From NCBI RefSeq assembly GCF_015624425.1, contig NZ_CP049919.1:992001-1056000 (forward strand): a DNA stretch of 64,000 bases, read 5' to 3'. The notes under the pieces were generated by a model, which was not told the origin of the DNA, did no database searches, and saw nothing but the letters and a program-made list of their open reading frames with translations. The position numbers and the translations under genes were made by a program. Positions within the stretch are counted from its first letter, which is position 1. The number at the start of each line of letters is the position of its first letter. This stretch comes from Roseateles sp. DAIF2 (GTDB lineage Bacteria > Pseudomonadota > Gammaproteobacteria > Burkholderiales > Burkholderiaceae_C). This document shows, one piece after another, positions 1 to 64,000 of the stretch.

Positions 1-982
1 CATGGCCGCGCTCCAGGCCGTCGCGGTTGCCGCGGTTCAGGGCCACGATCTGGTTCTGGCCGGCGGTCAGCGCGTCGCCATAGATCGAGACGATCTGGCC
101 GGCGATCGGGTTGGCCGGCGCATGCGGCACATAGCGCGAGAAATTGCGCGGCGGCACCGGCGAGAGGCGGTCGCCGACGCCGATTTCCTGCTTGTTCGAC
201 AGGATGCGCAGGGTCGCGGGCACGATCTCGGCCTTGCCGTCGCCATTGCTGCGGCTCTCGGCCGGGCGGGTCAGCTCGGCGGTGCCGAGGTAGGGCGCCT
301 CGTAGCCGAGGATCTCCCGCGTGGTCGGGTCGCGCAGCGGCCGGCTGGTGCGGAACACGCGGTAGTCCGGGCCCTGGTTCAGCTCGCCGCGGGCATAGGC
401 GATGTCGCTCTTGGCCAGCATCACCCGGCCTTCCTGGGCGGCGACGATGCGTGGCGCGCGCGACAGCTCGTCGGTGTCGAACACGATGGCTTCGCTCAGG
501 AAGGGCTCGATCAGGTGCTGCGGGATCGCGGTGATCGCATTGCCGTCCTGCACCGAGGAGCGGATCTGCGGCGACAGCCGGATCGTGCCGTCGGGGCCGG
601 CGCTGCCGAGCGACTGGGCCAGCTGCAGGCTGGCACGGCCGTCCTTCTTGACCAGCAGCAGCACCTGGCCCGGGTAGATCAGGTGCGGGTTGCTGATCTG
701 GCTGCGGTTCATGCCCCACAGCTCCGGCCAGCGCCAGGGGCTGGTCAGGAACAGCTTGGAGATGTCCCACAGCGTGTCGCCGGGCTTGACGGTATGGGAG
801 TCGGGCGCGTTGGGCGACAGCTCGGACAGCGGCACGCCGGCCTGGGCCACCTGTTCGGCGGTCTGGCGCTGGCCGGGGGTGACGGGGTAGTTGACCGCCA
901 GGGCCGGCGCGCTCAGCAGGGCCGCGGCCAGCGGCAGCAGGGGCAGGATCTTCTTCTGGAAAAGGGGCTGCCTCTGGGTCAT
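1..982 (-). CDS. LysM-domain cell-wall-binding protein (3' end outside window)
   Basis: The minus-strand frame opens at an ATG at 982, preceded by a GGGAGAGA ribosome site, and runs off the left edge, giving 327 codons. The product begins with a Sec signal peptide (hydrophobic stretch about residues 11-28, ending SAPALA). A LysM motif follows at about residues 61-110 (HTVKPGDTLWDISK, then NPHLIYPGQVLLL). The rest resembles the conserved periplasmic part of LysM proteins that lie next to dprA/def/fmt in betaproteobacteria. LysM binds peptidoglycan glycan strands, so an exported wall-associated role is likely; no enzymatic domain is visible in the part present. It is transcribed divergently from def. 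Confidence 0.85.
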   Translation of the reverse strand, partial: MTQRQPLFQKKILPLLPLAAALLSAPALAVNYPVTPGQRQTAEQVAQAGVPLSELSPNAPDSHTVKPGDTLWDISKLFLTSPWRWPELWGMNRSQISNPHLIYPGQVLLLVKKDGRASLQLAQSLGSAGPDGTIRLSPQIRSSVQDGNAITAIPQHLIEPFLSEAIVFDTDELSRAPRIVAAQEGRVMLAKSDIAYARGELNQGPDYRVFRTSRPLRDPTTREILGYEAPYLGTAELTRPAESRSNGDGKAEIVPATLRILSNKQEIGVGDRLSPVPPRNFSRYVPHAPANPIAGQIVSIYGDALTAGQNQIVALNRGNRDGLERGH

Positions 983-1234
983 CAAGCTCTCTCCCGCGCC
1001 TTGCGTCTCGCCGCTGGCGGGCGTGGCGCTGTCTTCATTGAAAATAGGTGATATGGCCCCAATAGAGAGGCTGAGGCCAAGATCGGCGAAAATCCGCCCT
1101 GGCTTGAGGGGATTCTGCCGCCAATCCTAGGTGGTCGCAATGAAAGCGTCCGACCCGGTGTTCCTCTTGCATGCACTTACAAGCCGGCGTTGCGCCTAGT
1201 CCACAGCGCCGGTCCAACCCCGAAGATCTAGCCC

Positions 1235-1762
1235 ATGGCGCTCCTGAATATCCTGCGTTACCCCGATGCCCGTCTGCACACCGTCGCCAAGCCGGTGGGC
1301 CAGGTCGACGAGCGCATCAAGAAACTCGTCGACGACATGCTGGAGACCATGTACGCGGCCGACGGCGTGGGCCTGGCCGCGACCCAGGTGGACGTGCACG
1401 AGCGGGTGCTGGTGATGGATACCTCCGAGGGCCGCAACGAGCCGCGCGTGCTGATCAATCCGGAGCTGGTCGAGGCCAGCACCCAGATGACCGAGGGCGA
1501 GGAAGGCTGCCTCTCGGTGCCGACGATCTACGACAAGGTGCCGCGCCATACCCAGGTCAAGGTGCGCGCGCTGGACCGCGAGGGCCAGACCTACGAGTTC
1601 GAGGCCGAGGGCCTGCTGGCCGTCTGCGTGCAGCATGAGATGGACCACCTGATGGGCAAGGTCTTCGTCGAATACCTGAGCCCGCTCAAGCGCGAGCGCA
1701 TCAAGACCAAGATGGTCAAGAAGACGCGCGAGGAAGAGCAGCATCAGGCGCGCAGGCGCTGA
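1235..1762 (+). CDS. def: Peptide deformylase
   Basis: Removes the N-terminal formyl group from nascent proteins using an active-site divalent metal. All three family motifs are present: GVGLAATQ at residues 44-51, EGCLS with metal ligand Cys92, and QHEMDH with ligands His134 and His138 and catalytic Glu135. At 175 residues it matches the usual bacterial enzyme, with a basic C-terminal tail rich in Lys/Arg/Glu. It lies 4 bp upstream of fmt, so the enzymes that add and remove the formyl group are co-transcribed. The GGTGGTCGC-rich divergent region to the LysM gene presumably holds the promoter. Confidence 0.97.
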
Positions 1763-1766
1763 AGCG

Positions 1767-2714
1767 ATGCGCGTGGCATTTGCCGGTACGCCGGAATTCG
1801 CGCGCGAAGCGCTGGCACGCCTCGCGGCGGCCGGCTTCGAGATCCCGCTGGTGCTGACCCAGCCCGACCGCCCGGCCGGGCGCGGCATGAAGCTGCAGGC
1901 CTCCCCGGTCAAGCAGTTCGCGCTGGAGCGGGGCATCGCGGTCGCGCAGCCGCGCAGCCTGCGCCTGGACGGCAAGTACCCGGACGAGGCCGCCGCGGCG
2001 CGCCGGGCCCTGCTCGATGCCCGGCCCGATGTGATGGTGGTGGCCGCCTATGGCCTGATCCTGCCGCAATGGGTGCTGGATCTGCCGCGCCTGGGCTGCC
2101 TGAACATCCATGGCTCGCTGCTGCCGCGCTGGCGCGGCGCCGCGCCCATCCATCGCGCGATCGAGGCCGGCGACGCCGAGACCGGCATCACCATCATGCA
2201 GATGGACGCCGGTCTGGACACCGGCGACATGCTGCTGATCGAGCGCGAGGCGATCCGCCCGGACGACACCACGGCCACGCTGCACGACCGCCTGGCGGCG
2301 CTGGGCGCTCGGATGATCGTCGAGGCGCTGGAGCTCGCCGCCTGCGGCGGCCTGACGGCCACACCGCAGCCGCAGGCCGGGGTCAGCTACGCGCACAAGA
2401 TCGAGAAGGCCGAGAGCGCGATCGACTGGAGCCAGGATGCCGCGCAGATCGAACGCCGGCTGCGCGCCTTCGACCCCTTCCCGGGCGGGCAGGCGCAGCT
2501 GGACGGCGAGACGATCAAGATCTGGCGTGCCGAGCCGGCCGAGGGCGCGGGCGCGCCCGGCGAGGTGCTGGCGGCCGAGGCCGCGGGCCTGCTGGTGGCC
2601 TGCGGAAGCGGCGCGCTGCGCCTGACCGAGCTGCAGCGCGCCGGCGGCCGGCGCCTGCCGGCGGCGGCCCTGCTGCAGGCGCGGCCGGTCGCCCCCGGCG
2701 CGCGCCTGGCTTGA
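1767..2714 (+). CDS. fmt: Methionyl-tRNA formyltransferase
   Basis: Transfers a formyl group from 10-formyl-THF to initiator Met-tRNA. The N-terminal formyltransferase domain (about 1-200) has the catalytic triad in context: Asn113 and His115 in [17 protein letters not shown], and Asp151 in [10 protein letters not shown]-terminal OB-like tRNA-binding domain follows (about 205-300). The length of 315 residues is normal. The ATG at 1767 sits 4 bp after def, in the classic def-fmt pair. Its folate cofactor links it to the two 5-formyl-THF cyclo-ligase genes later in the window. Confidence 0.97.
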
Positions 2715-2768
2715 ATCCGGGCCGCCCGGCCCCATCTGTAGGCCCATGTATCTAGGAGGACTGCTGCC

Positions 2769-3620
2769 ATGTTCAATCTGATGAAGACCGCCATCCTGAT
2801 GGCCGCCATCACCGCCTTGTTCATGGCCATCGGGGCCGTGCTGGGCGGGCAGAGCGGCATGATGCTGGCCCTGCTGGTGGCGCTGGGCATGAACTTCTTC
2901 AGCTACTGGTTCTCGGACAAGATGGTGCTGAAGATGTACAACGCGCGCGAGGTCGACGCGGCGTCGGCACCGCAGTTCTACCGCATGGTCGAGGAGCTGG
3001 CGCAGAAGGCCCAGCTGCCGATGCCCAAGGTCTACATCATCGACGAGAACGCGCCCAACGCATTTGCAACCGGACGCAACCCGCAGCATGCCGCGGTGGC
3101 GGCCACCACCGGCATCATGCGGGTGCTGTCCGAGCGCGAGCTGCGCGGCGTGATGGCGCATGAGCTGGCCCATGTGAAGCACCGCGACATCCTGATCTCG
3201 ACGGTCAGCGCGACCATGGCCGGTGCGATCTCGATGCTGGCCAACTTCGCGATGTTCTTCGGCGGCCGCGACAGCGAGGGCCGGCCGGCGAATCCGCTGG
3301 CGGGCATCCTGGTCGCGATCCTGGCGCCGATCGCCGCCAGCCTGATCCAGATGGCGATCAGCCGCGCGCGCGAGTTCGAGGCCGACCGCGGCGGCGCCGA
3401 GATCTCCGGCGACCCGCGCGCGCTGGCCTCGGCGCTGGACAAGATCCACCGCTATGCCCAGGGCATCCCGCTGGAGGCGGCCGAACGCCACCCAGAGACC
3501 GCCCAGATGATGATCATGAACCCGCTGTCCGGCGGCGGCATCAAGGGCCTGTTCAGCACCCATCCGGCGACCGAGGAGCGCATCGCCCGGCTGATGGCGA
3601 TGGCGGGCGGCCCGCGCTGA
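2769..3620 (+). CDS. htpX: M48 membrane metalloprotease HtpX
   Basis: Inner-membrane zinc endopeptidase that degrades misfolded membrane proteins. Two N-terminal transmembrane helices span about residues 8-48. The zinc motif HELAH is at 131-135 with the downstream glutamate motif EFEAD at 202-206. Another hydrophobic pair lies between them (about 141-165 and 178-198). At 283 residues it has the standard length. The ATG is preceded by a strong AGGAGG-like site (TAGGAGGACTGCTGCC). It follows def-fmt with a 54-bp gap, so it may be read from the same promoter or from its own. Confidence 0.96.
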
Positions 3621-3660
3621 CGGACTCAAGACCTGGCCCCGGGCGGCCGATAATGGGACG

Positions 3661-4032
3661 ATGAAGGCCCCGACCACCCTGATCCTGCTGCCCCTGCTGG
3701 CCGGCCTGCTGGCCGGCTGCGAGCAACTGGGCATCGAAGACCCGGCCAAGCTGGCCGCCGCCAAGGAGGCGGAGGGCAAGGCGATCGGCAGCGCCTGCCG
3801 CCACGCGATGCGCGCGATCGAAGACTGCTACGCGCTCAACCCCAAGGCCCAGAAGGCGGCGGTGTTCGCCGGCTGGCGCGAGATGGACGAGTACATGCGC
3901 GAGAACAAGCTCGAGGGCGTCGCTCCGCAGCTGGCGCGCGGTGCCGCCAGCAAGCCCGGCGAGGCCGAGATCGAGACCGAGCCCAAGGGCGCCTCGCGCG
4001 AGAGCGGCAAGGGCGGCGGCAAATCCCACTAA
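3661..4032 (+). CDS. Small lipoprotein of unknown function
   Basis: Codes for 123 residues with a clear lipoprotein signal: a hydrophobic run, then lipobox LLAGC with Cys20. No named domain is recognised. The mature part is helical and charged, with two cysteines (about 40 and 52) that could pair in the periplasm. The tail is a low-complexity Gly/Lys/Glu stretch ending GKGGGKSH. It lies between htpX and the GIN-domain gene on the same strand and may be a betaproteobacterial envelope protein. Function cannot be assigned. Confidence 0.75.
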   Translation: MKAPTTLILLPLLAGLLAGCEQLGIEDPAKLAAAKEAEGKAIGSACRHAMRAIEDCYALNPKAQKAAVFAGWREMDEYMRENKLEGVAPQLARGAASKPGEAEIETEPKGASRESGKGGGKSH

Positions 4033-4143
4033 GCTGCAGCTCGGCGGCGCGATCTTGCAGTTGGTCGCTGCGCCCTGGGGCGCGGCCGCCCGTGACGGCA
4101 TGATGACACCATCGCAACAACAAGACCCCAGGAGTCCAGCATC

Positions 4144-4914
4144 ATGAAGAATCCCCAACGCCGCATCGCCTTCGCCGCCCTGGCCTTTGCCGGTCTCGCC
4201 GCCGTCACCGGCGCGCAGGCCTGGAGCTGGACCTTCGGCAGCGGCGAGCGCATCAAGGGCTCCGGCGAGGTCGGCAGCGAGGCGCGCACGCCGGGCGGCT
4301 TCGATGCGATCCAGCTCAGCGGCAGCTTCAAGGTGCAGGTGCGCCAGGCCGCCAGCGACTCGGTCGAGGTGCGCGCCGAGAAGAACCTGCTGCCCTATAT
4401 CGAGACCCGCATCGTCGACGGCGGCAAGGGCGGCAAGACCCTGGAGATCACGACCAAGAAGGGCTTCCAGCTGGCCGGCACCCAGCCGGTGCAGATCAGC
4501 ATCGGCATGATCGTGCTGCGCAGCCTGGCGGTGGACGGCTCCGGCGACGTGCGCGTCGAGGGCATGAAGACGCCCTCGCTGGATGCCGCGATCGCCGGCT
4601 CCGGCGACATCCGCCTGCAGGAGCTGTTCAGCGAGAAGGTGGGCTTCAAGGTGGCCGGCTCGGGCGACATCTATGCCAAGGGCCGCACCAACAGCCTGAC
4701 CATCTCGGTGGCCGGCAGCGGCGACGTGAAGGCGGCCGAGCTGGCCTCCGACGAGGTCTCGGTCAAGATCGCCGGCTCGGGCGACGCCCAGGTGCAGGCC
4801 AACAAGGCGCTGAAGGTCTCGATTGCCGGCTCCGGCGATGTGCGCTACCTCGGCTCGCCCGAGATCAGCAGCTCGGTGGCCGGCAGCGGCTCGATCAAGC
4901 GCCTGAACAACTGA
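4144..4914 (+). CDS. Head GIN-domain (DUF2807) secreted beta-roll protein
   Basis: Codes for 256 residues. A signal peptide covers about residues 1-27 (ending TGAQAWS). The rest matches the putative auto-transporter adhesin head GIN domain (DUF2807). The C-terminal half carries seven spaced copies of a (V/I)(A/D)GSG(D/S) motif, about every 20 residues, expected to stack as a right-handed beta-roll or helix. No transmembrane barrel is attached, so it is probably periplasmic or loosely surface-associated. A polyA-rich stretch and CAGGAGTCC precede the ATG. No operon partner is obvious, and the biological role of the family is unknown. Confidence 0.85.
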   Translation: MKNPQRRIAFAALAFAGLAAVTGAQAWSWTFGSGERIKGSGEVGSEARTPGGFDAIQLSGSFKVQVRQAASDSVEVRAEKNLLPYIETRIVDGGKGGKTLEITTKKGFQLAGTQPVQISIGMIVLRSLAVDGSGDVRVEGMKTPSLDAAIAGSGDIRLQELFSEKVGFKVAGSGDIYAKGRTNSLTISVAGSGDVKAAELASDEVSVKIAGSGDAQVQANKALKVSIAGSGDVRYLGSPEISSSVAGSGSIKRLNN

Positions 4915-4977
4915 GCAAATGAGCGCATAGCGCACATGGCGCCGGCAGGAAAATCCGCCGGCGTCGACAATGAGGCC

Positions 4978-5703
4978 ATGACGTCGAAACTCATGGCGCT
5001 GGCGCGCCACCCGGAATTCCGCCAGGGCGCGCGCGACATGATGGGCATCACCCTGGGCATCTCGGCCTGGGGCCTGGTGACCGGGGTCGCGATGGTCAAG
5101 AGCGGGCTGTCGGTGCCGCTGGCCCTCCTGATGAGCTTCGTGGTGTTCGCCGGCAGCTCGCAGCTGGCTTCCTTGCCGCTGATCGCCTCGGGCGCGCCGA
5201 TGTGGGTGCTGTGGGCCACGGCCTTCTGCGTCAACCTGCGCTTCGTGATCTTCAGCGCCCAGTGGCGCCTGTATTTCGGCCATCTGCCGCGCGCCAGGCG
5301 GCTGCGCATCGCCTACTTCGCGGCCGACCTGAATTACGTCGCCTTCCTCAAGCGTTTTCCCGACCCCAAGCCCTCGCCCGACCATGAGCCCTATTTCTGG
5401 GGTGGGGTGGCGCTCAACTGGTGCGCCTGGCAGGTGCCGTCGGTGATCGGCATCCTGCTGGCCAACCATGTGCCGACCCATTGGGGCCTGGGCTTCGCCG
5501 GCGTGCTGGCGCTGCTGGGCCTCTCGTACTCGCTGCTGAAGGACCGCAACACCTGGGTCTCGGCCGCGGTGGCGGGCTGCGCCGCGGTGGCCGCCTATGC
5601 GCTGCCGCTGCGCCTGAACATCATGGTGGCGATCGCGGTGGCGGTCGCGGTGGGCCTCTTGATGGAGAAATGGCTGCCCGAGACCAAGAGGAGCGCTGCA
5701 TGA
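4978..5703 (+). CDS. azlC: AzlC-family branched-chain amino acid exporter, large subunit
   Basis: Polytopic inner-membrane protein with about seven hydrophobic segments. It carries the AzlC hallmark region (FVVFAGSSQLASLPL, then FCVNLRFVIFSAQW). AzlC with AzlD forms an exporter of branched-chain or related amino acids. The ATG at 4978 (MTSKLMALARHPEF) is preferred because it gives the usual AzlC N-terminus. An in-frame ATG at 4936 would add 14 atypical residues. Its stop overlaps the azlD start by 4 bp (ATGA), indicating translational coupling. Confidence 0.9.
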   Translation: MTSKLMALARHPEFRQGARDMMGITLGISAWGLVTGVAMVKSGLSVPLALLMSFVVFAGSSQLASLPLIASGAPMWVLWATAFCVNLRFVIFSAQWRLYFGHLPRARRLRIAYFAADLNYVAFLKRFPDPKPSPDHEPYFWGGVALNWCAWQVPSVIGILLANHVPTHWGLGFAGVLALLGLSYSLLKDRNTWVSAAVAGCAAVAAYALPLRLNIMVAIAVAVAVGLLMEKWLPETKRSAA

Positions 5704-6029
5704 GCTGGTGGGAGACCGCGATCGCGATCCTCGGCATGGGGGCGATCACCCTGCTGACGCGTGCCTTCTTCATGATCCCCAAGCATGAGCTGCCGATGCC
5801 GGACTGGCTCAAGGAGGGGCTGCGCTATGCGCCGCTGGCCGCGCTGGCCGCGGTGATCGTGCCCGAGATCGTGATGAGCAACGGCCAACTGATCGACACC
5901 TGGAAGGACGCGCGGCTCTACGCCACCGCGGTCGGCACCGCCTATTTCTTCTGGCGTGGCGGCATCCTCGGCACCATCATCAGCGGCACCGCGGTGATGC
6001 TGGCGCTGCGCATCGGGCTGGGTTGGTAA
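5700..6029 (+). CDS. azlD: AzlD-family branched-chain amino acid exporter, small subunit
   Basis: Codes for 109 residues with three to four hydrophobic helices. It contains AzlD features: the T-R-A-FFMIPK stretch near residue 20 and PLAALAAVIVPEI near 45. The small subunit is required with AzlC for export. The ATG at 5700 lies inside the azlC stop region, giving a 4-bp overlap. The size is typical. The next gene, pgk, starts 98 bp downstream after a stretch holding a TAAGCT-like -10 element, so azlCD probably ends here. Confidence 0.9.
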   Translation: MSWWETAIAILGMGAITLLTRAFFMIPKHELPMPDWLKEGLRYAPLAALAAVIVPEIVMSNGQLIDTWKDARLYATAVGTAYFFWRGGILGTIISGTAVMLALRIGLGW

Positions 6030-6127
6030 CCGGGCTGTCCCGGTCCGGATCCGGGCGCTTGGTAAGCTAGAGGGCAGGGCGCCGCGAAGGCGCCACCGTT
6101 TTCCAACTCCAAGCGTCTCTCAGACCC

Positions 6128-7321
6128 ATGAACGTTCTGCGTTTTTCCGATCTGGTCGCCGCCGGCAAGGTGTCCGGCCAGCGCGTCTTCATCCGTGCCG
6201 ACCTCAATGTGCCGCAGGATGATGCCGGCAACATCACCGAGGACACCCGCATCCGCGCCTCGATCCCCTGCATCCAGGAAGCGCTGAAGGCCGGCGCCGC
6301 GGTGATGGTGACCTCGCACTTGGGCCGTCCGACCGAAGGCGAGTTCAAGCCCGAGGATTCGCTGGCCCCGGTGGCCAAGCGCATGGGCGAGCTGCTGGGC
6401 CGTGAGGTCCCGGTGATTGCCAACTGGGTCGACGGCGTCAAGGTCGAACCCGGCCAGCTGGTGCTGCTGGAGAACTGCCGCGTCAACAAGGGCGAGAAGA
6501 AGAACAGCGAGGAGCTGGCGAAGAAGATGGCCGCGCTGTGCGACATCTATGTCAACGACGCCTTCGGCACTGCCCACCGCGCCGAGGGCACGACCTACGG
6601 CATCGCCCAATTCGCGAAGATCGCCTGCGCCGGCCCGCTGCTGGCCGCCGAGATCGACGCGATCAGCAAGGCCCTGGCCGCGCCCAAGCGCCCGCTGGTG
6701 GCGATCGTCGCCGGCTCCAAGGTTTCGACCAAGCTGACCATCCTGCAGAGCCTGTCGAAGAACGTCGACGGCCTGATCGTCGGCGGCGGCATCGCCAACA
6801 CCTTCATGCTGGCCGCCGGCCTGAAGATCGGCAAGAGCCTGGCCGAGCCGGACCTGCTGGCCGATGCCAAGGCCGTGATCGAGGCCATGAAGGCACGCGG
6901 CGCCGAGGTGCCGATCCCGGTCGACGTGGTGACCGCCAAGAGTTTCGCGGCCGACGCGCCGGCCACGACCAAGGCCGCCACCGAGGTGGACGACGACGAC
7001 CTGATCCTGGACATCGGCCCCAAGACCGCCGCCATCCTGGCGGACAAGCTGAAGGCGGCCGGCACCATCGTCTGGAACGGCCCGGTCGGCGTGTTCGAGT
7101 TCGACGCCTTCGCCGGCGGCACCGAGGCGGTGGCCCGCGCGATCGCCGCGTCGGAGGCCTTCAGCATCGCCGGTGGCGGCGACACGCTGGCCGCGATCGC
7201 CAAGTACGGCATCGAGAAGGAGGTCGGCTACATCTCCACCGGCGGCGGTGCCTTCCTGGAGGTGCTGGAAGGCAAGACCCTGCCGGCGTTCGAGATCCTC
7301 AGCAAGCGAGCCGCAGGCTGA
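6128..7321 (+). CDS. pgk: Phosphoglycerate kinase
   Basis: Cytosolic glycolytic/gluconeogenic enzyme converting 1,3-bisphosphoglycerate and ADP to 3-phosphoglycerate and ATP. It shows the N-terminal substrate loop RADLNVP (about 24-30), the TSHLGRP motif (about 60-66), the hinge, and the nucleotide-domain GGGDT motif near residue 350. The length of 397 residues is normal. The gene is followed after 24 bp by a strong rho-independent terminator, so it is monocistronic or the last gene of its unit. It starts a cluster of central-carbon genes (pgk, maeB, pyk, fba) on the same strand. Confidence 0.98.
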
Positions 7322-7345
7322 GCGGGGTTCGACCCGAGCCGAACC

Positions 7346-7372
7346 AAGGGGCCCATGGGCCCCTTTTGTTTT
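7346..7372 (+). terminator. Rho-independent terminator after pgk
   Basis: A perfect 9-bp stem (AAGGGGCCC/GGGCCCCTT) with a 2-base AT centre is followed by TTGTTTT. It starts 25 bases after the pgk stop and separates pgk from maeB. Confidence 0.9.
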
Positions 7373-7464
7373 GCCATCTTTGCATGGCAGTCAAAACAGT
7401 CGGCATCGGCGTGATGCGATAAGAGGAGTAATCTTGCCCGCCCAGAATTCGAGGAGACTCGGGA

Positions 7465-9774
7465 ATGAGCAGTAGCAGCAAGTCGACCCTGTCGCCCGCC
7501 GAGGCGGCCCTGCGCGAGGCCGCGCTGGACTATCACCGCAGCCCGACGCGCGGCAAGATCTCGGTGACGCCGACCAAGGCCCTGTCCAACCAGCGTGACC
7601 TGTCGCTGGCCTACTCGCCCGGCGTCGCCTATCCCTGCCTGGACATCGAGGCCGACCCGGCGCTGGCGGCCGACTACACCTCGCGCGGCAACCTGGTCGG
7701 CGTGGTCACCAACGGCACCGCGGTGCTGGGTCTGGGCGATATCGGCCCGCTGGCCGCCAAGCCGGTGATGGAGGGCAAGGGCTGCCTGTTCAAGAAGTTC
7801 GCCGGCATCGATGTGTTCGACATCGAACTGGCCGAGCGCGACCCGGACAAGCTGGTCGAGATCATCGCGGCGATGGAGCCGACCCTGGGCGGCGTCAACC
7901 TCGAGGACATCAAGGCGCCGGAATGCTTCTATATCGAGAAGAAGCTGCGCGATCGCATGAACATCCCGGTGTTCCACGATGACCAGCATGGCACCGCCAT
8001 CATCAGCGCCGCCGCGCTGCTGAACGGGCTGGAGCTAGTGGGCAAGGACATCGCCAAGGTCAAGCTGGTGGCCTCGGGCGCCGGCGCCGCGGCGATCGCC
8101 TGCCTGGACGTGATGGTGGGCCTGGGCGTCAAGCGCGAGCATATCTTCGTGGTCGATTCCAAGGGCGTGATCCGCGTGGGTCGCGGTGACAAACTCGACG
8201 AGAGCAAGCAGCGCTACTGTCAGCAGACCGAGTCGACGACCCTGGCCGACGTGGTCGCCGGGGCCGATGTGTTCCTCGGCTGCTCGGCCGCCGGCGTGCT
8301 GACCCCCGACATGGTCAAGACCATGGCCGACAAGCCCATCATCCTGGCCCTGGCGAATCCGGAGCCGGAGATCCGCCCGGAGCTGGCCAAGGCGGTGCGG
8401 CCCGATTGCATCATCGCGACCGGCCGTTCGGACTATCCGAACCAGGTCAACAACGTCCTGTGCTTCCCCTACATCTTCCGCGGCGCGCTCGACTGCGGCG
8501 CGACCAAGATCACCGAGGAGATGAAGCTGGCCTGCGTGCGCGAAATCGCCGCGCTGGCCAAGGCCGAGACCAGTGACGAGGTGGCGGCCGCCTATGCAGG
8601 CCAGGAGCTGGCCTTCGGCCCCGAGTACTTGATTCCCAAGCCCTTCGACGCGCGCCTGATCCTGCGCATCGCGCCGGCGGTGGCCCAGGCCGCCGCGGCC
8701 TCGGGCGTGGCGACGCGGCCGATCGCTGATCTGGACGCCTACCGCCAGGAGCTGTCGCGCTTCGTCTACCAGACCGGCATGTTCATGCGGCCGGTGTTCG
8801 CCGCCGCCAAGGCCAACCCCGCCCGCGTGATCTACGCCGAGGGCGAGGACGAGCGCGTGCTGCGCGCGGTGCAGGTGGCGCTGGACGAGGGGCTGGTGAA
8901 GCCGACCCTGATCGGCCGCCCCGAGGTGATCGCGATGCGCATCCAGCGCGCCGGCCTGCGCCTGAAGCTGGGCGGCGATGCCGCGGTGATCGATCCGGAG
9001 AACGATCCGCGCTTCCGCCAGTATTGGGAGGCCTACCACCAGGTGATGGGCCGGCGCGGTTTCACGCCCGAGATGGCCAAGGCCGCGGTGCGCCGCTCCA
9101 ACACCACGATCGGCGCGCTGGCGATCAAGCTGGGCGATGCCGACGCGATGATCTGCGGCATGGTCGGCCGCTTTGATTCGCATCTGGAGCATGTGTCCGA
9201 CCTGATCGGCCTGAAGCCCGGCACCCAGACCTTCGCGACGATGAACGCGGTGATGCTGGAGCAGCGCACCCTGTTCATCACCGACACCTTCGTCAACGAC
9301 AACCCCGACGCCGAGCAACTGGCCGCGATCGCCGCGATGGCCGCCGAGGAGGTGCAGCGCTTCGGCCTGCCGGCCAAGCTGGCCTTCGTCTCGCATTCGA
9401 TGTTCGGATCCAGCAAGCGGCCCTCGGCTGTCAAGATGCGGCGCGCGCATGAGCTGTTCGCGGCCGCGCATCCGGAGATCGAGAGCGATGGCGAGATGCA
9501 TGGCGACGCGGCATTGAGCGAGACGGTGCGCGCCACCTTCCTGCCCGACAGCAAGCTGCAGGGCTCGGCCAATCTGCTGGTGCTGCCGACCCTGGACGCG
9601 GCCAACATCCTGTTCAATGTGCTGAAGATCACCGCCGGTCAGGGCGTGACCGTCGGGCCGATCCTGCTCGGCACGGCGGCGCCGGTACATATCCTGACGC
9701 CCTCGGCCACGGTGCGGCGCATCGTCAACATGACGGCGCTGGCTGTTGCGGATGTGCTGGCGGCGAAAAGCTGA
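7465..9774 (+). CDS. maeB: NADP-dependent malic enzyme with phosphotransacetylase-like domain
   Basis: Oxidative decarboxylation of malate to pyruvate, generating NADPH. The N-terminal malic-enzyme domain (about 1-430) shows the substrate region [23 protein letters not shown], and the [10 protein letters not shown] metal-binding motif. The C-terminal third (about 435-769) is homologous to phosphate acetyltransferase; in MaeB proteins this domain is thought to be regulatory (acetyl-CoA sensing) rather than catalytic. The length of 769 residues is typical for this two-domain form. A purine-rich GAGGAGACTCGGGA site precedes the ATG. Its product pyruvate is shared with the next gene, pyk. Confidence 0.97.
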
Positions 9775-9863
9775 AACCGGGTGAAACCGCGAGAAACCGA
9801 TGCATGGGCCCGGATGCGGCCCATAATCGCCGGCTTGTAACTTGATTTCATCTGAGACCGCCC

Positions 9864-11294
9864 ATGACCCGTGCCACCAAGATCGTCGCCACCCTCGGAC
9901 CGGCTTCCTCCTCGCCCGAGGTGCTGGAACGCATGATCCGGGCCGGCGTCGATGTGGTGCGGCTGAACTTCTCGCATGGCAAGGCGCAGGACCATATCGA
10001 CCGCGCCCGCATGGTGCGCGAGGTGGCGGCCGCGGCCGGCCGCTCGGTGGCCATCATGGCCGACCTGCAGGGCCCGAAGATCCGCGTCGGCAAGTTCGAG
10101 AACGGCAAGATCGAACTGATCAACGGCACGCCCTTCATCCTGGACGCCGCCCGCACCGAGCTCGGCAACGAGCAGATCGTGGGCCTGGACTACAAGGAGC
10201 TGCCGCGTGACGTGAAGCCGGGCGACACCCTGCTGCTGAACGACGGCCTGCTGGTGCTGACGGTGGACTCGGTCAAGGGCTCGCAGGTCCACACCACGGT
10301 CAAGCTGGGCGGCGAGCTGTCCAACAACAAGGGCATCAACAAGCAGGGCGGCGGCCTGACCGCGCCGGCCCTGACCGCCAAGGACATGGAGGACATCAAG
10401 ACCGCGATGTCCTTCCAGTGCGAGTACCTGGCGGTGAGCTTCCCGAAGAACGCCACCGACATGGAGATGGCGCGCCAGCTGGCCAATGTGGCCGGCGAAC
10501 CCTGGCGCCACAAGCCGGCGATGATCGCCAAGATCGAGCGCTACGAGGCCATTCCGCAGCTGGAAGCGATTCTGAAGGCCAGCGACGGCATCATGGTGGC
10601 GCGCGGCGACCTGGCGGTTGAGGTCGGCAACGCGGCCGTGCCGGCGCTGCAAAAGCGCATGATCAAGATGGCGCGCGAGCTGGACAAGGTGACGATCACC
10701 GCGACCCAGATGATGGAGTCGATGATCGTGAATCCGGTGCCGACCCGCGCCGAGGTGTCGGACGTGGCCAATGCGGTGCTGGACGGCACCGACGCGGTGA
10801 TGCTCAGCGCCGAGACCGCCGCCGGCAAGTACCCGGTCGAGACCATCGAGCAGATGGCCGCGATCGCGCTGGAGGCCGAGCGTGCCGAGTTCGTCAGCCT
10901 GGACACCGATTTCGCCGGCCGCCAGTTCGGCCGCATCGACCAGTCGATCGCGATGGGCGCGCTGTTCACCGCCTACCACCTGGGCTGCAAGGCCATCGTC
11001 GCGCTGACCGAATCGGGCTCGACCGCGCTGTGGATGAGCCGTCATCGCATCCAGGTGCCGATCTTCGCGCTGACCACCCAGGAGGTCAGCCAGCGCCGCA
11101 TGAACCTGTACCGCAACGTGCAGCCGCTCTTGATGCCCAAGTTCGACGACCGCGACCAGGCCCTGAAGGCGGCCGAGCAGCTGCTGGTCGACCGCGGCGT
11201 GCTGATGCCCGGCGACACCTATGCGATCACCTGCGGCGAGCCGATGGGCTACCCGGGCGGCACCAATATGCTGAAGGTCGGCCGGGTCGACTGA
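9864..11294 (+). CDS. pyk: Pyruvate kinase
   Basis: Final glycolytic step, phosphoenolpyruvate plus ADP to pyruvate plus ATP. Visible motifs are the start TKIVATLGPASS, RLNFSHG (about 33-39), the MADLQGPKIRVG stretch (about 66-77), and the active-site signature IMVARGDLAVEVG near residues 240-252. The 476-residue length is standard, with the C-terminal allosteric domain complete. A CATAAT hexamer near 9821 is a possible -10 element. Downstream, at 11300-11324, is a long GC-rich hairpin. Confidence 0.98.
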   Translation: MTRATKIVATLGPASSSPEVLERMIRAGVDVVRLNFSHGKAQDHIDRARMVREVAAAAGRSVAIMADLQGPKIRVGKFENGKIELINGTPFILDAARTELGNEQIVGLDYKELPRDVKPGDTLLLNDGLLVLTVDSVKGSQVHTTVKLGGELSNNKGINKQGGGLTAPALTAKDMEDIKTAMSFQCEYLAVSFPKNATDMEMARQLANVAGEPWRHKPAMIAKIERYEAIPQLEAILKASDGIMVARGDLAVEVGNAAVPALQKRMIKMARELDKVTITATQMMESMIVNPVPTRAEVSDVANAVLDGTDAVMLSAETAAGKYPVETIEQMAAIALEAERAEFVSLDTDFAGRQFGRIDQSIAMGALFTAYHLGCKAIVALTESGSTALWMSRHRIQVPIFALTTQEVSQRRMNLYRNVQPLLMPKFDDRDQALKAAEQLLVDRGVLMPGDTYAITCGEPMGYPGGTNMLKVGRVD

Positions 11295-11299
11295 TCCCC

Positions 11300-11324
11300 G
11301 GACCCGAGGGCAAGCCTCGGGTCC
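11300..11324 (+). terminator. Hairpin after pyk, probable transcript end
   Basis: A perfect 10-bp stem (GGACCCGAGG/CCTCGGGTCC) around a GCAAG loop begins 5 bases after the pyk stop. There is no T-run after it, so it may be a factor-dependent or RNA-stabilising hairpin rather than a classical terminator. Confidence 0.5.
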
Positions 11325-11357
11325 GCCGCGCCCGTCCCGCTCGGCTGTGCTGGCCGC

Positions 11358-11908
11358 ATGGCCGGAACCGGATGCGCAGCGCGGCAGGACGCAAATTCAA
11401 ACGGGCGGGAGCGGGACCGGGCGCGCCGGCATTGGCTGCTGCGCGGCGCCGGTCTGTTATGGGCTGCGGCCACCGCCCATCGGGTGGGCGCCGCGCCGAC
11501 CGCACGGCCGGTGCTGAAGCTGGCGATCAGCGAAAGCAGCCCGCGCGCCTTCGTGCTGCCGCTGCTGCGCCCGATCGCCGAGGGCGGCGGCTTCGAATGG
11601 GTGCTGCATCTGCTGCCCTGGGCGCGCCTCTTGGCGCTGTCGGCGCGCGGCGAGATGCTGGCCTTCGGCCTGTCGCGCAATCCGCAGCGCGAGCAGCAGT
11701 ACCTGTTCAGCGAGCCGGTGTTCACCAACCATGTCTGGATGGTGGTGCGCGCCGGCGAGAGCCCGGAATTCGGCGGGCTGGACAGCCTGCGCGGCCGCAC
11801 CCTGTGCCTGACCCGCGGCATCAGCGACGGCACCGTCTTCGACCAGGCGCGCGAGCGCCGGCTGTTCGAGACCCAGCAGGTCGGTCTGGACCTGGTTGGC
11901 CGCCGCAG
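11358..11908 (+). pseudogene. Truncated periplasmic solute-binding protein (family 3 type)
   Basis: The frame from 11358 reads as the first ~180 residues of a transporter substrate-binding domain protein. It has a twin-basic, hydrophobic export leader (about 24-46) and the typical opening LKLAISESSP. The lobe-one pattern follows (LLPWARLLALSARGEMLAFG, then FTNHVWMVVRAGE and GGLDSLRGRTLCLTRGIS). Similarity stops at about 11895-11908. From there the frame continues only as antisense of the next gene, so the second lobe and the C-terminus are missing. The breakpoint carries GTTTTACAACAGCCTG, which nearly equals the end of an inverted-repeat element at 51341-51484. The choice of start is uncertain. 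Confidence 0.7.
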
Positions 11909-11926
11909 TAGTTTTACAACAGCCTG

Positions 11927-12952
11927 TCAGGCGCTGTTCAGCGCGCTCTGCACCAGGGCCGCAATGCGCGGCGTCATGCCGGTGGGCACCAGCAGCACCT
12001 CGGGATGGGCGCGGCCGAAGACGCGGAACAGCTCGTCGGCGAAGCCATGGCCGATCTCCTCGATGCCGTCGAAGCTGATCTCGGCCTGTCGGAACATCGG
12101 CAGCCGCGCGACCACCCGGCGCGCCTGGGCGCGCGAGTCCAGCACCTGGCCCGGGCCGGCCAGCAGGCGCAGGCTGACCGTGGTGCGGTCGAACTCGATG
12201 CCGCTGCCGTCCAGGCTCCAGGCGCCCAGCACCTGGTCCAGGGTGCGCGTGGTGTCCAGCGCGATCGCCATATAGATCGAACTGCCCTCGCGCGGCAGCG
12301 GCCGGCCCGGCTGCCAGCCGGCCGGGTCCCAGGCGCGGCGCTGGAAGGCATGCTTGTTGGCATGGATGTCGAACACATCGGCCAGCTGCGAGCTGAAGAA
12401 CAGGCCGCGGCCGGTATGCGCCGCCGGCTGGCTGGTCAGCCGGCCCTTGCTGAGCTCCAGCATCGCATGCTGGGCGTCGGCGATCGCGAAGCGGCTGCAG
12501 ATCTGCTCGAACACGCCGCAGCCGTCGTCGGAGACCAGCAGCTGGGCATGGCTCGCGGTCTGGCGCAGCGAGACGGTGACGCTGGTGCCGCCGCTGTGGT
12601 CCACCGCGTTGTTGACCAGCTCGGTGAAGCCATGCTGGATCATGCGCGCCACATGGGGCGGCAGCGCGAAATGAGGCGCGAAGTCGCGCTGCCAGGGCAG
12701 GTCCTCCTGCAGGCCGTGCAGGGTGTAGCTGCGTGCCACCTGGCGCAACAGGCCCGGGCCGTAGACCGGGCGGCGCGCGCTGCCCTCGCGCGTCAGCCAT
12801 TGCGACTCGACCAGGCGGCGCAGCGCTGCCTGGGTGGCGCGCCGGCTGGCGCCGGTGCGCTCCATCACATGGTCGATCAGATCCAGCGAATGCTCGCGCG
12901 CGGCGGCGGTCATCCACAGGGTCAGGTGGTCGAGGGCGAGGCGGACGGTCAC
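11927..12952 (-). CDS. Winged-helix / HATPase / STAS-like (DUF4325) regulator
   Basis: One polypeptide of 341 residues from a GTG at 12952. An N-terminal helix-turn-helix region (about 15-65) resembles winged helices. A GHKL ATPase domain follows (about 85-240), with N-box ELVNNAVDHSGG (111-122), G1 box DDGCG (142-146) and G2 box HTGRGLF (179-185). The C-terminal ~90 residues match the DUF4325 STAS-like pattern (SFDGIEEIGHGFADELFRVF). This pairs an anti-sigma-kinase-like ATPase with an antagonist-like domain in one chain, so a self-contained partner-switch regulator is plausible (inference). It faces the truncated solute-binding gene and diverges from fba. An ATG at codon 14 is an alternative start. 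Confidence 0.8.
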   Translation of the reverse strand: MTVRLALDHLTLWMTAAAREHSLDLIDHVMERTGASRRATQAALRRLVESQWLTREGSARRPVYGPGLLRQVARSYTLHGLQEDLPWQRDFAPHFALPPHVARMIQHGFTELVNNAVDHSGGTSVTVSLRQTASHAQLLVSDDGCGVFEQICSRFAIADAQHAMLELSKGRLTSQPAAHTGRGLFFSSQLADVFDIHANKHAFQRRAWDPAGWQPGRPLPREGSSIYMAIALDTTRTLDQVLGAWSLDGSGIEFDRTTVSLRLLAGPGQVLDSRAQARRVVARLPMFRQAEISFDGIEEIGHGFADELFRVFGRAHPEVLLVPTGMTPRIAALVQSALNSA

Positions 12953-13131
12953 GCCGGCGAGGCTAGCGGCGCCGCGGCCCCCGCGCAAGCGCGCTTGCCC
13001 CAGGATGAGGGGTCGGCGTGCCAGCCGCTTGTTACGGTCCGGCCATGCCACACCGCTAGAATCAGCTGCAGTTACGGCGCGGTTACCAAGGCCGCGCCCG
13101 CCAGAATCTGCAACTCCCAGGAGGGCTTCCC

Positions 13132-14196
13132 ATGCCTCTCGTTTCAATGCGCCAGCTGCTGGACCATGCCGCCGAACAGGGCTATGGCATTCCGGCCTTC
13201 AACGTCAACAACCTCGAGCAGGTGCAGGCCGTGATGGCCGCGGCCGACGAGGTCGGCGCGCCGGTGATCCTGCAGGCCAGCGCCGGTGCCCGCAAGTACG
13301 CCGGCGAGCCCTTCATCAAACACCTGATCCTGGCCGCGGTCGAGGCCTATCCGCATATCCCGCTGGTGATGCACCAGGACCATGGCACCAGCCCCAAGGT
13401 CTGCGAGGGCGCGATCAACCTGGGCTTCGGCTCGGTGATGATGGACGGCTCGTTGATGGATGACGGCAAGACCCCGTCCAGCTTCGACTACAACGTGGAC
13501 GTGACCCGCAAGGTCGTCGAGATGGCCCACAAGGTCGGCGTCACCGTCGAGGGCGAGCTGGGTTGCCTGGGCAATCTGGAGACCGGCGACGCCGGCGAGG
13601 AAGACGGCATCGGCGCCGTCGGCAAGCTGGACCACAGCCAGATGCTGACCGACCCGGAAGAGGCGGCCACCTTCGTCAAGGCCACCCAGCTGGACGCGCT
13701 GGCGATCGCCATCGGCACCAGCCATGGCGCCTACAAGTTCTCGCGCAAGCCCACCGGCGACATCCTGGCGATCAGCCGCGTCAAGGAAATCCACAAGCGC
13801 ATCCCGAACACCCATCTGGTGATGCACGGCTCGTCGAGCGTGCCGCAGGAGCTGTTGGCCATCATCAACCAGTACGGCGGCAAGATGAAGGAGACCTTCG
13901 GTGTGCCGGTCGAGGAGATCCAGGAAGCCATCAAGCATGGCGTGCGCAAGATCAATATCGATACCGACATCCGCTTGGCGATGACCGGCGCGGTGCGCAA
14001 GTTCCTGGCCGAGAACCCGGACAAGTTCGATGCGCGCGAATGGCTGAAGCCGGCCCGTGAGGCCGCCAAGCTGATCTGCAAGCAGCGCTACCTCGAGTTC
14101 GGCTGCGAGGGTCAGGCCGGCAAGATCAAGCCGCGCACGCTGGTCGACACCGCCGCCGCCTATGCGCGCGGCGAGCTGAACCAGATCGTCCAGTAA
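13132..14196 (+). CDS. fba: Fructose-bisphosphate aldolase, class II
   Basis: Zinc-dependent cleavage and condensation of fructose-1,6-bisphosphate in glycolysis and gluconeogenesis. The 354-residue product has the Calvin-cycle-subtype class II pattern. This includes the N-terminus [15 protein letters not shown], the metal-site HQDHG (His84 and neighbours), the catalytic region VEGELG, and the KINIDTD phosphate-binding stretch near residue 277. A good GGAGGG site lies 7 bases before the ATG. A TAGAAT hexamer at 13057-13062 is a candidate -10 box. It completes the local set of sugar-phosphate genes. Confidence 0.97.
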
Positions 14197-14288
14197 CCTT
14201 TTGTTTCGCGGACATCCCTAGCGCCTCTGATGGCGCCGGGGGAGGGGCGTGCTTATAGTCGCGGCATTGCCGCCGAGCCCGCCCTGCC

Positions 14289-16331
14289 GTGTTTCATCAC
14301 GATGCCGCCGAATCCCCGCCGCGCCTGTCGCCGCCCGGCCTGAATGGCTTGCCGGGCGAATCCTATGGCCCGCCGCCGCGCAATGCGGCGATGCGGCGGC
14401 GCCTGAAGGTTTTTGTCGCGACCTTCCTGCTCGGCCTGCTGGCGACCCTGGTCTATGACTTTGGCCGCAGCCCGATCTACAAGGCCGATGCCCGCATCCA
14501 GATCACGCCGGCCGCCCGCGCCGCCGCCAGTTCGCCGGCCGGTGCCGAGGGCGGCCCGCAGGGCTTCGGCCTGGAGGTGCAGCTGCTGAGCAGCCGGCCG
14601 CTGCTGGAGGCGGTGCTGCCGCGCCTGCAGGCCGCCGGCCATCTGCGCGAGACGGGTGGCGATTCGGTGGCGCAGCTGCAGCGCATGCTGACCCTGCTGC
14701 CGGTGCCCGGCACCCAGGTGGTCGAGTTGCAGGCCGAAGGGCCGCAGCCGGCGCTGACCGCGGCGCTCCTGAACACCCTGATCGAGGTCTACCGCGAGCG
14801 CCAGCTCGAGGCCGGCGACGCAAGCCAGCTGACCCAGCTCGACGATGCGCGCGAGGAGCTGCGTGTGATCGAGGCGCGGGTGCAGCAGCAGCGCCGCGCG
14901 CTGGACAGCTTCCGGCAGCGCGCCAACATCGTCTCGGCGGAGCGCGACGAGAACCAGACCCTGTCGCGCCTGAAGGGCATCGGCGCCTCGCTGAATACCG
15001 TCAACGAGCGCGAGGCCGCCGCGGCCGGCAAGGTGCATGCGATCGAGCAGGCGATCGCCGAGGGCAAGCGCACGCCGCAGGCGCGCGACAACCCGACCAT
15101 TGCCGGTATCGAGAACCGGCTGTCGCAGAACCGCGAGGAATGGCGCTCGCTGGAGCGCCAGTACACGCCGCAGTACCTGGAGCTGGACCCGGCGGCGCGT
15201 TCGCTGAAGAGCCGCATCGCCAACCTGGAGCAGCAGCTCGAGACCGAGCGCCGCGCCAGCCAGCAGACCGCGCTGGCCGATGCGCGCGAGGAGCTGCGCA
15301 TGGCCCAGGTCACCGGCCAGCGCCTGCAGCAGCAGCTGGTCGAGGATCGGCAGGGCGTGCAGGCCTTCGGGCGCCGCTTTGCCGAACATCAGGGCCTGCA
15401 GGAAGAGCTGGCCGGGCTGGAGAAGCTGCAGCAGGCGGCCAAGCAGAAGCTGCTGGCGCTGGAGGCCGGCGAGCGCACGCGGCGGCCGCGCGTCGAGGTG
15501 CTGGAGCATGCGGTGGTGCCGCAGGAGCCCTGGCGCCCGTCCTACTGGCGCGATGCCGGCTTCGGCCTGGTGATGGCCCTGCTGCTGGGCCTGCTGGCGG
15601 TCTGGTTCATCGAGTTCTTCGACCGTCGCGATCCGCGCCAGGGGCCCACGGTCGTGATCGCGCCGTCCTGGGGGGGCATGCCGGCGGCGAACTCGCCACA
15701 ACTGGCTGGGGCCATGGCGCCGGCCCTGCCGCATGGCTTCGACCTGCCGCGGCTGGGTCAGGCGCTGGAGCCGCTGCGCGAACTGGAGCAGGAGGAGGTG
15801 GCGCGACTGCTGGCGCATGCCGCGCCCGAGCCGCGCGCGATGCTGGCCTGCCTGCTGTGCGGGCTCAGCGTCGACGAGGTGGTGGCGCTGCCGCTCGGCG
15901 CGGTCGACGCCCAGGCCGGCCAGCTGCGGCTGCGCGGCGATTCGCCGCGCGAGCTGGTGCTGCCGCCGCTGCTGCGCGGCTGGGCGGCGCGCCGCGGCGA
16001 GCAGACCCAGCATCCCGAGGCGCCGCTGTTCGTGCGGCCCGGCGGCCAGACGCCGATCGACGCCCAGGACGTGCGCGCCGCGGTCACCTCGAGCGCGCTG
16101 GATGCCGAGCTGGATCAGCCGCAGACGGTCAGCGCCGAGTCGCTGCGCCATAGCCACATCGCCTTCCTGCTGCGCCAGGGCCTGCGTTTCGGCGAGCTGG
16201 CGCCGCTGGTCGGGCGCCTGCCGCCGGAAACCCTGTCGCAGCTGGCGGCGCTGGCGCCCGGCGGGCCGCGCCTGTCGCGCGACCAGGTCGAGCCGCTGAT
16301 GCCGGCGCTGCGACGCGCGAGCCTGAGCTAG
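14289..16331 (+). CDS. Wzz/GNVR-type membrane protein fused to a degenerate tyrosine-recombinase-like domain
   Basis: Codes for 680 residues from GTG 14289; an ATG at 14391 (residue 35) is an alternative start. Transmembrane helix 1 is at about 39-57. A long periplasmic, largely coiled-coil region follows (about 150-400). The GNVR-like segment NREEWRSLERQYTPQYLELD precedes transmembrane helix 2 (about 422-445). This is the polysaccharide co-polymerase layout. Where a tyrosine kinase often sits there are ~190 cytoplasmic residues resembling the catalytic domain of XerC/D-type recombinases: CGLSVDEVVALPLG (524-537), a beta-hairpin LRGDSPRELVLP, and SLRHSH (618-623) followed by LAPLVGR. The first catalytic Arg is Ser527, the GH histidine is Arg643, and the tyrosine is absent, so it should be inactive. 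The stop codon overlaps a repeat element. No polysaccharide genes flank it. Confidence 0.8.
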   Translation: MFHHDAAESPPRLSPPGLNGLPGESYGPPPRNAAMRRRLKVFVATFLLGLLATLVYDFGRSPIYKADARIQITPAARAAASSPAGAEGGPQGFGLEVQLLSSRPLLEAVLPRLQAAGHLRETGGDSVAQLQRMLTLLPVPGTQVVELQAEGPQPALTAALLNTLIEVYRERQLEAGDASQLTQLDDAREELRVIEARVQQQRRALDSFRQRANIVSAERDENQTLSRLKGIGASLNTVNEREAAAAGKVHAIEQAIAEGKRTPQARDNPTIAGIENRLSQNREEWRSLERQYTPQYLELDPAARSLKSRIANLEQQLETERRASQQTALADAREELRMAQVTGQRLQQQLVEDRQGVQAFGRRFAEHQGLQEELAGLEKLQQAAKQKLLALEAGERTRRPRVEVLEHAVVPQEPWRPSYWRDAGFGLVMALLLGLLAVWFIEFFDRRDPRQGPTVVIAPSWGGMPAANSPQLAGAMAPALPHGFDLPRLGQALEPLRELEQEEVARLLAHAAPEPRAMLACLLCGLSVDEVVALPLGAVDAQAGQLRLRGDSPRELVLPPLLRGWAARRGEQTQHPEAPLFVRPGGQTPIDAQDVRAAVTSSALDAELDQPQTVSAESLRHSHIAFLLRQGLRFGELAPLVGRLPPETLSQLAALAPGGPRLSRDQVEPLMPALRRASLS

Positions 16332-16525
16332 GGCCTGTTCATGCTATGGCAGTCAGCCGCGAAGGCCCGCCCCTCGGGGGCGAACCTTCCCGCAGGGTTG
16401 TGACCAGAAAGACCGCATGCGGCGTTGCAAATCCTCGCCGGGTGTCCAACCCGGCTGCGGTTTGCGCCTTGCCTGCAGCCTTTCTGGTCACAACGCGACT
16501 TGCTGCCCTAGCGTGAACAGGCCCT
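16330..16525. repeat. 196-bp nested palindromic (MITE-like) element
   Basis: The outer ends AGGGCCTGTTCATGCTA and, on the other strand, AGGGCCTGTTCACGCTA match with one difference and extend imperfectly to about 24 bp. Inside lies a perfect 14-bp inverted repeat, TTGTGACCAGAAAG (16398-16411) against CTTTCTGGTCACAA (16480-16493). A further nested stem CCGGGT/ACCCGG lies at 16438-16454. No coding frame is convincing. The left end supplies the last two bases of the upstream gene's TAG stop codon. It lies between the Wzz-like gene and purC. Confidence 0.7.
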
Positions 16526-16591
16526 GGGCCGCGCGGGAAGGGCGGCGGGGCTGGGCCTAAAATCCCGCGCACCTTAGACGGAAGTCCTTCC

Positions 16592-17488
16592 ATGACCGCT
16601 GCCCTGCATACCTCCTCGCTGACCTCTCTTCCCCTGATCGCACGCGGCAAGGTGCGCGAGAACTACGCGGTGGGCGCGGACCGCATCCTGATGGTGGCCT
16701 CGGACCGCATCTCGGCCTTCGACGTCATCATGGGCGAACCGATCCCCGGCAAGGGCGCGCTGCTGACCCGGATGGCGCTGTTCTGGTTCGAGAAGCTGGA
16801 TGGCATCGTGCCGAATCACCTGACCGGCGAGGATCCGCTGTCGGTCGTCGGCGAGGCCGACCGGGCCCAGGTGCAGGGCCGCTCGATGCTGGTCAAGCGA
16901 CTGAAGCCGCTGCCGATCGAGGCGGTGGTGCGCGGCTATCTGGCCGGCAGTGGCTGGGCCGAATACAAGACCAATGGCCAGGTCTGCGGCGTGCAATTGC
17001 CCGCCGGCCTGGACAACGCCTCCAAGCTGCCCGAGCCGATCTTCACCCCGGCTACCAAGGCCGAGATGGGCGATCACGACGAGAACATCGATTTCGAGCG
17101 CTGCGTCGCGATCATCGGCCGCGAGCTGGCCGAGCGGGTGCGCGACATCTCGATCGCGCTCTACCAGCGCGCCGCCGACTACGCGCTCACCAAGGGCATC
17201 ATCATCGCCGACACGAAATTCGAGTTCGGCCTGGATGCAGACGGCACGCTGACCCTGATGGACGAGGTGCTGACGCCCGACTCCTCGCGCTACTGGCCGG
17301 CCGAGAGCTATGCGGTGGGCAGCAACCCGCCCAGCTACGACAAGCAGTTCCTGCGCGACTGGCTGGAGCAGGCCCAGGTCGACGGCCAGCCCTGGGGCAA
17401 GGTCGCGCCGGCGCCAGCGCTGCCGGCCGAGGTGGTGGAGAAGACCGCGGCCAAGTACCGCGAGGCCCTGGACCGCCTGACCCGCTGA
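16592..17488 (+). CDS. purC: Phosphoribosylaminoimidazole-succinocarboxamide synthase
   Basis: Purine pathway step joining CAIR with aspartate at the cost of ATP. Family signatures are [20 protein letters not shown] near the N-terminus, [13 protein letters not shown] (about 110-122), and the ADTKFEFGL motif near 206. The 298-residue length fits the longer SAICAR synthetase type common in betaproteobacteria and yeast. A TAAAAT hexamer at 16558-16563 is a likely -10 box just upstream. It is followed 9 bp later by a TPR-like gene on the same strand. purE and purK lie 2 kb on. Confidence 0.97.
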
Positions 17489-17497
17489 GCCGACCCC

Positions 17498-18598
17498 ATG
17501 GCTCAGAAATCGCGCCTGCACCAGCGCCTGGACAAGGCCATCGCGGCCGCGCCGGACCAACTGCAGTCGGCCGGCCTGCGGGCGCAGCGCGCGGTGCTGC
17601 AGGCGCGCCATGGCCAGCTGAAGGCGGCGCGCCATGAGCTGACCGCGCTGCACCAGCTGGCCTTCCAGCATCCGCATCCGCACCTGGGTGCCTGGCTGCA
17701 TCTGGCCGAGGGCCTGATGAGCTATTTCACCGATTTCAGCGGTGGGGCTTACGAGAAGCTCATGCGCGCCCGTGCCATCGCCCAGCTGGCCGGGCTGGCC
17801 GAGGTCGAGGCGCTGGCCACGGCCTGGCTGGCGCATCTGGCCTATGTGCGGCACGACATCGACGGGCTGGTGGCCCATGCCCAGGCCTGTCGGGCGCTGG
17901 CCGGCGCGGATCAGCATGCGGCCCAAAGCCGCCTGGCGATTGCGCTCGGCTTGGCGCACCATTTCGCCGGCCGCGTCGACCTGACCCAGCCCTGGTACGC
18001 CAAGGCCCGCCAGCATGCGCTGGCCGAGGGCGACGACGCCACCCAATCGGCCCTGATGTACAACATGGCGGAGATGCGCACCGCCCATGTGCGACGCGAC
18101 GCGCTGAGCCATCCGACCAAGCCGGTGCCCGAGCTGCTGCTCAGCGCCGACTCGATCGAGCGCTATGACGAGGCGGTCGGGGGCTCGGCGATGAGCGAGC
18201 TGACGCCGATCCTGCGTGCGCAGATCCAGACGGTGCGCGGCGACTATGCGGCCGCCTGCGAGCTCTATGAGCGCCACCTGCCGCAGGCCATCTCCTGCGG
18301 CCTGGCGCGCCTGGGCAGCAGCATGCTGGCCGATCTGGCCTGGTGCCGCGTGCAGATGGGGCAGCGCGAGCTGGCGCTGCAGCAGGCGCGCGAGTCGGAG
18401 CTGGAGCTGGACCCGGCCTGCGATGTGGATGACCGCGCCGCCACCCATAGCCGTCTGGCCCAGGTCTACCAGGAACTCGGCGATGCCGAGGCCGCGGCCC
18501 GCCATGCGGCGAGCGCGGCGGCCGAATGGGCCGAGCTGGAGCGCCAGCAGCGACACTGGGTTGAGTCGCTGCAAGCGGCCGGCCTGGCCCGGCCTTAG
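17498..18598 (+). CDS. TPR-like helical-repeat protein of unknown function
   Basis: Codes for 366 residues composed almost entirely of Ala/Leu-rich helix pairs of tetratricopeptide type. They can be followed from about residue 20 to the end (for example ALQQARESELELDPACD and HSRLAQVYQELGDAEAAARH). There is no signal peptide, membrane helix or catalytic domain, so it is probably a cytosolic scaffold. It sits 9 bp after purC and is likely co-transcribed. Its stop codon overlaps the stop of the convergent thioredoxin-like gene. Function is not assignable. Confidence 0.75.
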   Translation: MAQKSRLHQRLDKAIAAAPDQLQSAGLRAQRAVLQARHGQLKAARHELTALHQLAFQHPHPHLGAWLHLAEGLMSYFTDFSGGAYEKLMRARAIAQLAGLAEVEALATAWLAHLAYVRHDIDGLVAHAQACRALAGADQHAAQSRLAIALGLAHHFAGRVDLTQPWYAKARQHALAEGDDATQSALMYNMAEMRTAHVRRDALSHPTKPVPELLLSADSIERYDEAVGGSAMSELTPILRAQIQTVRGDYAAACELYERHLPQAISCGLARLGSSMLADLAWCRVQMGQRELALQQARESELELDPACDVDDRAATHSRLAQVYQELGDAEAAARHAASAAAEWAELERQQRHWVESLQAAGLARP

Positions 18599-19548
18599 AA
18601 CAAGGCCATGCTGAGCTTGCGCCGGTACTGATCGATCAGTGGATCGCTGGCCGGCACCACCGCCTTGCCGGCGATCTCCAGGGTGCTCTTGGCCTCGGTG
18701 CCGGCCGGCGCCTTGGGCGCGGGCTTGCTGAGCAGCTCCAGGATCGCGACATAGAGCTTGCGCGCGGCTTCGCCGTTCCAGGCCTTGTCGCGCATGATGA
18801 TCTCCAGCAGCTCGTCCATCGCCTCGGGGAAGCGTTGCGCGGCCAGTTGGGTCTGGGCCAGCGCGTAGCGAGCCTCGAAATCGCGCTTGTTGGCGGCGAT
18901 CGCGGCCTGCAGCGTGGCCGGCTCGGCCCGGGCGGCGGCCTCGACCGCGGCGATCCACAGGCCCAGCGCCGCGAAGCGCGCATGCGGGGTGATGGTGTCG
19001 GCCGCCTTGGCCGCCACCGGCGCGAAGGCCGCCTTGGCATCCTGCAGCAGGCCCAGCTCCAGCAGGGCCTTCACATAGTCGAAGCGGGCCACCTCGTTGG
19101 CGGGATCGGTCTCGACCGCCTGGGCCAGCTTGGTCAGGGCCGATTCCAGGTCGCCCTCGGCCAGCAGCTCTTCGGCGGCGGCCAGGTCTTCCTCGGCCTC
19201 CAGCATCTCGCCGCTGGGCACATGCTTGTCCAGGAACTCGCGGATCTGGGCCTCGGGGATCGCGCCGACGAAGCCGTCCACCGGCTGGCCGCCGACGAAC
19301 ATCACGCAGAAGGGGATCGAGCGCACGCCGAAGGCCTGGCTCAGCTGGGTGGCGATCTCGGGCTGCTCGTCGCTGTTGAGCTTGGCCAGCAGGAAGCGGC
19401 CGGCGTAGGCCGTCTCCAGCTTCTCCAGCACCGGGCCCAGGCTCTTGCAGGGGCCGCACCAGGGCGCCCAGATGTCCAGCAGCACGGGCTGCTGCATCGA
19501 GGCCTGCAGCAGCTCGGTTTCGAAGTTCTGAATGGTGATGTCGATCAT
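18595..19548 (-). CDS. cnoX: Thioredoxin-domain TPR co-chaperone (CnoX/YbbN-like)
   Basis: Codes for 317 residues. The N-terminal thioredoxin fold (about 1-110) has an intact WCGPCK active site at residues 29-34. It is followed by an acidic linker and TPR-like helices (about 125-300, beginning LAAAEELLAEGDLESALTKL). This is the CnoX/YbbN architecture, which holds unfolding proteins for GroEL and protects cysteines under oxidative stress. The E. coli protein has SxxC in place of CxxC; here both cysteines are present, so redox activity is possible. It is convergent with the TPR gene and divergent from purE. Confidence 0.92.
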   Translation of the reverse strand: MIDITIQNFETELLQASMQQPVLLDIWAPWCGPCKSLGPVLEKLETAYAGRFLLAKLNSDEQPEIATQLSQAFGVRSIPFCVMFVGGQPVDGFVGAIPEAQIREFLDKHVPSGEMLEAEEDLAAAEELLAEGDLESALTKLAQAVETDPANEVARFDYVKALLELGLLQDAKAAFAPVAAKAADTITPHARFAALGLWIAAVEAAARAEPATLQAAIAANKRDFEARYALAQTQLAAQRFPEAMDELLEIIMRDKAWNGEAARKLYVAILELLSKPAPKAPAGTEAKSTLEIAGKAVVPASDPLIDQYRRKLSMALF

Positions 19549-19639
19549 GGTGTGTCGGGACTGATCCGGGGACTTGGCGGCACCCGCCTACAATTCAAGG
19601 TTTCTTTCCGCCTTATTCATTCAGCGATTGGAGCGAGCC

Positions 19640-20137
19640 GTGAGCAGCGCCTCTCCCCTGGTCGGCGTGGTGATGGGTTCCAGCAGCGACTGGGAGACCA
19701 TGAAGCACGCCACCGACATTCTCTCCGAGTTCGGTATCCCTTTCGAGGCGCAGGTCGTCTCGGCGCATCGCATGCCCGACGAGATGTTCGCCTATGCCGA
19801 GGCCGCCGAGGGCCGTGGCCTGCGCGCGATCATCGCCGGTGCCGGCGGCGCGGCGCATCTGCCCGGCATGCTGGCGGCCAAGACCCCCGTGCCGGTGCTG
19901 GGCGTGCCGGTGGCGAGCCGCCATCTGCAGGGCGTCGACTCGCTGCATTCGATCGTGCAGATGCCCAAGGGCATCCCGGTCGCGACCTTCGCGATCGGCA
20001 CCGCCGGTGCCGGCAATGCGGCGCTGTTCGCGGTGGCGATGCTGGCCAGCGGCGATGCCGCGCTGCGCGCCAAGCTGGCGGCCTTCCGCGTCGCGCAGAC
20101 CGAGAAGGCGCGTGCGATGAGCAAGGATCTGGTCTGA
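19640..20137 (+). CDS. purE: N5-carboxyaminoimidazole ribonucleotide mutase
   Basis: Converts N5-CAIR to CAIR in purine synthesis. Class I PurE motifs are visible: [13 protein letters not shown] near the start, [10 protein letters not shown] with the catalytic His, and [16 protein letters not shown] at 19640 is chosen because a GGAG site lies just before it and the protein then begins [17 protein letters not shown], as expected. The longer frame upstream lacks support. The product is 165 residues. A TACAAT hexamer at 19589-19594 is a candidate -10. Its stop overlaps the purK start by one base. Confidence 0.96.
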
Positions 20138-21303
20138 TGAGCGAAGTTCTGCTGCCGGGCGCGACCCTCGGTGTCCTGGGTGGCGGCCAGCTGGGCCGCA
20201 TGTTCGTGCATGCCGCGCAGAGCCTGGGCTACCGCACCGTGGTGCTGGATCCGGACGCCGACAGCCCGGCCGGCGCGGTTGCGCATGAACATATCCGCGC
20301 CGACTACCTGGACGAGACCGCGCTGGCGCGCCTGGCCCAGGCCTGCGACGCGATCACGACCGAATTCGAGAACGTGCCGGCGCGCGCGCTGGAACTGCTG
20401 GCCGCGCAGCGCCCGGTGGCGCCGGCCGCGGCCTGCGTCGCGATCTGCCAGGACCGCGCCGACGAGAAGGCGCATTTCCGCGCCGCCGGCGTCGACTGCG
20501 CGCCCTATGCGGTGATCCGCGGCGAGGCTGATCTGGGCACGGTGCCTGATGCGCTGCTGCCCGGCATCCTGAAGACCGCGCGCATGGGCTATGACGGCAA
20601 GGGCCAGGTCCGCATCCGGACCCGCGCCGAGCTGGCCGCAGCCTGGGACGAGCTCAAGCGTGTGCCCTGCGTGCTGGAGCAGATGCTGCCGCTGCAGCGC
20701 GAGCTGTCGGTGCTGGTCGCGCGCGGCCGCGATGGCGGCTGCGTGCTGTTTCCGGTGCAGCAGAACCTGCACCGCGACGGCATCCTGGCCGTCACCGAGG
20801 TGCCGGCCCCGGCGGTCGATACGGCGCTGCAGCAGCGCGCCGGCGCGGCCGCGACGCGCATCGCCGCCGAGATGGGCTATGTCGGCGTGCTGTGCATCGA
20901 GTTCTTCCTGCTGCAGGACGGCTCGCTGGTCGTCAACGAGATGGCGCCACGCCCCCACAACTCGGGCCATTACACGATGAACGCCTGCGATGTCTCGCAG
21001 TTCGAGGCGCAGGTGCGCGCGCTGGCCGGCCTGCCGCTGAACACGCCGCGCCTGCATTCGCCCACCGTGATGCTGAACCTGCTGGGCGACCTCTGGTTCG
21101 ATGCTGAGTCGGGCGCCGAGCGCAGCCCCGACTGGGCCGCGGTGCTGGCCCTGCCGGGCACGCATCTGCATCTGTACGGCAAGGCCAGCGCGCGGCCCGG
21201 CCGCAAGATGGGCCATCTGAACATCACCGCCGCCACGCCCGAGGCCGCGCGCGCGACCGCGGCCCGGGCGGCTGCGATCCTCGGCCTGCCGACCGCCTGG
21301 TGA
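20137..21303 (+). CDS. purK: N5-carboxyaminoimidazole ribonucleotide synthase
   Basis: ATP-dependent carboxylation of AIR to N5-CAIR, supplying PurE. The ATP-grasp protein of 388 residues starts with the dinucleotide-like GVLGGGQLGRMF. It contains TEFENVP (about 71-77), the ATP-binding KTARMGYDGKGQ, and the metal-site NEMAPRPHNSGHYT near residue 270. The start ATG shares one base with the purE TGA (TGATG), so the two are translationally coupled. The length and C-terminal lid domain are complete. A Sua5-type gene follows after 10 bp. Confidence 0.97.
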   Translation: MSEVLLPGATLGVLGGGQLGRMFVHAAQSLGYRTVVLDPDADSPAGAVAHEHIRADYLDETALARLAQACDAITTEFENVPARALELLAAQRPVAPAAACVAICQDRADEKAHFRAAGVDCAPYAVIRGEADLGTVPDALLPGILKTARMGYDGKGQVRIRTRAELAAAWDELKRVPCVLEQMLPLQRELSVLVARGRDGGCVLFPVQQNLHRDGILAVTEVPAPAVDTALQQRAGAAATRIAAEMGYVGVLCIEFFLLQDGSLVVNEMAPRPHNSGHYTMNACDVSQFEAQVRALAGLPLNTPRLHSPTVMLNLLGDLWFDAESGAERSPDWAAVLALPGTHLHLYGKASARPGRKMGHLNITAATPEAARATAARAAAILGLPTAW

Positions 21304-21313
21304 GGGCCCGCCG

Positions 21314-22324
21314 ATGCTGCTGAACGGCTCCGACCCCAGCGCCATCGACCGGGCCGCCCGGGCGCTGGCCGATGGCGAGCTGGTCGCGCTGCCGACCGAG
21401 ACCGTCTACGGCCTCGGCGCGCGCGCCGACCGGGACGCCGCGGTGGCCAAGATCTTCGCGGCCAAGGGCCGGCCGACCGATCATCCGCTGATCGTGCATG
21501 TGCTGGACATCGCCGACGCCGAGGCCTTCACCAGCGCGCTGCCGCCGGTGGCGCGGCGCCTGATGGAGGCCTTCTGGCCGGGGCCGCTGACGGTGATCGT
21601 GCCGCGCGCGCCCGGCATGGCCGCGGCCGCGGCCGGCGCTCAGGCCAGCGTGGGCCTGCGCTGCCCGGCGCATCCGGTGGCGCGCGCGCTGCTGGCCCGC
21701 GCCCATGAGTTGGGCGTGCGCGGCGTCGCGGCGCCCAGCGCGAATCGCTTCGGCAAGGTCAGCCCGACCCGGGCCGAGCATGTGCAATCGGAATTCGGCG
21801 ATGAACTGCTGGTGCTGGACGGCGGCGCCTGCGATGTCGGCATCGAATCGAGCATCGTCGACTGCAGCCGCGAGCATCCGGTGCTGCTGCGCCCCGGCAT
21901 CCTGACGCCGGCGCAGATCGAGGCGGCGGCCGGCGAGCCGCTGCGCGAGAAGGACGCGGCCGCGCCGCGCGCCTCCGGCACCCTGGCCGCGCATTACGCG
22001 CCCAGTGCGGTGGTGCGCCTGCTGGACCGCGCGGCGCTTCAGGCGGCGCTGAACCGGCAGCAACAATGGCCGCCGGCCCTGGCGGTATATTCGCGGTCGC
22101 TGCCGGTCATGGCGGGGCCGACGATCTGGCGGACCATGCCGCAGGATGCTGCGGCGGCGGCCTTCGAGCTGTTTGCCGTGCTGCGCGAGCTGGATGCGGC
22201 CGGCGCCTGCGAAATCTGGATCGAAACCCCCCCGGGCGACGACAGCGCCTGGGACGGCGTGCGCGATCGCCTGTCGCGCGCGGCGGCGGCCTTTGCCGGC
22301 CCCGCGGACGGCGAGCCACAGTGA
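21314..22324 (+). CDS. tsaC: L-threonylcarbamoyladenylate synthase (Sua5 type)
   Basis: Makes threonylcarbamoyl-AMP from threonine, bicarbonate and ATP for the t6A37 tRNA modification. The YrdC domain (about 1-205) includes LPTETVYGLGARA, the KGRPTDHPL nucleotide loop and the VAAPSANRFGKVSPT stretch. A C-terminal Sua5 domain follows (about 215-336), so this is the long Sua5 form rather than the short E. coli TsaC. It probably continues the purEK transcript. Its pathway partner tsaB lies 2.4 kb downstream in the same window. Confidence 0.94.
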   Translation: MLLNGSDPSAIDRAARALADGELVALPTETVYGLGARADRDAAVAKIFAAKGRPTDHPLIVHVLDIADAEAFTSALPPVARRLMEAFWPGPLTVIVPRAPGMAAAAAGAQASVGLRCPAHPVARALLARAHELGVRGVAAPSANRFGKVSPTRAEHVQSEFGDELLVLDGGACDVGIESSIVDCSREHPVLLRPGILTPAQIEAAAGEPLREKDAAAPRASGTLAAHYAPSAVVRLLDRAALQAALNRQQQWPPALAVYSRSLPVMAGPTIWRTMPQDAAAAAFELFAVLRELDAAGACEIWIETPPGDDSAWDGVRDRLSRAAAAFAGPADGEPQ

Positions 22325-22353
22325 TCGATGGAAAGTCTATGTCTGGAGAGTTG

Positions 22354-23295
22354 ATGAAGTTTCTGAAGCAAGGCGCGCTGGCGCTGGCGGCGGCCGCGGT
22401 GTTGGCCGGCTGTGGTGGCGGTGGCGGCCAGATCGAGCCCTTCAGCCCGAAGAGCATCCTGGTCTTCGGCGACGAGTCCAGCGTGATCACCGCGGAAGGC
22501 CGCAAGTACTCGGTCAATGCGCTGGATGACAAGGGTGTGCTGGACTGCGCGAGCAACCCGATCTGGGTGCAATCCCTGGCCGGGGCCTTCGGTCTGGTGT
22601 TTCCCGAATGCAACCCGAAGGGCGGTGTCACCACGACCGGCAAGATCTACGCCAAGCCGGCCGCCAAGGTGGCCGATGTCAAGATCCAGGTCGATGGCGC
22701 CTTCAACGCCGGCGGCTTCAACAGCAAGGTCCTGAACACGGTAATGGCCGGTACCAATGATCTGTTGGAGCTGTATGGCCAGTACCCGCAGCAGGGCGTC
22801 GATGCGCTGAAGGGCCAGGCCCGCCAGCGCGGCCGCGATCTGGCCGACCAGGTCAATCGCATCGCCAATGCCGACGGCCGCGTGCTGGTCGCACTGCTGC
22901 CCGATCTGGGCCTGACCCCCTTCGCGCTGAAGGAGCGTGCGAACAAGCCGGACACCGACCGCGCCGCGCTGCTCTCGGCCCTGACGTCCGAGTTCAACCT
23001 CGAGCTGCGCACCAATGTGGTCAACGACGGCCGGCGCATCGCACTGGTGCTGATGAACGAGGAAAGCGAGCGTATCGGCCGCATCTCCGGCTATGCCGCC
23101 GCGGTGGGCATCGAGAACTACACCGATGTGGCCTGCCTGGATAGCAGCCTGCCGCTGCAATGCACGGCCAAGACCCTGGTGACCAACGGCAAGGCCACGA
23201 CCTGGCTGTGGGCCTCGCCGACGCTGATGGGGCCGGTCGGTCACAACCGCCTGGGCAATATGGCGGTGACCCGCGCGTCCAACAACCCCTTCTAA
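22354..23295 (+). CDS. SGNH/GDSL-like lipoprotein with atypical nucleophile block
   Basis: Codes for 313 residues from ATG 22354, which has GGAGAG five bases upstream. A lipoprotein signal ends at LAGCGGGGG (Cys near 20). The mature part has the SGNH-hydrolase outline found in Burkholderiales esterase-like proteins: SILVFGDESS at block I, AGTNDLLELY at block III, and SPTLMGPVGHNRLGNMA at block V. Block I normally reads GDS; here it reads GDESS, so the serine is shifted or lost and activity is doubtful. The stop overlaps the stop of convergent dacB inside a small CCCC-TTCTAA-GGGG hairpin. Confidence 0.8.
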   Translation: MKFLKQGALALAAAAVLAGCGGGGGQIEPFSPKSILVFGDESSVITAEGRKYSVNALDDKGVLDCASNPIWVQSLAGAFGLVFPECNPKGGVTTTGKIYAKPAAKVADVKIQVDGAFNAGGFNSKVLNTVMAGTNDLLELYGQYPQQGVDALKGQARQRGRDLADQVNRIANADGRVLVALLPDLGLTPFALKERANKPDTDRAALLSALTSEFNLELRTNVVNDGRRIALVLMNEESERIGRISGYAAAVGIENYTDVACLDSSLPLQCTAKTLVTNGKATTWLWASPTLMGPVGHNRLGNMAVTRASNNPF

Positions 23296-24722
23296 GGGGT
23301 CGGGGCGGTGCCGTCCTGCACCGCCCATTGCAGCAAGGCGTCCAGCGCCGCGCGCCCCGCGCCGGCGCGCGGATGCTGCAGCAAAGCCACCAGCACATAG
23401 CGCCGGCCCGAATCGGCATGCACATAGCCGGCCAGCGCGCTGACATCGCGCAGCGAGCCGGTCTTCAGATGGGCGCGCCCGTAGGCCGCGCCGAAGCGCG
23501 CCGCGCCGCCGCGCGCCAGGGTGCCGTCCAGCCCGGCCAGCGGCAGCGAGGCGACGAACTCCGGCATCAGCGGGCTGGCCCAGGCCTCGCGCAGCAGGCG
23601 GCCCAGTTGCTGCGGCTTCAGTCGGCTCTGGCGCGACAGGCCCGAGCCGTTCTCCAGCAGGAAATCCTCTTCGCCCAGCTTGCCCGCCAGCCAGCGGCGC
23701 AGCTGTTCGCGCGCGGCCTCCTGGGTCGCCGGGCGGTCCGTCGCCAGGCTCAGCAGCAGCATCTCGGCCGCGACATTGGCGCTGTTCTTGTTGATGTCGC
23801 GCAGCACCTCGGCCAGCGGCGGCGAGGCAAACCAGAGGCTAGCCGGCTCGGCCGGCGCCAGGCCCGGCCGCACCTGGCCCTTCAGGCTCCCGCCGGCCTC
23901 CTGCCATAAGGCCTTCAGCAGGCGCGCGTTGTAGCTGGCCGGCTCCGGGTCGGCCAGCGGCCAGGACAGCTCGCCGCAGGCGGCCGGGTAAGCGCCAGCG
24001 AAGCGCAGCGGCAGGCCCTCCTGCCATTGCAGCCTTAGCGCGCCGCGCCAGTCGCCGCAGGGCCCGTTGGCCAGCGGCACACTGGACTGCAGCGGCGGCA
24101 GCGGCAGGTCGCCGACGATCCAGGCCTGGCCACGCACCGGATCCGGCCTGAAGCGGTAGACCTGGGCCTTGTGGTTCAGCAGCAGGGCCTCGGGCGCGGC
24201 ATTGCCGGGGCGCCAGGGTTCGCCGTCGAAATCGGCCGGCGCGGCGGGCCAGGGCGCGAAGGCGCTGCCGTCGAACACGATATCGCCTTCGATCTCGCGC
24301 AGACCCAGCTGGCGCAGGCGCTGCATCAGCAGCCACAGCCGCTCGCGCACCAGCTTGGGGTCGCCGACGCCCTTGATCACCAGATCGCCCGTCAGCCGGC
24401 CGCTGTCCGGTTGCAGCCGGCCGGTCAGCCAGACCGGGGTCTGCCAGGTCCAGGCCGGGCCCAGCTGTTCCAGCGCGGCCAGGCCGGTCACCAGCTTCAT
24501 CAGCGAGGCCGGATTGAAGGGCTTCTCGGCCTGCCAGGCCAGGCGCGGCGGACCGCCATCGACCGGCTGCAGCCAGACGCCCAGGGCCTGCTCCGGCAGC
24601 TGGGCCTGGCGCAGCGCCTGCAGCACTGCGAGTGGCAGCGGCGCGGCGGGCGGGGGAGTCGTCGTCTGGGCGAGGCCGGCCTGGGCCCAGAACAGGGCGC
24701 CGGCCGCGATCAGGGCACGCAT
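23292..24722 (-). CDS. dacB: D-alanyl-D-alanine carboxypeptidase/endopeptidase (PBP4, DacB type)
   Basis: Periplasmic class C penicillin-binding protein that trims or cleaves peptidoglycan cross-links. The 476-residue product has a signal peptide (ending AGLAQ). The three active-site motifs are SLMK at 73-76, SAN at about 313, and KTG at about 419. The large insert between the first two is the PBP4-specific domain. The ATG at 24722 gives a good signal peptide; longer upstream frames are antisense to tsaB. It is divergent from tsaB with 33 bp between starts, so the two promoters must overlap. Confidence 0.95.
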   Translation of the reverse strand: MRALIAAGALFWAQAGLAQTTTPPPAAPLPLAVLQALRQAQLPEQALGVWLQPVDGGPPRLAWQAEKPFNPASLMKLVTGLAALEQLGPAWTWQTPVWLTGRLQPDSGRLTGDLVIKGVGDPKLVRERLWLLMQRLRQLGLREIEGDIVFDGSAFAPWPAAPADFDGEPWRPGNAAPEALLLNHKAQVYRFRPDPVRGQAWIVGDLPLPPLQSSVPLANGPCGDWRGALRLQWQEGLPLRFAGAYPAACGELSWPLADPEPASYNARLLKALWQEAGGSLKGQVRPGLAPAEPASLWFASPPLAEVLRDINKNSANVAAEMLLLSLATDRPATQEAAREQLRRWLAGKLGEEDFLLENGSGLSRQSRLKPQQLGRLLREAWASPLMPEFVASLPLAGLDGTLARGGAARFGAAYGRAHLKTGSLRDVSALAGYVHADSGRRYVLVALLQHPRAGAGRAALDALLQWAVQDGTAPTP

Positions 24723-24755
24723 GGCGGCGATGATCGCACGGCTACACTTCCGGGC

Positions 24756-25469
24756 ATGACTGTGTTGCTGGCCCTGGATAGTTCGACCGAAAGCATGGCG
24801 CTGGCGCTGACCGGCCCGCAAGGGCGCTGGTTTTTCGAGGACGAGGGCGGGGCCAAGGCGTCTGAGCGCCTGCTGCCCGAGCTGATGGCGCTGCTGGCGC
24901 GTGCCGGGCTGGCGCTGGCCGATGTCGACGCGATCGGCTTTGGCCGCGGCCCGGGTGCCTTCACCGGCCTGCGCACCGCCTGCGCGGTGGCCCAGGGCCT
25001 GGCCTTCGGCGCGGACAAGCCGGTGCTGGCGCTGGACAGCCTGATGCTGGTGGCCGAGGACGCGCGCCAGCAGGCCGAGACCTCCCTGGACGATTGCTGG
25101 GTGGCGATGGACGCGCGCATGGGCGAGATCTATGCGGCGGCCTACCACCATGACGGCCGATGCTGGCAGACGCGCCGAGAACCCGCGCTGTATGCGCCGG
25201 CGGCGCTGCTGGCGCGCTGGGCCGCCGAGCCGCCCGTGGCCCTGTGCGGCAGCGCGCTGGCGGTCTTCCCCGAGTTGGCCGAAGCGGCCGCGCGCGCGCG
25301 ATCGGCCTGGCCGGCGACGCGTTCGCGCGCCGAGGCCCTGGCCGTGCTGGCCGAGGCCGCCTGGGCCGCCGGCGAGCGCCTGGACGCGGCGCAGGCGATG
25401 CCGCTGTATGTGCGCGACAAGGTCGCGCTGACCACCGAGGAGCGCCAGGCGGCGCGCGCCACGCCATGA
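24756..25469 (+). CDS. tsaB: tRNA threonylcarbamoyladenosine biosynthesis protein TsaB
   Basis: ASKHA-fold partner of TsaD in t6A synthesis. The 237-residue product begins VLLALDSSTESMALAL and has the diagnostic FGRGPGAFTGLRTA segment (about 69-82). It lacks the metal-binding histidines of TsaD, as expected for TsaB. The ATG is followed by a coherent N-terminus, and its stop overlaps the rimI start (ATGA). It leads a tightly coupled three-gene unit with rimI and a uracil-DNA glycosylase. Confidence 0.95.
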   Translation: MTVLLALDSSTESMALALTGPQGRWFFEDEGGAKASERLLPELMALLARAGLALADVDAIGFGRGPGAFTGLRTACAVAQGLAFGADKPVLALDSLMLVAEDARQQAETSLDDCWVAMDARMGEIYAAAYHHDGRCWQTRREPALYAPAALLARWAAEPPVALCGSALAVFPELAEAAARARSAWPATRSRAEALAVLAEAAWAAGERLDAAQAMPLYVRDKVALTTEERQAARATP

Positions 25470-25957
25470 GCGCCGAATTGCGGTCCGGCACCCGGCTGGA
25501 GGCCATGCGGGTGGGCGATGTCGAGGCGGTGCTGGCGATCGAGCAGCGCGCCTACGAGTTCCCCTGGACGCGCGGCAATTTCATCGATTCGCTGGCGGCC
25601 GGCTACGAGGCCTTCGTGCTGCGCGACGAGGCCGATGCGCTGCTCGGCTATTGCCTGGCGATGCCGGGCGTCGGCGAGCTGCATCTGCTGAACATCACGG
25701 TGGCGCCGGCCTTGCAGGGCCGCGGCCATGCGCGCGGCATGCTGGATGCGCTGCAGGCGCTGGCGCGCGCGCAGGGCTGCGAGCAGATCTGGCTGGAGGT
25801 GCGCCAGAGCAACGAGCGCGCGCGTGCCGTCTACCAGCGCTACGGCTTTGCCGAGGTTGGCCAGCGGCGCGCCTATTACCCGGCCGCCCAGGGCCGGCGC
25901 GAGGATGCGGTGCTGATGAGCCTGCGCCTGCTGCCGGCGCAGGAGGTGTTGGCATGA
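25466..25957 (+). CDS. rimI: Ribosomal protein S18 alanine N-acetyltransferase
   Basis: GNAT enzyme of 163 residues acetylating the N-terminus of S18. The acetyl-CoA loop LLNITVAPALQGRGHARGML (motif A, about 74-93) is intact. The C-terminal RimI pattern (LEVRQSNERARAVYQRYGF) and the final YYPA region with the conserved tyrosine are present. It overlaps tsaB by 4 bp and the next gene by 4 bp. The tsaB-rimI adjacency is conserved widely in bacteria. Confidence 0.94.
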   Translation: MSAELRSGTRLEAMRVGDVEAVLAIEQRAYEFPWTRGNFIDSLAAGYEAFVLRDEADALLGYCLAMPGVGELHLLNITVAPALQGRGHARGMLDALQALARAQGCEQIWLEVRQSNERARAVYQRYGFAEVGQRRAYYPAAQGRREDAVLMSLRLLPAQEVLA

Positions 25958-26775
25958 GCTGGAGCGAACGCCAGCAGGCGATGCTGGAGGCGATGGGCCT
26001 GAAGGTCTGGACCGCACCGCCGGCCGCGCCCGTACCCGTCGAGGCGCCGGCCGAGGTTGCGGTGGCCGAAGCTGCACCCGCACCGGTGGCGCCGCGGCCG
26101 GCGCCTGCGCCCGCGCCGGCACCGCGTTCTATGGCCGAGGTGCTGGTGGCGCCGGCGGCGCTGCCGCAGCGCGCGCCGCGCGCCGGGTTGGAGCGCATCG
26201 CGGCGATGGGCTGGCCGGAGCTGCGCGAGGCGGTGGCGGACTGCCGCGCCTGCAAGCTCTGCGAGAGCCGCAAGAACACCGTGTTTGGCGTCGGCAACGA
26301 GCGCGCGCATTGGATGGTGGTCGGCGAGGCACCGGGCCAGCAGGAGGACCTGCAGGGCGAGCCCTTCGTCGGCCAGGCCGGCAAGCTGCTGGACAGCATG
26401 CTGCGCGCGATCGGCCTGTCGCGCGGCGACGGCCCGCCGGAGCAGCAGGTCTTCATCGCCAACACGCTGAAATGTCGCCCGCCGGGCAACCGCAATCCGG
26501 AGCCCGACGAGCTGGCGCAATGCGAGCCCTTCCTGAACCGCCAGATCGCGCTGGTGCAGCCGCGCATCATCCTGGCGATGGGGCGCTTCGCGGTGCAGTC
26601 GCTGCTGCGCAGCAGCGAGCCGATCGGCCGCCTGCGCGGCCGGGTGCATGAGTACCAGGGCGTGCCGCTGATCGTGACCTACCACCCGGCCTACCTGCTG
26701 CGCAACCTGGCCGACAAGGCGCGCGCCTGGGAAGACCTGTGCCTGGCGCTCGACACCCTGGAGCGCCGCGGCTGA
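25954..26775 (+). CDS. Uracil-DNA glycosylase, family 4 (Fe-S)
   Basis: Excises uracil from DNA. The 273-residue protein has a low-complexity Ala/Pro linker at about 20-62. The family 4 UDG domain then shows CRACKLC cluster cysteines, the GEAPGQQEDLQGEPFVG active-site block, NTLKCRPPGNRNP and CEPFL (further Fe-S cysteines), and the leucine-loop TYHPAYLLR. The Pro/Ala-rich N-terminal extension is longer than in thermophilic homologues. The start overlaps the rimI stop by 4 bp, so DNA repair is co-expressed with tRNA and ribosome modification genes. Confidence 0.93.
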   Translation: MSWSERQQAMLEAMGLKVWTAPPAAPVPVEAPAEVAVAEAAPAPVAPRPAPAPAPAPRSMAEVLVAPAALPQRAPRAGLERIAAMGWPELREAVADCRACKLCESRKNTVFGVGNERAHWMVVGEAPGQQEDLQGEPFVGQAGKLLDSMLRAIGLSRGDGPPEQQVFIANTLKCRPPGNRNPEPDELAQCEPFLNRQIALVQPRIILAMGRFAVQSLLRSSEPIGRLRGRVHEYQGVPLIVTYHPAYLLRNLADKARAWEDLCLALDTLERRG

Positions 26776-26788
26776 GCCCGGCCCCGCC

Positions 26789-29167
26789 ATGATGCCGCCC
26801 CAAGCGATTCCCGATCTCGAACTGCTCTGGCCGGGCTGGGCGCGCCTGCCCTGCGCGCTGGCCCTGGTCGATGCGCAGGGCCGGGTGCTGCAGGCCAACG
26901 AGACCTTCACGGCGCTGGCCGCCGCGCCGGATTGGGCCTGGCTGGCGCCCGAGGCCGGGGCGGCGTTGCGCGAGGCCTGGGCCCGGCGCGCCGATTTCGC
27001 GCTCGAGCTGGCGCTGGCCGGCGCGGCGGGCTGGCGGCTGTGCGAGGCGCGCTGGGACGAGGGCCTGGGTGCCCATGTCTGCCTGTGGCTGGACATCGGC
27101 GCGGCCAAGCAGGCGGCGCTGCGGGCGGCCGAGCAGGTCTCGCAGTTCCGGCTGCTGGCCGACCATGTGCCGACCCTGATCGCGCTCTACGAGGCGCGCA
27201 GCTACCGCTGCCTGTTCGCCAACCGCGGCTATGCCGCCACCTTCGGCCTGACCGAGCAGAGCATCCTGGGCCGGACCTTCACCGAGATCATCGGCGACGC
27301 GGCGGCCGATCTGGTCGGCCCGATCGTCTACGAGGTCGAGCGCAGCGGCCGGCCCGGCTTCTACGAGCGCCAGCTGCGCGGGCCGGACGGCCAGCCGCGC
27401 TGGATCGAGGCCCATGTGATCCCGCACCTGGATGCGGCCGGCCAGGTGCAGGCCGCCTTCGTGCAGATCGTCGACATCACGCGGCACCGCCTGGCCGAGG
27501 CGGCGATGCGCGAGTCCGAGGCTCGGCTCGAGAAGTTCATGCAGGCCTCGGCCGAGGGCATCCTGTTCCATGTCGACGGGCGCATCGTCGACGCCAACCC
27601 GGCGCTGTGCACGCTGATCGGCTATCCGCTGGAGGAGCTGCGCGAGCGCTCGGCCTTCGACTTCCTGCCGGTCGAGGAGATCGGCAAGGTGCGGCAGATG
27701 ATGCAGGCCGGCGCCGAGGTGCATTACGAATCGGCGGTGCTGCACCGCGACGGCACGCGCATCCCGGTCGAGCTGATCGTGCGCGCGATGGCGCGCGGCG
27801 GCGAGAACCAGCGCATGGCGATCGTGCGCGACATCCGCGACCGCGTCGCCGCGCAGGCGCGCATCCGTCATCTGGCGCAGCATGATTCGCTGACCCAGCT
27901 GCTGAACCGCGCCGCCTTCATGGAGCGGCTCGGCCCCGCGCTGGCGCGCGCCCAGCAGCGCGGCCACCAGCTGGCGCTGCTGTTCATCGACCTGGACAAC
28001 TTCAAGCGCGTCAACGATTCGCTGGGCCATCTGGAGGGCGACAAGGTGCTGTCCACCGTCGCCGAGCGCATCCGCAACTGCCTGCGCACCTCCGACCTGG
28101 TCGGGCGCTTCGGCGGCGACGAGTTCGTCGTTCTGCTCAACGATGTGCATCAGCAGGAAGACGTGATGGTGGTGCTGATGGCGCTGCTGTCGGTGGTCGA
28201 GGTGCCGGTGCGCGCCGACGGGCGCGACCTGTCGGTGACGCCCTCGATCGGCGTCGCGCTCTACCCGCGCGACGGCGAGCGCGCCGAGGAGCTGATCCAG
28301 CATGCCGACACCGCGATGTACCTGGCCAAGGCGCGCGGCCGCGCCAGCTATCAGTTCTTCGAGCCCGAGATGGCGCGCCAGGCCTATGCCGACTTGGTGC
28401 TGGAGGCCGAGCTGGCCGAGGCGCTGACGCGCGACCAGTTCCGCCTGCATTACCAGCCGCAGATCGATGCGCAGGACGGCCGCCTGGTCGGCGCCGAGGC
28501 GCTGCTGCGCTGGCAGCACCCGGAGCGCGGCCTCCTGAGCCCGGATGCCTTCATCGCGGTGGCCGAGCGGCACCGCCTGATGGTGCCGCTGGGCGAATGG
28601 GTGATGCGCGAGGCGCTGCGCCAGAGCAAGGCCTGGCACGACAGCGGCATCGCGCCGGTGCCGATCGCGGTCAATCTGTCCAGCATGCAGTTCCGCCTGG
28701 ACCGCTTTGCCGACACGGTGCGCGAGGTGCTGGCCGAGGCCGGCGCGCCGGGCGAATGGCTGGAGCTGGAGCTGACCGAGCGCATGCTGGTCGACGACCT
28801 GGGCACGGCGCCGGCCACACTGGCGGCGTTGCGCGCGCTGGGGCTGGCGATCTCGGTGGACGATTTCGGCACCGGCTATACCGCGCTGGCGCATCTGACC
28901 CAGCTGCCGTTGGACAAGCTGAAGGTCGACCAGAGCTTCGTCGCCAAGCTGCCCGGCGATGCCGGCTCGCTGGCGATCACGCGCGCCATCGTGCGCATGG
29001 CCAAGGACCTGGGCCTGCGCGTCGGCGCCGAGGGCGTGCGCAACGAGGTGCAGCGCGCGCTGCTGGCCGAATGGGGCTGCGACGAGCTGCAGGGCGAGTT
29101 GGTCGGCGATTCGATGCCGGCGCGCCAGTTCGAGGCCTGGGTGCGCAAGCGCAGCGGCGGCGCCTGA
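26789..29167 (+). CDS. PAS-PAS-GGDEF-EAL cyclic-di-GMP protein
   Basis: Codes for 792 residues with no membrane helix. The order is an N-terminal PAS-like region (about 15-110), PAS 2 (about 120-235), PAS 3 (about 245-355, with LEKFMQASAEGILF), a GGDEF domain (about 365-525) with an intact RFGGDEF site, and an EAL domain (about 535-790) with intact GAEALLRW and the DDFGTGY metal motif. Both the synthase and the phosphodiesterase halves look catalytically complete, so the net direction cannot be inferred. It lies 13 bp after the glycosylase gene. Confidence 0.93.
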   Translation: MMPPQAIPDLELLWPGWARLPCALALVDAQGRVLQANETFTALAAAPDWAWLAPEAGAALREAWARRADFALELALAGAAGWRLCEARWDEGLGAHVCLWLDIGAAKQAALRAAEQVSQFRLLADHVPTLIALYEARSYRCLFANRGYAATFGLTEQSILGRTFTEIIGDAAADLVGPIVYEVERSGRPGFYERQLRGPDGQPRWIEAHVIPHLDAAGQVQAAFVQIVDITRHRLAEAAMRESEARLEKFMQASAEGILFHVDGRIVDANPALCTLIGYPLEELRERSAFDFLPVEEIGKVRQMMQAGAEVHYESAVLHRDGTRIPVELIVRAMARGGENQRMAIVRDIRDRVAAQARIRHLAQHDSLTQLLNRAAFMERLGPALARAQQRGHQLALLFIDLDNFKRVNDSLGHLEGDKVLSTVAERIRNCLRTSDLVGRFGGDEFVVLLNDVHQQEDVMVVLMALLSVVEVPVRADGRDLSVTPSIGVALYPRDGERAEELIQHADTAMYLAKARGRASYQFFEPEMARQAYADLVLEAELAEALTRDQFRLHYQPQIDAQDGRLVGAEALLRWQHPERGLLSPDAFIAVAERHRLMVPLGEWVMREALRQSKAWHDSGIAPVPIAVNLSSMQFRLDRFADTVREVLAEAGAPGEWLELELTERMLVDDLGTAPATLAALRALGLAISVDDFGTGYTALAHLTQLPLDKLKVDQSFVAKLPGDAGSLAITRAIVRMAKDLGLRVGAEGVRNEVQRALLAEWGCDELQGELVGDSMPARQFEAWVRKRSGGA

Positions 29168-29191
29168 TCCCCTGTTCCTACAATCGGCGCG

Positions 29192-30286
29192 ATGGATTTG
29201 TTGACCCTGATTCGCCAGGAGATCGCCGCGGCCGGCGGCTGGCTTGGCTTCGACCGCTTCATGGAACTGGCGCTCTACGCGCCCGGCCTGGGCTATTACA
29301 GCGGCCCGCGCCGCAAGTTCGGCCTGATGCCCGGCGGCGCCGACGGCGGTTCGGACTTCGTCACCGCACCCGAGATGTCGCCCCTGTTCGGCCGCGCGCT
29401 GGCCGTGCAGGTCGGCCAGGCGCTGCAGGCCACCGGCACCGACACGGTGATCGAGTTCGGCGCCGGTAGCGGCGCGCTGGCGGCCCAGCTGCTGGAGGCG
29501 CTGGGCGAGCGGGTGCGGCGCTACCAGATCGTCGACCTCTCCGGCACCCTGCGCGCGCGCCAGGCCGAGCGCCTGGCCCGCTGGGGCGACCAGGTGCAAT
29601 GGCTGGACGCGCTGCCGGAGCGCTTCGAGGCGGTGGTGGTCGGCAACGAGGTGCTGGACGCGATGCCGGTGCAGCTGGTCCGCTTCGACGGCCAGCGCTG
29701 GTGGGAGCGCGGCGTGGCCTGGGACGGCGCGGGCTTCGTCTGGGCGGACCGAACGAGCGAGCTGGCCCCGCCGCTGGAGGCGCAGGGCGTGGCACCGATT
29801 CCCTTCGTGCCCGACACCGTGACCGAGTTGCATGCGCAGGGCGAGGCCTTCGTGCGCACCCTGGCCGCCGGTCTGGCGCGCGGCGCGGCCTTCCTGATCG
29901 ACTATGGCTTCCCGGCCGCCGAGTACTACCACCCGCAGCGCATCGGTGGCACCCTGATGTGCCACCACGAGCATCGCGCCGATCCCGATCCGCTGGTCTT
30001 GGTCGGCGAGAAGGACATCACCGCCCATGTCAACTTCACCGGTGTCGCGCTGACCGGCCAGGACGCCGGCCTGACGGTGCTGGGCTACACCAGCCAGGCC
30101 AACTTCCTGCTGAACTGCGGCCTGATCGATCTGCTGTGCGAATCCGACCTGGCCGGCCGCGCGATGGCGCACCGGCTGATCGCCGAGCATGAGATGGGCG
30201 AGCTGTTCAAGGTGATCGGTTTTGCCGCCGGCGAGGGCTTCGACGCGATCGGTTTTGCCGCCGGCGACCGCTCGCACATGCTTTGA
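29192..30286 (+). CDS. MidA/NDUFAF7-family SAM-dependent methyltransferase
   Basis: Codes for 364 residues of the COG1565 family, whose mitochondrial member NDUFAF7 methylates an arginine in complex I. Visible are FDRFMELALYAPGLGYY (N-terminal signature), the SAM-binding EFGAGSGALAAQLL (about 89-102), GNEVLDAMPVQ, and the DYGFPAAEYYHPQRIGGT stretch. The role in bacteria is unproven. The extreme C-terminus contains a short in-frame duplication (IGFAAG twice) caused by a 21-bp DNA repeat with a 33-bp period. The gene starts 24 bp after the c-di-GMP gene. Confidence 0.88.
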   Translation: MDLLTLIRQEIAAAGGWLGFDRFMELALYAPGLGYYSGPRRKFGLMPGGADGGSDFVTAPEMSPLFGRALAVQVGQALQATGTDTVIEFGAGSGALAAQLLEALGERVRRYQIVDLSGTLRARQAERLARWGDQVQWLDALPERFEAVVVGNEVLDAMPVQLVRFDGQRWWERGVAWDGAGFVWADRTSELAPPLEAQGVAPIPFVPDTVTELHAQGEAFVRTLAAGLARGAAFLIDYGFPAAEYYHPQRIGGTLMCHHEHRADPDPLVLVGEKDITAHVNFTGVALTGQDAGLTVLGYTSQANFLLNCGLIDLLCESDLAGRAMAHRLIAEHEMGELFKVIGFAAGEGFDAIGFAAGDRSHML

Positions 30287-30298
30287 TCTGATGCGGGG

Positions 30299-30715
30299 TC
30301 AGACCTTGCGCGCCATCCCGATCGAGGCCGGCGCGGTCGGCTCGAAGCCGAACTGCGCATAAAGGTCGCGCGCCAGGTCGTCGGCGATCAGGCTGACATA
30401 GGCGCTGGGCGCCAGCTCGCGGTCCAGATAGGCGCTGATCTCGCGCATGATCAGCTTGCCCAGGCCGCGGCCCTGGTGCTCCGGCCGCACCGCGATGTCC
30501 ACCACCTGGTAGGCGGTGCCGCCGTCGCCGATCACCCGGCCCATGCCGACCGTGCGGCCCTCGGCCAGGATCTGCACCGCGAACAGCGAGGCCGGCAGGC
30601 CGCGCGCGGCGGCCTCGGTGGTCTTCGGGCTCAGGCCGGCGGCGCTGCGCAGCGCGCAATAGGTCTCGGCGGCGGGGATCGCGTGCAGGACGGTGTAGTC
30701 ACTCGGCTCGGTCAT
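30299..30715 (-). CDS. GNAT-family N-acetyltransferase
   Basis: Codes for 138 residues. The acetyl-CoA site reads VVDIAVRPEHQGRGLGKLIM (about 74-93) and the domain is complete. The substrate is unknown; the size and layout resemble small stand-alone acetyltransferases acting on amines. The ATG at 30715 is used; earlier frames are antisense to cca. It is on the same strand as, and downstream of, cca (66 bp gap), and convergent with the methyltransferase gene. Confidence 0.88.
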   Translation of the reverse strand: MTEPSDYTVLHAIPAAETYCALRSAAGLSPKTTEAAARGLPASLFAVQILAEGRTVGMGRVIGDGGTAYQVVDIAVRPEHQGRGLGKLIMREISAYLDRELAPSAYVSLIADDLARDLYAQFGFEPTAPASIGMARKV

Positions 30716-30780
30716 GGCGGTCGATGGATGGGGCAAGAAGATGAAGGCCGCAGTATGGTCGCCACCGGTGCCAGGTCTTG

Positions 30781-32022
30781 TCAGTGGGCGCCTTCTTCCT
30801 GCTCGCCGGCCAGCAGGGCCGCCAGCCGCGCCTGCTGCACCGCGCGGCCGATCGCCGGGCCGGTCTTGCCCGCGGCGATGGCGGCGGCGCTGACCGCGCC
30901 CAGGTCCAGCGCCAGCAGCCGGCGCAGGTCCCGCGCCAGTCGCTCGCGCTGCGGATAGGGGCGCTCCTCCAGGCCCAGCCGACCGCGCGCATCGCATTCG
31001 CAGGCCAGCAGCAGCAGCTCGAAGCGCTCGGGCCGGCGCAGCGCATCGCAACGCTCCAGCAGGCGCAGCCGCGCCTCGGCGCTAAAAGCCCCGCTCTGGT
31101 GCACATGGGTATGCTCGCGCGCCATCAGCTCGGCCAGCTCGCGGCAGTCCGCCGGCACGCGCCAGCGCTCGCTGATCGCGCGCGCCAGCGGTACGCCGCG
31201 GCCCTCATGACCGATATGGCGGGGCAGGGCCTCGGGGGGCGTCAGGCCCTTGCCGAGGTCGTGGCACAGGCTGGCATAGCGCACCGGCAGCGGCGCGCCC
31301 AGGTGCGCGCATTGGTCCAGCACCATCAGCAGGTGCACGCCGGTGTCGATCTCCGGGTGATGGGCCTCGGGCTGGGGCACGCCGAACAGGCGCTCGATCT
31401 CCGGCGCCAGGCGCGCCAGCGCGCCGGCCTCGCGCAGCACCTCGAACATGCGCGAGGGCCTCTCCTCCATCAGCCCGCGGCTCAGCTCCTGCCAGACGCG
31501 CTCGGCCACCAGCGCGTCGACCTCGCCGGCTTCAACCATCTGCCGCATCAGCGTCAGCGTCTCGGGCGCCACCGTGAAATCGGTGAAGCGCGCCGCGAAA
31601 CGCGCCAGCCGCAGGATGCGCACCGGGTCCTCGGCAAAGGCCGGCGAGACATGGCGCAGCACCCGGTCGCGCAGGTCGCGCTGGCCGCCATAGGGATCGA
31701 CCAACTCGCCGCTGGCCTCGTCGCGGGCCATCGCATTGATCGTCAGGTCGCGCCGTGCCAGGTCTTGCTCCAAGGTCACGTCCGGCGCCGCATGGAAGGC
31801 GAAGCCGTGATAGCCGGGCGCGGTCTTGCGCTCGGTGCGCGCCAGCGCGTATTCCTCATGGGTCTGCGGATGCAGGAACACCGGGAAGTCGCGGCCCACC
31901 GGCTGGTAGCCCTGAGCCAGCAGCTCGGCGGGGCTGGCGCCGACGATGACCCAGTCGCGATCCGACGAGGGGCGGCCGAGCAGGGCGTCGCGCACGCTGC
32001 CGCCAACACAAAAAATCTTCAT
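30781..32022 (-). CDS. cca: Multifunctional CCA-adding tRNA nucleotidyltransferase
   Basis: Adds or repairs the 3' CCA of tRNAs without a template. The 413-residue protein has the class II nucleotidyltransferase head ([20 protein letters not shown], about 6-25) and the [12 protein letters not shown] motif (about 91-102). A C-terminal HD domain (LCHDLGKG, about 252-259) supports the phosphatase/phosphodiesterase activities of the bacterial long form. The start at 32022 gives the canonical [12 protein letters not shown]. Confidence 0.96.
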
Positions 32023-32185
32023 GCGCGCAGTGTAGGAGGCTGTTCGCTCTGCGGTTGTTGCGGCGCAGCACCCCCGCGAAGCAGGGGGGTGAAACAGATG
32101 CTTACCCCACTACAGTACGGGCAAACCCGAGCACAAGCCGGGTCGGCCGGTCCAACCGGCTCCACACACGAGGGAAGTTCAAAGC

Positions 32186-32680
32186 ATGAAATTCAAGATT
32201 GTTGCGGCCGCTGCATTGGCCGCCATGGCTGGTTTTGCCCAAGCGGCGACGCACGACTGGGGCACCCACGCCATCGTCGAGGCCGGCGGCGGCTTCGCCA
32301 GCGGTGCCGGCGCCTCGCTGAGCGACACCTACAAGTTCAGCCTGAGCAGCCAGACCGGCGTCCTGGCGGTTGCGGTCTCCAACGACTTCGGTTATTTCAA
32401 CCTGACTGGCGGCAAGATCGAGCTGTTCAAGGAAGGCAGCACCACGGCCATCGGCAGCTTCAGCTTCGACGATTCGGTCTCTACCTTCTCGTTTGGCACG
32501 CTACTGGCTGGCAACTACTTCTACGCCGTGACCGGCAAGGTCGCGTCCGACGCTTTCGCCGCCACCTACCAGCTGAACTCGCAACTGGCTCCGGTGCCGG
32601 AACCCGAGACCTACGCCCTGATGCTGGCCGGCCTGGGTGCCGTGGCCTTCGTCGCGCGTCGTCGCAAGCAGCAGGCCTGA
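32186..32680 (+). CDS. PEP-CTERM sorting-domain exported protein
   Basis: Codes for 164 residues. A signal peptide (about 1-21, ending GFAQA) leads to a small beta-rich domain. It contains a D-x-Y-x-F segment near residue 48 (LSDTYKFSL), like the FxDxF subgroup. The C-terminus is a textbook PEP-CTERM tail: VPEPETY, a hydrophobic helix, then RRRKQQA. Such tails are cut by exosortase during export to the surface; no exosortase gene is in the window. A strong terminator follows. The upstream 160 bp hold a CCCCC/GGGGG hairpin and a possible TACAGT -10 at 32111-32116. Confidence 0.92.
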   Translation: MKFKIVAAAALAAMAGFAQAATHDWGTHAIVEAGGGFASGAGASLSDTYKFSLSSQTGVLAVAVSNDFGYFNLTGGKIELFKEGSTTAIGSFSFDDSVSTFSFGTLLAGNYFYAVTGKVASDAFAATYQLNSQLAPVPEPETYALMLAGLGAVAFVARRRKQQA

Positions 32681-32714
32681 TCGATCCTCTACCGGATCAT
32701 CGACCTCAAGATAG

Positions 32715-32740
32715 AAAGGGCGCCATCGGCGCCCTTTTTT
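32715..32740 (+). terminator. Rho-independent terminator between PEP-CTERM and GST genes
   Basis: A 10-bp stem (AAAGGGCGCC/GGCGCCCTTT) with an ATC loop and a T-run. It lies 35 bases after the PEP-CTERM stop. The A-run on the other side lets it also serve the convergent glutathione transferase gene. Confidence 0.92.
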
Positions 32741-32762
32741 CATGGCCGCGCGGCGGCGGTGA

Positions 32763-33446
32763 TCAATCCCGCCCGCTGCGATACGGCTCCTCGAAGTCCA
32801 GGAAATCCTGCTCGGCCAGCGAGTCGGCGATCCATTCGCGCACGCCGGGGGCGGCGGCCAGGCGCTGGGCATAGGCGGCGCTGGCCTCCGACAGCGGCAG
32901 GCCATAGGTCTTGAAGCGCATCGCGACCGGCGCGAAATAGGCGTCGACCGCGCCGAACTCGCCAAACAGGAAGGGGCCGCCGCTGGCCGCCAGCTGCTGG
33001 CTCCAGATCGCGTCGATGCGGGCCACCTCGGTGCGCAGCTGGGCGTTCTCGGCCAGATGCTTGGCGCCGACCTCCGGCAGCGCGGCCTCGATGTTCATCG
33101 TGCAGAGATTGCGCAGGGTCGAGAAGCCGGCATGCATCTCGGCGCAGAGGCTGCGCGCGCGGCTGCGCTGGCGCGCGTCGCGCGGCCAGATCGGCAGTTC
33201 GGGGTGGCGCTCGGCGATGTGTTCGGCGATCGCCAGCGTGTCCCAGACCGCGAAGCCGTCGTCCTCCACCAGCACCGGCACCTTGGAGGTCGGCGTGTAG
33301 GCGGCCAGCGCCTGGTAGAAGGCCGAGCCCGGCGTGAAGTCGAAGCGCAGCTTGCGCTCCTCGAAGGGGATGCCGAAGGCCTTCAGCAGCACCCAGGGGC
33401 GCATGGACCAGGAGGAGTAGTTCTTGTTGCCGATGATCAGTTGCAT
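32763..33446 (-). CDS. Glutathione S-transferase family protein
   Basis: Codes for 227 residues. The N-terminal thioredoxin-like domain begins MQLIIGNKNYSSWSMRPW, with the catalytic serine/tyrosine region near residues 9-13. It has the cis-Pro segment SKVPVLVEDD (about 53-62) and DTLAIAEHIAERHP. An all-helical C-terminal domain includes FGAVDAYFAPVAMRF. This matches a bacterial GST subgroup with N-terminal NKNYSSWS. The substrate is unknown. It is transcribed toward the shared terminator at 32715-32740. Confidence 0.9.
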   Translation of the reverse strand: MQLIIGNKNYSSWSMRPWVLLKAFGIPFEERKLRFDFTPGSAFYQALAAYTPTSKVPVLVEDDGFAVWDTLAIAEHIAERHPELPIWPRDARQRSRARSLCAEMHAGFSTLRNLCTMNIEAALPEVGAKHLAENAQLRTEVARIDAIWSQQLAASGGPFLFGEFGAVDAYFAPVAMRFKTYGLPLSEASAAYAQRLAAAPGVREWIADSLAEQDFLDFEEPYRSGRD

Positions 33447-33542
33447 GGGGGCTCCGTGGGGTAGGGCTCCGATGCTACGCGGTAGCGGCGCCGCGATGGT
33501 TGCCGATTGCGCAAGGGATTGATGAGCGCCGCGCGGTCCGCC

Positions 33543-34496
33543 TCAGTGGCGCGCGCGCCAGCGGTCCAGCCGCGTCGCACCGCCACGCAGATAGCCCGGC
33601 GCGATGGCCTCGACATCCTGCGCGGTGATGCCCAGCGCGGCCAGGCCGGGCAGGGCGCCGGTGGCGACATTGGGCACGCGCATCGAGGCCAGGTTGTCGC
33701 GCGACATCAGCGGCTCGCCCGGCAGGCATTCCAGCGCCAGCGCCTGCAGCCAGCCGAGCGCGGCGGGCAGCGGCAGGATGGGGCGCGGATGGCCGCTGGC
33801 GCGCCCGGCCAGGCGCACCAGCTCGGCCAGGCTCCATTCGCGCGGGCCGGCCAGCTCGAAGGTCTGCCCGGCGCAGCGCGAGGCATCGGCGCAGCAGCGC
33901 GCTAGGGCCTCGGCCACATCCTCGACCCAGACCGGCTGGAAGCGCGCGTCGGCGCCGGCCAGCGGCAGTAGGGGCAGCCCGCGCTGCAGCGCGGCGAACA
34001 GGTTCAGGAAGCGGTCGTCGCGCCCGAAGATCACCGAGGGCCGCAGCAGCGTGCTGGTGGCGGGGCGGGCCTCGCGCAGCGCCGCCTCGCCGCGCGCCTT
34101 GGAGCGCAGATAGCGCGAGGGCGCATCGGCCGCGACGCCCAGCGCGCTGACATGGATCAGCCGCGTCTGGCCCTCGCAGAGCCCGGCCAACCGGCGCGGC
34201 AGCGCCACATGGACGCGTTCGAAGGCGGCCTCGTCGCCCTGCAGGATCGCGATCAGGTTGACGACGATGTCCTGGCCGTTCAGCAGCGCGGCCAGCTGTG
34301 CGTCCTCATGCACATCGGCCTGCCGCAGGGTCAGGCCCGGCAGCGGCTGCAGGGCCTGCGCATGGCCGATGCGGCGCGTCGCCACCGTCAGGCGCGCGCC
34401 GCCCCGGTACTGGCGCACCAGCCGCTCGCACAGGGCGCGGCCGACAAAGCCGCTGCCGCCCAGCACCAGGATGGCCGGCGCACCGCCGCCGTTCAT
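33543..34496 (-). CDS. NAD(P)-binding NDUFA9-like/SDR epimerase-family protein
   Basis: Codes for 317 residues. The Rossmann motif GGSGFVGRALCERL lies at about 14-27, followed by extended-SDR features (VNLIAILQGDE, LIHVSALGVAADAPSRYLRSK with the Y-x3-K pair). This is the complex I NDUFA9 subunit-like group, often next to lytic transglycosylase or cca genes in betaproteobacteria. The redox substrate is unknown. Its start overlaps the stop of the upstream lytic transglycosylase gene by 4 bp, so the two are translationally coupled. Confidence 0.88.
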   Translation of the reverse strand: MNGGGAPAILVLGGSGFVGRALCERLVRQYRGGARLTVATRRIGHAQALQPLPGLTLRQADVHEDAQLAALLNGQDIVVNLIAILQGDEAAFERVHVALPRRLAGLCEGQTRLIHVSALGVAADAPSRYLRSKARGEAALREARPATSTLLRPSVIFGRDDRFLNLFAALQRGLPLLPLAGADARFQPVWVEDVAEALARCCADASRCAGQTFELAGPREWSLAELVRLAGRASGHPRPILPLPAALGWLQALALECLPGEPLMSRDNLASMRVPNVATGALPGLAALGITAQDVEAIAPGYLRGGATRLDRWRARH

Positions 34497-36514
34497 GGCA
34501 GGTCCGTCGCCGGCGCGCTGGCCGGTCCGATCGAGCGCCCCAGCCGCGCGCGCAGCTCGGCCCGCTCGTTGCCCATCAGCTGGGCGTAGATGGTGGCGTT
34601 GGAGAGCACGCGCTTGACGTAGTCACGCGTCTCGGTGAAGGGGATGCTCTCGGCCCAGATCGCGGCGTCCAGGGGCGGACCGTCGCGCCAGCGGCGCGGC
34701 CGGCCGGGGCCGGCGTTGTAGGCCGCGGCGGCCAGCGCCTGCGAACCGTCGAAGGCGTCCAGCACCAGCTTCAGATAGGTGGTGCCGATGCGCAGATTGA
34801 AGTCGCGGTCGGTCAGGAACTCGGGCTTGTAGGCCATGCCCACCTTCTTCGCGGTCCACTTCGCGGTGCTGGGCATCACCTGCATCAGGCCGGAGGCGCC
34901 GACATGGGAGCGCGCGTCCATCACGAAGCGCGATTCCTGGCGGATCAGGCCGTAGACATAGGCCGGATCCAGCCCGGCCTCGCGCGCCTGCGCCAGCAGC
35001 TCGGCGCGGTAGGGCATCGGGTAGCGCTGGGCCAGGTCGACCTCGCCGCGGGTGCGCTCGCTGGTGTTGATGCAGCGGTCCCAGATCTCGCGCTCGCAGG
35101 CCAGCTGCGCGGCGGCCAGCAGCTCGCGGTCGCCCATGCCGCGCAGGCTGAAGTTCCATTCGCGCACGCCCTCGCCGCGCAGGCCCAGCTGCACCAGCAT
35201 CAGCGCGCGCGTCAGGCCCGCATGGCTCTGCGCCTGGCCGCGCTCGGCCGGCGTCAGCGGCAGCGGCGTGGCCGGCAGTGCCGCTCGCTGGCCCAGCTCC
35301 TCGGCGGCGAGCTTGCCGTAGAAGCTCAGCGGCGAGGCCAGGCCCTGCAGCAGGCCGCGCGCTTCGGCGGCGGTCTGGGGGTTGGCCTTCAGGCTGCGCG
35401 CCTTCCAGTAGGTCCAGGCCGGATCGAGCGCGCCGTTGCCTTCCTTCTCCAGCAGCTCGATCGCGCGCAGCAGCAGGGCCGTCCGACCCTGGCCGTCCTC
35501 GGCGCGCAGCGCGGCGCGCGCGGCCCAGGCCAGGGTCTCGTCGCTCCATTCGATGCGCTGCTTGGCGGGCTGCAGCTTCAGCGCCTTGTCGTAGTAGTCG
35601 GGCGCCTCGGGCTGCAGGCGGAAGGCCGCGGCGCGGCCGATCTGGGCCCAGACCCAGGCCGCGTTGTCGCGCGGCAGCTGGCGCTCCCAGCGCTTGCGCA
35701 TGAATTCGGTGGTGGCGTCGACATCGTTGCTGGCGCTGCGCACCAGCGCGACGGTGGTCAGCTCGTCCTGCTGGCGGTTGCTGGCCGCGGCCTTGCGGGT
35801 CAGGTAGCGGCCGGCGTTGTCGATGATGTCCTTGACGCCGGCCTCGACCGGCTTGCCCAGCAGCCGCGCCGCGCCCTGCATCGCGCGCGGCCGGCCGGCC
35901 TCGGTGGCCAGGCGCAGCTTCAGCCAGACATCGTCCTCGTCCAGGCGCTTGGCCTCCAGCAGGGTGGAGGCCAGCAGCTGGCAGCCGTCGTCGCCGTCGC
36001 GCTGCGCCAGCCAGGCGGCCTTGGCCTCCTTGCGCACATCGCGGCCGGCCAGGTGCTCGGTCAGCAGCGCGTAGCAAGTGACCTCGCGGTCGTCGTTCAT
36101 GCGAAAGCGCGGGTAGTCCAGCGCGAAGTTCTTCCAGTCGCGCCGCCGGCCCAGCTCCAGCAGCCAGTCGTTGCGCATGCGGTCCTCGACATAGCTGCCG
36201 GGCCAGCGGGCGTAGAAGGCCTCCAGGTCCGCCTGGGTGGCCTGGGTCAGGCGCAGGCCCAACTGCCAGTAGTCCACCCAGGGCGCCAACGCATGCTGCT
36301 GGGCCTGGGTCATGCCGGCCAGCTCGGCCAGGCGCTGGGCATCGCGGGCGCGCAGCGCCTCCCGGGCCTGCAGGATCAGCTCCGGCGAGCCGGCGCCGGT
36401 CTGGGCAAGACCCGGCCCCGCGGCACCGCCGAGCGCGGCCGCCAGGCCCAGCATCAGGCCCAGACTGCGGCGCCGGGCGCCTTCATATACTGCCGACAAC
36501 AACATCTTCCTCAT
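34493..36514 (-). CDS. slt: Soluble lytic murein transglycosylase
   Basis: Periplasmic enzyme cleaving the MurNAc-GlcNAc bond to anhydro products. The 673-residue protein has a signal peptide (ending GPGLAQ). A long superhelical Slt U/L-domain region follows (about 45-490). The C-terminal catalytic domain shows QESRFVMDARSHVGASGLMQ, where the first Glu is catalytic, plus AAYNAGPGRPRRW. The architecture and length match Slt70. The ATG at 36514 lies only 24 bp from the start of the divergent 5-FCL gene, so the promoters overlap coding ends. Confidence 0.94.
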   Translation of the reverse strand: MRKMLLSAVYEGARRRSLGLMLGLAAALGGAAGPGLAQTGAGSPELILQAREALRARDAQRLAELAGMTQAQQHALAPWVDYWQLGLRLTQATQADLEAFYARWPGSYVEDRMRNDWLLELGRRRDWKNFALDYPRFRMNDDREVTCYALLTEHLAGRDVRKEAKAAWLAQRDGDDGCQLLASTLLEAKRLDEDDVWLKLRLATEAGRPRAMQGAARLLGKPVEAGVKDIIDNAGRYLTRKAAASNRQQDELTTVALVRSASNDVDATTEFMRKRWERQLPRDNAAWVWAQIGRAAAFRLQPEAPDYYDKALKLQPAKQRIEWSDETLAWAARAALRAEDGQGRTALLLRAIELLEKEGNGALDPAWTYWKARSLKANPQTAAEARGLLQGLASPLSFYGKLAAEELGQRAALPATPLPLTPAERGQAQSHAGLTRALMLVQLGLRGEGVREWNFSLRGMGDRELLAAAQLACEREIWDRCINTSERTRGEVDLAQRYPMPYRAELLAQAREAGLDPAYVYGLIRQESRFVMDARSHVGASGLMQVMPSTAKWTAKKVGMAYKPEFLTDRDFNLRIGTTYLKLVLDAFDGSQALAAAAYNAGPGRPRRWRDGPPLDAAIWAESIPFTETRDYVKRVLSNATIYAQLMGNERAELRARLGRSIGPASAPATDLP

Positions 36515-36538
36515 TCTTTTCTGACAAGGCCTTCGCCG

Positions 36539-37171
36539 GTGGGTGCCACGTTGCCGCAGCAGTCTTCATCTTCGTCCTCTTCTTCATCACCCGCGGCGGC
36601 GCCGGAACGCAGCGCGCTGCGCGCCGCGCTGCGCGCCGCGCTGCGCCAGCAGCGCCAGCAATGGCTGCAGAGCGCGCCGGGCCAGGCGGCCGCGCCGGCC
36701 TTGGCCGGCCGGCTGCGCGAGCTGCTGGTCCAGCTGGAGCCGCAGGTGCTGGGGCTTTACTGGCCCCTGGAGGGTGAATTTAACGCAGTGCGGGACCTGC
36801 TGTCGCCCGATTGGCTGCCCGAGCCGCCGCTGCTGGCTCTGCCTTATGCCTACAAGGGCCAGGGCCGCATGGACTACCGGCGCTGGGACGGCGCCGCCGG
36901 CACGCCGGCGCTGCGGGACGAATGCGGCATCCCCAGCGGCGCCGGCGCGGTGCTGCAGCCGGACGTGGTGCTGGTGCCCTGCGTCGGCTTCACCCGCCAG
37001 GGCTTCCGGCTCGGCTATGGCGGCGGCTACTTCGACCGCTGGCTGGCGGCACACCCGGGCGTGACCGCGGTGGGCGTCGCCTGGAGCTGCGGCGAGGCGG
37101 CCTTTGCCGTCGAGCCGCATGACCAGGCGTTGATGGTGATCGCGACCGAGTTGGAGCTGATCGCACCCTGA
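36539..37171 (+). CDS. 5-formyltetrahydrofolate cyclo-ligase (copy 1)
   Basis: ATP-dependent conversion of 5-formyl-THF to 5,10-methenyl-THF. The core is complete: WPLEGEFNAV (substrate site), LPYAYKGQGRMDYRRW, GIPSGAGAVLQPDVVLVPCVGF, and the C-terminal GYGGGYFDRWLA nucleotide loop. There is no ATG in the first ~110 codons, so a GTG at 36539 (or TTG at 36551) must initiate. This gives about 210 residues with an odd run of nine serines at the N-terminus. A second, divergent 5-FCL gene lies at 39037-39606. No 6S RNA-like leader fits in the 24 bp upstream. Confidence 0.9.
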   Translation: MGATLPQQSSSSSSSSSPAAAPERSALRAALRAALRQQRQQWLQSAPGQAAAPALAGRLRELLVQLEPQVLGLYWPLEGEFNAVRDLLSPDWLPEPPLLALPYAYKGQGRMDYRRWDGAAGTPALRDECGIPSGAGAVLQPDVVLVPCVGFTRQGFRLGYGGGYFDRWLAAHPGVTAVGVAWSCGEAAFAVEPHDQALMVIATELELIAP

Positions 37172-37180
37172 GGCGCCTCC

Positions 37181-38146
37181 TTATTCCTCTCCAATGTCGC
37201 GGCGCGATTGCGCCGCCTGCTCGAGCACCCAGGCGCTGAACTGCTGCACCTCGGGCCGCAGCCGGCCCTGCTCGGACAGCAGCAGCCAGTAGACGTACGG
37301 GCTGCTCATGCGGCTTTCCGGGCCGAAGGGCTCGATCAGGTCGCCGCGCTGCAGCTGCTCGCTGACCAGGGCCAGCCGCGCCAGCGCCACCGCCTGGCCG
37401 GCCAGCGCGGCCTGCACCTGCTGGTAGGTGAAGTTCAGGTACATCCAGCGGCGCGGCTGCAGGCCCGGCGCGCCATGCTCGCGCAGCCAGCGGCGCCAGC
37501 TCAGGTAGTCGGCGCTGGGGCGCTGGTCGTCCTCCTCGGCCAGGGTGTGGCCGGCCAGGTCGGCCGGCTGCGCCAGCGGCGGCGCCTCGCCGGCGGCGGC
37601 CCGGCCCGCCAGCCAGGGGCTGATCACCGGGGTCAGGGTCTCGCCGAACAGGCGCTGCGCATCCTGGCGCCGGCCCAGCTGCTCCGGCGTCGCATAGCGC
37701 AGCGCCAGGTCGATCTCGCTGTCCTCCAGCTCGACCACCACGTCATGGGCCGAGACGCGGATGTCGATGTCCGGATGCTCGCGCTGGAAGGCCTCCAGGC
37801 GCGGGATCAGCCACAGCGAGGCGAAGGAGGCGAAGGTTGTGACATTGACGACGCGCCGGCCCTTGCTCTGGCGGATCTGCCGCACCGTGCCGTCCAGCCG
37901 CTCCAGCACCGCCACCACCGTGCCCTGCAGCTGCAGGCCGTCGGCCGTCAGCTCCACATGGCGGGTGCCGCGCAGGAACAGGGTGCAGCCGATCTCCTCC
38001 TCCAGCGTGCGGATCTGGCGGCTGATCGCGGACTGGGTCAGGTGCAGCTCCTCGGCCGCGGCGCGGAAGCTCAACAGCCGGGCCACGGCCTCGAAGGCGC
38101 GCAGCGGGCCGATCGGAAGCGGACGGTGCCGGGCTTGCGGATTCAT
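37181..38146 (-). CDS. LysR-family transcriptional regulator (GcvA-like)
   Basis: Codes for 321 residues from ATG 38146. The N-terminal helix-turn-helix (about 10-65) contains SFRAAAEELHLTQSAISRQI (recognition helix). The effector-binding domain follows (about 95-300) with GcvA/AmpR-type features such as SEIDLALRYATP. The target is unknown. It is divergent from a DUF2917 gene. The 114-bp gap holds a GGACT-N6-AGTCC inverted repeat (38188-38203) that is a possible operator. It is convergent with 5-FCL copy 1. Confidence 0.92.
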   Translation of the reverse strand: MNPQARHRPLPIGPLRAFEAVARLLSFRAAAEELHLTQSAISRQIRTLEEEIGCTLFLRGTRHVELTADGLQLQGTVVAVLERLDGTVRQIRQSKGRRVVNVTTFASFASLWLIPRLEAFQREHPDIDIRVSAHDVVVELEDSEIDLALRYATPEQLGRRQDAQRLFGETLTPVISPWLAGRAAAGEAPPLAQPADLAGHTLAEEDDQRPSADYLSWRRWLREHGAPGLQPRRWMYLNFTYQQVQAALAGQAVALARLALVSEQLQRGDLIEPFGPESRMSSPYVYWLLLSEQGRLRPEVQQFSAWVLEQAAQSRRDIGEE

Positions 38147-38187
38147 GAGCAAATGGTATCAATCCCGCGCGTGCATCTCATTGGACC

Positions 38188-38203
38188 GGACTCCGGGTAG
38201 TCC
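38188..38203. promoter_or_regulatory. Inverted repeat, possible LysR-type operator
   Basis: GGACT-CCGGGT-AGTCC lies in the divergent region between the LysR gene and the DUF2917 gene, followed by CCTAGGAT. The position suits an operator for the divergent pair. No experimental support is visible in sequence. Confidence 0.35.
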
Positions 38204-38260
38204 CTAGGATTCACCCATGTCGCACCGGATGTCCCGGTGCCCCAGTCGGGAGTCGCAGTC

Positions 38261-38629
38261 ATGAGTCAAACGCAATTCGCACAAGCGCTGTGGAGTCTGG
38301 CCCGCGGCGAGGCCCTGAGCCTGGACATCGGCCCCGGGCCGCGCGAGCTGAGTGTCACCGAGGGCCGGCTCTGGCTGACCCGCCAGGGCAGCGCCAGCCA
38401 GGCCGCCGAGGATATCTGGCTGGAGCCGGGCCAGAGCGTGCAGCTGCGCTCCGGCAGCCGCGTCGTCGTCGAGGGCTGGCCCCAGGCGAGCTTCCAGCTG
38501 CTGGTGCCGCCGGCCGCCTGCCCGCAGATGGCAACGCGCCTGCGTGCCGCCGCCGCTAGCGCCGCGGGCTTCCGCTCCGCGCCGTCGCATTCGTCCTCGC
38601 CTTCTCCTTCCGGGCTGGCCGCGGCTTGA
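38261..38629 (+). CDS. DUF2917-domain protein
   Basis: Codes for 122 residues from ATG 38261. The DUF2917 core (about 15-85) is a small beta-rich cupin-like domain, with RLWLTRQGSASQAAEDIWLE and GQSVQLRSGSRVVVEGWPQA as its clearest stretches. DUF2917 genes commonly lie divergent from a LysR regulator in Burkholderiales, as here, suggesting local regulation. The biochemical role is unknown. The C-terminal ~25 codons are low-complexity Ser/Pro and overlap 74 bp with the convergent TfoX-like gene. Confidence 0.82.
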   Translation: MSQTQFAQALWSLARGEALSLDIGPGPRELSVTEGRLWLTRQGSASQAAEDIWLEPGQSVQLRSGSRVVVEGWPQASFQLLVPPAACPQMATRLRAAAASAAGFRSAPSHSSSPSPSGLAAA

Positions 38630-38963
38630 GTTTCAAGGCCTGGGCGCGCAGCGCGGCCTCCAGGGCCAGCCGCGCCCAGGGGCGCATCAGCGCCGGTGAT
38701 TCCATCGCCTCCTCGGGCGGCCGGTAGTAGCCCAGGGTCGTCCATTCGCCCTGCTTCAGGTAGCGGAAGGGCTCGCAGCCGGCGGCCTCGAAGCGGGGCC
38801 GGCTTTCCACATCGGTCTTCAGGTACAGCTGCTCGTCGGCGATCAGCGCGACGAACAGCTCGTCCAGGTAGAGGCCCCTGCCGCCGAACATGCGGCGCGT
38901 CCGCACGGCCCCTAGCGGGCTCAGCAGCTCGGTGCAATGGGCGGTGAATTCATCGTCATGCAT
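38556..38963 (-). CDS. TfoX/Sxy N-terminal domain protein
   Basis: Codes for 135 residues. The TfoX N-terminal domain spans about 1-105, with the signature VRTRRMFGGRGLYLDELFVA (about 19-38), then YLKTD and the FRYLKQGEWTTLGYY strand. Stand-alone TfoX_N proteins are related to the competence regulator Sxy but lack its C-terminal domain, so the role is uncertain. The tail is basic and low-complexity. The ATG at 38963 (MHDDEFTAHC) is chosen; it diverges from 5-FCL copy 2. Confidence 0.85.
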   Translation of the reverse strand: MHDDEFTAHCTELLSPLGAVRTRRMFGGRGLYLDELFVALIADEQLYLKTDVESRPRFEAAGCEPFRYLKQGEWTTLGYYRPPEEAMESPALMRPWARLALEAALRAQALKLKPRPARKEKARTNATARSGSPRR

Positions 38964-39036
38964 GTGGCCGGACTCTACCGAATCCGGCCACAATCCGGCC
39001 TCGTCGTCGCCCCCGCCGGAGCCCCGAGTGGACAAC

Positions 39037-39606
39037 ATGCTGATGCCCGACCGCGCCGCGCTGCGCCAGAAGCTGATCCAGGAGCGCCTGGACCTGCCCC
39101 ACCGCCTGGACCTGGCCGAGCAGTTGCAGAGCGTGCTGCGCATCTGGCTGCTGCGCCGCCAGGAAAAGACCATCGGCGCCTACTGGCCGATCAAGGGTGA
39201 GTTCGATCCGCTGCCGGCGCTGTACCGCTGGAGCGAGGCGCACCCGGACCGCCGTATCGGCCTGCCGGTGGTCGACAAGGACCATGGCACCCTGCGCTTT
39301 CACGTCTGGTATCCGGGCTGCCCGATGGAGGAGGACGCCTACGGCATCCCCAAGCCCAAGGACACCGAGCAGTTCCAGCCCCAGCTGATGATCCTGCCCT
39401 GCCTGGGCTATGGCCCCTGCGGCCTGCGCCTGGGCTATGGCGGCGGTTTCATGGACCGCACCCTGGCCGAGCTGACGCCGCGCCCCATTACTGCAGGCGT
39501 GGGTTACGCCCATGGTTTCTTGCCCCTCTTGAAGGCCGAGCCGACCGATGTGCCGGTGGATGCGATGCTGACGGAGGAGGGGGTGGTGTGGGATGTGAAT
39601 GGGTGA
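39037..39606 (+). CDS. 5-formyltetrahydrofolate cyclo-ligase (copy 2)
   Basis: Codes for 189 residues from ATG 39037; a GTG at 39028 is also possible. The domain is complete: KTIGAYWPIKGEFD (substrate loop), YGIPKPKDTEQFQPQLMILP, and the GYGGGFMDRTLAEL nucleotide loop. It differs clearly from copy 1 (36539-37171). It has an R-x-G-L-P-V-V strand in place of LPYAYKG, and a PVDAMLTEEGVVWDV C-terminus. The two are therefore ancient paralogues rather than a recent duplication. It is the last core gene before the accessory patch. Confidence 0.92.
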   Translation: MLMPDRAALRQKLIQERLDLPHRLDLAEQLQSVLRIWLLRRQEKTIGAYWPIKGEFDPLPALYRWSEAHPDRRIGLPVVDKDHGTLRFHVWYPGCPMEEDAYGIPKPKDTEQFQPQLMILPCLGYGPCGLRLGYGGGFMDRTLAELTPRPITAGVGYAHGFLPLLKAEPTDVPVDAMLTEEGVVWDVNG

Positions 39607-39712
39607 GGGTGACAGGCTAAATGTGAGTGTTTAGCTGGCGTGCTGATCGCAGGCTCGTGGTCCGTACGAAGGCATCTCAAGGGTCAGGTCTTGATGAGAA
39701 ATGCAGCTGGGC

Positions 39713-39984
39713 TTACTTGCCAGCCAGCGCCTTGTCGGTAGCCTCAACGAGGCACCTGAGGAAACGAATAGCTTTGTCGAGCTCCTCTCGCTTCACTAGG
39801 TGTGGGGCGGGCGGTGCACCGTTTGCAACTGGCTTTGAGCGATGGACTGCATCACCTCGCTTTGAAATGAGCTCATCAAGTGTTTTCCTGGCCTTCACGC
39901 AGTCGTAGTTGGCCCATTCCCAGCAGGCCGCCACATCAACTTCGAGGAAGTCCTGAAACAGCTTCTTGGTCTTGTCGGAGGTCG
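39713..39984 (-). pseudogene. C-terminal part of IS-interrupted HEPN-domain protein
   Basis: Reading from the target-site copy at 39984, the frame continues the N-terminal fragment at 41375-41659 exactly (SDKTKKLFQDFLEVD and onward) to a TAA at 39713. It carries the HEPN ribonuclease signature R-x4-H in KRGDAVHRSK (Arg135 and His140 of the rebuilt protein), so the catalytic motif is in this half. The flanking text resembles the RiboL-PSP/MAE_28990-type HEPN group. As it stands, the fragment could be translated only from an internal GTG (39934), so it is probably dead. Base composition is lower in GC than the flanking core genes. Confidence 0.8.
39977..39984. repeat. Target-site duplication, left copy
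   Basis: GGAGGTCG here is repeated at 41375-41382. It is an 8-bp direct repeat flanking the IS256-family element, as expected for this family. Confidence 0.8.
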
Positions 39985-41374
39985 GGGGCTGTCTGAATTT
40001 CTGTGTTCGAGGCTCGGTGTAGGGCTCGCCGATTCAGACGAGCCCGCGCCGCATATTACGCGGCAGGTCAGGTAAATCGCTCGCCGTAGGCGATGGCGAA
40101 TTGGTTCATGGCCTCCTTCCATTCCTTGGCCGCGCGGCCCCAGTCGGCCGTGATATTGCGCAGCGCCAGCCACAGGAGCTTGGTAGCGGCATCGTCACTG
40201 GGGAAGTGGCCGCGCGTCTTGATGATCTTGCGCAGCCGACTGTGGATGCTCTCGATGGCGTTGGTCGTGTAGATCACGCGCCGCACGGCTGGGCTGAAGG
40301 CGAAGAACGGGATGACCCGATCCCAGGCCCGGCGCCAGGTGGCCGTCACGGTCGGGAACTTCTGGCCCCAGGCGCTCGCCTCGAAGGCATCGAGTTCGGC
40401 CTGGGCCGCGTCAGCACTGGACGCCGTGTAGATTGGCTTCAAGGCCGCCGCCAGGGCCTTGCGGTCCTTCCAGCTCGCGAAGTCCAGGCTGTTGCGGATC
40501 AGGTGCACGATGCAGGTCTGCAGCGTCGTGGCTGGGAACACGGCAGCGAGCGCCTCGGGGATGCCCTTGAGCCCATCGGTGACGGCAATCAGGATGTCGG
40601 CGACTCCTCGGGTCTTCAGATCGTTGAAGACCTTCATCCAGAACTTCGCGCCCTCGGTGTTCTCGATCCACAGGCCCAGGATGTCGCGCGTGCCATCGGG
40701 CAGCACGCCCAGGGCCAGGTAGATAGCCTTGTTGCGCACCACCGCATCCTCGCGAATCTTCACGCGCAGAGCGTCGAAGAACACCACCGGATACATCGGC
40801 TCCAGCGGCCGGCTCTGCCAGGCCGAGACCTCGGTCATCACGGCATCCGTCACGGAGCTGATGAACTCGGGGCTGACCTCGGTGCCGTACTGCTCGGCCA
40901 GGAAGCCCTGAATCTCGCGCACCGTCATGCCACGCGCGTACATGGCCACGATCTTGTCGTCGAAGCCGGTGAAGCGCCGCTCGTGCTTGGGGATAAGGAT
41001 GGGTTCGAACGAGCCGGCGCGGTCGCGCGGCACCTCGATGCGCAACGGACCGTCCTCGGTCAAGACCGTCTTGGCGGACTTGCCGTTGCGCTGGTTGCCG
41101 GCCTCCTCCGGCTTGGCCGTGCCGGGCGGATAGCCCAAGTGGTGCGACAGCTCCGCGCCCAACGCGCGCTCGATCAGCGCCTTCTTCAGCGCCATGGTCG
41201 TGGCGTTGATCTGCTCGGCCGTCATCGGCGTCGAGCCGCCGGTCAGCTGCTCAATGAGTTCCTTGGGGATCGACGGCAGCGCCGTCATGCCGGCTCCCGC
41301 CGGCTTCTTCTTGGTTGGCATAGATGCTCCTGGTCGTCATGCTATGCCTCGCACACAAAAATCCTGACAGGCTC
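39985..41374 (-). mobile_element. IS256-family insertion sequence (1390 bp)
   Basis: The element is bounded by imperfect inverted repeats. GGGGCTGTCTGAATTTCTGT on the left and GAGCCTGTCAGGATTTTTGT read from the right agree at about 23 of the first 29 positions through CGAGGC. It is flanked by an 8-bp duplication (GGAGGTCG) and contains a single intact transposase gene. Removing the element and one copy of the repeat restores an open HEPN reading frame across the junction. This fixes the boundaries and shows the insertion is recent. Confidence 0.88.
40068..41321 (-). CDS. IS256-family transposase
   Basis: Codes for 417 residues of the mutator-type (DDE) transposase family. Landmarks are the N-terminal FDDKIVAMYARGMTVREIQG stretch, VVFFDALRVKIRED with the first Asp, ILIAVTDGLKGIPEAL with the second Asp, TCIVHLIRNS, and the C-terminal VIYTTNAIESIH with the likely catalytic Glu. 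It appears full length with no frameshift, so the element may still be active. It occupies nearly the whole insertion sequence. Confidence 0.96.
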   Translation of the reverse strand: MPTKKKPAGAGMTALPSIPKELIEQLTGGSTPMTAEQINATTMALKKALIERALGAELSHHLGYPPGTAKPEEAGNQRNGKSAKTVLTEDGPLRIEVPRDRAGSFEPILIPKHERRFTGFDDKIVAMYARGMTVREIQGFLAEQYGTEVSPEFISSVTDAVMTEVSAWQSRPLEPMYPVVFFDALRVKIREDAVVRNKAIYLALGVLPDGTRDILGLWIENTEGAKFWMKVFNDLKTRGVADILIAVTDGLKGIPEALAAVFPATTLQTCIVHLIRNSLDFASWKDRKALAAALKPIYTASSADAAQAELDAFEASAWGQKFPTVTATWRRAWDRVIPFFAFSPAVRRVIYTTNAIESIHSRLRKIIKTRGHFPSDDAATKLLWLALRNITADWGRAAKEWKEAMNQFAIAYGERFT

Positions 41375-41382
41375 GGAGGTCG
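41375..41382. repeat. Target-site duplication, right copy
   Basis: GGAGGTCG, identical to 39977-39984, directly abuts the right end of the insertion sequence. Confidence 0.8.
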
Positions 41383-41659
41383 GGTTGTGGAAGCGTTTCA
41401 GCTCTTCCTCCAGGCGTGTCAAAACAAACTTTCCTACATAGCTTCCGGTCACCACTCGAAGGCGTAGCGCCACCTCTTCACGAACGCGATCCTCAACGTA
41501 CGTCTCCCACGCGGTCAGTGCCATGACCAAGCCGGCCCGCTTCAACACTTCCGCATTTGCAGGAGGCGGCTTGGGCATGGCATCAAAGTGCGCAAGCAGA
41601 TCCTCCGCGTCTTTAATGGAACTTTCGAAGGATGCGAGAGCTTTTGACATGAGTGGCAT
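41375..41659 (-). pseudogene. N-terminal part of IS-interrupted HEPN-domain protein
   Basis: The frame opens at ATG 41659, or the in-frame ATG at 41650 (MSKALASFES). It encodes 95 residues ending at RFHNPTS exactly at the insertion point. The sequence (EVLKRAGLVMALTAWETYVE and on) is the first helical half of a HEPN protein. The second half is at 39713-39984, and the rebuilt protein has 182 residues. Without the insertion the gene would be intact. The frame runs nine codons into the element (ending IFVCEA) before a stop. It lies 34 bp downstream of the membrane-protein gene on the same strand. Confidence 0.8.
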
Positions 41660-41693
41660 GCCCTAGTGCTGAATGTGCCCTGAGAGTGGCTGT

Positions 41694-42506
41694 TTATCGA
41701 TGTGAGTCGGCGCTAGCGAAAGGGCCACGACTTTCCTTGGGAGCCAGGCTCGCACTGTCTGATGTCGCGACGGAAGCAAGGGCGTCAACGAGTTCTTGTA
41801 CAGAAGTCGCAGCTGACTTGGCAATCGCATCAAGGAATGCATTTGGCACCTTGACATGATTCTGTCGCCGAAGAATCAGGTAGGTTTGCAAAAAGGCCAG
41901 AACCCCAATCTCGAACGAAGCCATATAGATCAACCCAGACAGCTTGTGCTTCGATTGGCGCGCACCTTCTGCGTGGAATCCGACTCGAATCGATCCGGAG
42001 ATCATCCGAGCAACGTCCGCTGCCTCGGCGGGAAAGTCGGATGCGCGAGCTTCTGATGCATTGTCTGGCAGCTTGAGTTCTGGCAGGGCCGCCGAAAGTC
42101 GATACGCAAGAACTGGTTGATCCTTTGCAAGGTCTGAGAGGGACTTGAGCAGGTGGCCCCGAATTTCCTGCTGCTCGGCCCCAGATTGACGCTCTGCGAC
42201 CGCCACCAGAATTGGGCGAGCCTGCTGCAGCATGGATTGAGTTTCTTCGTCACTGAGTTGCCAGCTGCGTTCAGCTAACGCAGACTTGAATGCCGAAAGG
42301 ATCCAATCCGGTAGTTGGGTCGTAAGCAGCTCATCTGTGACCGCGCTGTGGCGGAGCTGAAGTAGGTAAAACAGGGTTGAGCGGAGTGTCCTCTTTCGCT
42401 CGTATCGAATCTTGGCGATATAGCCACAGGCAGCAAGCAGAGCTGATCCGACAGCGCCACCGGCTGCCGCAAGCTTTGGGTCAATCGTCAGGATAGTTTC
42501 GATCAC
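41694..42506 (-). CDS. Membrane-anchored protein of unknown function, partner of HEPN gene
   Basis: Codes for 270 residues that I do not recognise. One transmembrane helix lies near the N-terminus (about 11-31, AAAGGAVGSALLAACGYIAK). A helical soluble region rich in Leu, Gln and charged residues follows (about 35-190). A second hydrophobic stretch (about 194-218, with GLIYMASFEIGVLAFLQTYL) precedes a Ser/Ala-rich tail. It sits 34 bp upstream of the HEPN gene on the same strand, so the two probably formed one operon. Codon and base usage look less GC-rich than core neighbours, suggesting horizontal acquisition. A defence or toxin-control role is inferred only from the HEPN neighbour. Confidence 0.65.
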   Translation of the reverse strand: MIETILTIDPKLAAAGGAVGSALLAACGYIAKIRYERKRTLRSTLFYLLQLRHSAVTDELLTTQLPDWILSAFKSALAERSWQLSDEETQSMLQQARPILVAVAERQSGAEQQEIRGHLLKSLSDLAKDQPVLAYRLSAALPELKLPDNASEARASDFPAEAADVARMISGSIRVGFHAEGARQSKHKLSGLIYMASFEIGVLAFLQTYLILRRQNHVKVPNAFLDAIAKSAATSVQELVDALASVATSDSASLAPKESRGPFASADSHR

Positions 42507-42707
42507 GGTCTAGAGCCCTAGTTCGGTTCCCTGGTCACAGGTCCGCCATTAAAAACTGCGGTGGCAGCCACAAGTCCCTAGTGCGATGGAACTATGCCAA
42601 CAAAATACCTGTGAACGTGGCAGCTCTGGCATCTGATACCGACGCCACGATTGCTCTTTGCTCTAAGCAAGATCGTTCTGGCCTGACATTTCTCCGCGCG
42701 AGCGAGA

Positions 42708-44063
42708 ATGCCCTCCATGGACCACACCAACTCTGCCTCCCATCTCTACGCCGCCCACCTCGCCGCCCTGCAGATCCAGGCCGAGTCGGCCCTGGCGCGT
42801 TGCGGCTATGACGCGCTGTTGATTGCTTCCGGCATCGAGAAGTACGCCTTCCTCGATGACCGGCCCTATCTGTTCCAGCCCAATCCGCATTTCAAGCATT
42901 GGCTGCCGCTGACGGCCAACCCGTACAGCTGGCTGCTGATCCGGCCGGGCCACAAGCCGCGCCTGGTCTATTACCAGCCGGACGATTACTGGCATGTGCC
43001 GCCCAGCGACCCGAGCGGCTTCTGGGTCGAGCATTTCGAGCTGATCGTGATCAGCCAGCCGGAGGATGCGGCGCGTCATCTGCAGGTGGCGGCAGGGGGG
43101 CGTGCCGCCATCATCGGCGAGGCCGACGCGGCGATCGCCGGCGTGGTGCCCAACAACCCGCAGGACCTGCTGCACCTGCTGCATTACCGGCGCGCGGTGA
43201 AGAGCGCCTACGAGCTGGAACAGATGCGTGCCGCGCAGCGCCGCGCGGTGCCGGCGCATCTGGCGGCCAAGGCGGCCTTCGAGGCCGGCGCGTCCGAGCT
43301 GGACATCCATCGCGCCTACCTGGCGGCCAGCGGCCATACCGACCGCGACCTGCCGTACTCCAACATCGTCGCGCTCAACGAGCATGGCGCGGTGCTGCAT
43401 TACCAGTACCAGGACAGCCGCCCGCCGGCCGAATCGCGCGCGCTGCTGATCGATGCGGGCGCGCAGGTGAACGGCTATGCCTCGGACATCACGCGCACCT
43501 GGAGCCTGGGGCGCGACGAGCGCTTCGACGCGCTGCTGGCCGCGATGGAGCGGGCGCAGCTGGCGCTGGTGGACGAGGTGCGTGCCGGCGTCGACTACCG
43601 CGACATCCACCTGAGCACGCATCGCCATATCGCGCGCATCCTGGTGGAGCAGGGCATCGTGAAAAAGGGGCTGAGCAGCCCCGAGGCGCTGGTCGAGCAG
43701 CGCGTCACCAGCACCTTCTTCCCGCATGGCATCGGCCATCTGCTGGGCCTGCAGGTGCACGACATCGGCGGCTTCATGGCCGACGAGACCGGCGCGCCGG
43801 CGGCCAAGCCCGAGGGCCATCCCTATCTGCGCCTGACCCGCGTGCTGCAGCCCGGCATGGTGGTGACCATCGAGCCGGGTCTGTATTTCATCCCGACCCT
43901 GCTGAAGAAGCTGGCCGCCACGCCGGCCGGCGCCGCGATCGACTGGGGCCTGGTCGAGCACCTGGCCCGCTTCGGCGGCGTGCGCATCGAGGACGATGTG
44001 GCCTGCCGCGAGGCGGATCAGGCGCCGGAGAACCTGACCCGGGACGCGTTCGCGGCGGCTTGA
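42708..44063 (+). CDS. pepQ: Xaa-Pro dipeptidase
   Basis: M24B metallopeptidase cleaving Xaa-Pro dipeptides. The 451-residue product has a creatinase-like N-terminal domain (about 1-165). The pita-bread domain shows metal ligands in LLIDAGAQVNGYASDITRTW (two Asp), FFPHGIGHLLGLQVHD (His), MVVTIEPGLYF (Glu) and GVRIEDDV (Glu). The length fits the gammaproteobacterial-type PepQ. ATG 42708 or 42717 (MDHTNS) could start; neither has a clear ribosome site. It marks the return to core-like composition after the accessory patch. Confidence 0.94.
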   Translation: MPSMDHTNSASHLYAAHLAALQIQAESALARCGYDALLIASGIEKYAFLDDRPYLFQPNPHFKHWLPLTANPYSWLLIRPGHKPRLVYYQPDDYWHVPPSDPSGFWVEHFELIVISQPEDAARHLQVAAGGRAAIIGEADAAIAGVVPNNPQDLLHLLHYRRAVKSAYELEQMRAAQRRAVPAHLAAKAAFEAGASELDIHRAYLAASGHTDRDLPYSNIVALNEHGAVLHYQYQDSRPPAESRALLIDAGAQVNGYASDITRTWSLGRDERFDALLAAMERAQLALVDEVRAGVDYRDIHLSTHRHIARILVEQGIVKKGLSSPEALVEQRVTSTFFPHGIGHLLGLQVHDIGGFMADETGAPAAKPEGHPYLRLTRVLQPGMVVTIEPGLYFIPTLLKKLAATPAGAAIDWGLVEHLARFGGVRIEDDVACREADQAPENLTRDAFAAA

Positions 44064-44192
44064 CGGACCACCCCCTACCGGCTTCGCCGGCCCCCTCCAG
44101 GGGGCGCACCCGCAGGACCGGCGGAGCCGGATCCTCGGGTGCCGCTTGGCTAGGCTGCGCGCTCGCGCCATCGGGCGGCGAGGCTTGCTGAA

Positions 44193-44214
44193 ATGCCGCC
44201 GCGTTGGGCGGCAT
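44193..44214 (-). terminator. Probable terminator after ompW
   Basis: On the minus strand an 8-bp stem (ATGCCGCC/GGCGGCAT) with loop CAACGC is followed by a short T-run (TTTC). It starts just after the ompW stop. The short T-tract makes efficiency uncertain. Confidence 0.55.
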
Positions 44215-44217
44215 CCG

Positions 44218-44868
44218 TCAGAAGCGCATGCCCAGCCCGATGCCGAACAGCACCGGGTCGACCTTGAAGCTGCCGACCTTGCTTCCCTTGGAGGACACGT
44301 CGGTGTCGATCTTGACCTTCTTGATGTCGACGTTCAGGTACAGGTTCTTCGCGATCTCGATGTCGGCGCCGGCCTGCAGCGAGAGGCCGTAGCTGTTCTT
44401 CTTGATGCTGGGCGCCAGCGCGGCCTGCACGGCGGGATCGAAGTTGACGCTGGAGAAGCGCGTGTAGTTGATGCCGGCGCCCACATAGGGACGGAAGGTC
44501 GCGCTGGGGGCGAAGTGGTACTGCAGGCTCAAGGTCGGGGGCAGGTGCTTGAGGCTGCCGATCTTGTTGCCGCCGGCCTTCAGGTCATGCTTTTGCGGAT
44601 AGGTCAGGATCAGCTCGGCCGCCCAGTTGGGCGTGAAGAAGTAGCTGATGTCGACCTCGGGGATGGCCTTGTTGTTGATCGCCAGGTTCAGGCCGGTCGA
44701 GTCCTTGTTGGCCGAGTCGAGGTGCACCACGCGGGCGCGCACCAGCCAGGGGCCTTCGGCCGTGGCGGTTTGTTGCTGCTGGGCCTGGACGGCGCTGGCG
44801 GCACCCAGCAGGCCGAAGGCGGCGGCAGCGAGGGCGAGGATCTTGTGTTGTTGATGAGACTTTGTCAT
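44218..44868 (-). CDS. ompW: OmpW-family outer membrane protein
   Basis: Codes for 216 residues. A signal peptide ends near ASAVQAQ (about residue 29). The rest alternates beta-strands of an eight-stranded barrel with OmpW features: VRARVVHLDSANKD near the start of the mature part, DISYFFTPNWAAELILTY, LPPTLSLQYHF, RPYVGAGINYTRF, and a C-terminal FGIGLGMRF with terminal Phe for BAM recognition. OmpW forms a narrow hydrophobic channel for small molecules. It is monocistronic, with a terminator hairpin after its stop. Confidence 0.94.
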   Translation of the reverse strand: MTKSHQQHKILALAAAAFGLLGAASAVQAQQQQTATAEGPWLVRARVVHLDSANKDSTGLNLAINNKAIPEVDISYFFTPNWAAELILTYPQKHDLKAGGNKIGSLKHLPPTLSLQYHFAPSATFRPYVGAGINYTRFSSVNFDPAVQAALAPSIKKNSYGLSLQAGADIEIAKNLYLNVDIKKVKIDTDVSSKGSKVGSFKVDPVLFGIGLGMRF

Positions 44869-44933
44869 TCAATGGCTCCTAGTGGATGAAGCCATTGGAA
44901 AAGCCGCCCCGCGCCACAGCCTTGCGCTGACGC

Positions 44934-44968
44934 AAAAGCGGCCGGCCCCTCGCGGGGAGGGGCCGGCC
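44934..44968 (-). terminator. Terminator of the ahcY-tlyA-metF unit
   Basis: Reading on the minus strand, a perfect 11-bp stem (GGCCGGCCCCT/AGGGGCCGGCC) is followed by GCTTTTGC. It lies about 170 bases after the metF stop, beyond one copy of the dispersed repeat, and separates metF from the ompW promoter region. Confidence 0.7.
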
Positions 44969-45010
44969 GACTTGAGATGGGTCAATAAAGGCGCAGAGGC
45001 TAGGGGGCTT

Positions 45011-45122
45011 TCGTCGCGAGCCGGCGACAGGCTAGGCGGACGGAGCGCAGGGACCGGAACGTACTTCCTGTACGTGAGGACCCCGAGCGTCCGACCAACG
45101 ACGCATGGTGGCGGCGCAGCAG
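45011..45122 (+). repeat. Dispersed repeat, copy B (3' of metF)
   Basis: About 110 bp sharing with 46711-46817 the order GTCGCGAG, CAGGCTAGGCGGACGG, GCGCAGG-ACCG-AACGTACT, GTACGTGAGGA, CCGAGC and CAACGACGC, with diverged spacers. The centre is a hairpin (GTAC...GTAC). It is non-coding in any convincing frame and lies between the metF stop and its terminator. Confidence 0.75.
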
Positions 45123-45138
45123 AAAGTCCCCTGGCCTC

Positions 45139-45972
45139 TCAGCCGAGCTTGAGGCGTTTGCACAGTTCCAGGGTCAGCGCGGACTGGTTCAGCGTATAGA
45201 AGTGGATCGCGGGCACGCCGCCGGCGATCAGGCGTTCGCAGAGCTGGGTGATCACGTCCAGGCCGAAGGCGCGGATCGAGGCGCTGTCGTCCATATAGCC
45301 TTCCATCTTCAGCGCGACCCAGCGCGGGATCTCGATGCCGTCGCGCGCCGCGAACTGGGCGATGCGGCCGTAGTTGTGGAAGGGCATGATGCCCGGGATG
45401 ATCGGCGCCTCGACGCCCAGCTTGCGCGCGGCGTCGACGAAGTGGAAGTAAGCGTCCGGATTGAAGAAGAACTGCGTGATCGCCGCGGTGGCGCCGGCGC
45501 GCATCTTGTCGGCGAAATGCTGCAGGTCCTTGGCCGCGTAGCGCTGCTGCGGGTGGTATTCGGGATAGGCCGCCACCTCGATCTTCCAGTCCGGGCCCTG
45601 GGTCTCGCGGATGAAGCGCACCAGCTCGGCCGCATAGCGGAACTCGCCGGCGGTGGCGGTGCCGCTGGGCAGGTCGCCGCGCAGCGCGACGATGCGGCGG
45701 ATGTTTTGCGCGCGGTAGGTGGCCAGGATCTCGGCGATGCTCTCGCGTGTCGAGCCGACGCAGGACAGATGCGGCGCGGCCTCGAAGCCGGTCGCGGCGA
45801 TGCCCATCACCGTGGCCAGGGTCTTGTCGCGGGTGGCGCCGCCGGCGCCGTAGGTGACGCTGAAGTACTGGGGCTTGAGGGTGCCCAGCTCCTGCACCAC
45901 GGTCTTGAGCTTCTCGGTGCCGACCGGCGTATTGGGAGGGAAGAATTCGAAGCTGACGGGGGGGGTGCTCAT
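45139..45972 (-). CDS. metF: 5,10-methylenetetrahydrofolate reductase
   Basis: FAD-dependent reduction of methylene-THF to methyl-THF, the methyl donor for methionine. The 277-residue TIM-barrel enzyme begins SFEFFPPNTPVGTEKL and shows SVTYGAGGATRDKTL, the FAD-site ALRGDLPSGTA, and TQFFFNPDAYF. The length is normal for the bacterial catalytic-only form. Its start overlaps the tlyA stop by 4 bp. It is probably transcribed from the SAH-riboswitch leader upstream of ahcY, which ties methyl supply to SAH level. Confidence 0.96.
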   Translation of the reverse strand: MSTPPVSFEFFPPNTPVGTEKLKTVVQELGTLKPQYFSVTYGAGGATRDKTLATVMGIAATGFEAAPHLSCVGSTRESIAEILATYRAQNIRRIVALRGDLPSGTATAGEFRYAAELVRFIRETQGPDWKIEVAAYPEYHPQQRYAAKDLQHFADKMRAGATAAITQFFFNPDAYFHFVDAARKLGVEAPIIPGIMPFHNYGRIAQFAARDGIEIPRWVALKMEGYMDDSASIRAFGLDVITQLCERLIAGGVPAIHFYTLNQSALTLELCKRLKLG

Positions 45973-46691
45973 GTGGCTTGAACCCAGAGAAAGAATTCGG
46001 TGTTGCCGTCACCGCCGGTGACGGGGCTTTCGAACCAGCCGCGCTGCTGAAGGGAGCCGATCGCATCGACCGCCGCCTTCGCGCGTTGTTCGAGTTCGGC
46101 GTACTGCTTGCGGTCCTTGATCAGCCCGCCCTTGTTCAGGGCCTTCTTGCCCAGCTCGAACTGCGGCTTGATCAGCAACAGCAGATGGCCGGCGGGCGCC
46201 AGCCAGGGGGCGATGCGCGCCAGCTCGCCGAGCATGGAGATGAAGCTCAGGTCGCCGACGATCAGCGCGAAGGTCTGACCGGGGACGTACTCGCGCACAT
46301 GCGTGTTCTCCAGCGCCGTGACGCGTGCGTCCTCGCGCAGGCTCGCATGCAGCTGGCTGTGCCCCACATCGATGCCGGTGACATGCGCGGCGCCGGCCTT
46401 GAGCAGCACATCGGTGAAGCCGCCGGTGCTCTGGCCGATGTCCAGCGCGTGCAGGCCCGCCACGTCGAGCCCGCTGGTCTTCAGGGCGCCTTCGAGCTTG
46501 AGACCGCCGCGCGAGACATAGCGCAGCTCGGCATCGTCGGTGACGACGAGCTGCGTATCCGGCAACAGGTCCTCGCCGGCCTTCTTGAGCACACGGCCGG
46601 CGCATTGCACGGCGCCGCTGTCGATCAGCCGCTGCGCGGCCGAGCGCGTGGGCGCCAGGCCTTGAGCGACGAGGAGTTGGTCAGCACGCAT
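45969..46691 (-). CDS. tlyA: TlyA-family rRNA 2'-O-methyltransferase
   Basis: Codes for 240 residues. An S4 RNA-binding domain at about 1-60 begins MRADQLLVAQGLAPTRSAAQ. A FtsJ-like methyltransferase domain follows, with YVSRGGLKLEGAL, the SAM motif DIGQSTGGFTDVLL (about 84-97), and LIKPQFELGKKA. TlyA proteins methylate cytidines in 16S and/or 23S rRNA, and some are called haemolysins. Its product SAH is removed by AhcY, the upstream gene, so inclusion in this unit is biochemically sensible. It overlaps metF by 4 bp. Confidence 0.93.
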   Translation of the reverse strand: MRADQLLVAQGLAPTRSAAQRLIDSGAVQCAGRVLKKAGEDLLPDTQLVVTDDAELRYVSRGGLKLEGALKTSGLDVAGLHALDIGQSTGGFTDVLLKAGAAHVTGIDVGHSQLHASLREDARVTALENTHVREYVPGQTFALIVGDLSFISMLGELARIAPWLAPAGHLLLLIKPQFELGKKALNKGGLIKDRKQYAELEQRAKAAVDAIGSLQQRGWFESPVTGGDGNTEFFLWVQAT

Positions 46692-46710
46692 GGGGTAGCT
46701 TGTTTGCGGC

Positions 46711-46817
46711 GTCGCGAGCGAGGCTCAGGCTAGGCGGACGGCGCGCAGGAACCGCAACGTACTGGAGGTACGTGAGGATTCCGAGCACCGCCCAACGACG
46801 CCTGAGCTTCGCGCAGT
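46711..46817 (+). repeat. Dispersed repeat, copy A (between tlyA and ahcY)
   Basis: About 107 bp sharing its core with 45011-45122 and, inverted, with 51361-51470. The shared blocks are CAGGAACCGCAACGTACT, GTACGTGAGGATTCCGAGCA and CCGCCCAACGACGC. The centre AACGTACTGGAGGTACGT folds into a hairpin. It fills almost the whole 136-bp gap between ahcY and tlyA. Confidence 0.78.
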
Positions 46818-46827
46818 AGCCGTCCGA

Positions 46828-48267
<1,440 letters not shown>

Positions 48268-48344
48268 TGCAAAGCTCCTTCGGTATGAAGCCGCAATATG
48301 CGAACGCGGGGCGTTAGACGGTCGATCACCCACGTCGGACATTG

Positions 48345-48436
48345 CGGGTGAGCGCGGTTGCAGTGGCCCGGGACAAGTCCTGGGACGATCCGAGCCTGGC
48401 CTCTGAAGGGTGCGAGAGGTTGCAACGCTCCTCGGA
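48345..48436 (-). promoter_or_regulatory. S-adenosylhomocysteine (SAH) riboswitch
   Basis: On the minus strand the ahcY leader reads CCGAGGAGCGTTGCAACC, then GCCAGGCTCGG, and after a spacer CAACCGCGCTCACCC. These are the conserved blocks of the SAH aptamer, in order. The CCGAG...CTCGG pairing forms one stem, GAGCG...CGCTC can pair across the element, and GTTGCA/TGCAAC-type complementarity forms another. SAH riboswitches turn on ahcY when SAH accumulates. About 75 bases separate it from the ahcY start. Confidence 0.93.
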
Positions 48437-48520
48437 AGGCTTGCATTCTAGCCGCACGCCGCCCCGCCGATGCGCGGAACAAGTCCGCAATCCCGGCTTT
48501 CACTGGGACAATCCGCCCCC

Positions 48521-49315
48521 ATGTTGCCCTTTGCCTCCTGCCCGCCGGCGGCGCTGCGCGCCCTGAGCGGCATCCTGACCGATATCGACGACACCCTGAC
48601 CGCCGACGGCGGCATCGCCCCCGAAGCCCTGGCGGCCCTGCACGAGCTGCAGGCGGCCGGGGTGCCGGTGATCGCCATCACCGGCCGCCCGGCCGGCTGG
48701 AGCGAGCCCTTTGCGCTTGCCTGGCCGGTGGCGGCCATCGTGGCCGAGAACGGCTCGGTGATGCTGCGTCGCAGCGCCGCCGACGGCGGCCTGCTGCGCG
48801 ACTTCAGCCAGGACGAGGCCACCCGCGCGGCCAACTTCGCGCGCCTGCAGGCCTGCGCGGCCGATGTGCTAAAGCGCGTGCCCGGCGCGACCCTGGCGAC
48901 CGACAGCCCCGGCCGCCTGACCGACATCGCCGTCGACCACAGCGAGTTCGCGCATCTGGACGCGGCGCAGATCGAGGCGGTCTGCGCGGTGATGCGCGAG
49001 CATGGCCTGACCGCCACGGTCAGCTCGATCCACATCAACGGCTGGATCGGCGAGCACAGCAAATGGAGCGCCGCCGAATGGGCGGTGCCCATGCTGCTGC
49101 AGCGCCCCTTCGCGCCGCGGGACTGGGCCTATGTCGGCGACTCGACCAACGACCAGCTGATGTTCGAGCGCGTGCCGCTGTCGGTCGGCGTGGCCAATAT
49201 CGCGCGCTTCCTGCCGCAGCTGCGGCACCGGCCCGCCTATGTCACCGCCGGCGAGCGCGGTCTCGGCTTCGCCGAGCTGGCCGCGGCGCTGCTGGCGGCG
49301 CGGCGCGCCGGGTGA
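48521..49315 (+). CDS. HAD-superfamily (IIB) hydrolase, phosphatase-like
   Basis: Codes for 264 residues. HAD motif I is TDIDDTLTADGGI (about 19-31), motif II is the Thr in ITGRPAGW, and motif IV is GDSTNDQLMF (about 208-217). The cap between them (about 90-195) is type C2, as in sugar-phosphate phosphatases such as mannosyl-3-phosphoglycerate phosphatase. The substrate is unknown. Its TGA overlaps the response-regulator ATG, so it is coupled to the two-component system. It is divergent from ahcY. Confidence 0.9.
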   Translation: MLPFASCPPAALRALSGILTDIDDTLTADGGIAPEALAALHELQAAGVPVIAITGRPAGWSEPFALAWPVAAIVAENGSVMLRRSAADGGLLRDFSQDEATRAANFARLQACAADVLKRVPGATLATDSPGRLTDIAVDHSEFAHLDAAQIEAVCAVMREHGLTATVSSIHINGWIGEHSKWSAAEWAVPMLLQRPFAPRDWAYVGDSTNDQLMFERVPLSVGVANIARFLPQLRHRPAYVTAGERGLGFAELAAALLAARRAG

Positions 49316-50022
49316 TGAGCAACAAGGGCGGCGTGCAGCGCCTGCTGCTGGTCGAGGACGACGTCAAGCTGGCCGGCCTGATCGCCAACTTCCTCGGTCA
49401 GCATGGCTTCGAGGTGCTGCTGGAGGAGCGCGGCGACCGCGCGCTGGCCCGCTTCGAACGTGAGCGGCCGGACCTGGTGCTGCTGGACCTGATGCTGCCG
49501 GGCCTGGACGGCCTGGCGGTCTGCCGCGAGCTGCGCCGCCTGCATCCCGAGGTGCCGCTGCTGATGCTGACCGCGCGCGATGCGCTGGCGGACCAGGTGC
49601 TGGGTCTGGAGTCCGGCGCCGACGACTATGTGATCAAGCCGGTCGAGCCGATGCTGCTGCTGGCGCGGCTGCGCGCGCTGCTGCGCCGCGGCGCGGTGGC
49701 GGCCCCCCCGGCGCCGGCGCCGCTGCGCCTGCTGGGCGGGGCGCTGCGCTTGTGCGCGGCAAGGCGCGAGGCCCATCTGGCCGAGCAGCCGCTGCTACTC
49801 AGCACCCAGGAGTTCGAGATGCTGTGGGCGCTGGGCCAGCGCGCTGGCCAGGTGCTCTCGCGCGACGAGCTGCTGCAGGCGCTGCGCGGCCTGGAGTTCG
49901 ACGGCCTGGACCGCAGCGTCGACCTTTGCATCAGCCGGCTGCGCCGCAAGCTGGGCGACACCGCCCGCACCCCGGCGCTGATCAAGACCGTCTGGGGTCG
50001 CGGCTATCTGCTGGTGCCCTGA
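49315..50022 (+). CDS. OmpR-family response regulator
   Basis: Codes for 235 residues. The receiver domain (about 8-122) has the acidic pair EDD, phospho-acceptor Asp in VLLDLMLPGLDG, Thr in LMLTARD and Lys in YVIKPVEP. The C-terminal winged helix (about 135-233) contains DGLDRSVDLCISRLRRKLGD and the closing TVWGRGYLLVP. The start overlaps the HAD gene stop (TGATG). The kinase starts 5 bp downstream. It resembles the RstA/OmpR branch. Confidence 0.94.
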   Translation: MSNKGGVQRLLLVEDDVKLAGLIANFLGQHGFEVLLEERGDRALARFERERPDLVLLDLMLPGLDGLAVCRELRRLHPEVPLLMLTARDALADQVLGLESGADDYVIKPVEPMLLLARLRALLRRGAVAAPPAPAPLRLLGGALRLCAARREAHLAEQPLLLSTQEFEMLWALGQRAGQVLSRDELLQALRGLEFDGLDRSVDLCISRLRRKLGDTARTPALIKTVWGRGYLLVP

Positions 50023-50027
50023 CGACG

Positions 50028-51332
50028 ATGCTGCGCTTTTATCTGCGTCTGCTGCTGCTGTTGCTGCTGGTCGGGCTGCTGGCGGTCTGGGGTGTCGGCA
50101 TCTGGTCGGAGCGCCATTTCGGCCCAAGTACCCAGGCCTATTTCCATGAGCTGACGCGCGGCATGGTGTTCGAGCTGCGCGAGCGCCTGGCACCGCTGCC
50201 GCGGGCGCAGCGGCCTGCGGCGCTGGCCGCGCTGCAGCCGCATCATGGCTGGCACCTGAGCCTGCGTCGCGGGGCGCCGGAAGGCTTGCAGGCGGCCGAG
50301 CTGGCACAGCTGGCGGCTCATGGTTTCGTGCAGCGCCAGGAACATGAGCTGCTGCTGGTGCCGCTGGATGCCGACCATCGCGGCGGCGACTGGTTGGAGG
50401 TGCGCTGGCCGACCGAGAAGGGACCGGGCAGTGGCAACTGGTTGCTGCTGATCATCGTGCCCGTCGTGGCCGCGATGGCGCTGGCCCTGCTGCTCTGGTC
50501 GGGCCTGTTGTGGCGCGACCTGCGCCGCCTGCGCCGGCAGTCGCAGCGCCTGGCCGCCGGCGAGCTGGGCAGCCAGGTGACCCTGTCACGCTACTCCGAG
50601 CTGCGCGGCCTGGGCGAGCAGTTCAACACGATGAGCCGCGAGACGGCCGCGATGGTGGAGCAGCAGCGCGCGCTGACGCGGGCGGTCTCGCATGAGCTGC
50701 GCACCCCGGTGGCGCGGCTGCTGTTCGAGCTGCAGCTGCTGCGCCAGGCCGCCGACGCGGCGCAGCGCGAGGCCCTGATCGACGCGCTGCACGACGATGT
50801 CGGCGAGCTGGACCGCCTGATCACCGAGCTGCTGAACCTGGCCCAGCTGGAGCAGCGTCAGCAGCGCCCCGCGCCGGGCCGGCTGCTGGCCGGCCCCTGG
50901 CTGCAGGGCCTGCTGGCGCAGACCGCGCGCGAGGCCGGGCGGCCCGAGCTGAGCCTGGAGCTGGTGCTGCCGCCGGAGCCGGGCCTGGAGCTGGTGCTGC
51001 ACGAGCGCCTGCTGAAACAGGCGCTGCTGAACCTGCTGCGCAATGCCGCCCGCCATGCGCGCGCGCGCATCTGCCTGCGCCTGGAGGTCCTGGCCGAGGG
51101 CTGGCGCCTGAGCGTGGAGGACGACGGGCCCGGCATCCCGCCGCAGGCGCGCGAGCGCGTGCTGCAGCCCTTTGTGCGCCTGGACGAGGCGCGCGACCGC
51201 GCCAGCGGCGGCGTCGGCCTGGGCCTGTCGATCGCGCTGCGGGTGGCGCAGTGGCACGACGGGCGGCTGTGGGTGGACGAGGCCGCGCTGGGCGGGGCCG
51301 CGCTGCGTCTGCAATGGCCGCGGCCGGCGTGA
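50028..51332 (+). CDS. Sensor histidine kinase, EnvZ/RstB type
   Basis: Codes for 434 residues. Transmembrane helix 1 is at about 6-25. A short periplasmic sensor follows (about 26-140), then helix 2 (about 143-165). The HAMP segment (LRRQSQRLAAGELGSQV) leads to the H-box TRAVSHELRTPVARLLFEL. The ATPase domain has N-box NLLRNAARHARA, G1 DDGPGIP and G2 GVGLGLSIA. All catalytic boxes are intact. The signal is unknown. It partners the regulator 5 bp upstream. An inverted-repeat element begins 9 bases after its stop. Confidence 0.94.
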   Translation: MLRFYLRLLLLLLLVGLLAVWGVGIWSERHFGPSTQAYFHELTRGMVFELRERLAPLPRAQRPAALAALQPHHGWHLSLRRGAPEGLQAAELAQLAAHGFVQRQEHELLLVPLDADHRGGDWLEVRWPTEKGPGSGNWLLLIIVPVVAAMALALLLWSGLLWRDLRRLRRQSQRLAAGELGSQVTLSRYSELRGLGEQFNTMSRETAAMVEQQRALTRAVSHELRTPVARLLFELQLLRQAADAAQREALIDALHDDVGELDRLITELLNLAQLEQRQQRPAPGRLLAGPWLQGLLAQTAREAGRPELSLELVLPPEPGLELVLHERLLKQALLNLLRNAARHARARICLRLEVLAEGWRLSVEDDGPGIPPQARERVLQPFVRLDEARDRASGGVGLGLSIALRVAQWHDGRLWVDEAALGGAALRLQWPRPA

Positions 51333-51340
51333 CGAGCTGG

Positions 51341-51484
51341 CAGGCTGTTGAAAACCGACTGCGGCGGCCATCTGCGTCGTTGCGCGGTGCTCGGAATCCT
51401 CGCGTGCCCCCAGTACGTTCCGGTTCCTGCGCTCGGGGCGCCTCCTAGCAGTTGGCCGTCCTCGCGACGGTTTTCAACAGCCTG
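51341..51484. repeat. 144-bp MITE-like element with perfect 16-bp inverted ends, containing repeat copy C
   Basis: The ends are CAGGCTGTTGAAAACC (51341-51356) and GGTTTTCAACAGCCTG (51469-51484), perfect inverted repeats. The interior (51361-51470) is the reverse complement of the dispersed repeat at 46711-46817. It shares GCGTCGTTGCGCGGTGCTCG, GAATCCTCGCGTGC, AGTACGTTCCGGTTCCTGCG and CTCGCGAC. No transposase is present. It lies between the histidine kinase and the DUF3455 gene. Confidence 0.8.
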
Positions 51485-51601
51485 TTGTGGCGCAATCCCA
51501 CGTCGCGGACAGGGCCTGCATCCAAACCACGCCGCTCTGCGTACAGCGTTCCGAGGCAGGACCGGCCGGTCCTGCCCGCCCACCACCGACGAGGAGCTGC
51601 A

Positions 51602-52201
51602 ATGAACCACCCCATCAAGTCCCGCGCGAAGTCCGTGCCGATGCTGCTGGCGGCCCTGGCACCCGTGGCCCTGCTGGGCGCCTGTGCGATGTCCGGGGCG
51701 TCGATGAGCGGCGGGGCGATGCCCGGCTTCTCCCAGGCGGGCCTGCCCACCGCCGTGCAGGTGCCCGAGGGGCATCGGGTGTCGATGGAGACGGTCGGGG
51801 TCGGCAGGATCGCCTACGAATGCCGGGCCAGGAAGGACATGGCCGGCCAGTTCGAATGGGCCTTTGTCGGACCGGAGGCGACCCTGACGGACCGCCGGCG
51901 CCAGACGGTCGGCAAGTACTACGGCCCGCCAGCGACCTGGGAGTCGAGCGACGGCTCCAAGCTCACCGGGACCCAGGTCGCGGTGGCGCCGGCCATGGCC
52001 GGCAGCATCCCCCTGCAGCTGGTGAAGGCCAACCCGGCCATGGGCGCCGGCGCGATGCAGGGCGTCAGCCATATCCAGCGCGTTGCGACCCAGGGCGGCG
52101 TCGCGCCGCAGGCGGCCTGCGATGCGACGACGGCCGGCCAGAAGCAATGGGTGAGCTATCAGGCGGACTACATCTTCTGGACGCCCGTCGCGATGCGCTG
52201 A
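51602..52201 (+). CDS. DUF3455-domain lipoprotein
   Basis: Codes for 199 residues. A lipoprotein-type leader ends at LLGACAMSG (Cys near 28). The DUF3455 region follows (about 45-195), with YECRARKDMAGQFEWAFVGP, KYYGPPATWESSDGSK and the C-terminal VSYQADYIFWTP. The family is secreted and of unknown function, found in bacteria and fungi. A GAGGAGCTGCA site precedes the ATG. It sits alone between the repeat element and the pagL pair. Confidence 0.86.
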   Translation: MNHPIKSRAKSVPMLLAALAPVALLGACAMSGASMSGGAMPGFSQAGLPTAVQVPEGHRVSMETVGVGRIAYECRARKDMAGQFEWAFVGPEATLTDRRRQTVGKYYGPPATWESSDGSKLTGTQVAVAPAMAGSIPLQLVKANPAMGAGAMQGVSHIQRVATQGGVAPQAACDATTAGQKQWVSYQADYIFWTPVAMR

Positions 52202-52345
52202 GGCGGGCCGCGATACGGCGTTCGCGCGCGCCGTCTCGCTACAGTTTTCTACAGATTCCCGACAAGTCCTGCCGGACTGCCGGAGGGGCGATTCCTAGCA
52301 TGAGCGGGTCAGAAGCAAAGGCCTTAGCCGCTGTTGTTCCTCCTC

Positions 52346-52966
52346 ATGCTGTTCGCCTACCTCTCGTCCCTGCTGGAGCGCCTGCGCGCCCGCCCCGATC
52401 GCGCGCCGGCCCTGCTGCCCACCGATGCGGCCCGCCGGCGCTGGCTGGGCTCAATCCTTGGTCGGTCCGGGGCGTCGCAGCAGCAGCTCGCGCCTCCGGC
52501 CGCCAGCCTGCATCTGGCCACCGGGCCCTATTGCCACCGCCTGACCGCGAACCGCGAGAGCCGCGTGCTGTGGACGCGCCGGCTCGGCGCCAGCCGGGCG
52601 CGGGTCGAGCTGTCGATGGAGTTGGGCGTCTCGGCCTGGATGCCGCACAAGGACCGCGAGAGCGGCGGCATGTGGCAGCTCAGCGCGGTGCCGGTGTGGC
52701 GCTTCTGGGCCTCGGATGAATCCACCCATTTCATCGAGCTGGGCGTCGGCCCCAGCCTGCTGAGCCGCAAGCGCTTTGCCGGCCGCCAACTGAGCACCCA
52801 TTTCCAGTTCGCCGACCACATCGGCCTGGGCCGCCGCATCGGCGAGCAGAACCGGCTCGGCATGCGCATCTCGCATTTCTCCAACGCGAGCATCAAGCGA
52901 CCGAATCCCGGCCTCGATGTCTTGCAGCTGCTGCTGTGGCGCCGCATGAAGGCGGCCCAGTCCTAG
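52346..52966 (+). CDS. PagL-like lipid A 3-O-deacylase without clear signal peptide
   Basis: Codes for 206 residues from ATG 52346; a TTG at 52334 could add four. The C-terminal ~150 residues match PagL-type acyloxyacyl hydrolases. They include VLWTRRLGASRARVELSMEL, FIELGVGPSLLSRKRFAGR, the catalytic His/Ser block ISHFSNASIKRPNPG, and a final beta-strand. The mature family member is an eight-stranded outer-membrane barrel. Here the N-terminus (about 1-50) is Arg-rich and lacks a clear Sec signal, and the protein ends KAAQS rather than with an aromatic residue. Export and folding are therefore doubtful. It has a close paralogue 112 bp downstream. Confidence 0.8.
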   Translation: MLFAYLSSLLERLRARPDRAPALLPTDAARRRWLGSILGRSGASQQQLAPPAASLHLATGPYCHRLTANRESRVLWTRRLGASRARVELSMELGVSAWMPHKDRESGGMWQLSAVPVWRFWASDESTHFIELGVGPSLLSRKRFAGRQLSTHFQFADHIGLGRRIGEQNRLGMRISHFSNASIKRPNPGLDVLQLLLWRRMKAAQS

Positions 52967-53078
52967 GCGCTCAGCCGCCGTCTCACCACCCCCATCCCTT
53001 CGCGCCATGGCGCCGCGGCACCTCGCTGCCGCGGCCGGCTCCTGCGCGCTTTTTTTCATCTTCCTCTCACTTCCCCCG

Positions 53079-53627
53079 ATGACCTTGCAGTTCCCCTCGT
53101 TCTCCCGTTTCTTTTTCCATGTCGCGTTGTTGGGCCTGAGCTGCGGCAGCGCCGTCGCGCAGACCGCGAGCGAGGGCGCGATGAGCCTGCACCTGGCCCA
53201 GGGCAAGACCTACCAGCGTGCGACCCTGAACTGGGAGGGGCCGGTGCTGTGGACGCGCCGGCTCGGCGAGCAGGCGCGGGTGGAGCTGAACCTGGAGCTG
53301 GGCCTGTCCTATTGGCGGCCCAGGGCCGGCGCGAAGCCCGGCAATATGAGCCAGCTCAGCGCGGTGCCGATGTGGCGCTTCTGGCTGAGCCCGGAGTCGC
53401 GCCTGTTCTTCGAGCTGGGCATCGGCCCCAGCCTGCTGAGCCGCAAGGAGTTCGCCGGCCGCAATCTGAGCACCAACTTCCAGTTCGCCGACCATGTCGG
53501 CCTGGGCTATGCGATCGACGATCACACGCGCCTGGGCCTGCGCTACTCGCATTTCTCCAATGCCAGCATCAAGCGGCCCAATCCGGGCCTGGACATCATC
53601 CAGCTGACGCTGTCGCGCAGCTTCTGA
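53079..53627 (+). CDS. pagL: PagL-like lipid A 3-O-deacylase
   Basis: Codes for 182 residues from ATG 53079, which gives a clean signal peptide (FFFHVALLGLSCGSAVAQ). An earlier ATG at 53007 would place that leader internally. The barrel shows VLWTRRLGEQARVELNLEL, FFELGIGPSLLSRKEFAGR, the catalytic block YSHFSNASIKRPNPG with His and Ser, and a terminal Phe (LTLSRSF) for barrel assembly. PagL removes the 3-linked acyl chain of lipid A in the outer membrane. It is tandem with the paralogue upstream. Confidence 0.9.
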   Translation: MTLQFPSFSRFFFHVALLGLSCGSAVAQTASEGAMSLHLAQGKTYQRATLNWEGPVLWTRRLGEQARVELNLELGLSYWRPRAGAKPGNMSQLSAVPMWRFWLSPESRLFFELGIGPSLLSRKEFAGRNLSTNFQFADHVGLGYAIDDHTRLGLRYSHFSNASIKRPNPGLDIIQLTLSRSF

Positions 53628-53636
53628 GGCGCGGGC

Positions 53637-54593
53637 TCAGGCGGCGGTGGCGCGGCGGCGCAGCGCCAGCATGTCCTCGCGCGGCGCCAGGCCGAACAGG
53701 CGCCGGTATTCGCGGCTGAACTGCGAGGGGCTTTCGTAGCCGACGCGGTGCGCGGCGCTGGTGGCGTCGAGCCCGTCGCCCAGCATCAGCCGGCGCGCCT
53801 GCTGCAGGCGCAGCTGCTTCTGGTACTGCAGCGGCGACAGCGCGGTCAGCTGCTTGAAGCGCTGGTGCAGGGTCGAGGGGCTCATATGGGCCTGGCGGGC
53901 TAGCGCCTCGATGCGCAGCGGCTCGGCGAAGTTCTGGGTCAGCTGGTCGATCACGCGCGCCAGGCGGCGCATCGCACCATCGCCCTGGGCCAGTGCGCGC
54001 AGGCGCGGCCCCAGCGGGCCGGTCAGCATGCGGTACAGGATCTCGCGCTGCAGCAGCGGCGCCAGCAGGCGCAGGTCCTGCGGCTGGTCCAGCAACTGCA
54101 GCAGGCGCAGTGCCGCATCCAGCAGCGGTGCGGTCACCGGCGCCACCTCCAGGCCGCCGGCGGGCGCGGCTGTATTGGCCGGCGCCGGGTCGGCGTCCAG
54201 CTCCAGCAGCAGGTCGCTCAGGGTCTGGGTCGCGCAGGACAGGCGCAGGCACAGATAGGGCCGCTCCGGGCTGGCCTCGACGATGCGCCCGCGCGGCAGC
54301 ATCGTCACCGACACCAGCAGGCAATGCAGCGGGTCGTAGCGGATCAGCGCCTCGCCGACCTGCGCCTCCTTGCGGCCCTGCAGCACCAGCACCACGCCGG
54401 GCTCGTAGACCGCCGGCAGCGGCTGGGCCGGGGCGCTGGCGCGGATCAGGCGCAGCCAGGGCAGGGCGGTCGGATGCAGGCCGTCGCCCGGCGCATGGCG
54501 CAGCGCCGCCTCGATCGCGCGCTGGCGCAGCGGCATCGGTTCGGTTTCGATGATCGGATCACGTGGTGCTTGCAGCGGGTCGTCCTTGGCCAT
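53637..54593 (-). CDS. AraC-family transcriptional regulator
   Basis: Codes for 318 residues. An N-terminal AraC_N (cupin-like) domain lies at about 40-190 (LPAVYEPGVVLVLQGRKEAQ is typical). The two-helix-turn-helix DNA-binding region at about 215-310 has LARQAHMSPSTLHQRFKQLT and VGYESPSQFSREYRRLFG. The ATG at 54593 is used; much longer frames are antisense artefacts of high GC. It is divergent from an aldo/keto reductase gene 173 bp away, the usual target arrangement for this subgroup. Confidence 0.93.
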   Translation of the reverse strand: MAKDDPLQAPRDPIIETEPMPLRQRAIEAALRHAPGDGLHPTALPWLRLIRASAPAQPLPAVYEPGVVLVLQGRKEAQVGEALIRYDPLHCLLVSVTMLPRGRIVEASPERPYLCLRLSCATQTLSDLLLELDADPAPANTAAPAGGLEVAPVTAPLLDAALRLLQLLDQPQDLRLLAPLLQREILYRMLTGPLGPRLRALAQGDGAMRRLARVIDQLTQNFAEPLRIEALARQAHMSPSTLHQRFKQLTALSPLQYQKQLRLQQARRLMLGDGLDATSAAHRVGYESPSQFSREYRRLFGLAPREDMLALRRRATAA

Positions 54594-54766
54594 GCGGCCA
54601 TTGTGCAAGTGGCGGGCCGCCGCGGCGAGGGTGCCGGCACCAGCCGCGCAGGATTGGGCAAGGATGCGCGAGTTTTGTGCTGGGCCTGCTGGCGGCGGCT
54701 TCCTAAGCTGCGAGCCATCGCTGCGGCAAGGGGCCGCGGCGCCCCAAGTGCTGAAGGAGCCGTTCG

Positions 54767-55780
54767 ATGGCAAACGAAAATTCATCCCAGGTGCTGCCGC
54801 GCCGCCGCCTGGGCCGCAACGGGCCCGAGGTCTCGGCCCTGGGCCTGGGCTGCATGGGCATGTCGGACTTCTACGGGCCGAGCGAGGACGCGCGCTCGCT
54901 GGAGGTGCTGCACCATGCGCTGGACCTGGGCCTGAACTTCCTGGACACGGCCGATATGTATGGCGTCGGCGCCAACGAGCGCCTGCTGGGCCGGCTGCTG
55001 GCGACGCGCCGCGACGAGGTGGTGCTGGCGACCAAGTTCGGCCATGTGCGCGCGCCGGACGGCACGGTGCTGCGCATCGACGGCAGCCCGGCCTATCTGC
55101 GGCGCGCCTGCGATGCCAGCCTGGAGCGCCTGGGCGTCGAACAGATCGACCTCTACTACCAGCATCGGGTCGATCCCAATGTGCCGATCGAGGAGACCGT
55201 CGGCGCGCTGGCCGAGCTGGTCCGGGCCGGCAAGGTGCGGCATATCGGGCTGTCGGAGGCCTCGGCCGCGACGATACGGCGCGCCGCCGCGGTGCACCCG
55301 ATCGCCGCGGTGCAGACCGAGTATTCGCTGTGGAGCCGCGATGTGGAGGACGAGGTGCTGCCGGCCTGCCGCGAGCTGGGCATCGCGCTGGTGCCCTACA
55401 GCCCGCTGGGCCGCGGCTTTCTGACCGGCGCGATCCGCAGCGCCGAGCAGCTGGCGCCGGACGACCGGCGCCGCATCCATCCGCGCTTCGAGGGCGGCAA
55501 TCTGGACCACAACCTGGCCTTGGCCGATGCGCTGGCGGCGCTGGCGCGCGAGCGCGGCCACACGCCGGCCCAGCTGGCGCTGGCCTGGCTGCTGGACCAG
55601 GGGCCGGATATCGTGCCCATCCCCGGCACCCGCAGCCGCGCGCGCCTGGAGGAAAACGCCGCGGCCGCGCGTATCGGGCTGGATGCCGAGCTGCGCGCCG
55701 CCATCGCCGCGCTGCTGGCGGCCCATCCGGTGGCCGGCACGCGCTACCCGGCGGCGCAGATGGCGGCGCTGAACGCCTGA
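54767..55780 (+). CDS. Aldo/keto reductase
   Basis: NADPH-dependent carbonyl reductase of 337 residues. The (alpha/beta)8 barrel shows [28 protein letters not shown] with catalytic Asp and Tyr, VVLATKFGH with Lys, YYQHRVD with His, and the cofactor loop [14 protein letters not shown]. It matches the YajO/IolS-like group induced by reactive aldehydes. The substrate is unknown. It is divergent from the AraC regulator, which is the likely controller. AAGGAG lies 11 bases before the ATG. Confidence 0.94.
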
Positions 55781-55807
55781 ATGAAGAAGGCCTGGGCGGG
55801 CTTCCGC

Positions 55808-56923
55808 TCAGGCCGCGAGGCCGAGGAACTCGAGCATGCGCTGCAGCTCGTCGTCCAGCGCGGCGCGGAACAGCGCCCCCTTGGGCCGCGGGCCGGCAAA
55901 GCCCAGTTCGTGCTTGAGCCGGCCCGCCTTGTCGACGCTGAGGTTGGCCCAGCCCAGCATCTGCTCGCCCCACAGCAGCGGCAGCGCGTAATGGCCCATC
56001 GTGCGCCGGGCGGCCGGCGTGTAGGCCTCGAACTTGTAGGTCCAGCCCCAGAGGCGTTCGAAGCGGCGCCGGTCCCAGACCACCGGGTCGAAGGGGGCCA
56101 GCAGGCGCAGCTGCTCGTCCGGCGCATGGCGGCGGCTGCGCGGGTTCTCGTCGGCCGGCCAGAACCAGGTCTGGCCCTCGACCGTGGCGCTGGCATGGCG
56201 CTGCTTCGCTTCCTTGAAGGCCGCGCGCACCTCGGCGCGCAGATGCGGCGCGCCATAGCCGAGCAAGGTGGCCAGGTAGCCGAAGCTGGCGGCCGGCAGC
56301 GGCGCGTACAGCGCCAGCACCATGTCCAGCAGGGTCTCGGCGCGGGCGCGCCGCGCGGCGGGGCTGTCGTCGGCCGGCGGATGCTCGATCGCCTCGTAGA
56401 CGCGGGTGCCGCTGTCGCGGCGCTTGACGCGCAGCAGGCCGCGGTAATGCAGGCCGTCCAGCAGCTGGGTCGAGATGTTCAGCTCGCCGCCCCAGTAGCC
56501 GGGCATGCGGCCATGGTGGGCGAACTCCTCCAGCAGTTGCTTCGGATGCGTCGGGCCGCGCTCGCGCACCACGGCCAACAGCTGCTCGGCCTTGGCCAGG
56601 GTCGGGGCATCCCAGGCGCGGCGCGCCACGCGCGGATGCAGCAGGGCCAGGGTCGAGCGCTCGACGAAGCCGTAGTTGACGAAGCAGTCCTCCTCGATCT
56701 TCAGCCGGGCGTAGCGCTGCTCCAGCAGTCCGGCGTGGTAGTCCTTGACGCGGTGGCGCAGGATCAGGTCCTGGGCCCGCGCCGGCGCGCGCATCGGATC
56801 GGCCTGCACAAAGCCCAGGCGGTTGATCGCGGCGCCCAGGCTGGTCGGGCGGAACAGGCTGCGCGTGATCGCGTAGCGGCGCAGCTCGTCGAGGGTCGGG
56901 GCGCTGACGGGTTTGAGGCTCAA
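55808..56923 (-). CDS. Winged-helix DNA glycosylase-like protein (YcaQ/HTH_42 family)
   Basis: Codes for 371 residues of the HTH_42 family. Its E. coli member YcaQ unhooks DNA interstrand crosslinks. Tandem winged-helix regions cover most of the chain. The active-site Q-x-D signature is in LGFVQADPMRAPARAQDL (about 33-50). Other family markers are NYGFVERSTLALLHPR, GYWGGELNISTQLLDGLHYRG, and WDRRRFERLWGWTYKFEAY near the C-terminus. The length is normal. It is convergent with the aldo/keto reductase, with 27 bp between stops. Confidence 0.88.
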   Translation of the reverse strand: MSLKPVSAPTLDELRRYAITRSLFRPTSLGAAINRLGFVQADPMRAPARAQDLILRHRVKDYHAGLLEQRYARLKIEEDCFVNYGFVERSTLALLHPRVARRAWDAPTLAKAEQLLAVVRERGPTHPKQLLEEFAHHGRMPGYWGGELNISTQLLDGLHYRGLLRVKRRDSGTRVYEAIEHPPADDSPAARRARAETLLDMVLALYAPLPAASFGYLATLLGYGAPHLRAEVRAAFKEAKQRHASATVEGQTWFWPADENPRSRRHAPDEQLRLLAPFDPVVWDRRRFERLWGWTYKFEAYTPAARRTMGHYALPLLWGEQMLGWANLSVDKAGRLKHELGFAGPRPKGALFRAALDDELQRMLEFLGLAA

Positions 56924-56986
56924 GGTCGGGCTCGGCTGGCGGATCCTGGGAGCCGCAGCATACGCAGCCCCTGCTGACGCCGGCTG

Positions 56987-58018
56987 TCAGTTGCTGCGCG
57001 GCGTGCCGAGCTGGCGTTGCTCGTCGGTGTCCATCTGCATCTCGTAGCTGAAGAAGCGGTTGCGGCCCTGCGCCTTGGCGGTGTAGAGCGCATCGTCGGC
57101 GCGCAGCAGCAGGCCCTCGGCGGTGGTGCTGGCGTCGGGCACGCAGGTGGTGATGCCGCCGGACAGGGTGATGTGCGGCGCCACCGGCGAGTCCGGATGC
57201 GCGATCGCGCGCATGCCGACCAGACGCATCAGCGCGCGCGCGTAGGTCATCGCGCCGGAGCGCGGCGTGCGCGGCAGCAGCAGCGCGAACTCCTCGCCGC
57301 CATAGCGCGCGGCGCAGTCGGCCGGGCGGCGGCAGGTGTCGCGCAGCAGCTGGGCCACCTGGCGCAGGCAGGCATCGCCCTCGACATGGCCGCGGCCGTC
57401 GTTGTAGCGCTTGAAGTGGTCGACATCGCACAGCATCAGGGTCAGCGGCTGCTGCTCGCGGCGCGCCAGCTCCAGCTCCTTGTGCAGGCGCTCGTCGAAG
57501 GCGCGCCGGTTCATCAGCCCGGTCAGCGCGTCGATGCTGGACAGCTCCTGCAGCTGGGTGTTGGCCTGGCGCAGCTCCTCGGACAGGGTCACCAGGCGCT
57601 GGCGCATCTGGGCCAGGCGCTGCATCGCGCGCAGCTTGGCATGCAGCACCATCGGCGAGACCGGCTTGACCAGGTAGTCGTCGCCGCCCGACTCGATGCC
57701 CAGCCAGACATTGCGCTCCTGGTCATGCTGGGACAGGAAGATGATCGGCGTCCAGCCGCCCGGCTCGGCCGCGCGCATCGCGCGGGCCGCCCAGTAGCCG
57801 TCGTTGACCGGCATCTCGACGTCCAGCAGCACCAGATCGGGGCGATGGCGCCGGAACAGCTCCAGCGCCCAGTCCGCGCCGTCGGCCTCCAGCACCCGGT
57901 GGCCGGCCAGGTCCAGCTCGGCCGCCAGCGCCACCCGGGTGGCGCTCTGGTCGTCGACGACCAGGATGGTCAGCGGTGACGGGGAGCTGGGCAGCGGCAG
58001 GGGAATGGTGGCGGACAT
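56987..58018 (-). CDS. REC-GGDEF response regulator, diguanylate cyclase (copy 1)
   Basis: Codes for 343 residues. The receiver domain (about 15-130) has VVDDQ and the acceptor Asp in LVLLDVEMPVNDGYW, and a Lys in YLVKPVSP. A coiled linker (LRQANTQLQELSSIDALTGL) leads to a GGDEF domain (about 165-325) with an intact RYGGEEF active site. It is a PleD/WspR-like cytosolic c-di-GMP synthase. It lies 54 bp downstream of a close paralogue on the same strand, so the two are probably co-transcribed. Confidence 0.93.
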   Translation of the reverse strand: MSATIPLPLPSSPSPLTILVVDDQSATRVALAAELDLAGHRVLEADGADWALELFRRHRPDLVLLDVEMPVNDGYWAARAMRAAEPGGWTPIIFLSQHDQERNVWLGIESGGDDYLVKPVSPMVLHAKLRAMQRLAQMRQRLVTLSEELRQANTQLQELSSIDALTGLMNRRAFDERLHKELELARREQQPLTLMLCDVDHFKRYNDGRGHVEGDACLRQVAQLLRDTCRRPADCAARYGGEEFALLLPRTPRSGAMTYARALMRLVGMRAIAHPDSPVAPHITLSGGITTCVPDASTTAEGLLLRADDALYTAKAQGRNRFFSYEMQMDTDEQRQLGTPRSN

Positions 58019-58072
58019 CCCTTGAGATCGGCCGCGGCGCAGGCTTCTTGAGTCCCTAGGCCGAGGTACAGG

Positions 58073-59089
58073 TCACGATGCGCCCAGCCCGCCCCAGGTG
58101 CTGGCGCGCTGCTCCAAGGTGTCCATCTGCATCTCGAAGCTGAAGAAGCGGTTGCGGCCGCGCGACTTGGCGGCGTACAGCGCGTCGTCGGCGCGGCGCA
58201 GCAGGCCCTCGACCGTGGTGTCCTCGTCGGGCGTGCAGGTGGTGATGCCGCCGGACAGGGTGACATGGGGCGCGACCGCCGAGCAGGGGTGCGGCAGGCC
58301 GCAGCGCTCCAGGGTGCGCAGCACCGCGCGCGCGAAGGTCATCGCGCCGGAGCGCGGCGTGCCGGGCAGGATCAGCGCGAACTCCTCGCCGCCGTAGCGC
58401 GCCGCGCAGTCGCGCGGGCGCCGGCAGGTCTCGCTCAGCAGGCGCGCCATGCGCTGCAGGCAGAGATCGCCCTCGACATGGCCCAGGCTGTCGTTGTAGC
58501 CCTTGAAATGATCGATGTCGCACAGCACCAGGGTCAGCGGCTGTTGCTCGCGGCGCGCGCTGGCGATCTCCTGCTGCAGGCGCAGGTCGAAGGCGCGGCG
58601 GTTCAGCAGCCGGGTCAGCGCGTCCTCATGGCTGATGCGGGTCAGCTGCTCGTTGCTGGCGCGCAGCTCGTCGGAGAGCTCGATCAGCCGGGTCTGCATG
58701 CGGCGCAGGCGCTGCATCGCGCGCAGCTTGGCCTGCAGCACCGTGGTCGAGACCGGCTTGACCAGGTAGTCGTCGCCGCCGGACTCGATGCCCTGCCAGA
58801 GGTCCTGGTCCTGGTCGCGGCTGGACAGGAAGATGATCGGCGTCCAGCCGCCGGCCTCGGCCGCGCGCAGCTGGCTGGCCACCCAGTAGCCGTCATGGCC
58901 GGGCATCTCGACGTCCAGCAGCACCAGATCGGGCTTGGCGGCGCGGAACCGGGCCAGCGCCGCATCGCCCGAATCCGCCTCCAGCACCTGGTGGCCGGCC
59001 GCCAGCAGCTGCGCCGCCAGGACCTTGCGGGTGCTGGTCTGGTCGTCGACGACCAGGATCTGCAGCGGCGGCAGCGAGGAGGGCAGCAT
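58073..59089 (-). CDS. REC-GGDEF response regulator, diguanylate cyclase (copy 2)
   Basis: Codes for 338 residues with the same layout as the downstream copy: receiver (about 9-125) with VVDDQTSTRKVLAAQLLAAG, acceptor Asp in LVLLDVEMPGHDGYW, linker, then GGDEF (about 165-320) with RYGGEEFALILPG. Linker and inhibitory-site regions differ slightly from copy 1, so regulation may have diverged. No dedicated histidine kinase is adjacent. The pseudokinase gene lies 92 bp upstream on the same strand. Confidence 0.93.
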   Translation of the reverse strand: MLPSSLPPLQILVVDDQTSTRKVLAAQLLAAGHQVLEADSGDAALARFRAAKPDLVLLDVEMPGHDGYWVASQLRAAEAGGWTPIIFLSSRDQDQDLWQGIESGGDDYLVKPVSTTVLQAKLRAMQRLRRMQTRLIELSDELRASNEQLTRISHEDALTRLLNRRAFDLRLQQEIASARREQQPLTLVLCDIDHFKGYNDSLGHVEGDLCLQRMARLLSETCRRPRDCAARYGGEEFALILPGTPRSGAMTFARAVLRTLERCGLPHPCSAVAPHVTLSGGITTCTPDEDTTVEGLLRRADDALYAAKSRGRNRFFSFEMQMDTLEQRASTWGGLGAS

Positions 59090-59181
59090 CGCGGGAAGGC
59101 CCGGCGTAAGAGGGTGTAACGATTATCCGGACCGGCCCGAAGCTGGGCACAGGGTTTGTGCGGGGTGCCGCCCCCCGCGTC

Positions 59182-60873
59182 TCAATGGGGGCGATCGGCC
59201 TGCTGCAGCGCCTCGCATTGCGCATGCTGGCGCCAGCGCGGCTGGGCACATTGCTTCTGCATGCAGCGGTACAGCGCGAACTCGGTGCGCTGCCCGCATT
59301 GGGCGCGCGGCGTCTCGGGGCCGGCCGCCGTCCGGGTCGGACGCGCCGGCGCTGCCGCCGCCTCGCGCCGCGGCAGCATCTCCTCGTCCGGCGCCAGGGC
59401 CTCCGCCGGCCGGCCGGCGGCGGTCGGCTCGCCGGGCAGCTCCAGGGGCTCGGCGGCGCTGGCGGCCGAGGCCGGCGGGGCAGGCTGGGCCGAACGGGCC
59501 AGGGCCTCTTCGGCACGCGCCAGATCCGCCTCGTGGCGCGCCTGGCGCGTCGCGTCGGGGGCCACGGGCGCGGCGGCCTGCTGCGGGGCAGGCCGCGGCG
59601 GCCAGTCGATCAGGCCGGACTGCCAGGCGCCGAGGCCGGCGACCGCGAACAGGCCCAGCACGCCGGCCAGCGCGCCCAGGCGCACCGGGCGGCGCGGCGG
59701 CCGGGCCGGCAGCGGCCGCGGGCGCTGCGGCCGGTCCTCGTCCGTCTGGGCCGGCTGGGCCGCCAGCAGGCGGTCGATCGGCGGCGGCTCGGGCGGTGGG
59801 GCTGTCTTCTCGTCCTCTTCGGTATTGGCCTGCGCCAGCTTGGCCAGGAACTCGGGCGTCAGGAAGGCGTTGACATCGGCCTCGGACAGGATGGCCGGCG
59901 CCGGTGGTGCTGCGGCCTCATGACCGTCCGCCGGCGGGCCGCTGCCCAGCCAGGCGCGGAACTGGGCGATGTCGGCCGGCCGGTCCTGCGGCCGGGCCGA
60001 GCTGGCGGCGTCCAGCGTGCGCAGCAGCGGGGCGGCGAAGCGCACCCGCGGATCCTGGCCGAAGCGGCGCCGCACCAGCGCCTGTGCCGATTCGCCCTGG
60101 GCGCCGAGGCGGCGCGTCGCGGCCGGCGCGGGCAATTCCCCGCCGATGCAAAATTTCACAACTTCGCTCAGCGCATACAGGTCCAGCGCGGCGCCCGGGG
60201 CCGATCCGGGCGGCAGCGCGGCCTGCTCACGCGGCGCGAACGCGGCCTGCGCCTCGGTCAGCGCGCTGCCCGTGGCGGCGCGGGCCAGCGCCGCGGCGGC
60301 CCAGTCGGGGCCGAGCAGCAGCGGACGGTCGTCGGCCAGCAGCAGGATGTTGGCCGGCTGCACGCCGCCATGCAGATGGCCGCCGCGATGGAAGGCGGCC
60401 AGCGCGCCGAGCAGCCCGTCCAGCAGGGCCAGCAGCGCCACCTCGTCGGGCGGGCCGGGCATCTCGCGGCGCAGCGCCAGCAGCGGCTGGGCATCGTCGA
60501 GATAGGGGCTGATGCGATAGGCCGTGCCCTGCGCATGCCAGAGCCGCTGCACCGGCAGCAGCGAGGGATGCTGGCAGCGCGCCAGCGCGCGCGCCTCCTC
60601 GGCGAAGGCCTGCAGGCCCTGCGCATAGGCCTCGGCCTGCGCGGGCTCGGCCGCGCCGACCTGGCCGGCGGTGCCGCGCCGCGCCAGCGCCGCGGGGAAA
60701 TACTCCATCACGGTGACCGCCAGGCCCAGTTCCAGATCGGTGGCCAGATAGCTCAGCGAGGAGCCGCTGGTGGCCAGCAGGCCATGCAGCTGGTAGCCGT
60801 CGAGCCGGTGCCCGTCGGGCAGCACCTGCAGAGCGGGATCGGGTGTGGCGGGCTGGGCGGTGGACGGGGGCAT
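59182..60873 (-). CDS. Membrane-anchored Ser/Thr pseudokinase
   Basis: Codes for 563 residues with a eukaryotic-like kinase fold at about 25-310. The ATP-binding lysine position reads TVMEYFP (Met56, where related proteins have IKEY). The catalytic loop is HLHGGVQPANILL (167-179) in place of HRDxKPxN. DFG is GPD (188-190). All three catalytic signatures are therefore lost, making phosphotransfer unlikely. A Pro-rich linker, one transmembrane helix (about 399-416) and a periplasmic tail follow. The tail ends in a cysteine-spaced module (CGQRTEFALYRCMQKQC, then C). It probably acts as a scaffold or sensor. It may be co-transcribed with the two GGDEF genes downstream. Confidence 0.85.
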   Translation of the reverse strand: MPPSTAQPATPDPALQVLPDGHRLDGYQLHGLLATSGSSLSYLATDLELGLAVTVMEYFPAALARRGTAGQVGAAEPAQAEAYAQGLQAFAEEARALARCQHPSLLPVQRLWHAQGTAYRISPYLDDAQPLLALRREMPGPPDEVALLALLDGLLGALAAFHRGGHLHGGVQPANILLLADDRPLLLGPDWAAAALARAATGSALTEAQAAFAPREQAALPPGSAPGAALDLYALSEVVKFCIGGELPAPAATRRLGAQGESAQALVRRRFGQDPRVRFAAPLLRTLDAASSARPQDRPADIAQFRAWLGSGPPADGHEAAAPPAPAILSEADVNAFLTPEFLAKLAQANTEEDEKTAPPPEPPPIDRLLAAQPAQTDEDRPQRPRPLPARPPRRPVRLGALAGVLGLFAVAGLGAWQSGLIDWPPRPAPQQAAAPVAPDATRQARHEADLARAEEALARSAQPAPPASAASAAEPLELPGEPTAAGRPAEALAPDEEMLPRREAAAAPARPTRTAAGPETPRAQCGQRTEFALYRCMQKQCAQPRWRQHAQCEALQQADRPH

Positions 60874-60976
60874 GCGCGGCCTGGGGCGAGTCGGGTCGAC
60901 TGCAGCTTAGCCAGCGGCGCGCGGGTGCTTGTACGCATTTGTTGCGGCGCGGCGGGCATGTGTTTCGGCCGGGCAT

Positions 60977-61002
60977 GAAAAAGGCCGCCAGAGGGCGGCC
61001 TT
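60977..61002 (-). terminator. Rho-independent terminator of metK
   Basis: On the minus strand a perfect 9-bp stem (AAGGCCGCC/GGCGGCCTT) with loop CTCT is followed by TTTTTC. It lies about 100 bases after the metK stop. Confidence 0.92.
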
Positions 61003-61097
61003 GCAGGCGGAGGATGCTGCCTTGTGGTCTTCGTTCACATCGCTGCGCGATATGAACTTCGCCCCAAGGCTGCCGATCCGCTGCGCGGATGCCGGGC

Positions 61098-62297
61098 TTA
61101 CAGCCCGGCCGCTGCACGCAGCGCGGCAGCCTTGTCTGTACGTTCCCACGAAAACTCCGGCTCCTCGCGGCCGAAGTGGCCGTAGGCGGCGGTCTTGGCG
61201 TAGATCGGGCGCAGCAGGTCCAGCATCTGGATGATGCCCTTGGGGCGCAGGTCGAAATGCTCGTTGACCAGGGCGGCGATCTTGTCGTCGCTGATCACGC
61301 CGGTGCCTTCGGTGTAGACGGTCACGTTCATCGGGCGCGCGACACCGATCGCGTAGGCGACCTGGATCTGGCATTGCTTGGCCAGGCCGGCGGCGACGAT
61401 GTTCTTGGCCACATAGCGCGCGGCATAGGCGGCCGAGCGGTCCACCTTCGTCGGATCCTTGCCCGAGAAGGCGCCGCCGCCATGCGGGCAGGCGCCGCCG
61501 TAGGTGTCGACGATGATCTTGCGGCCGGTCAGACCGCAGTCGCCCTGCGGGCCGCCGATGACGAAGCGGCCGGTCGGGTTGATCAGGTACTTGGTCTCCT
61601 GCAGCCATTCCTTGGGCAGCACGGGCTTGATGATCTCCTCGATCACCGCCTCGATGAACTCGGGCTTCATCTTGGCGCCGTCGCTCATCTCCGGGCTGTG
61701 CTGGCTGGACAGCACGACGGTGTCGATGCTGTGCGGCTTGCCGTCCACATAGCGCATCGTCACCTGGCTCTTCGCGTCGGGACGCAGGAAGGGCAGGCGG
61801 CCGTCCTTGCGCAGCTGGGCCTGGCGCTCGACCAGGCGGTGCGCGTAATAGATCGGCGCGGGCATCAGCTCGGGCGTCTCGTCGCAGGCGTAGCCGAACA
61901 TCAGGCCCTGGTCGCCGGCGCCGATGTTCAGGTAGTCGTCGCTGGCGCGGTCGACGCCCTGGGCGATGTCGTTGCTTTGCTTGTCATAGGCGACCAGCAC
62001 CGCACAGCCCTTGTAGTCGATGCCGTACTCGGTGTTGTCGTAGCCGATGCGCTTGATCGTGTCGCGCGCCACCTGGATGTAGTCCACATGGGCGTTGGTC
62101 GTGATCTCGCCGGCCAGCACGACGAGGCCCGTGTTGCACAGGGTCTCGGCGGCCACGCGGGAAAGCGGGTCCTGGGTGAAGATTGCATCGAGAATCGCGT
62201 CCGAGATCTGGTCCGACACCTTGTCGGGGTGACCCTCGGAGACGGATTCCGAAGTAAAGAGAAAATCGCTGCTCGCCACTTTTACACTCCTAGTCAT
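61098..62297 (-). CDS. metK: S-adenosylmethionine synthetase
   Basis: Makes SAM from methionine and ATP. The 399-residue product shows [20 protein letters not shown] (residues ~13-32), [12 protein letters not shown] (about 125-136), the P-loop-like [16 protein letters not shown], and the closing [13 protein letters not shown]. The start [12 protein letters not shown] has an AGGAG stretch inside the first codons, so an internal in-frame start is possible. The leader between metK and lpxL (160 bp) contains an AGCCC-GCC-GGGCT hairpin on the minus strand; no known SAM aptamer was recognised there. Confidence 0.97.
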
Positions 62298-62456
62298 CAG
62301 TCCATCGGCGTTGCCGTGCTGGTCAGGAGACGCGGCGAACGCTTTAGCGGCATTTGTAGAGCTTGACAGCCCGGCGGGCTTTCGATGTCTCGATAAGCAC
62401 CCGCATCGCCCCGCAAGTTGTCCAAATTAACTCGGCGATGGCCCGATTATAGAAAG

Positions 62457-63320
62457 ATGTTGCAGCTCTTCCGCGCCTTGTCTCGTTGTCCCCTGTGGCT
62501 TTTGCATGGTTTCGGCGCCATGGCCGGCTGGTTGAGCTATCTGCTGTCGCCCAGCTACCGCCGGCGCTTCCAGGCCAATGTGCGCGGCGCCGGACTGACG
62601 GCCGCCCAGGCCCGGCCCGCGATCGCCCATGCCGGACGCATGATCGCCGAGCTGCCCTGGCTGTGGCTGCGCCGCGTGCCGCTGGGCCCGGTGGTGCGCT
62701 GGGAGGGCGGTGAGCTGGTCGAGACGGCGCTGGCGCAGCAACGCGGCCTGGTGCTGCTGACCCCGCACCTGGGCTGCTTCGAGGTGACGGCCCAGGCCTA
62801 TGCCGAGGCCTTCGGCGCGCGGGCGCCGATCACGGTGCTGTTCCGCCCGGCGCGCAAGGCCTGGATGCGCGAGCTGATGGACGGCGCGCGCGAGCGCAAG
62901 GACCTGGCCGCCGCGCCGGCCAGCCTGGCCGGTGTGCGCCAGATGCTGCGCGCGCTGCGCCAGGGCCAGACCGTGGGCCTGCTGCCGGACCAGGTGCCGC
63001 CGGACGGCCTGGGCGCCTGGGCGCCGTTCTTCGGCCGGCCTGCCTACACCATGACCCTGGCGGCCAAGCTGTCGATGCAGAGCGGGGCGCCGCTGCTCCT
63101 GATCTGGGGTGAGCGCCTGTCCTGGGGCCGCGGCTATGTGGTGCGGATTGCCGCAGGTCCAAGCCTGCCGGCCGATTCCACGCCAGAATCCGCGGCCGCC
63201 ATCATCAACAAGGCCATGGAAGACCTGATCCGCCTCGCCCCGCAGCAGTACCTCTGGGGCTACCACCGCTACAAGCAGCCGCGCCAGCTGCCGGCCTCCG
63301 CGCCGCAGGAGGCGCGCTGA
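62457..63320 (+). CDS. Lipid A biosynthesis lauroyl/myristoyl acyltransferase (LpxL/HtrB family, copy 1)
   Basis: Codes for 287 residues from ATG 62457. A TTG at 62418 would add 13 residues, but that stretch looks like promoter DNA with an ATTATAG-like -10. An N-terminal membrane helix lies at about 10-30. The acyltransferase H-x4-E motif is in LTPHLGCFEV. LPDQVPP (the second block) and AYTMTLAAKLSMQSGAPLLL follow. Such enzymes add secondary acyl chains to lipid A. Its stop overlaps the start of a second family member (TGATG). Confidence 0.92.
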   Translation: MLQLFRALSRCPLWLLHGFGAMAGWLSYLLSPSYRRRFQANVRGAGLTAAQARPAIAHAGRMIAELPWLWLRRVPLGPVVRWEGGELVETALAQQRGLVLLTPHLGCFEVTAQAYAEAFGARAPITVLFRPARKAWMRELMDGARERKDLAAAPASLAGVRQMLRALRQGQTVGLLPDQVPPDGLGAWAPFFGRPAYTMTLAAKLSMQSGAPLLLIWGERLSWGRGYVVRIAAGPSLPADSTPESAAAIINKAMEDLIRLAPQQYLWGYHRYKQPRQLPASAPQEAR

Positions 63321-64000
63321 TGGGGGCACGCCTGGCGATCGGCCTGATCTGGCTGCTGCATTTCCTGCCGCTGGCCTGGCTGGCGGCGCTGGGTCGCGGC
63401 CTGGGCGCGCTGCTGTGGCGGCTGGCCGGCTCGCGCCGCAAGGTCGCGCTGCGCAATCTGGAGCTGTGCTTTCCCGAGAAGAGCGTGACCGAGCGTGAGG
63501 CGCTGGCGCGCGAGCATTTCGGCTGGCTGGGGCGCAGCTTCCTGGAGCGCGGCCTGCTGTGGTTCGCCTCGCCCGAGCGGCTGCAGCGCCTGGTCCATGT
63601 GAAGGGCAATGTGCATTTCGCCGAGCAGAGCGATGCCTCGGTGATGTGGCTGACGCCGCATTTCGTCGGCCTGGAATGGTCCAGCCCGGCGCTGATGCTG
63701 AACCAGAGCAATCCCGGCGTCAGCGTCTACCAGACCCAGAGCAATGCGGTGTTCGACGCGCAGATCCTGGCCGGCCGCTCGCGCTTCGGCCAGAACGCGC
63801 TGTTCGACCGCCAGGAGGGCATTCGCCCGGTGATCCGGCTGATCCGCCAGGGCTACGCCTTCGTCAACCTGCCGGACATGGACTTCGGCGACAAGGACTC
63901 CGCCTTCGTGCCCTTCTTCGGCGTGCCGGCCTGCACCCTGCTGGCGCCGGGGCGCATGGCCTACAGCCTGAAGATGAAGGTGCAGCCGGTCGTGATCACG
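63320..64000 (+). CDS. Lipid A biosynthesis acyltransferase (LpxL/HtrB family, copy 2; 3' end outside window)
   Basis: The frame opens at ATG 63320, overlapping the upstream TGA, and runs to the right edge (227 codons). An N-terminal hydrophobic anchor lies at about 5-33. The catalytic H-x4-E motif is in WLTPHFVGLEWSSP (about 112-125), and the NLPDMDFGDKDSAFVPFFG block follows (about 190-208). The two adjacent genes probably encode sequential late acyltransferases with different chain or position specificity. Confidence 0.92.
   Translation, partial: MGARLAIGLIWLLHFLPLAWLAALGRGLGALLWRLAGSRRKVALRNLELCFPEKSVTEREALAREHFGWLGRSFLERGLLWFASPERLQRLVHVKGNVHFAEQSDASVMWLTPHFVGLEWSSPALMLNQSNPGVSVYQTQSNAVFDAQILAGRSRFGQNALFDRQEGIRPVIRLIRQGYAFVNLPDMDFGDKDSAFVPFFGVPACTLLAPGRMAYSLKMKVQPVVIT

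What the first reader, a model, noticed from the sequence alone, without database searches (positions are those of the whole stretch)
14289..16331. Polysaccharide co-polymerase scaffold fused to a dead tyrosine-recombinase fold
Seen: two membrane helices flank a long coiled-coil periplasmic region with a GNVR-like segment. About 190 cytoplasmic residues then follow that align with the XerC/D catalytic domain (CGLSVDEVVAL, the beta-hairpin LRGDSPRELVLP, SLRHSH, LAPLVGR). Arg-I is Ser527, the GH histidine is Arg643, and no tyrosine lies where the nucleophile belongs. Known: Wzz/Wzc proteins usually carry nothing or a BY-kinase at this place. Inference: a recombinase fold has been repurposed as a membrane-tethered DNA- or protein-binding module. 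The gene is an orphan between fba and purC, away from polysaccharide loci.
Basis: partly seen in the sequence, partly recalled or inferred. Interest (0 to 1): 0.78.

Follow-up and report, generated by a model that had tools for sequence, protein, structure and literature searches.

The report
Polysaccharide co-polymerase with dead recombinase domain
A membrane protein of the kind that helps bacteria build long surface sugars carries, inside the cell, a DNA-recombinase domain that has lost its active site and its positive charge, suggesting that a DNA enzyme's shape was reused to control sugar export rather than to act on DNA.

Summary
ORF 14289-16331 encodes a GumC/Wzc-type polysaccharide co-polymerase (PCP) followed by about 180 cytoplasmic residues homologous to the Xer catalytic domain (hhalign 97.6%, E 2.7e-12). 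I aligned 272 distinct fusions from Burkholderiales, Zoogloea/Thauera, Methylococcales and Nitrosospira; 0 of 272 keeps the full catalytic set, yet Arg-II survives in 270.

(1) The tyrosine position is still Tyr in 140 of 272, none with Arg-I; on a 68-row tree it turned to Leu once, in the window's clade. (2) Net charge of the domain is zero or negative in 272 of 272, against a mean of +2.7 per 100 residues, 1 of 33 negative, in real recombinase domains of the own and related genomes. This argues against DNA binding.

Neighbours vary; in at least 5 of 28 named loci a Wzy-like polymerase gene is directly upstream.

Best reading: a PCP-2-like protein in which a pseudo-recombinase sits where Wzc has its tyrosine kinase, acting as a phosphorylation-independent scaffold, as proposed for the pseudokinase EcpK. 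The mechanism is inferred; structure prediction never ran. Eight literature searches found no description.

The parts
14289..16331 (+). Whole coding sequence, 680 aa, GTG start (start codon not proven)
   Evidence: first residue lines up with the Met of 88 of 120 listed relatives
14254..14259 (+). TATAGT, possible -10 hexamer of an own promoter
   Evidence: TATAGT upstream in 9 of 14 members of the window's clade and 9 of 35 in all; hexamer set expected in 2.7 of 35 by shuffles, largest 8 of 300 shuffles. The full sigma-70 scan found no site
14391..14621 (+). Wzz domain, residues 35-111, with membrane helix 1 at about 38-59
14622..15545 (+). Periplasmic part, residues 112-419, with long helical stretches (inferred topology)
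   Evidence: co-polymerase models; Wzc similarity at 127-261
15546..15626 (+). Membrane helix 2, residues about 420-446
   Evidence: lowest mean entropy of the stretches compared
15627..15776 (+). Variable linker, residues 447-496
   Evidence: mean entropy 2.41 against 1.3-2.0 in the neighbouring stretches
15777..16319 (+). Pseudo-recombinase (Xer-like) domain, residues 497-677
15867..15869 (+). Ser527 at the Arg-I position
   Evidence: Arg in 9 of 272, Ser or Thr in 236
16137..16139 (+). Glu617 at the HxxR histidine position
   Evidence: His in 4 of 272, Glu or Asp in 205
16146..16148 (+). Arg620 = Arg-II, kept
   Evidence: Arg in 270 of 272
16215..16217 (+). Arg643 at the GH histidine position
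   Evidence: Arg 122, Tyr 86, His 14 of 272
16242..16244 (+). Leu652 at the position of the nucleophilic tyrosine
   Evidence: Tyr in 140, Leu in 127, other in 5 of 272; one change on the tree

Best explanation
The gene encodes a PCP-2-like inner-membrane polysaccharide co-polymerase whose cytoplasmic domain is a domesticated Xer-type catalytic domain, at the place where Wzc carries its tyrosine kinase. SHOWN by sequence: the fusion, its conservation across several groups of bacteria, loss of the recombinase active site, retention of Arg-II and of the Q-G-L-R segment, one loss of the tyrosine leading to the window's clade, and a neutral-to-acidic domain. INFERRED: (1) the periplasmic part forms a ring with a Wzy polymerase and governs chain growth or export, as in known co-polymerases; (2) the pseudo-recombinase domain lies under the membrane and sets or steadies the oligomeric state through protein-protein contacts without phosphorylation, as proposed for the pseudokinases EcpK and HfsB, perhaps through the cyclic contacts that recombinase domains make between protomers (recalled); (3) the pocket around Arg620 binds an anionic ligand or is kept for structure.
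For: Family of fusions. One profile of 30 members hits both a XerC-like structure (E 3.5e-11) and Wzc (E 3.8e-7). hhalign to 18 Xer/integrase domains: 97.6%, 97.7% with an alignment of 57 database relatives and the window, 95.5% with the Tyr clade. Dead: 0 of 272 with the full set. Acidic to neutral in 272 of 272 against controls. The domain varies about as little as the periplasmic part (mean entropy 1.84 against 1.72-1.98), and G525, Q630, G631 and P672 are the same in 272 of 272. Wzy_C-like gene directly upstream in at least 5 of 28 named loci, with ugd beyond. Precedent for a dead cytoplasmic domain as PCP-2 scaffold: PMC12004946 (abstract and passages); the Wzc octamer cycle: PMC8285477 (abstract).
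Against: No structure or experiment. In the window's genome and at most other loci looked at, no polysaccharide gene is a direct neighbour. The co-polymerase models match far below their cut-offs. The Wzy-like protein is in 5 of 10 carriers and 6 of 32 non-carriers, and not in the window's genome, so it is no obligate partner. Distribution is patchy. A lysine lies in the hairpin 547-553 in 48 of 272 and a His at the GH position in 14, so remnants of the active site are not gone everywhere.
Confidence: 0.5

Rival explanations
1. Membrane-tethered DNA-binding domain: the dead recombinase still binds DNA and ties the chromosome or gene control to the envelope (one half of the first reader's inference).
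For: Homology to a DNA-binding fold; Arg-II kept in 270 of 272; dead recombinase relatives in eukaryotes bind DNA (Ndc10, seen as a reference title; otherwise recalled).
Against: Net charge zero or negative in 272 of 272, 1 of 33 controls negative; no core-binding domain model listed.
Confidence: 0.1
2. Decoy or sensor of the Xer/FtsK division machinery: the domain binds XerC, XerD or FtsK at the membrane and links polysaccharide output to division or dimer resolution.
For: Xer ancestry and membrane location; Xer catalytic domains contact FtsK and each other (recalled). In L037 an ORF that looks like a tyrosine recombinase by eye lies about 1.2 kb downstream, 1 of 28 loci.
Against: No conserved linkage; interface residues not tested.
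Confidence: 0.06
3. Part of the exosortase/PEP-CTERM polysaccharide system, as an extra co-polymerase.
For: Exosortase in 10 of 10 carriers against 127 of 369 in the class; 6 of 6 carriers within that sample, p 0.0015, or 0.013 without the window's genome and with one genus counted once; nearest named model of two distant members is the XrtA-system chain-length family.
Against: Not corrected for kinship; both same-genus non-carriers have exosortases too; no PrsR/sigma-54-like motif in 35 upstream regions; exosortases of the window's genome lie more than 1.7 Mb away, next to other Wzz genes.
Confidence: 0.2
4. A decaying passenger: the recombinase part is a leftover without function.
For: Patchy presence and loss of the tyrosine in one clade.
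Against: Domain about as conserved as the rest, with four residues invariant in 272 of 272.
Confidence: 0.05
5. A still active recombinase or nuclease of an unusual kind.
For: Arg-II together with Tyr in 140 of 272.
Against: Arg-I absent in all 140; full set in 0 of 272; acidic domain.
Confidence: 0.02

Closest known systems
PCP-2a co-polymerase with BY-kinase (Wzc of E. coli)
   Same: Wzz-type N-terminal part, two membrane helices, helical periplasmic part and a cytoplasmic C-terminal domain in one chain; sequence similarity at 127-261 and with profile A5
   Different: The cytoplasmic domain is recombinase-like; no kinase model is listed
EcpK/EpsV and HfsB/HfsA (BY pseudokinase scaffolds of PCP-2 proteins; PMC12004946, abstract and passages)
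   Same: A dead cytoplasmic domain proposed to support a co-polymerase by protein contacts
   Different: Those are separate kinase-fold proteins; here it is a fused recombinase fold, and the role is inferred only
Xer-type tyrosine recombinases (XerA, XerC, XerD)
   Same: Catalytic-domain homology over about 150 residues, Arg-II kept
   Different: Active site incomplete, no core-binding domain model, acidic to neutral, tethered to a membrane protein
Dead tyrosine-recombinase relatives in eukaryotes (Ndc10, Crypton-derived genes; titles and abstract starts, otherwise recalled)
   Same: A recombinase relative used without recombination
   Different: Those known to me are DNA-binding or nuclear; this one is bacterial, membrane-bound and acidic

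Membership tests
PCP / Wzz superfamily | Wzz domain with two flanking membrane helices | tested here: met
   Pfam PF02706 over its cut-off (27.4 against 25.5 bits); hydropathy
PCP-2a (Wzc-like) | Cytoplasmic BY-kinase domain | tested here: not met
   No kinase model in Pfam at E up to 10; NCBIfam Wzc-type models match only outside the C-terminal domain
PCP-2 | Octameric assembly cycling with the state of the cytoplasmic domain | not testable with these tools
   Needs biochemistry or complex modelling; structure prediction never ran
PCP | Gene lies with Wzx/Wzy polysaccharide genes | tested here: inconclusive
   Not here; Wzy_C-like gene and ugd beside it in 5 of 28 named loci; the other 23 were not annotated gene by gene
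Tyrosine recombinase (Xer type) | Catalytic-domain homology | tested here: met
Tyrosine recombinase (Xer type) | Catalytic Arg-I, His, Arg-II, His/Trp, Tyr | tested here: not met
   0 of 272 members
Tyrosine recombinase (Xer type) | N-terminal core-binding domain | tested here: not met
   No such model listed for the full protein at E up to 10
Tyrosine recombinase (Xer type) | Basic, DNA-binding surface | tested here: not met
   Whole-domain net charge only: 0 of 272 positive against 31 of 33 positive, one zero, one negative; the surface itself could not be modelled
Tyrosine recombinase (Xer type) | Predicted fold superposes on XerD/XerA | not tested
Exosortase/PEP-CTERM system | PrsR/sigma-54 promoter motif upstream of single-gene units | tested here: not met
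   0 of 35 upstream regions at up to 2 mismatches, best 4; motif letters recalled, start codons mechanical
Exosortase/PEP-CTERM system | Genome encodes an exosortase | tested here: met
   10 of 10 carriers tested; background 127 of 369

The most novel reading that the evidence does not exclude
A third kind of PCP-2 controller: besides active BY-kinases and BY pseudokinases, a domesticated Xer domain forms a cytoplasmic ring under the co-polymerase and drives its assembly cycle through recombinase-style contacts between protomers, with the kept Arg-II pocket (and the kept Tyr in the other clades) as its switch: a DNA-recombination fold turned into a regulator of polysaccharide export.
Probability: 0.33. 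Interest if true: 0.78.

Novelty: new variant of a known kind. Interest (0 to 1): 0.62.

Why it matters
Several public records name members 'integrase', 'Phage integrase', 'tyrosine-type recombinase' or 'GumC', so an envelope protein is in part labelled as a DNA recombinase. If the reading holds, a recombinase catalytic domain has been exapted away from DNA altogether, and co-polymerases have a further way of being controlled without tyrosine phosphorylation. The split between Tyr-keeping and Leu clades is a natural experiment on which parts of the old active site still matter.

Tried and rejected
Structure prediction of the domain was the decisive test and never ran. Mobile origin: two peptide patterns of the full-length alignment gave 49 stretches in viral contigs, none a relative; plasmids gave one partial match to a Sphingomonas autokinase. 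PrsR/sigma-54 control: not supported. Wzy-like gene as obligate partner: rejected. Exosortase link: kept as a hint only. Arg-I = Arg in 9 members: 4 changes on the tree, so read as regained, not ancestral; that tree is a quick one, its root is for drawing only, and it warns of long branches (L061, L064, L065, L037) and of uneven composition in 11 rows.

Free-standing domain: the domain search (capped at 8000 candidates, 116-370 aa) gave 23 proteins. 16 are strong (E 2.9e-26 or better) and align best to C-terminal parts of the fusions; 11 of the 16 lie on contigs under 2.5 kb. Five lie on longer contigs (P0244, P0249, P0251, P0254, P0255), which I did not inspect; P0244, P0249 and P0255 also contain periplasmic and membrane parts, P0249 is labelled partial, and P0251 (237 aa, 10.7-kb contig) and P0254 hold the domain without the membrane part. 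So I cannot exclude rare split genes. The other 7 are ordinary recombinases (E 2.2e-10 or weaker).

Rows dropped: 5 of 38 control rows with 123 residues or fewer (L008, L010 and L011 positive, L095, a 37-residue piece, negative, L108 empty). Controls are mostly XerD-like. From 274 rows, 2 duplicates were removed; L042 (partial) was left out. The 240 database proteins are the best rows of two searches capped at 8000 candidates, not a random sample. In one search control L005 was read on the wrong strand; one search replaced it. G057 is a weak match, 52 bits in a 304-aa frame, and gave no family member.

Literature: ten searches, of which eight sought this architecture; none of their four hits describes it by listing, passages (PMC10734457; PMC1569441) or abstract start (PMC6805351, PMC12632851). 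The library holds openly licensed PMC papers only. Seen: PMC12004946 abstract and passages; PMC8285477 abstract; PMC1569441 and PMC10734457 passages; PMC6077249 one reference entry; others as listings.

Full report
WHAT IS THERE. ORF 14289-16331 (+) encodes 680 aa and is the only full-length copy in its genome. Pfam Wzz covers 35-111, just above its cut-off. NCBIfam co-polymerase models cover parts of 99-459 and tyrosine-recombinase models parts of 498-642, all below their cut-offs. Hydrophobic stretches lie at about 38-59 and 420-446. With Arg-rich flanks (MRRR before helix 1, FFDRRDPR after helix 2) the C-terminal 230 residues should be cytoplasmic; this is inference from the positive-inside rule. 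The nearest solved relatives of the whole protein are Wzc kinases, E 5.5e-5.

IT IS A FAMILY. The query found 278 proteins at E up to 1e-3 among the 8000 candidates scored; the 120 listed are 570-796 aa, 46-67% identical apart from the query itself. A distant member (L062) found 334; the 120 listed are 627-677 aa and, where named, come from Methylotuvimicrobium, Methylobacter, Methylicorpusculum, Nitrosospira, Nitrosovibrio and other Methylococcales or gammaproteobacteria. Named genome contigs gave 28 loci: Rhodoferax, Pseudorhodoferax, Variovorax, Paucibacter, Rubrivivax, Zoogloea, Thauera, Azoarcus and MAGs named only to higher ranks. Presence is patchy: 1 of 3 genomes of the genus, 5 of 120 of the family at 176 bits or more, 6 of 369 of the class, the window's genome counted each time. 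These searches score a limited number of first-look candidates, so single absences are not certain.

THE C-TERMINAL DOMAIN IS XER-LIKE. A profile of 28 domains hits XerA 5hxy at E 5.6e-9, then XerC-like, integron and phage integrases and XerD. hhalign against 18 Xer/integrase domains: 97.6%, E 2.7e-12, 152 columns. The 57-row full-length alignment gives 97.7% over 129 columns that stop before the tyrosine. The 30-row Tyr clade gives 95.5%, and there the conserved Tyr falls on the catalytic Tyr. An unrelated membrane-protein profile gives 0.1%. The 30-row profile hits a XerC-like structure and Wzc at once.

IT IS DEAD, IN A PATTERNED WAY. Over 272 distinct fusions: Arg-I position Arg in 9, Ser/Thr in 236; HxxR histidine His in 4, Glu/Asp in 205; Arg-II Arg in 270; GH histidine Arg 122, Tyr 86, His 14; tyrosine position Tyr 140, Leu 127, other 5. 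A lysine lies within 547-553 in 48. No member has both Arg-I and Tyr; none has the full set. On a quick tree of 68 members from the co-polymerase half alone, Leu needs one change: 34 Leu members form one side of a branch (SH-aLRT 100); of the other 34, 33 have Tyr and one Cys. If Tyr is ancestral, as the Xer relationship implies, it outlived the rest of the active site in the other clades, which suggests a use of its own.

IT IS UNLIKELY TO BIND DNA. Net charge of residues 497-677 is zero or negative in 272 of 272 (means -3.1, -4.0 and -3.5 per 100 aa in the three sets). 33 real recombinase domains, from searches of the own and 23 related genomes, average +2.7, range -0.6 to +4.4, one negative and one zero. 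Whole-domain charge is a proxy; a local basic patch is not excluded.

SELDOM IF EVER ALONE. The domain search gave no clear free-standing protein; details and the unresolved cases are in Tried and rejected.

SURROUNDINGS. Here: pyk, a DUF4325/HATPase gene on the other strand, fba, the gene, a repeat, purC. Elsewhere: genes that look like hemA-prfA-prmC (L016) and nagZ-acpS (L018) by eye, gpmI in Zoogloea loci, napC in Thauera-type loci, malate synthase and an SPFH protein (L064), an SNF2 helicase and a fatty-acid hydroxylase (L062), a urea transporter (L067). In Pseudorhodoferax and Variovorax (L019, L020, L022, L023, L029) the upstream gene on the same strand encodes a 654-677-aa membrane protein with a weak Wzy_C match in the two tested (E 8e-5 and 0.0021, below cut-off), and a UDP-glucose dehydrogenase gene lies beyond it on the other strand. 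Relatives of that protein are in 5 of 10 carriers and 6 of 32 non-carriers (one-sided p 0.064). TATAGT precedes the gene in 9 of 14 members of the window's clade, 4 of the 5 Wzy loci among them, so an own promoter is likely there; the stricter sigma-70 scan found none in the window.

EXOSORTASE. Carriers: 10 of 10 have PF09721; so do both same-genus non-carriers. Class background 127 of 369; 6 of 6 carriers in that sample, p 0.0015; without the window's genome 0.0045; with one genus also counted once 0.013. No correction for kinship. No PrsR-like motif in 35 upstream regions. A hint about lifestyle or origin, not membership.

HOW IT PROBABLY WORKS. In PCP-2 proteins the oligomeric state is set by a cytoplasmic tyrosine kinase, fused or separate; the dead kinase EcpK is proposed to do this by contact alone (PMC12004946, abstract and passages); unphosphorylated Wzc is an octamer that phosphorylation takes apart (PMC8285477, abstract). 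Here a dead recombinase sits at that place, is conserved and is acidic. The simplest reading is a scaffold or assembly domain that acts by protein contacts. That recombinase domains contact each other cyclically is recalled knowledge and makes a ring plausible. None of this last step is shown.

NOVELTY. Each half is known and pipelines already tag members as 'integrase' or 'GumC'. The combination was not found described in eight searches of the held library. I call it a new variant of a known kind with an unusual exaptation.

Noticed in passing
16330-16525: Palindromic element between the stop codon and purC: 32-nt arms 84% complementary, with a second inner inverted repeat. Parts of it recur in the genome: 8 places of 141-206 bp at 78-100% identity among 22 matches. 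Looks like a dispersed intergenic repeat; in some copies the first 44 bp are set apart from the rest.
   Followed up: partly
11930-13147: Minus-strand gene between pyk and fba with a HATPase domain and a C-terminal STAS-like DUF4325 domain.
   Followed up: no
11358-12275: ORF without any Pfam match at E up to 1e-4 whose first 200 residues look by eye like a substrate-binding protein and whose end overlaps the gene on the other strand; perhaps a broken gene.
   Followed up: no
L012 and L014 (own genome): Two of the three other Wzz genes of the genome lie about 2 and 8 kb from an exosortase gene (places).
   Followed up: partly
L031:10031-11041: In Zoogloea sp. LCSB751 a second ORF (336 aa) 2 kb downstream of the fusion is 25% identical to its co-polymerase half only.
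   Followed up: no
L019, L020, L022, L023, L029: The Wzy_C-like protein upstream has a long soluble insert (about residues 405-585) whose sequence resembles a carbohydrate-binding module by eye.
   Followed up: no
17498-18598: 366-aa ORF after purC without any Pfam match at E up to 1e-4.
   Followed up: no
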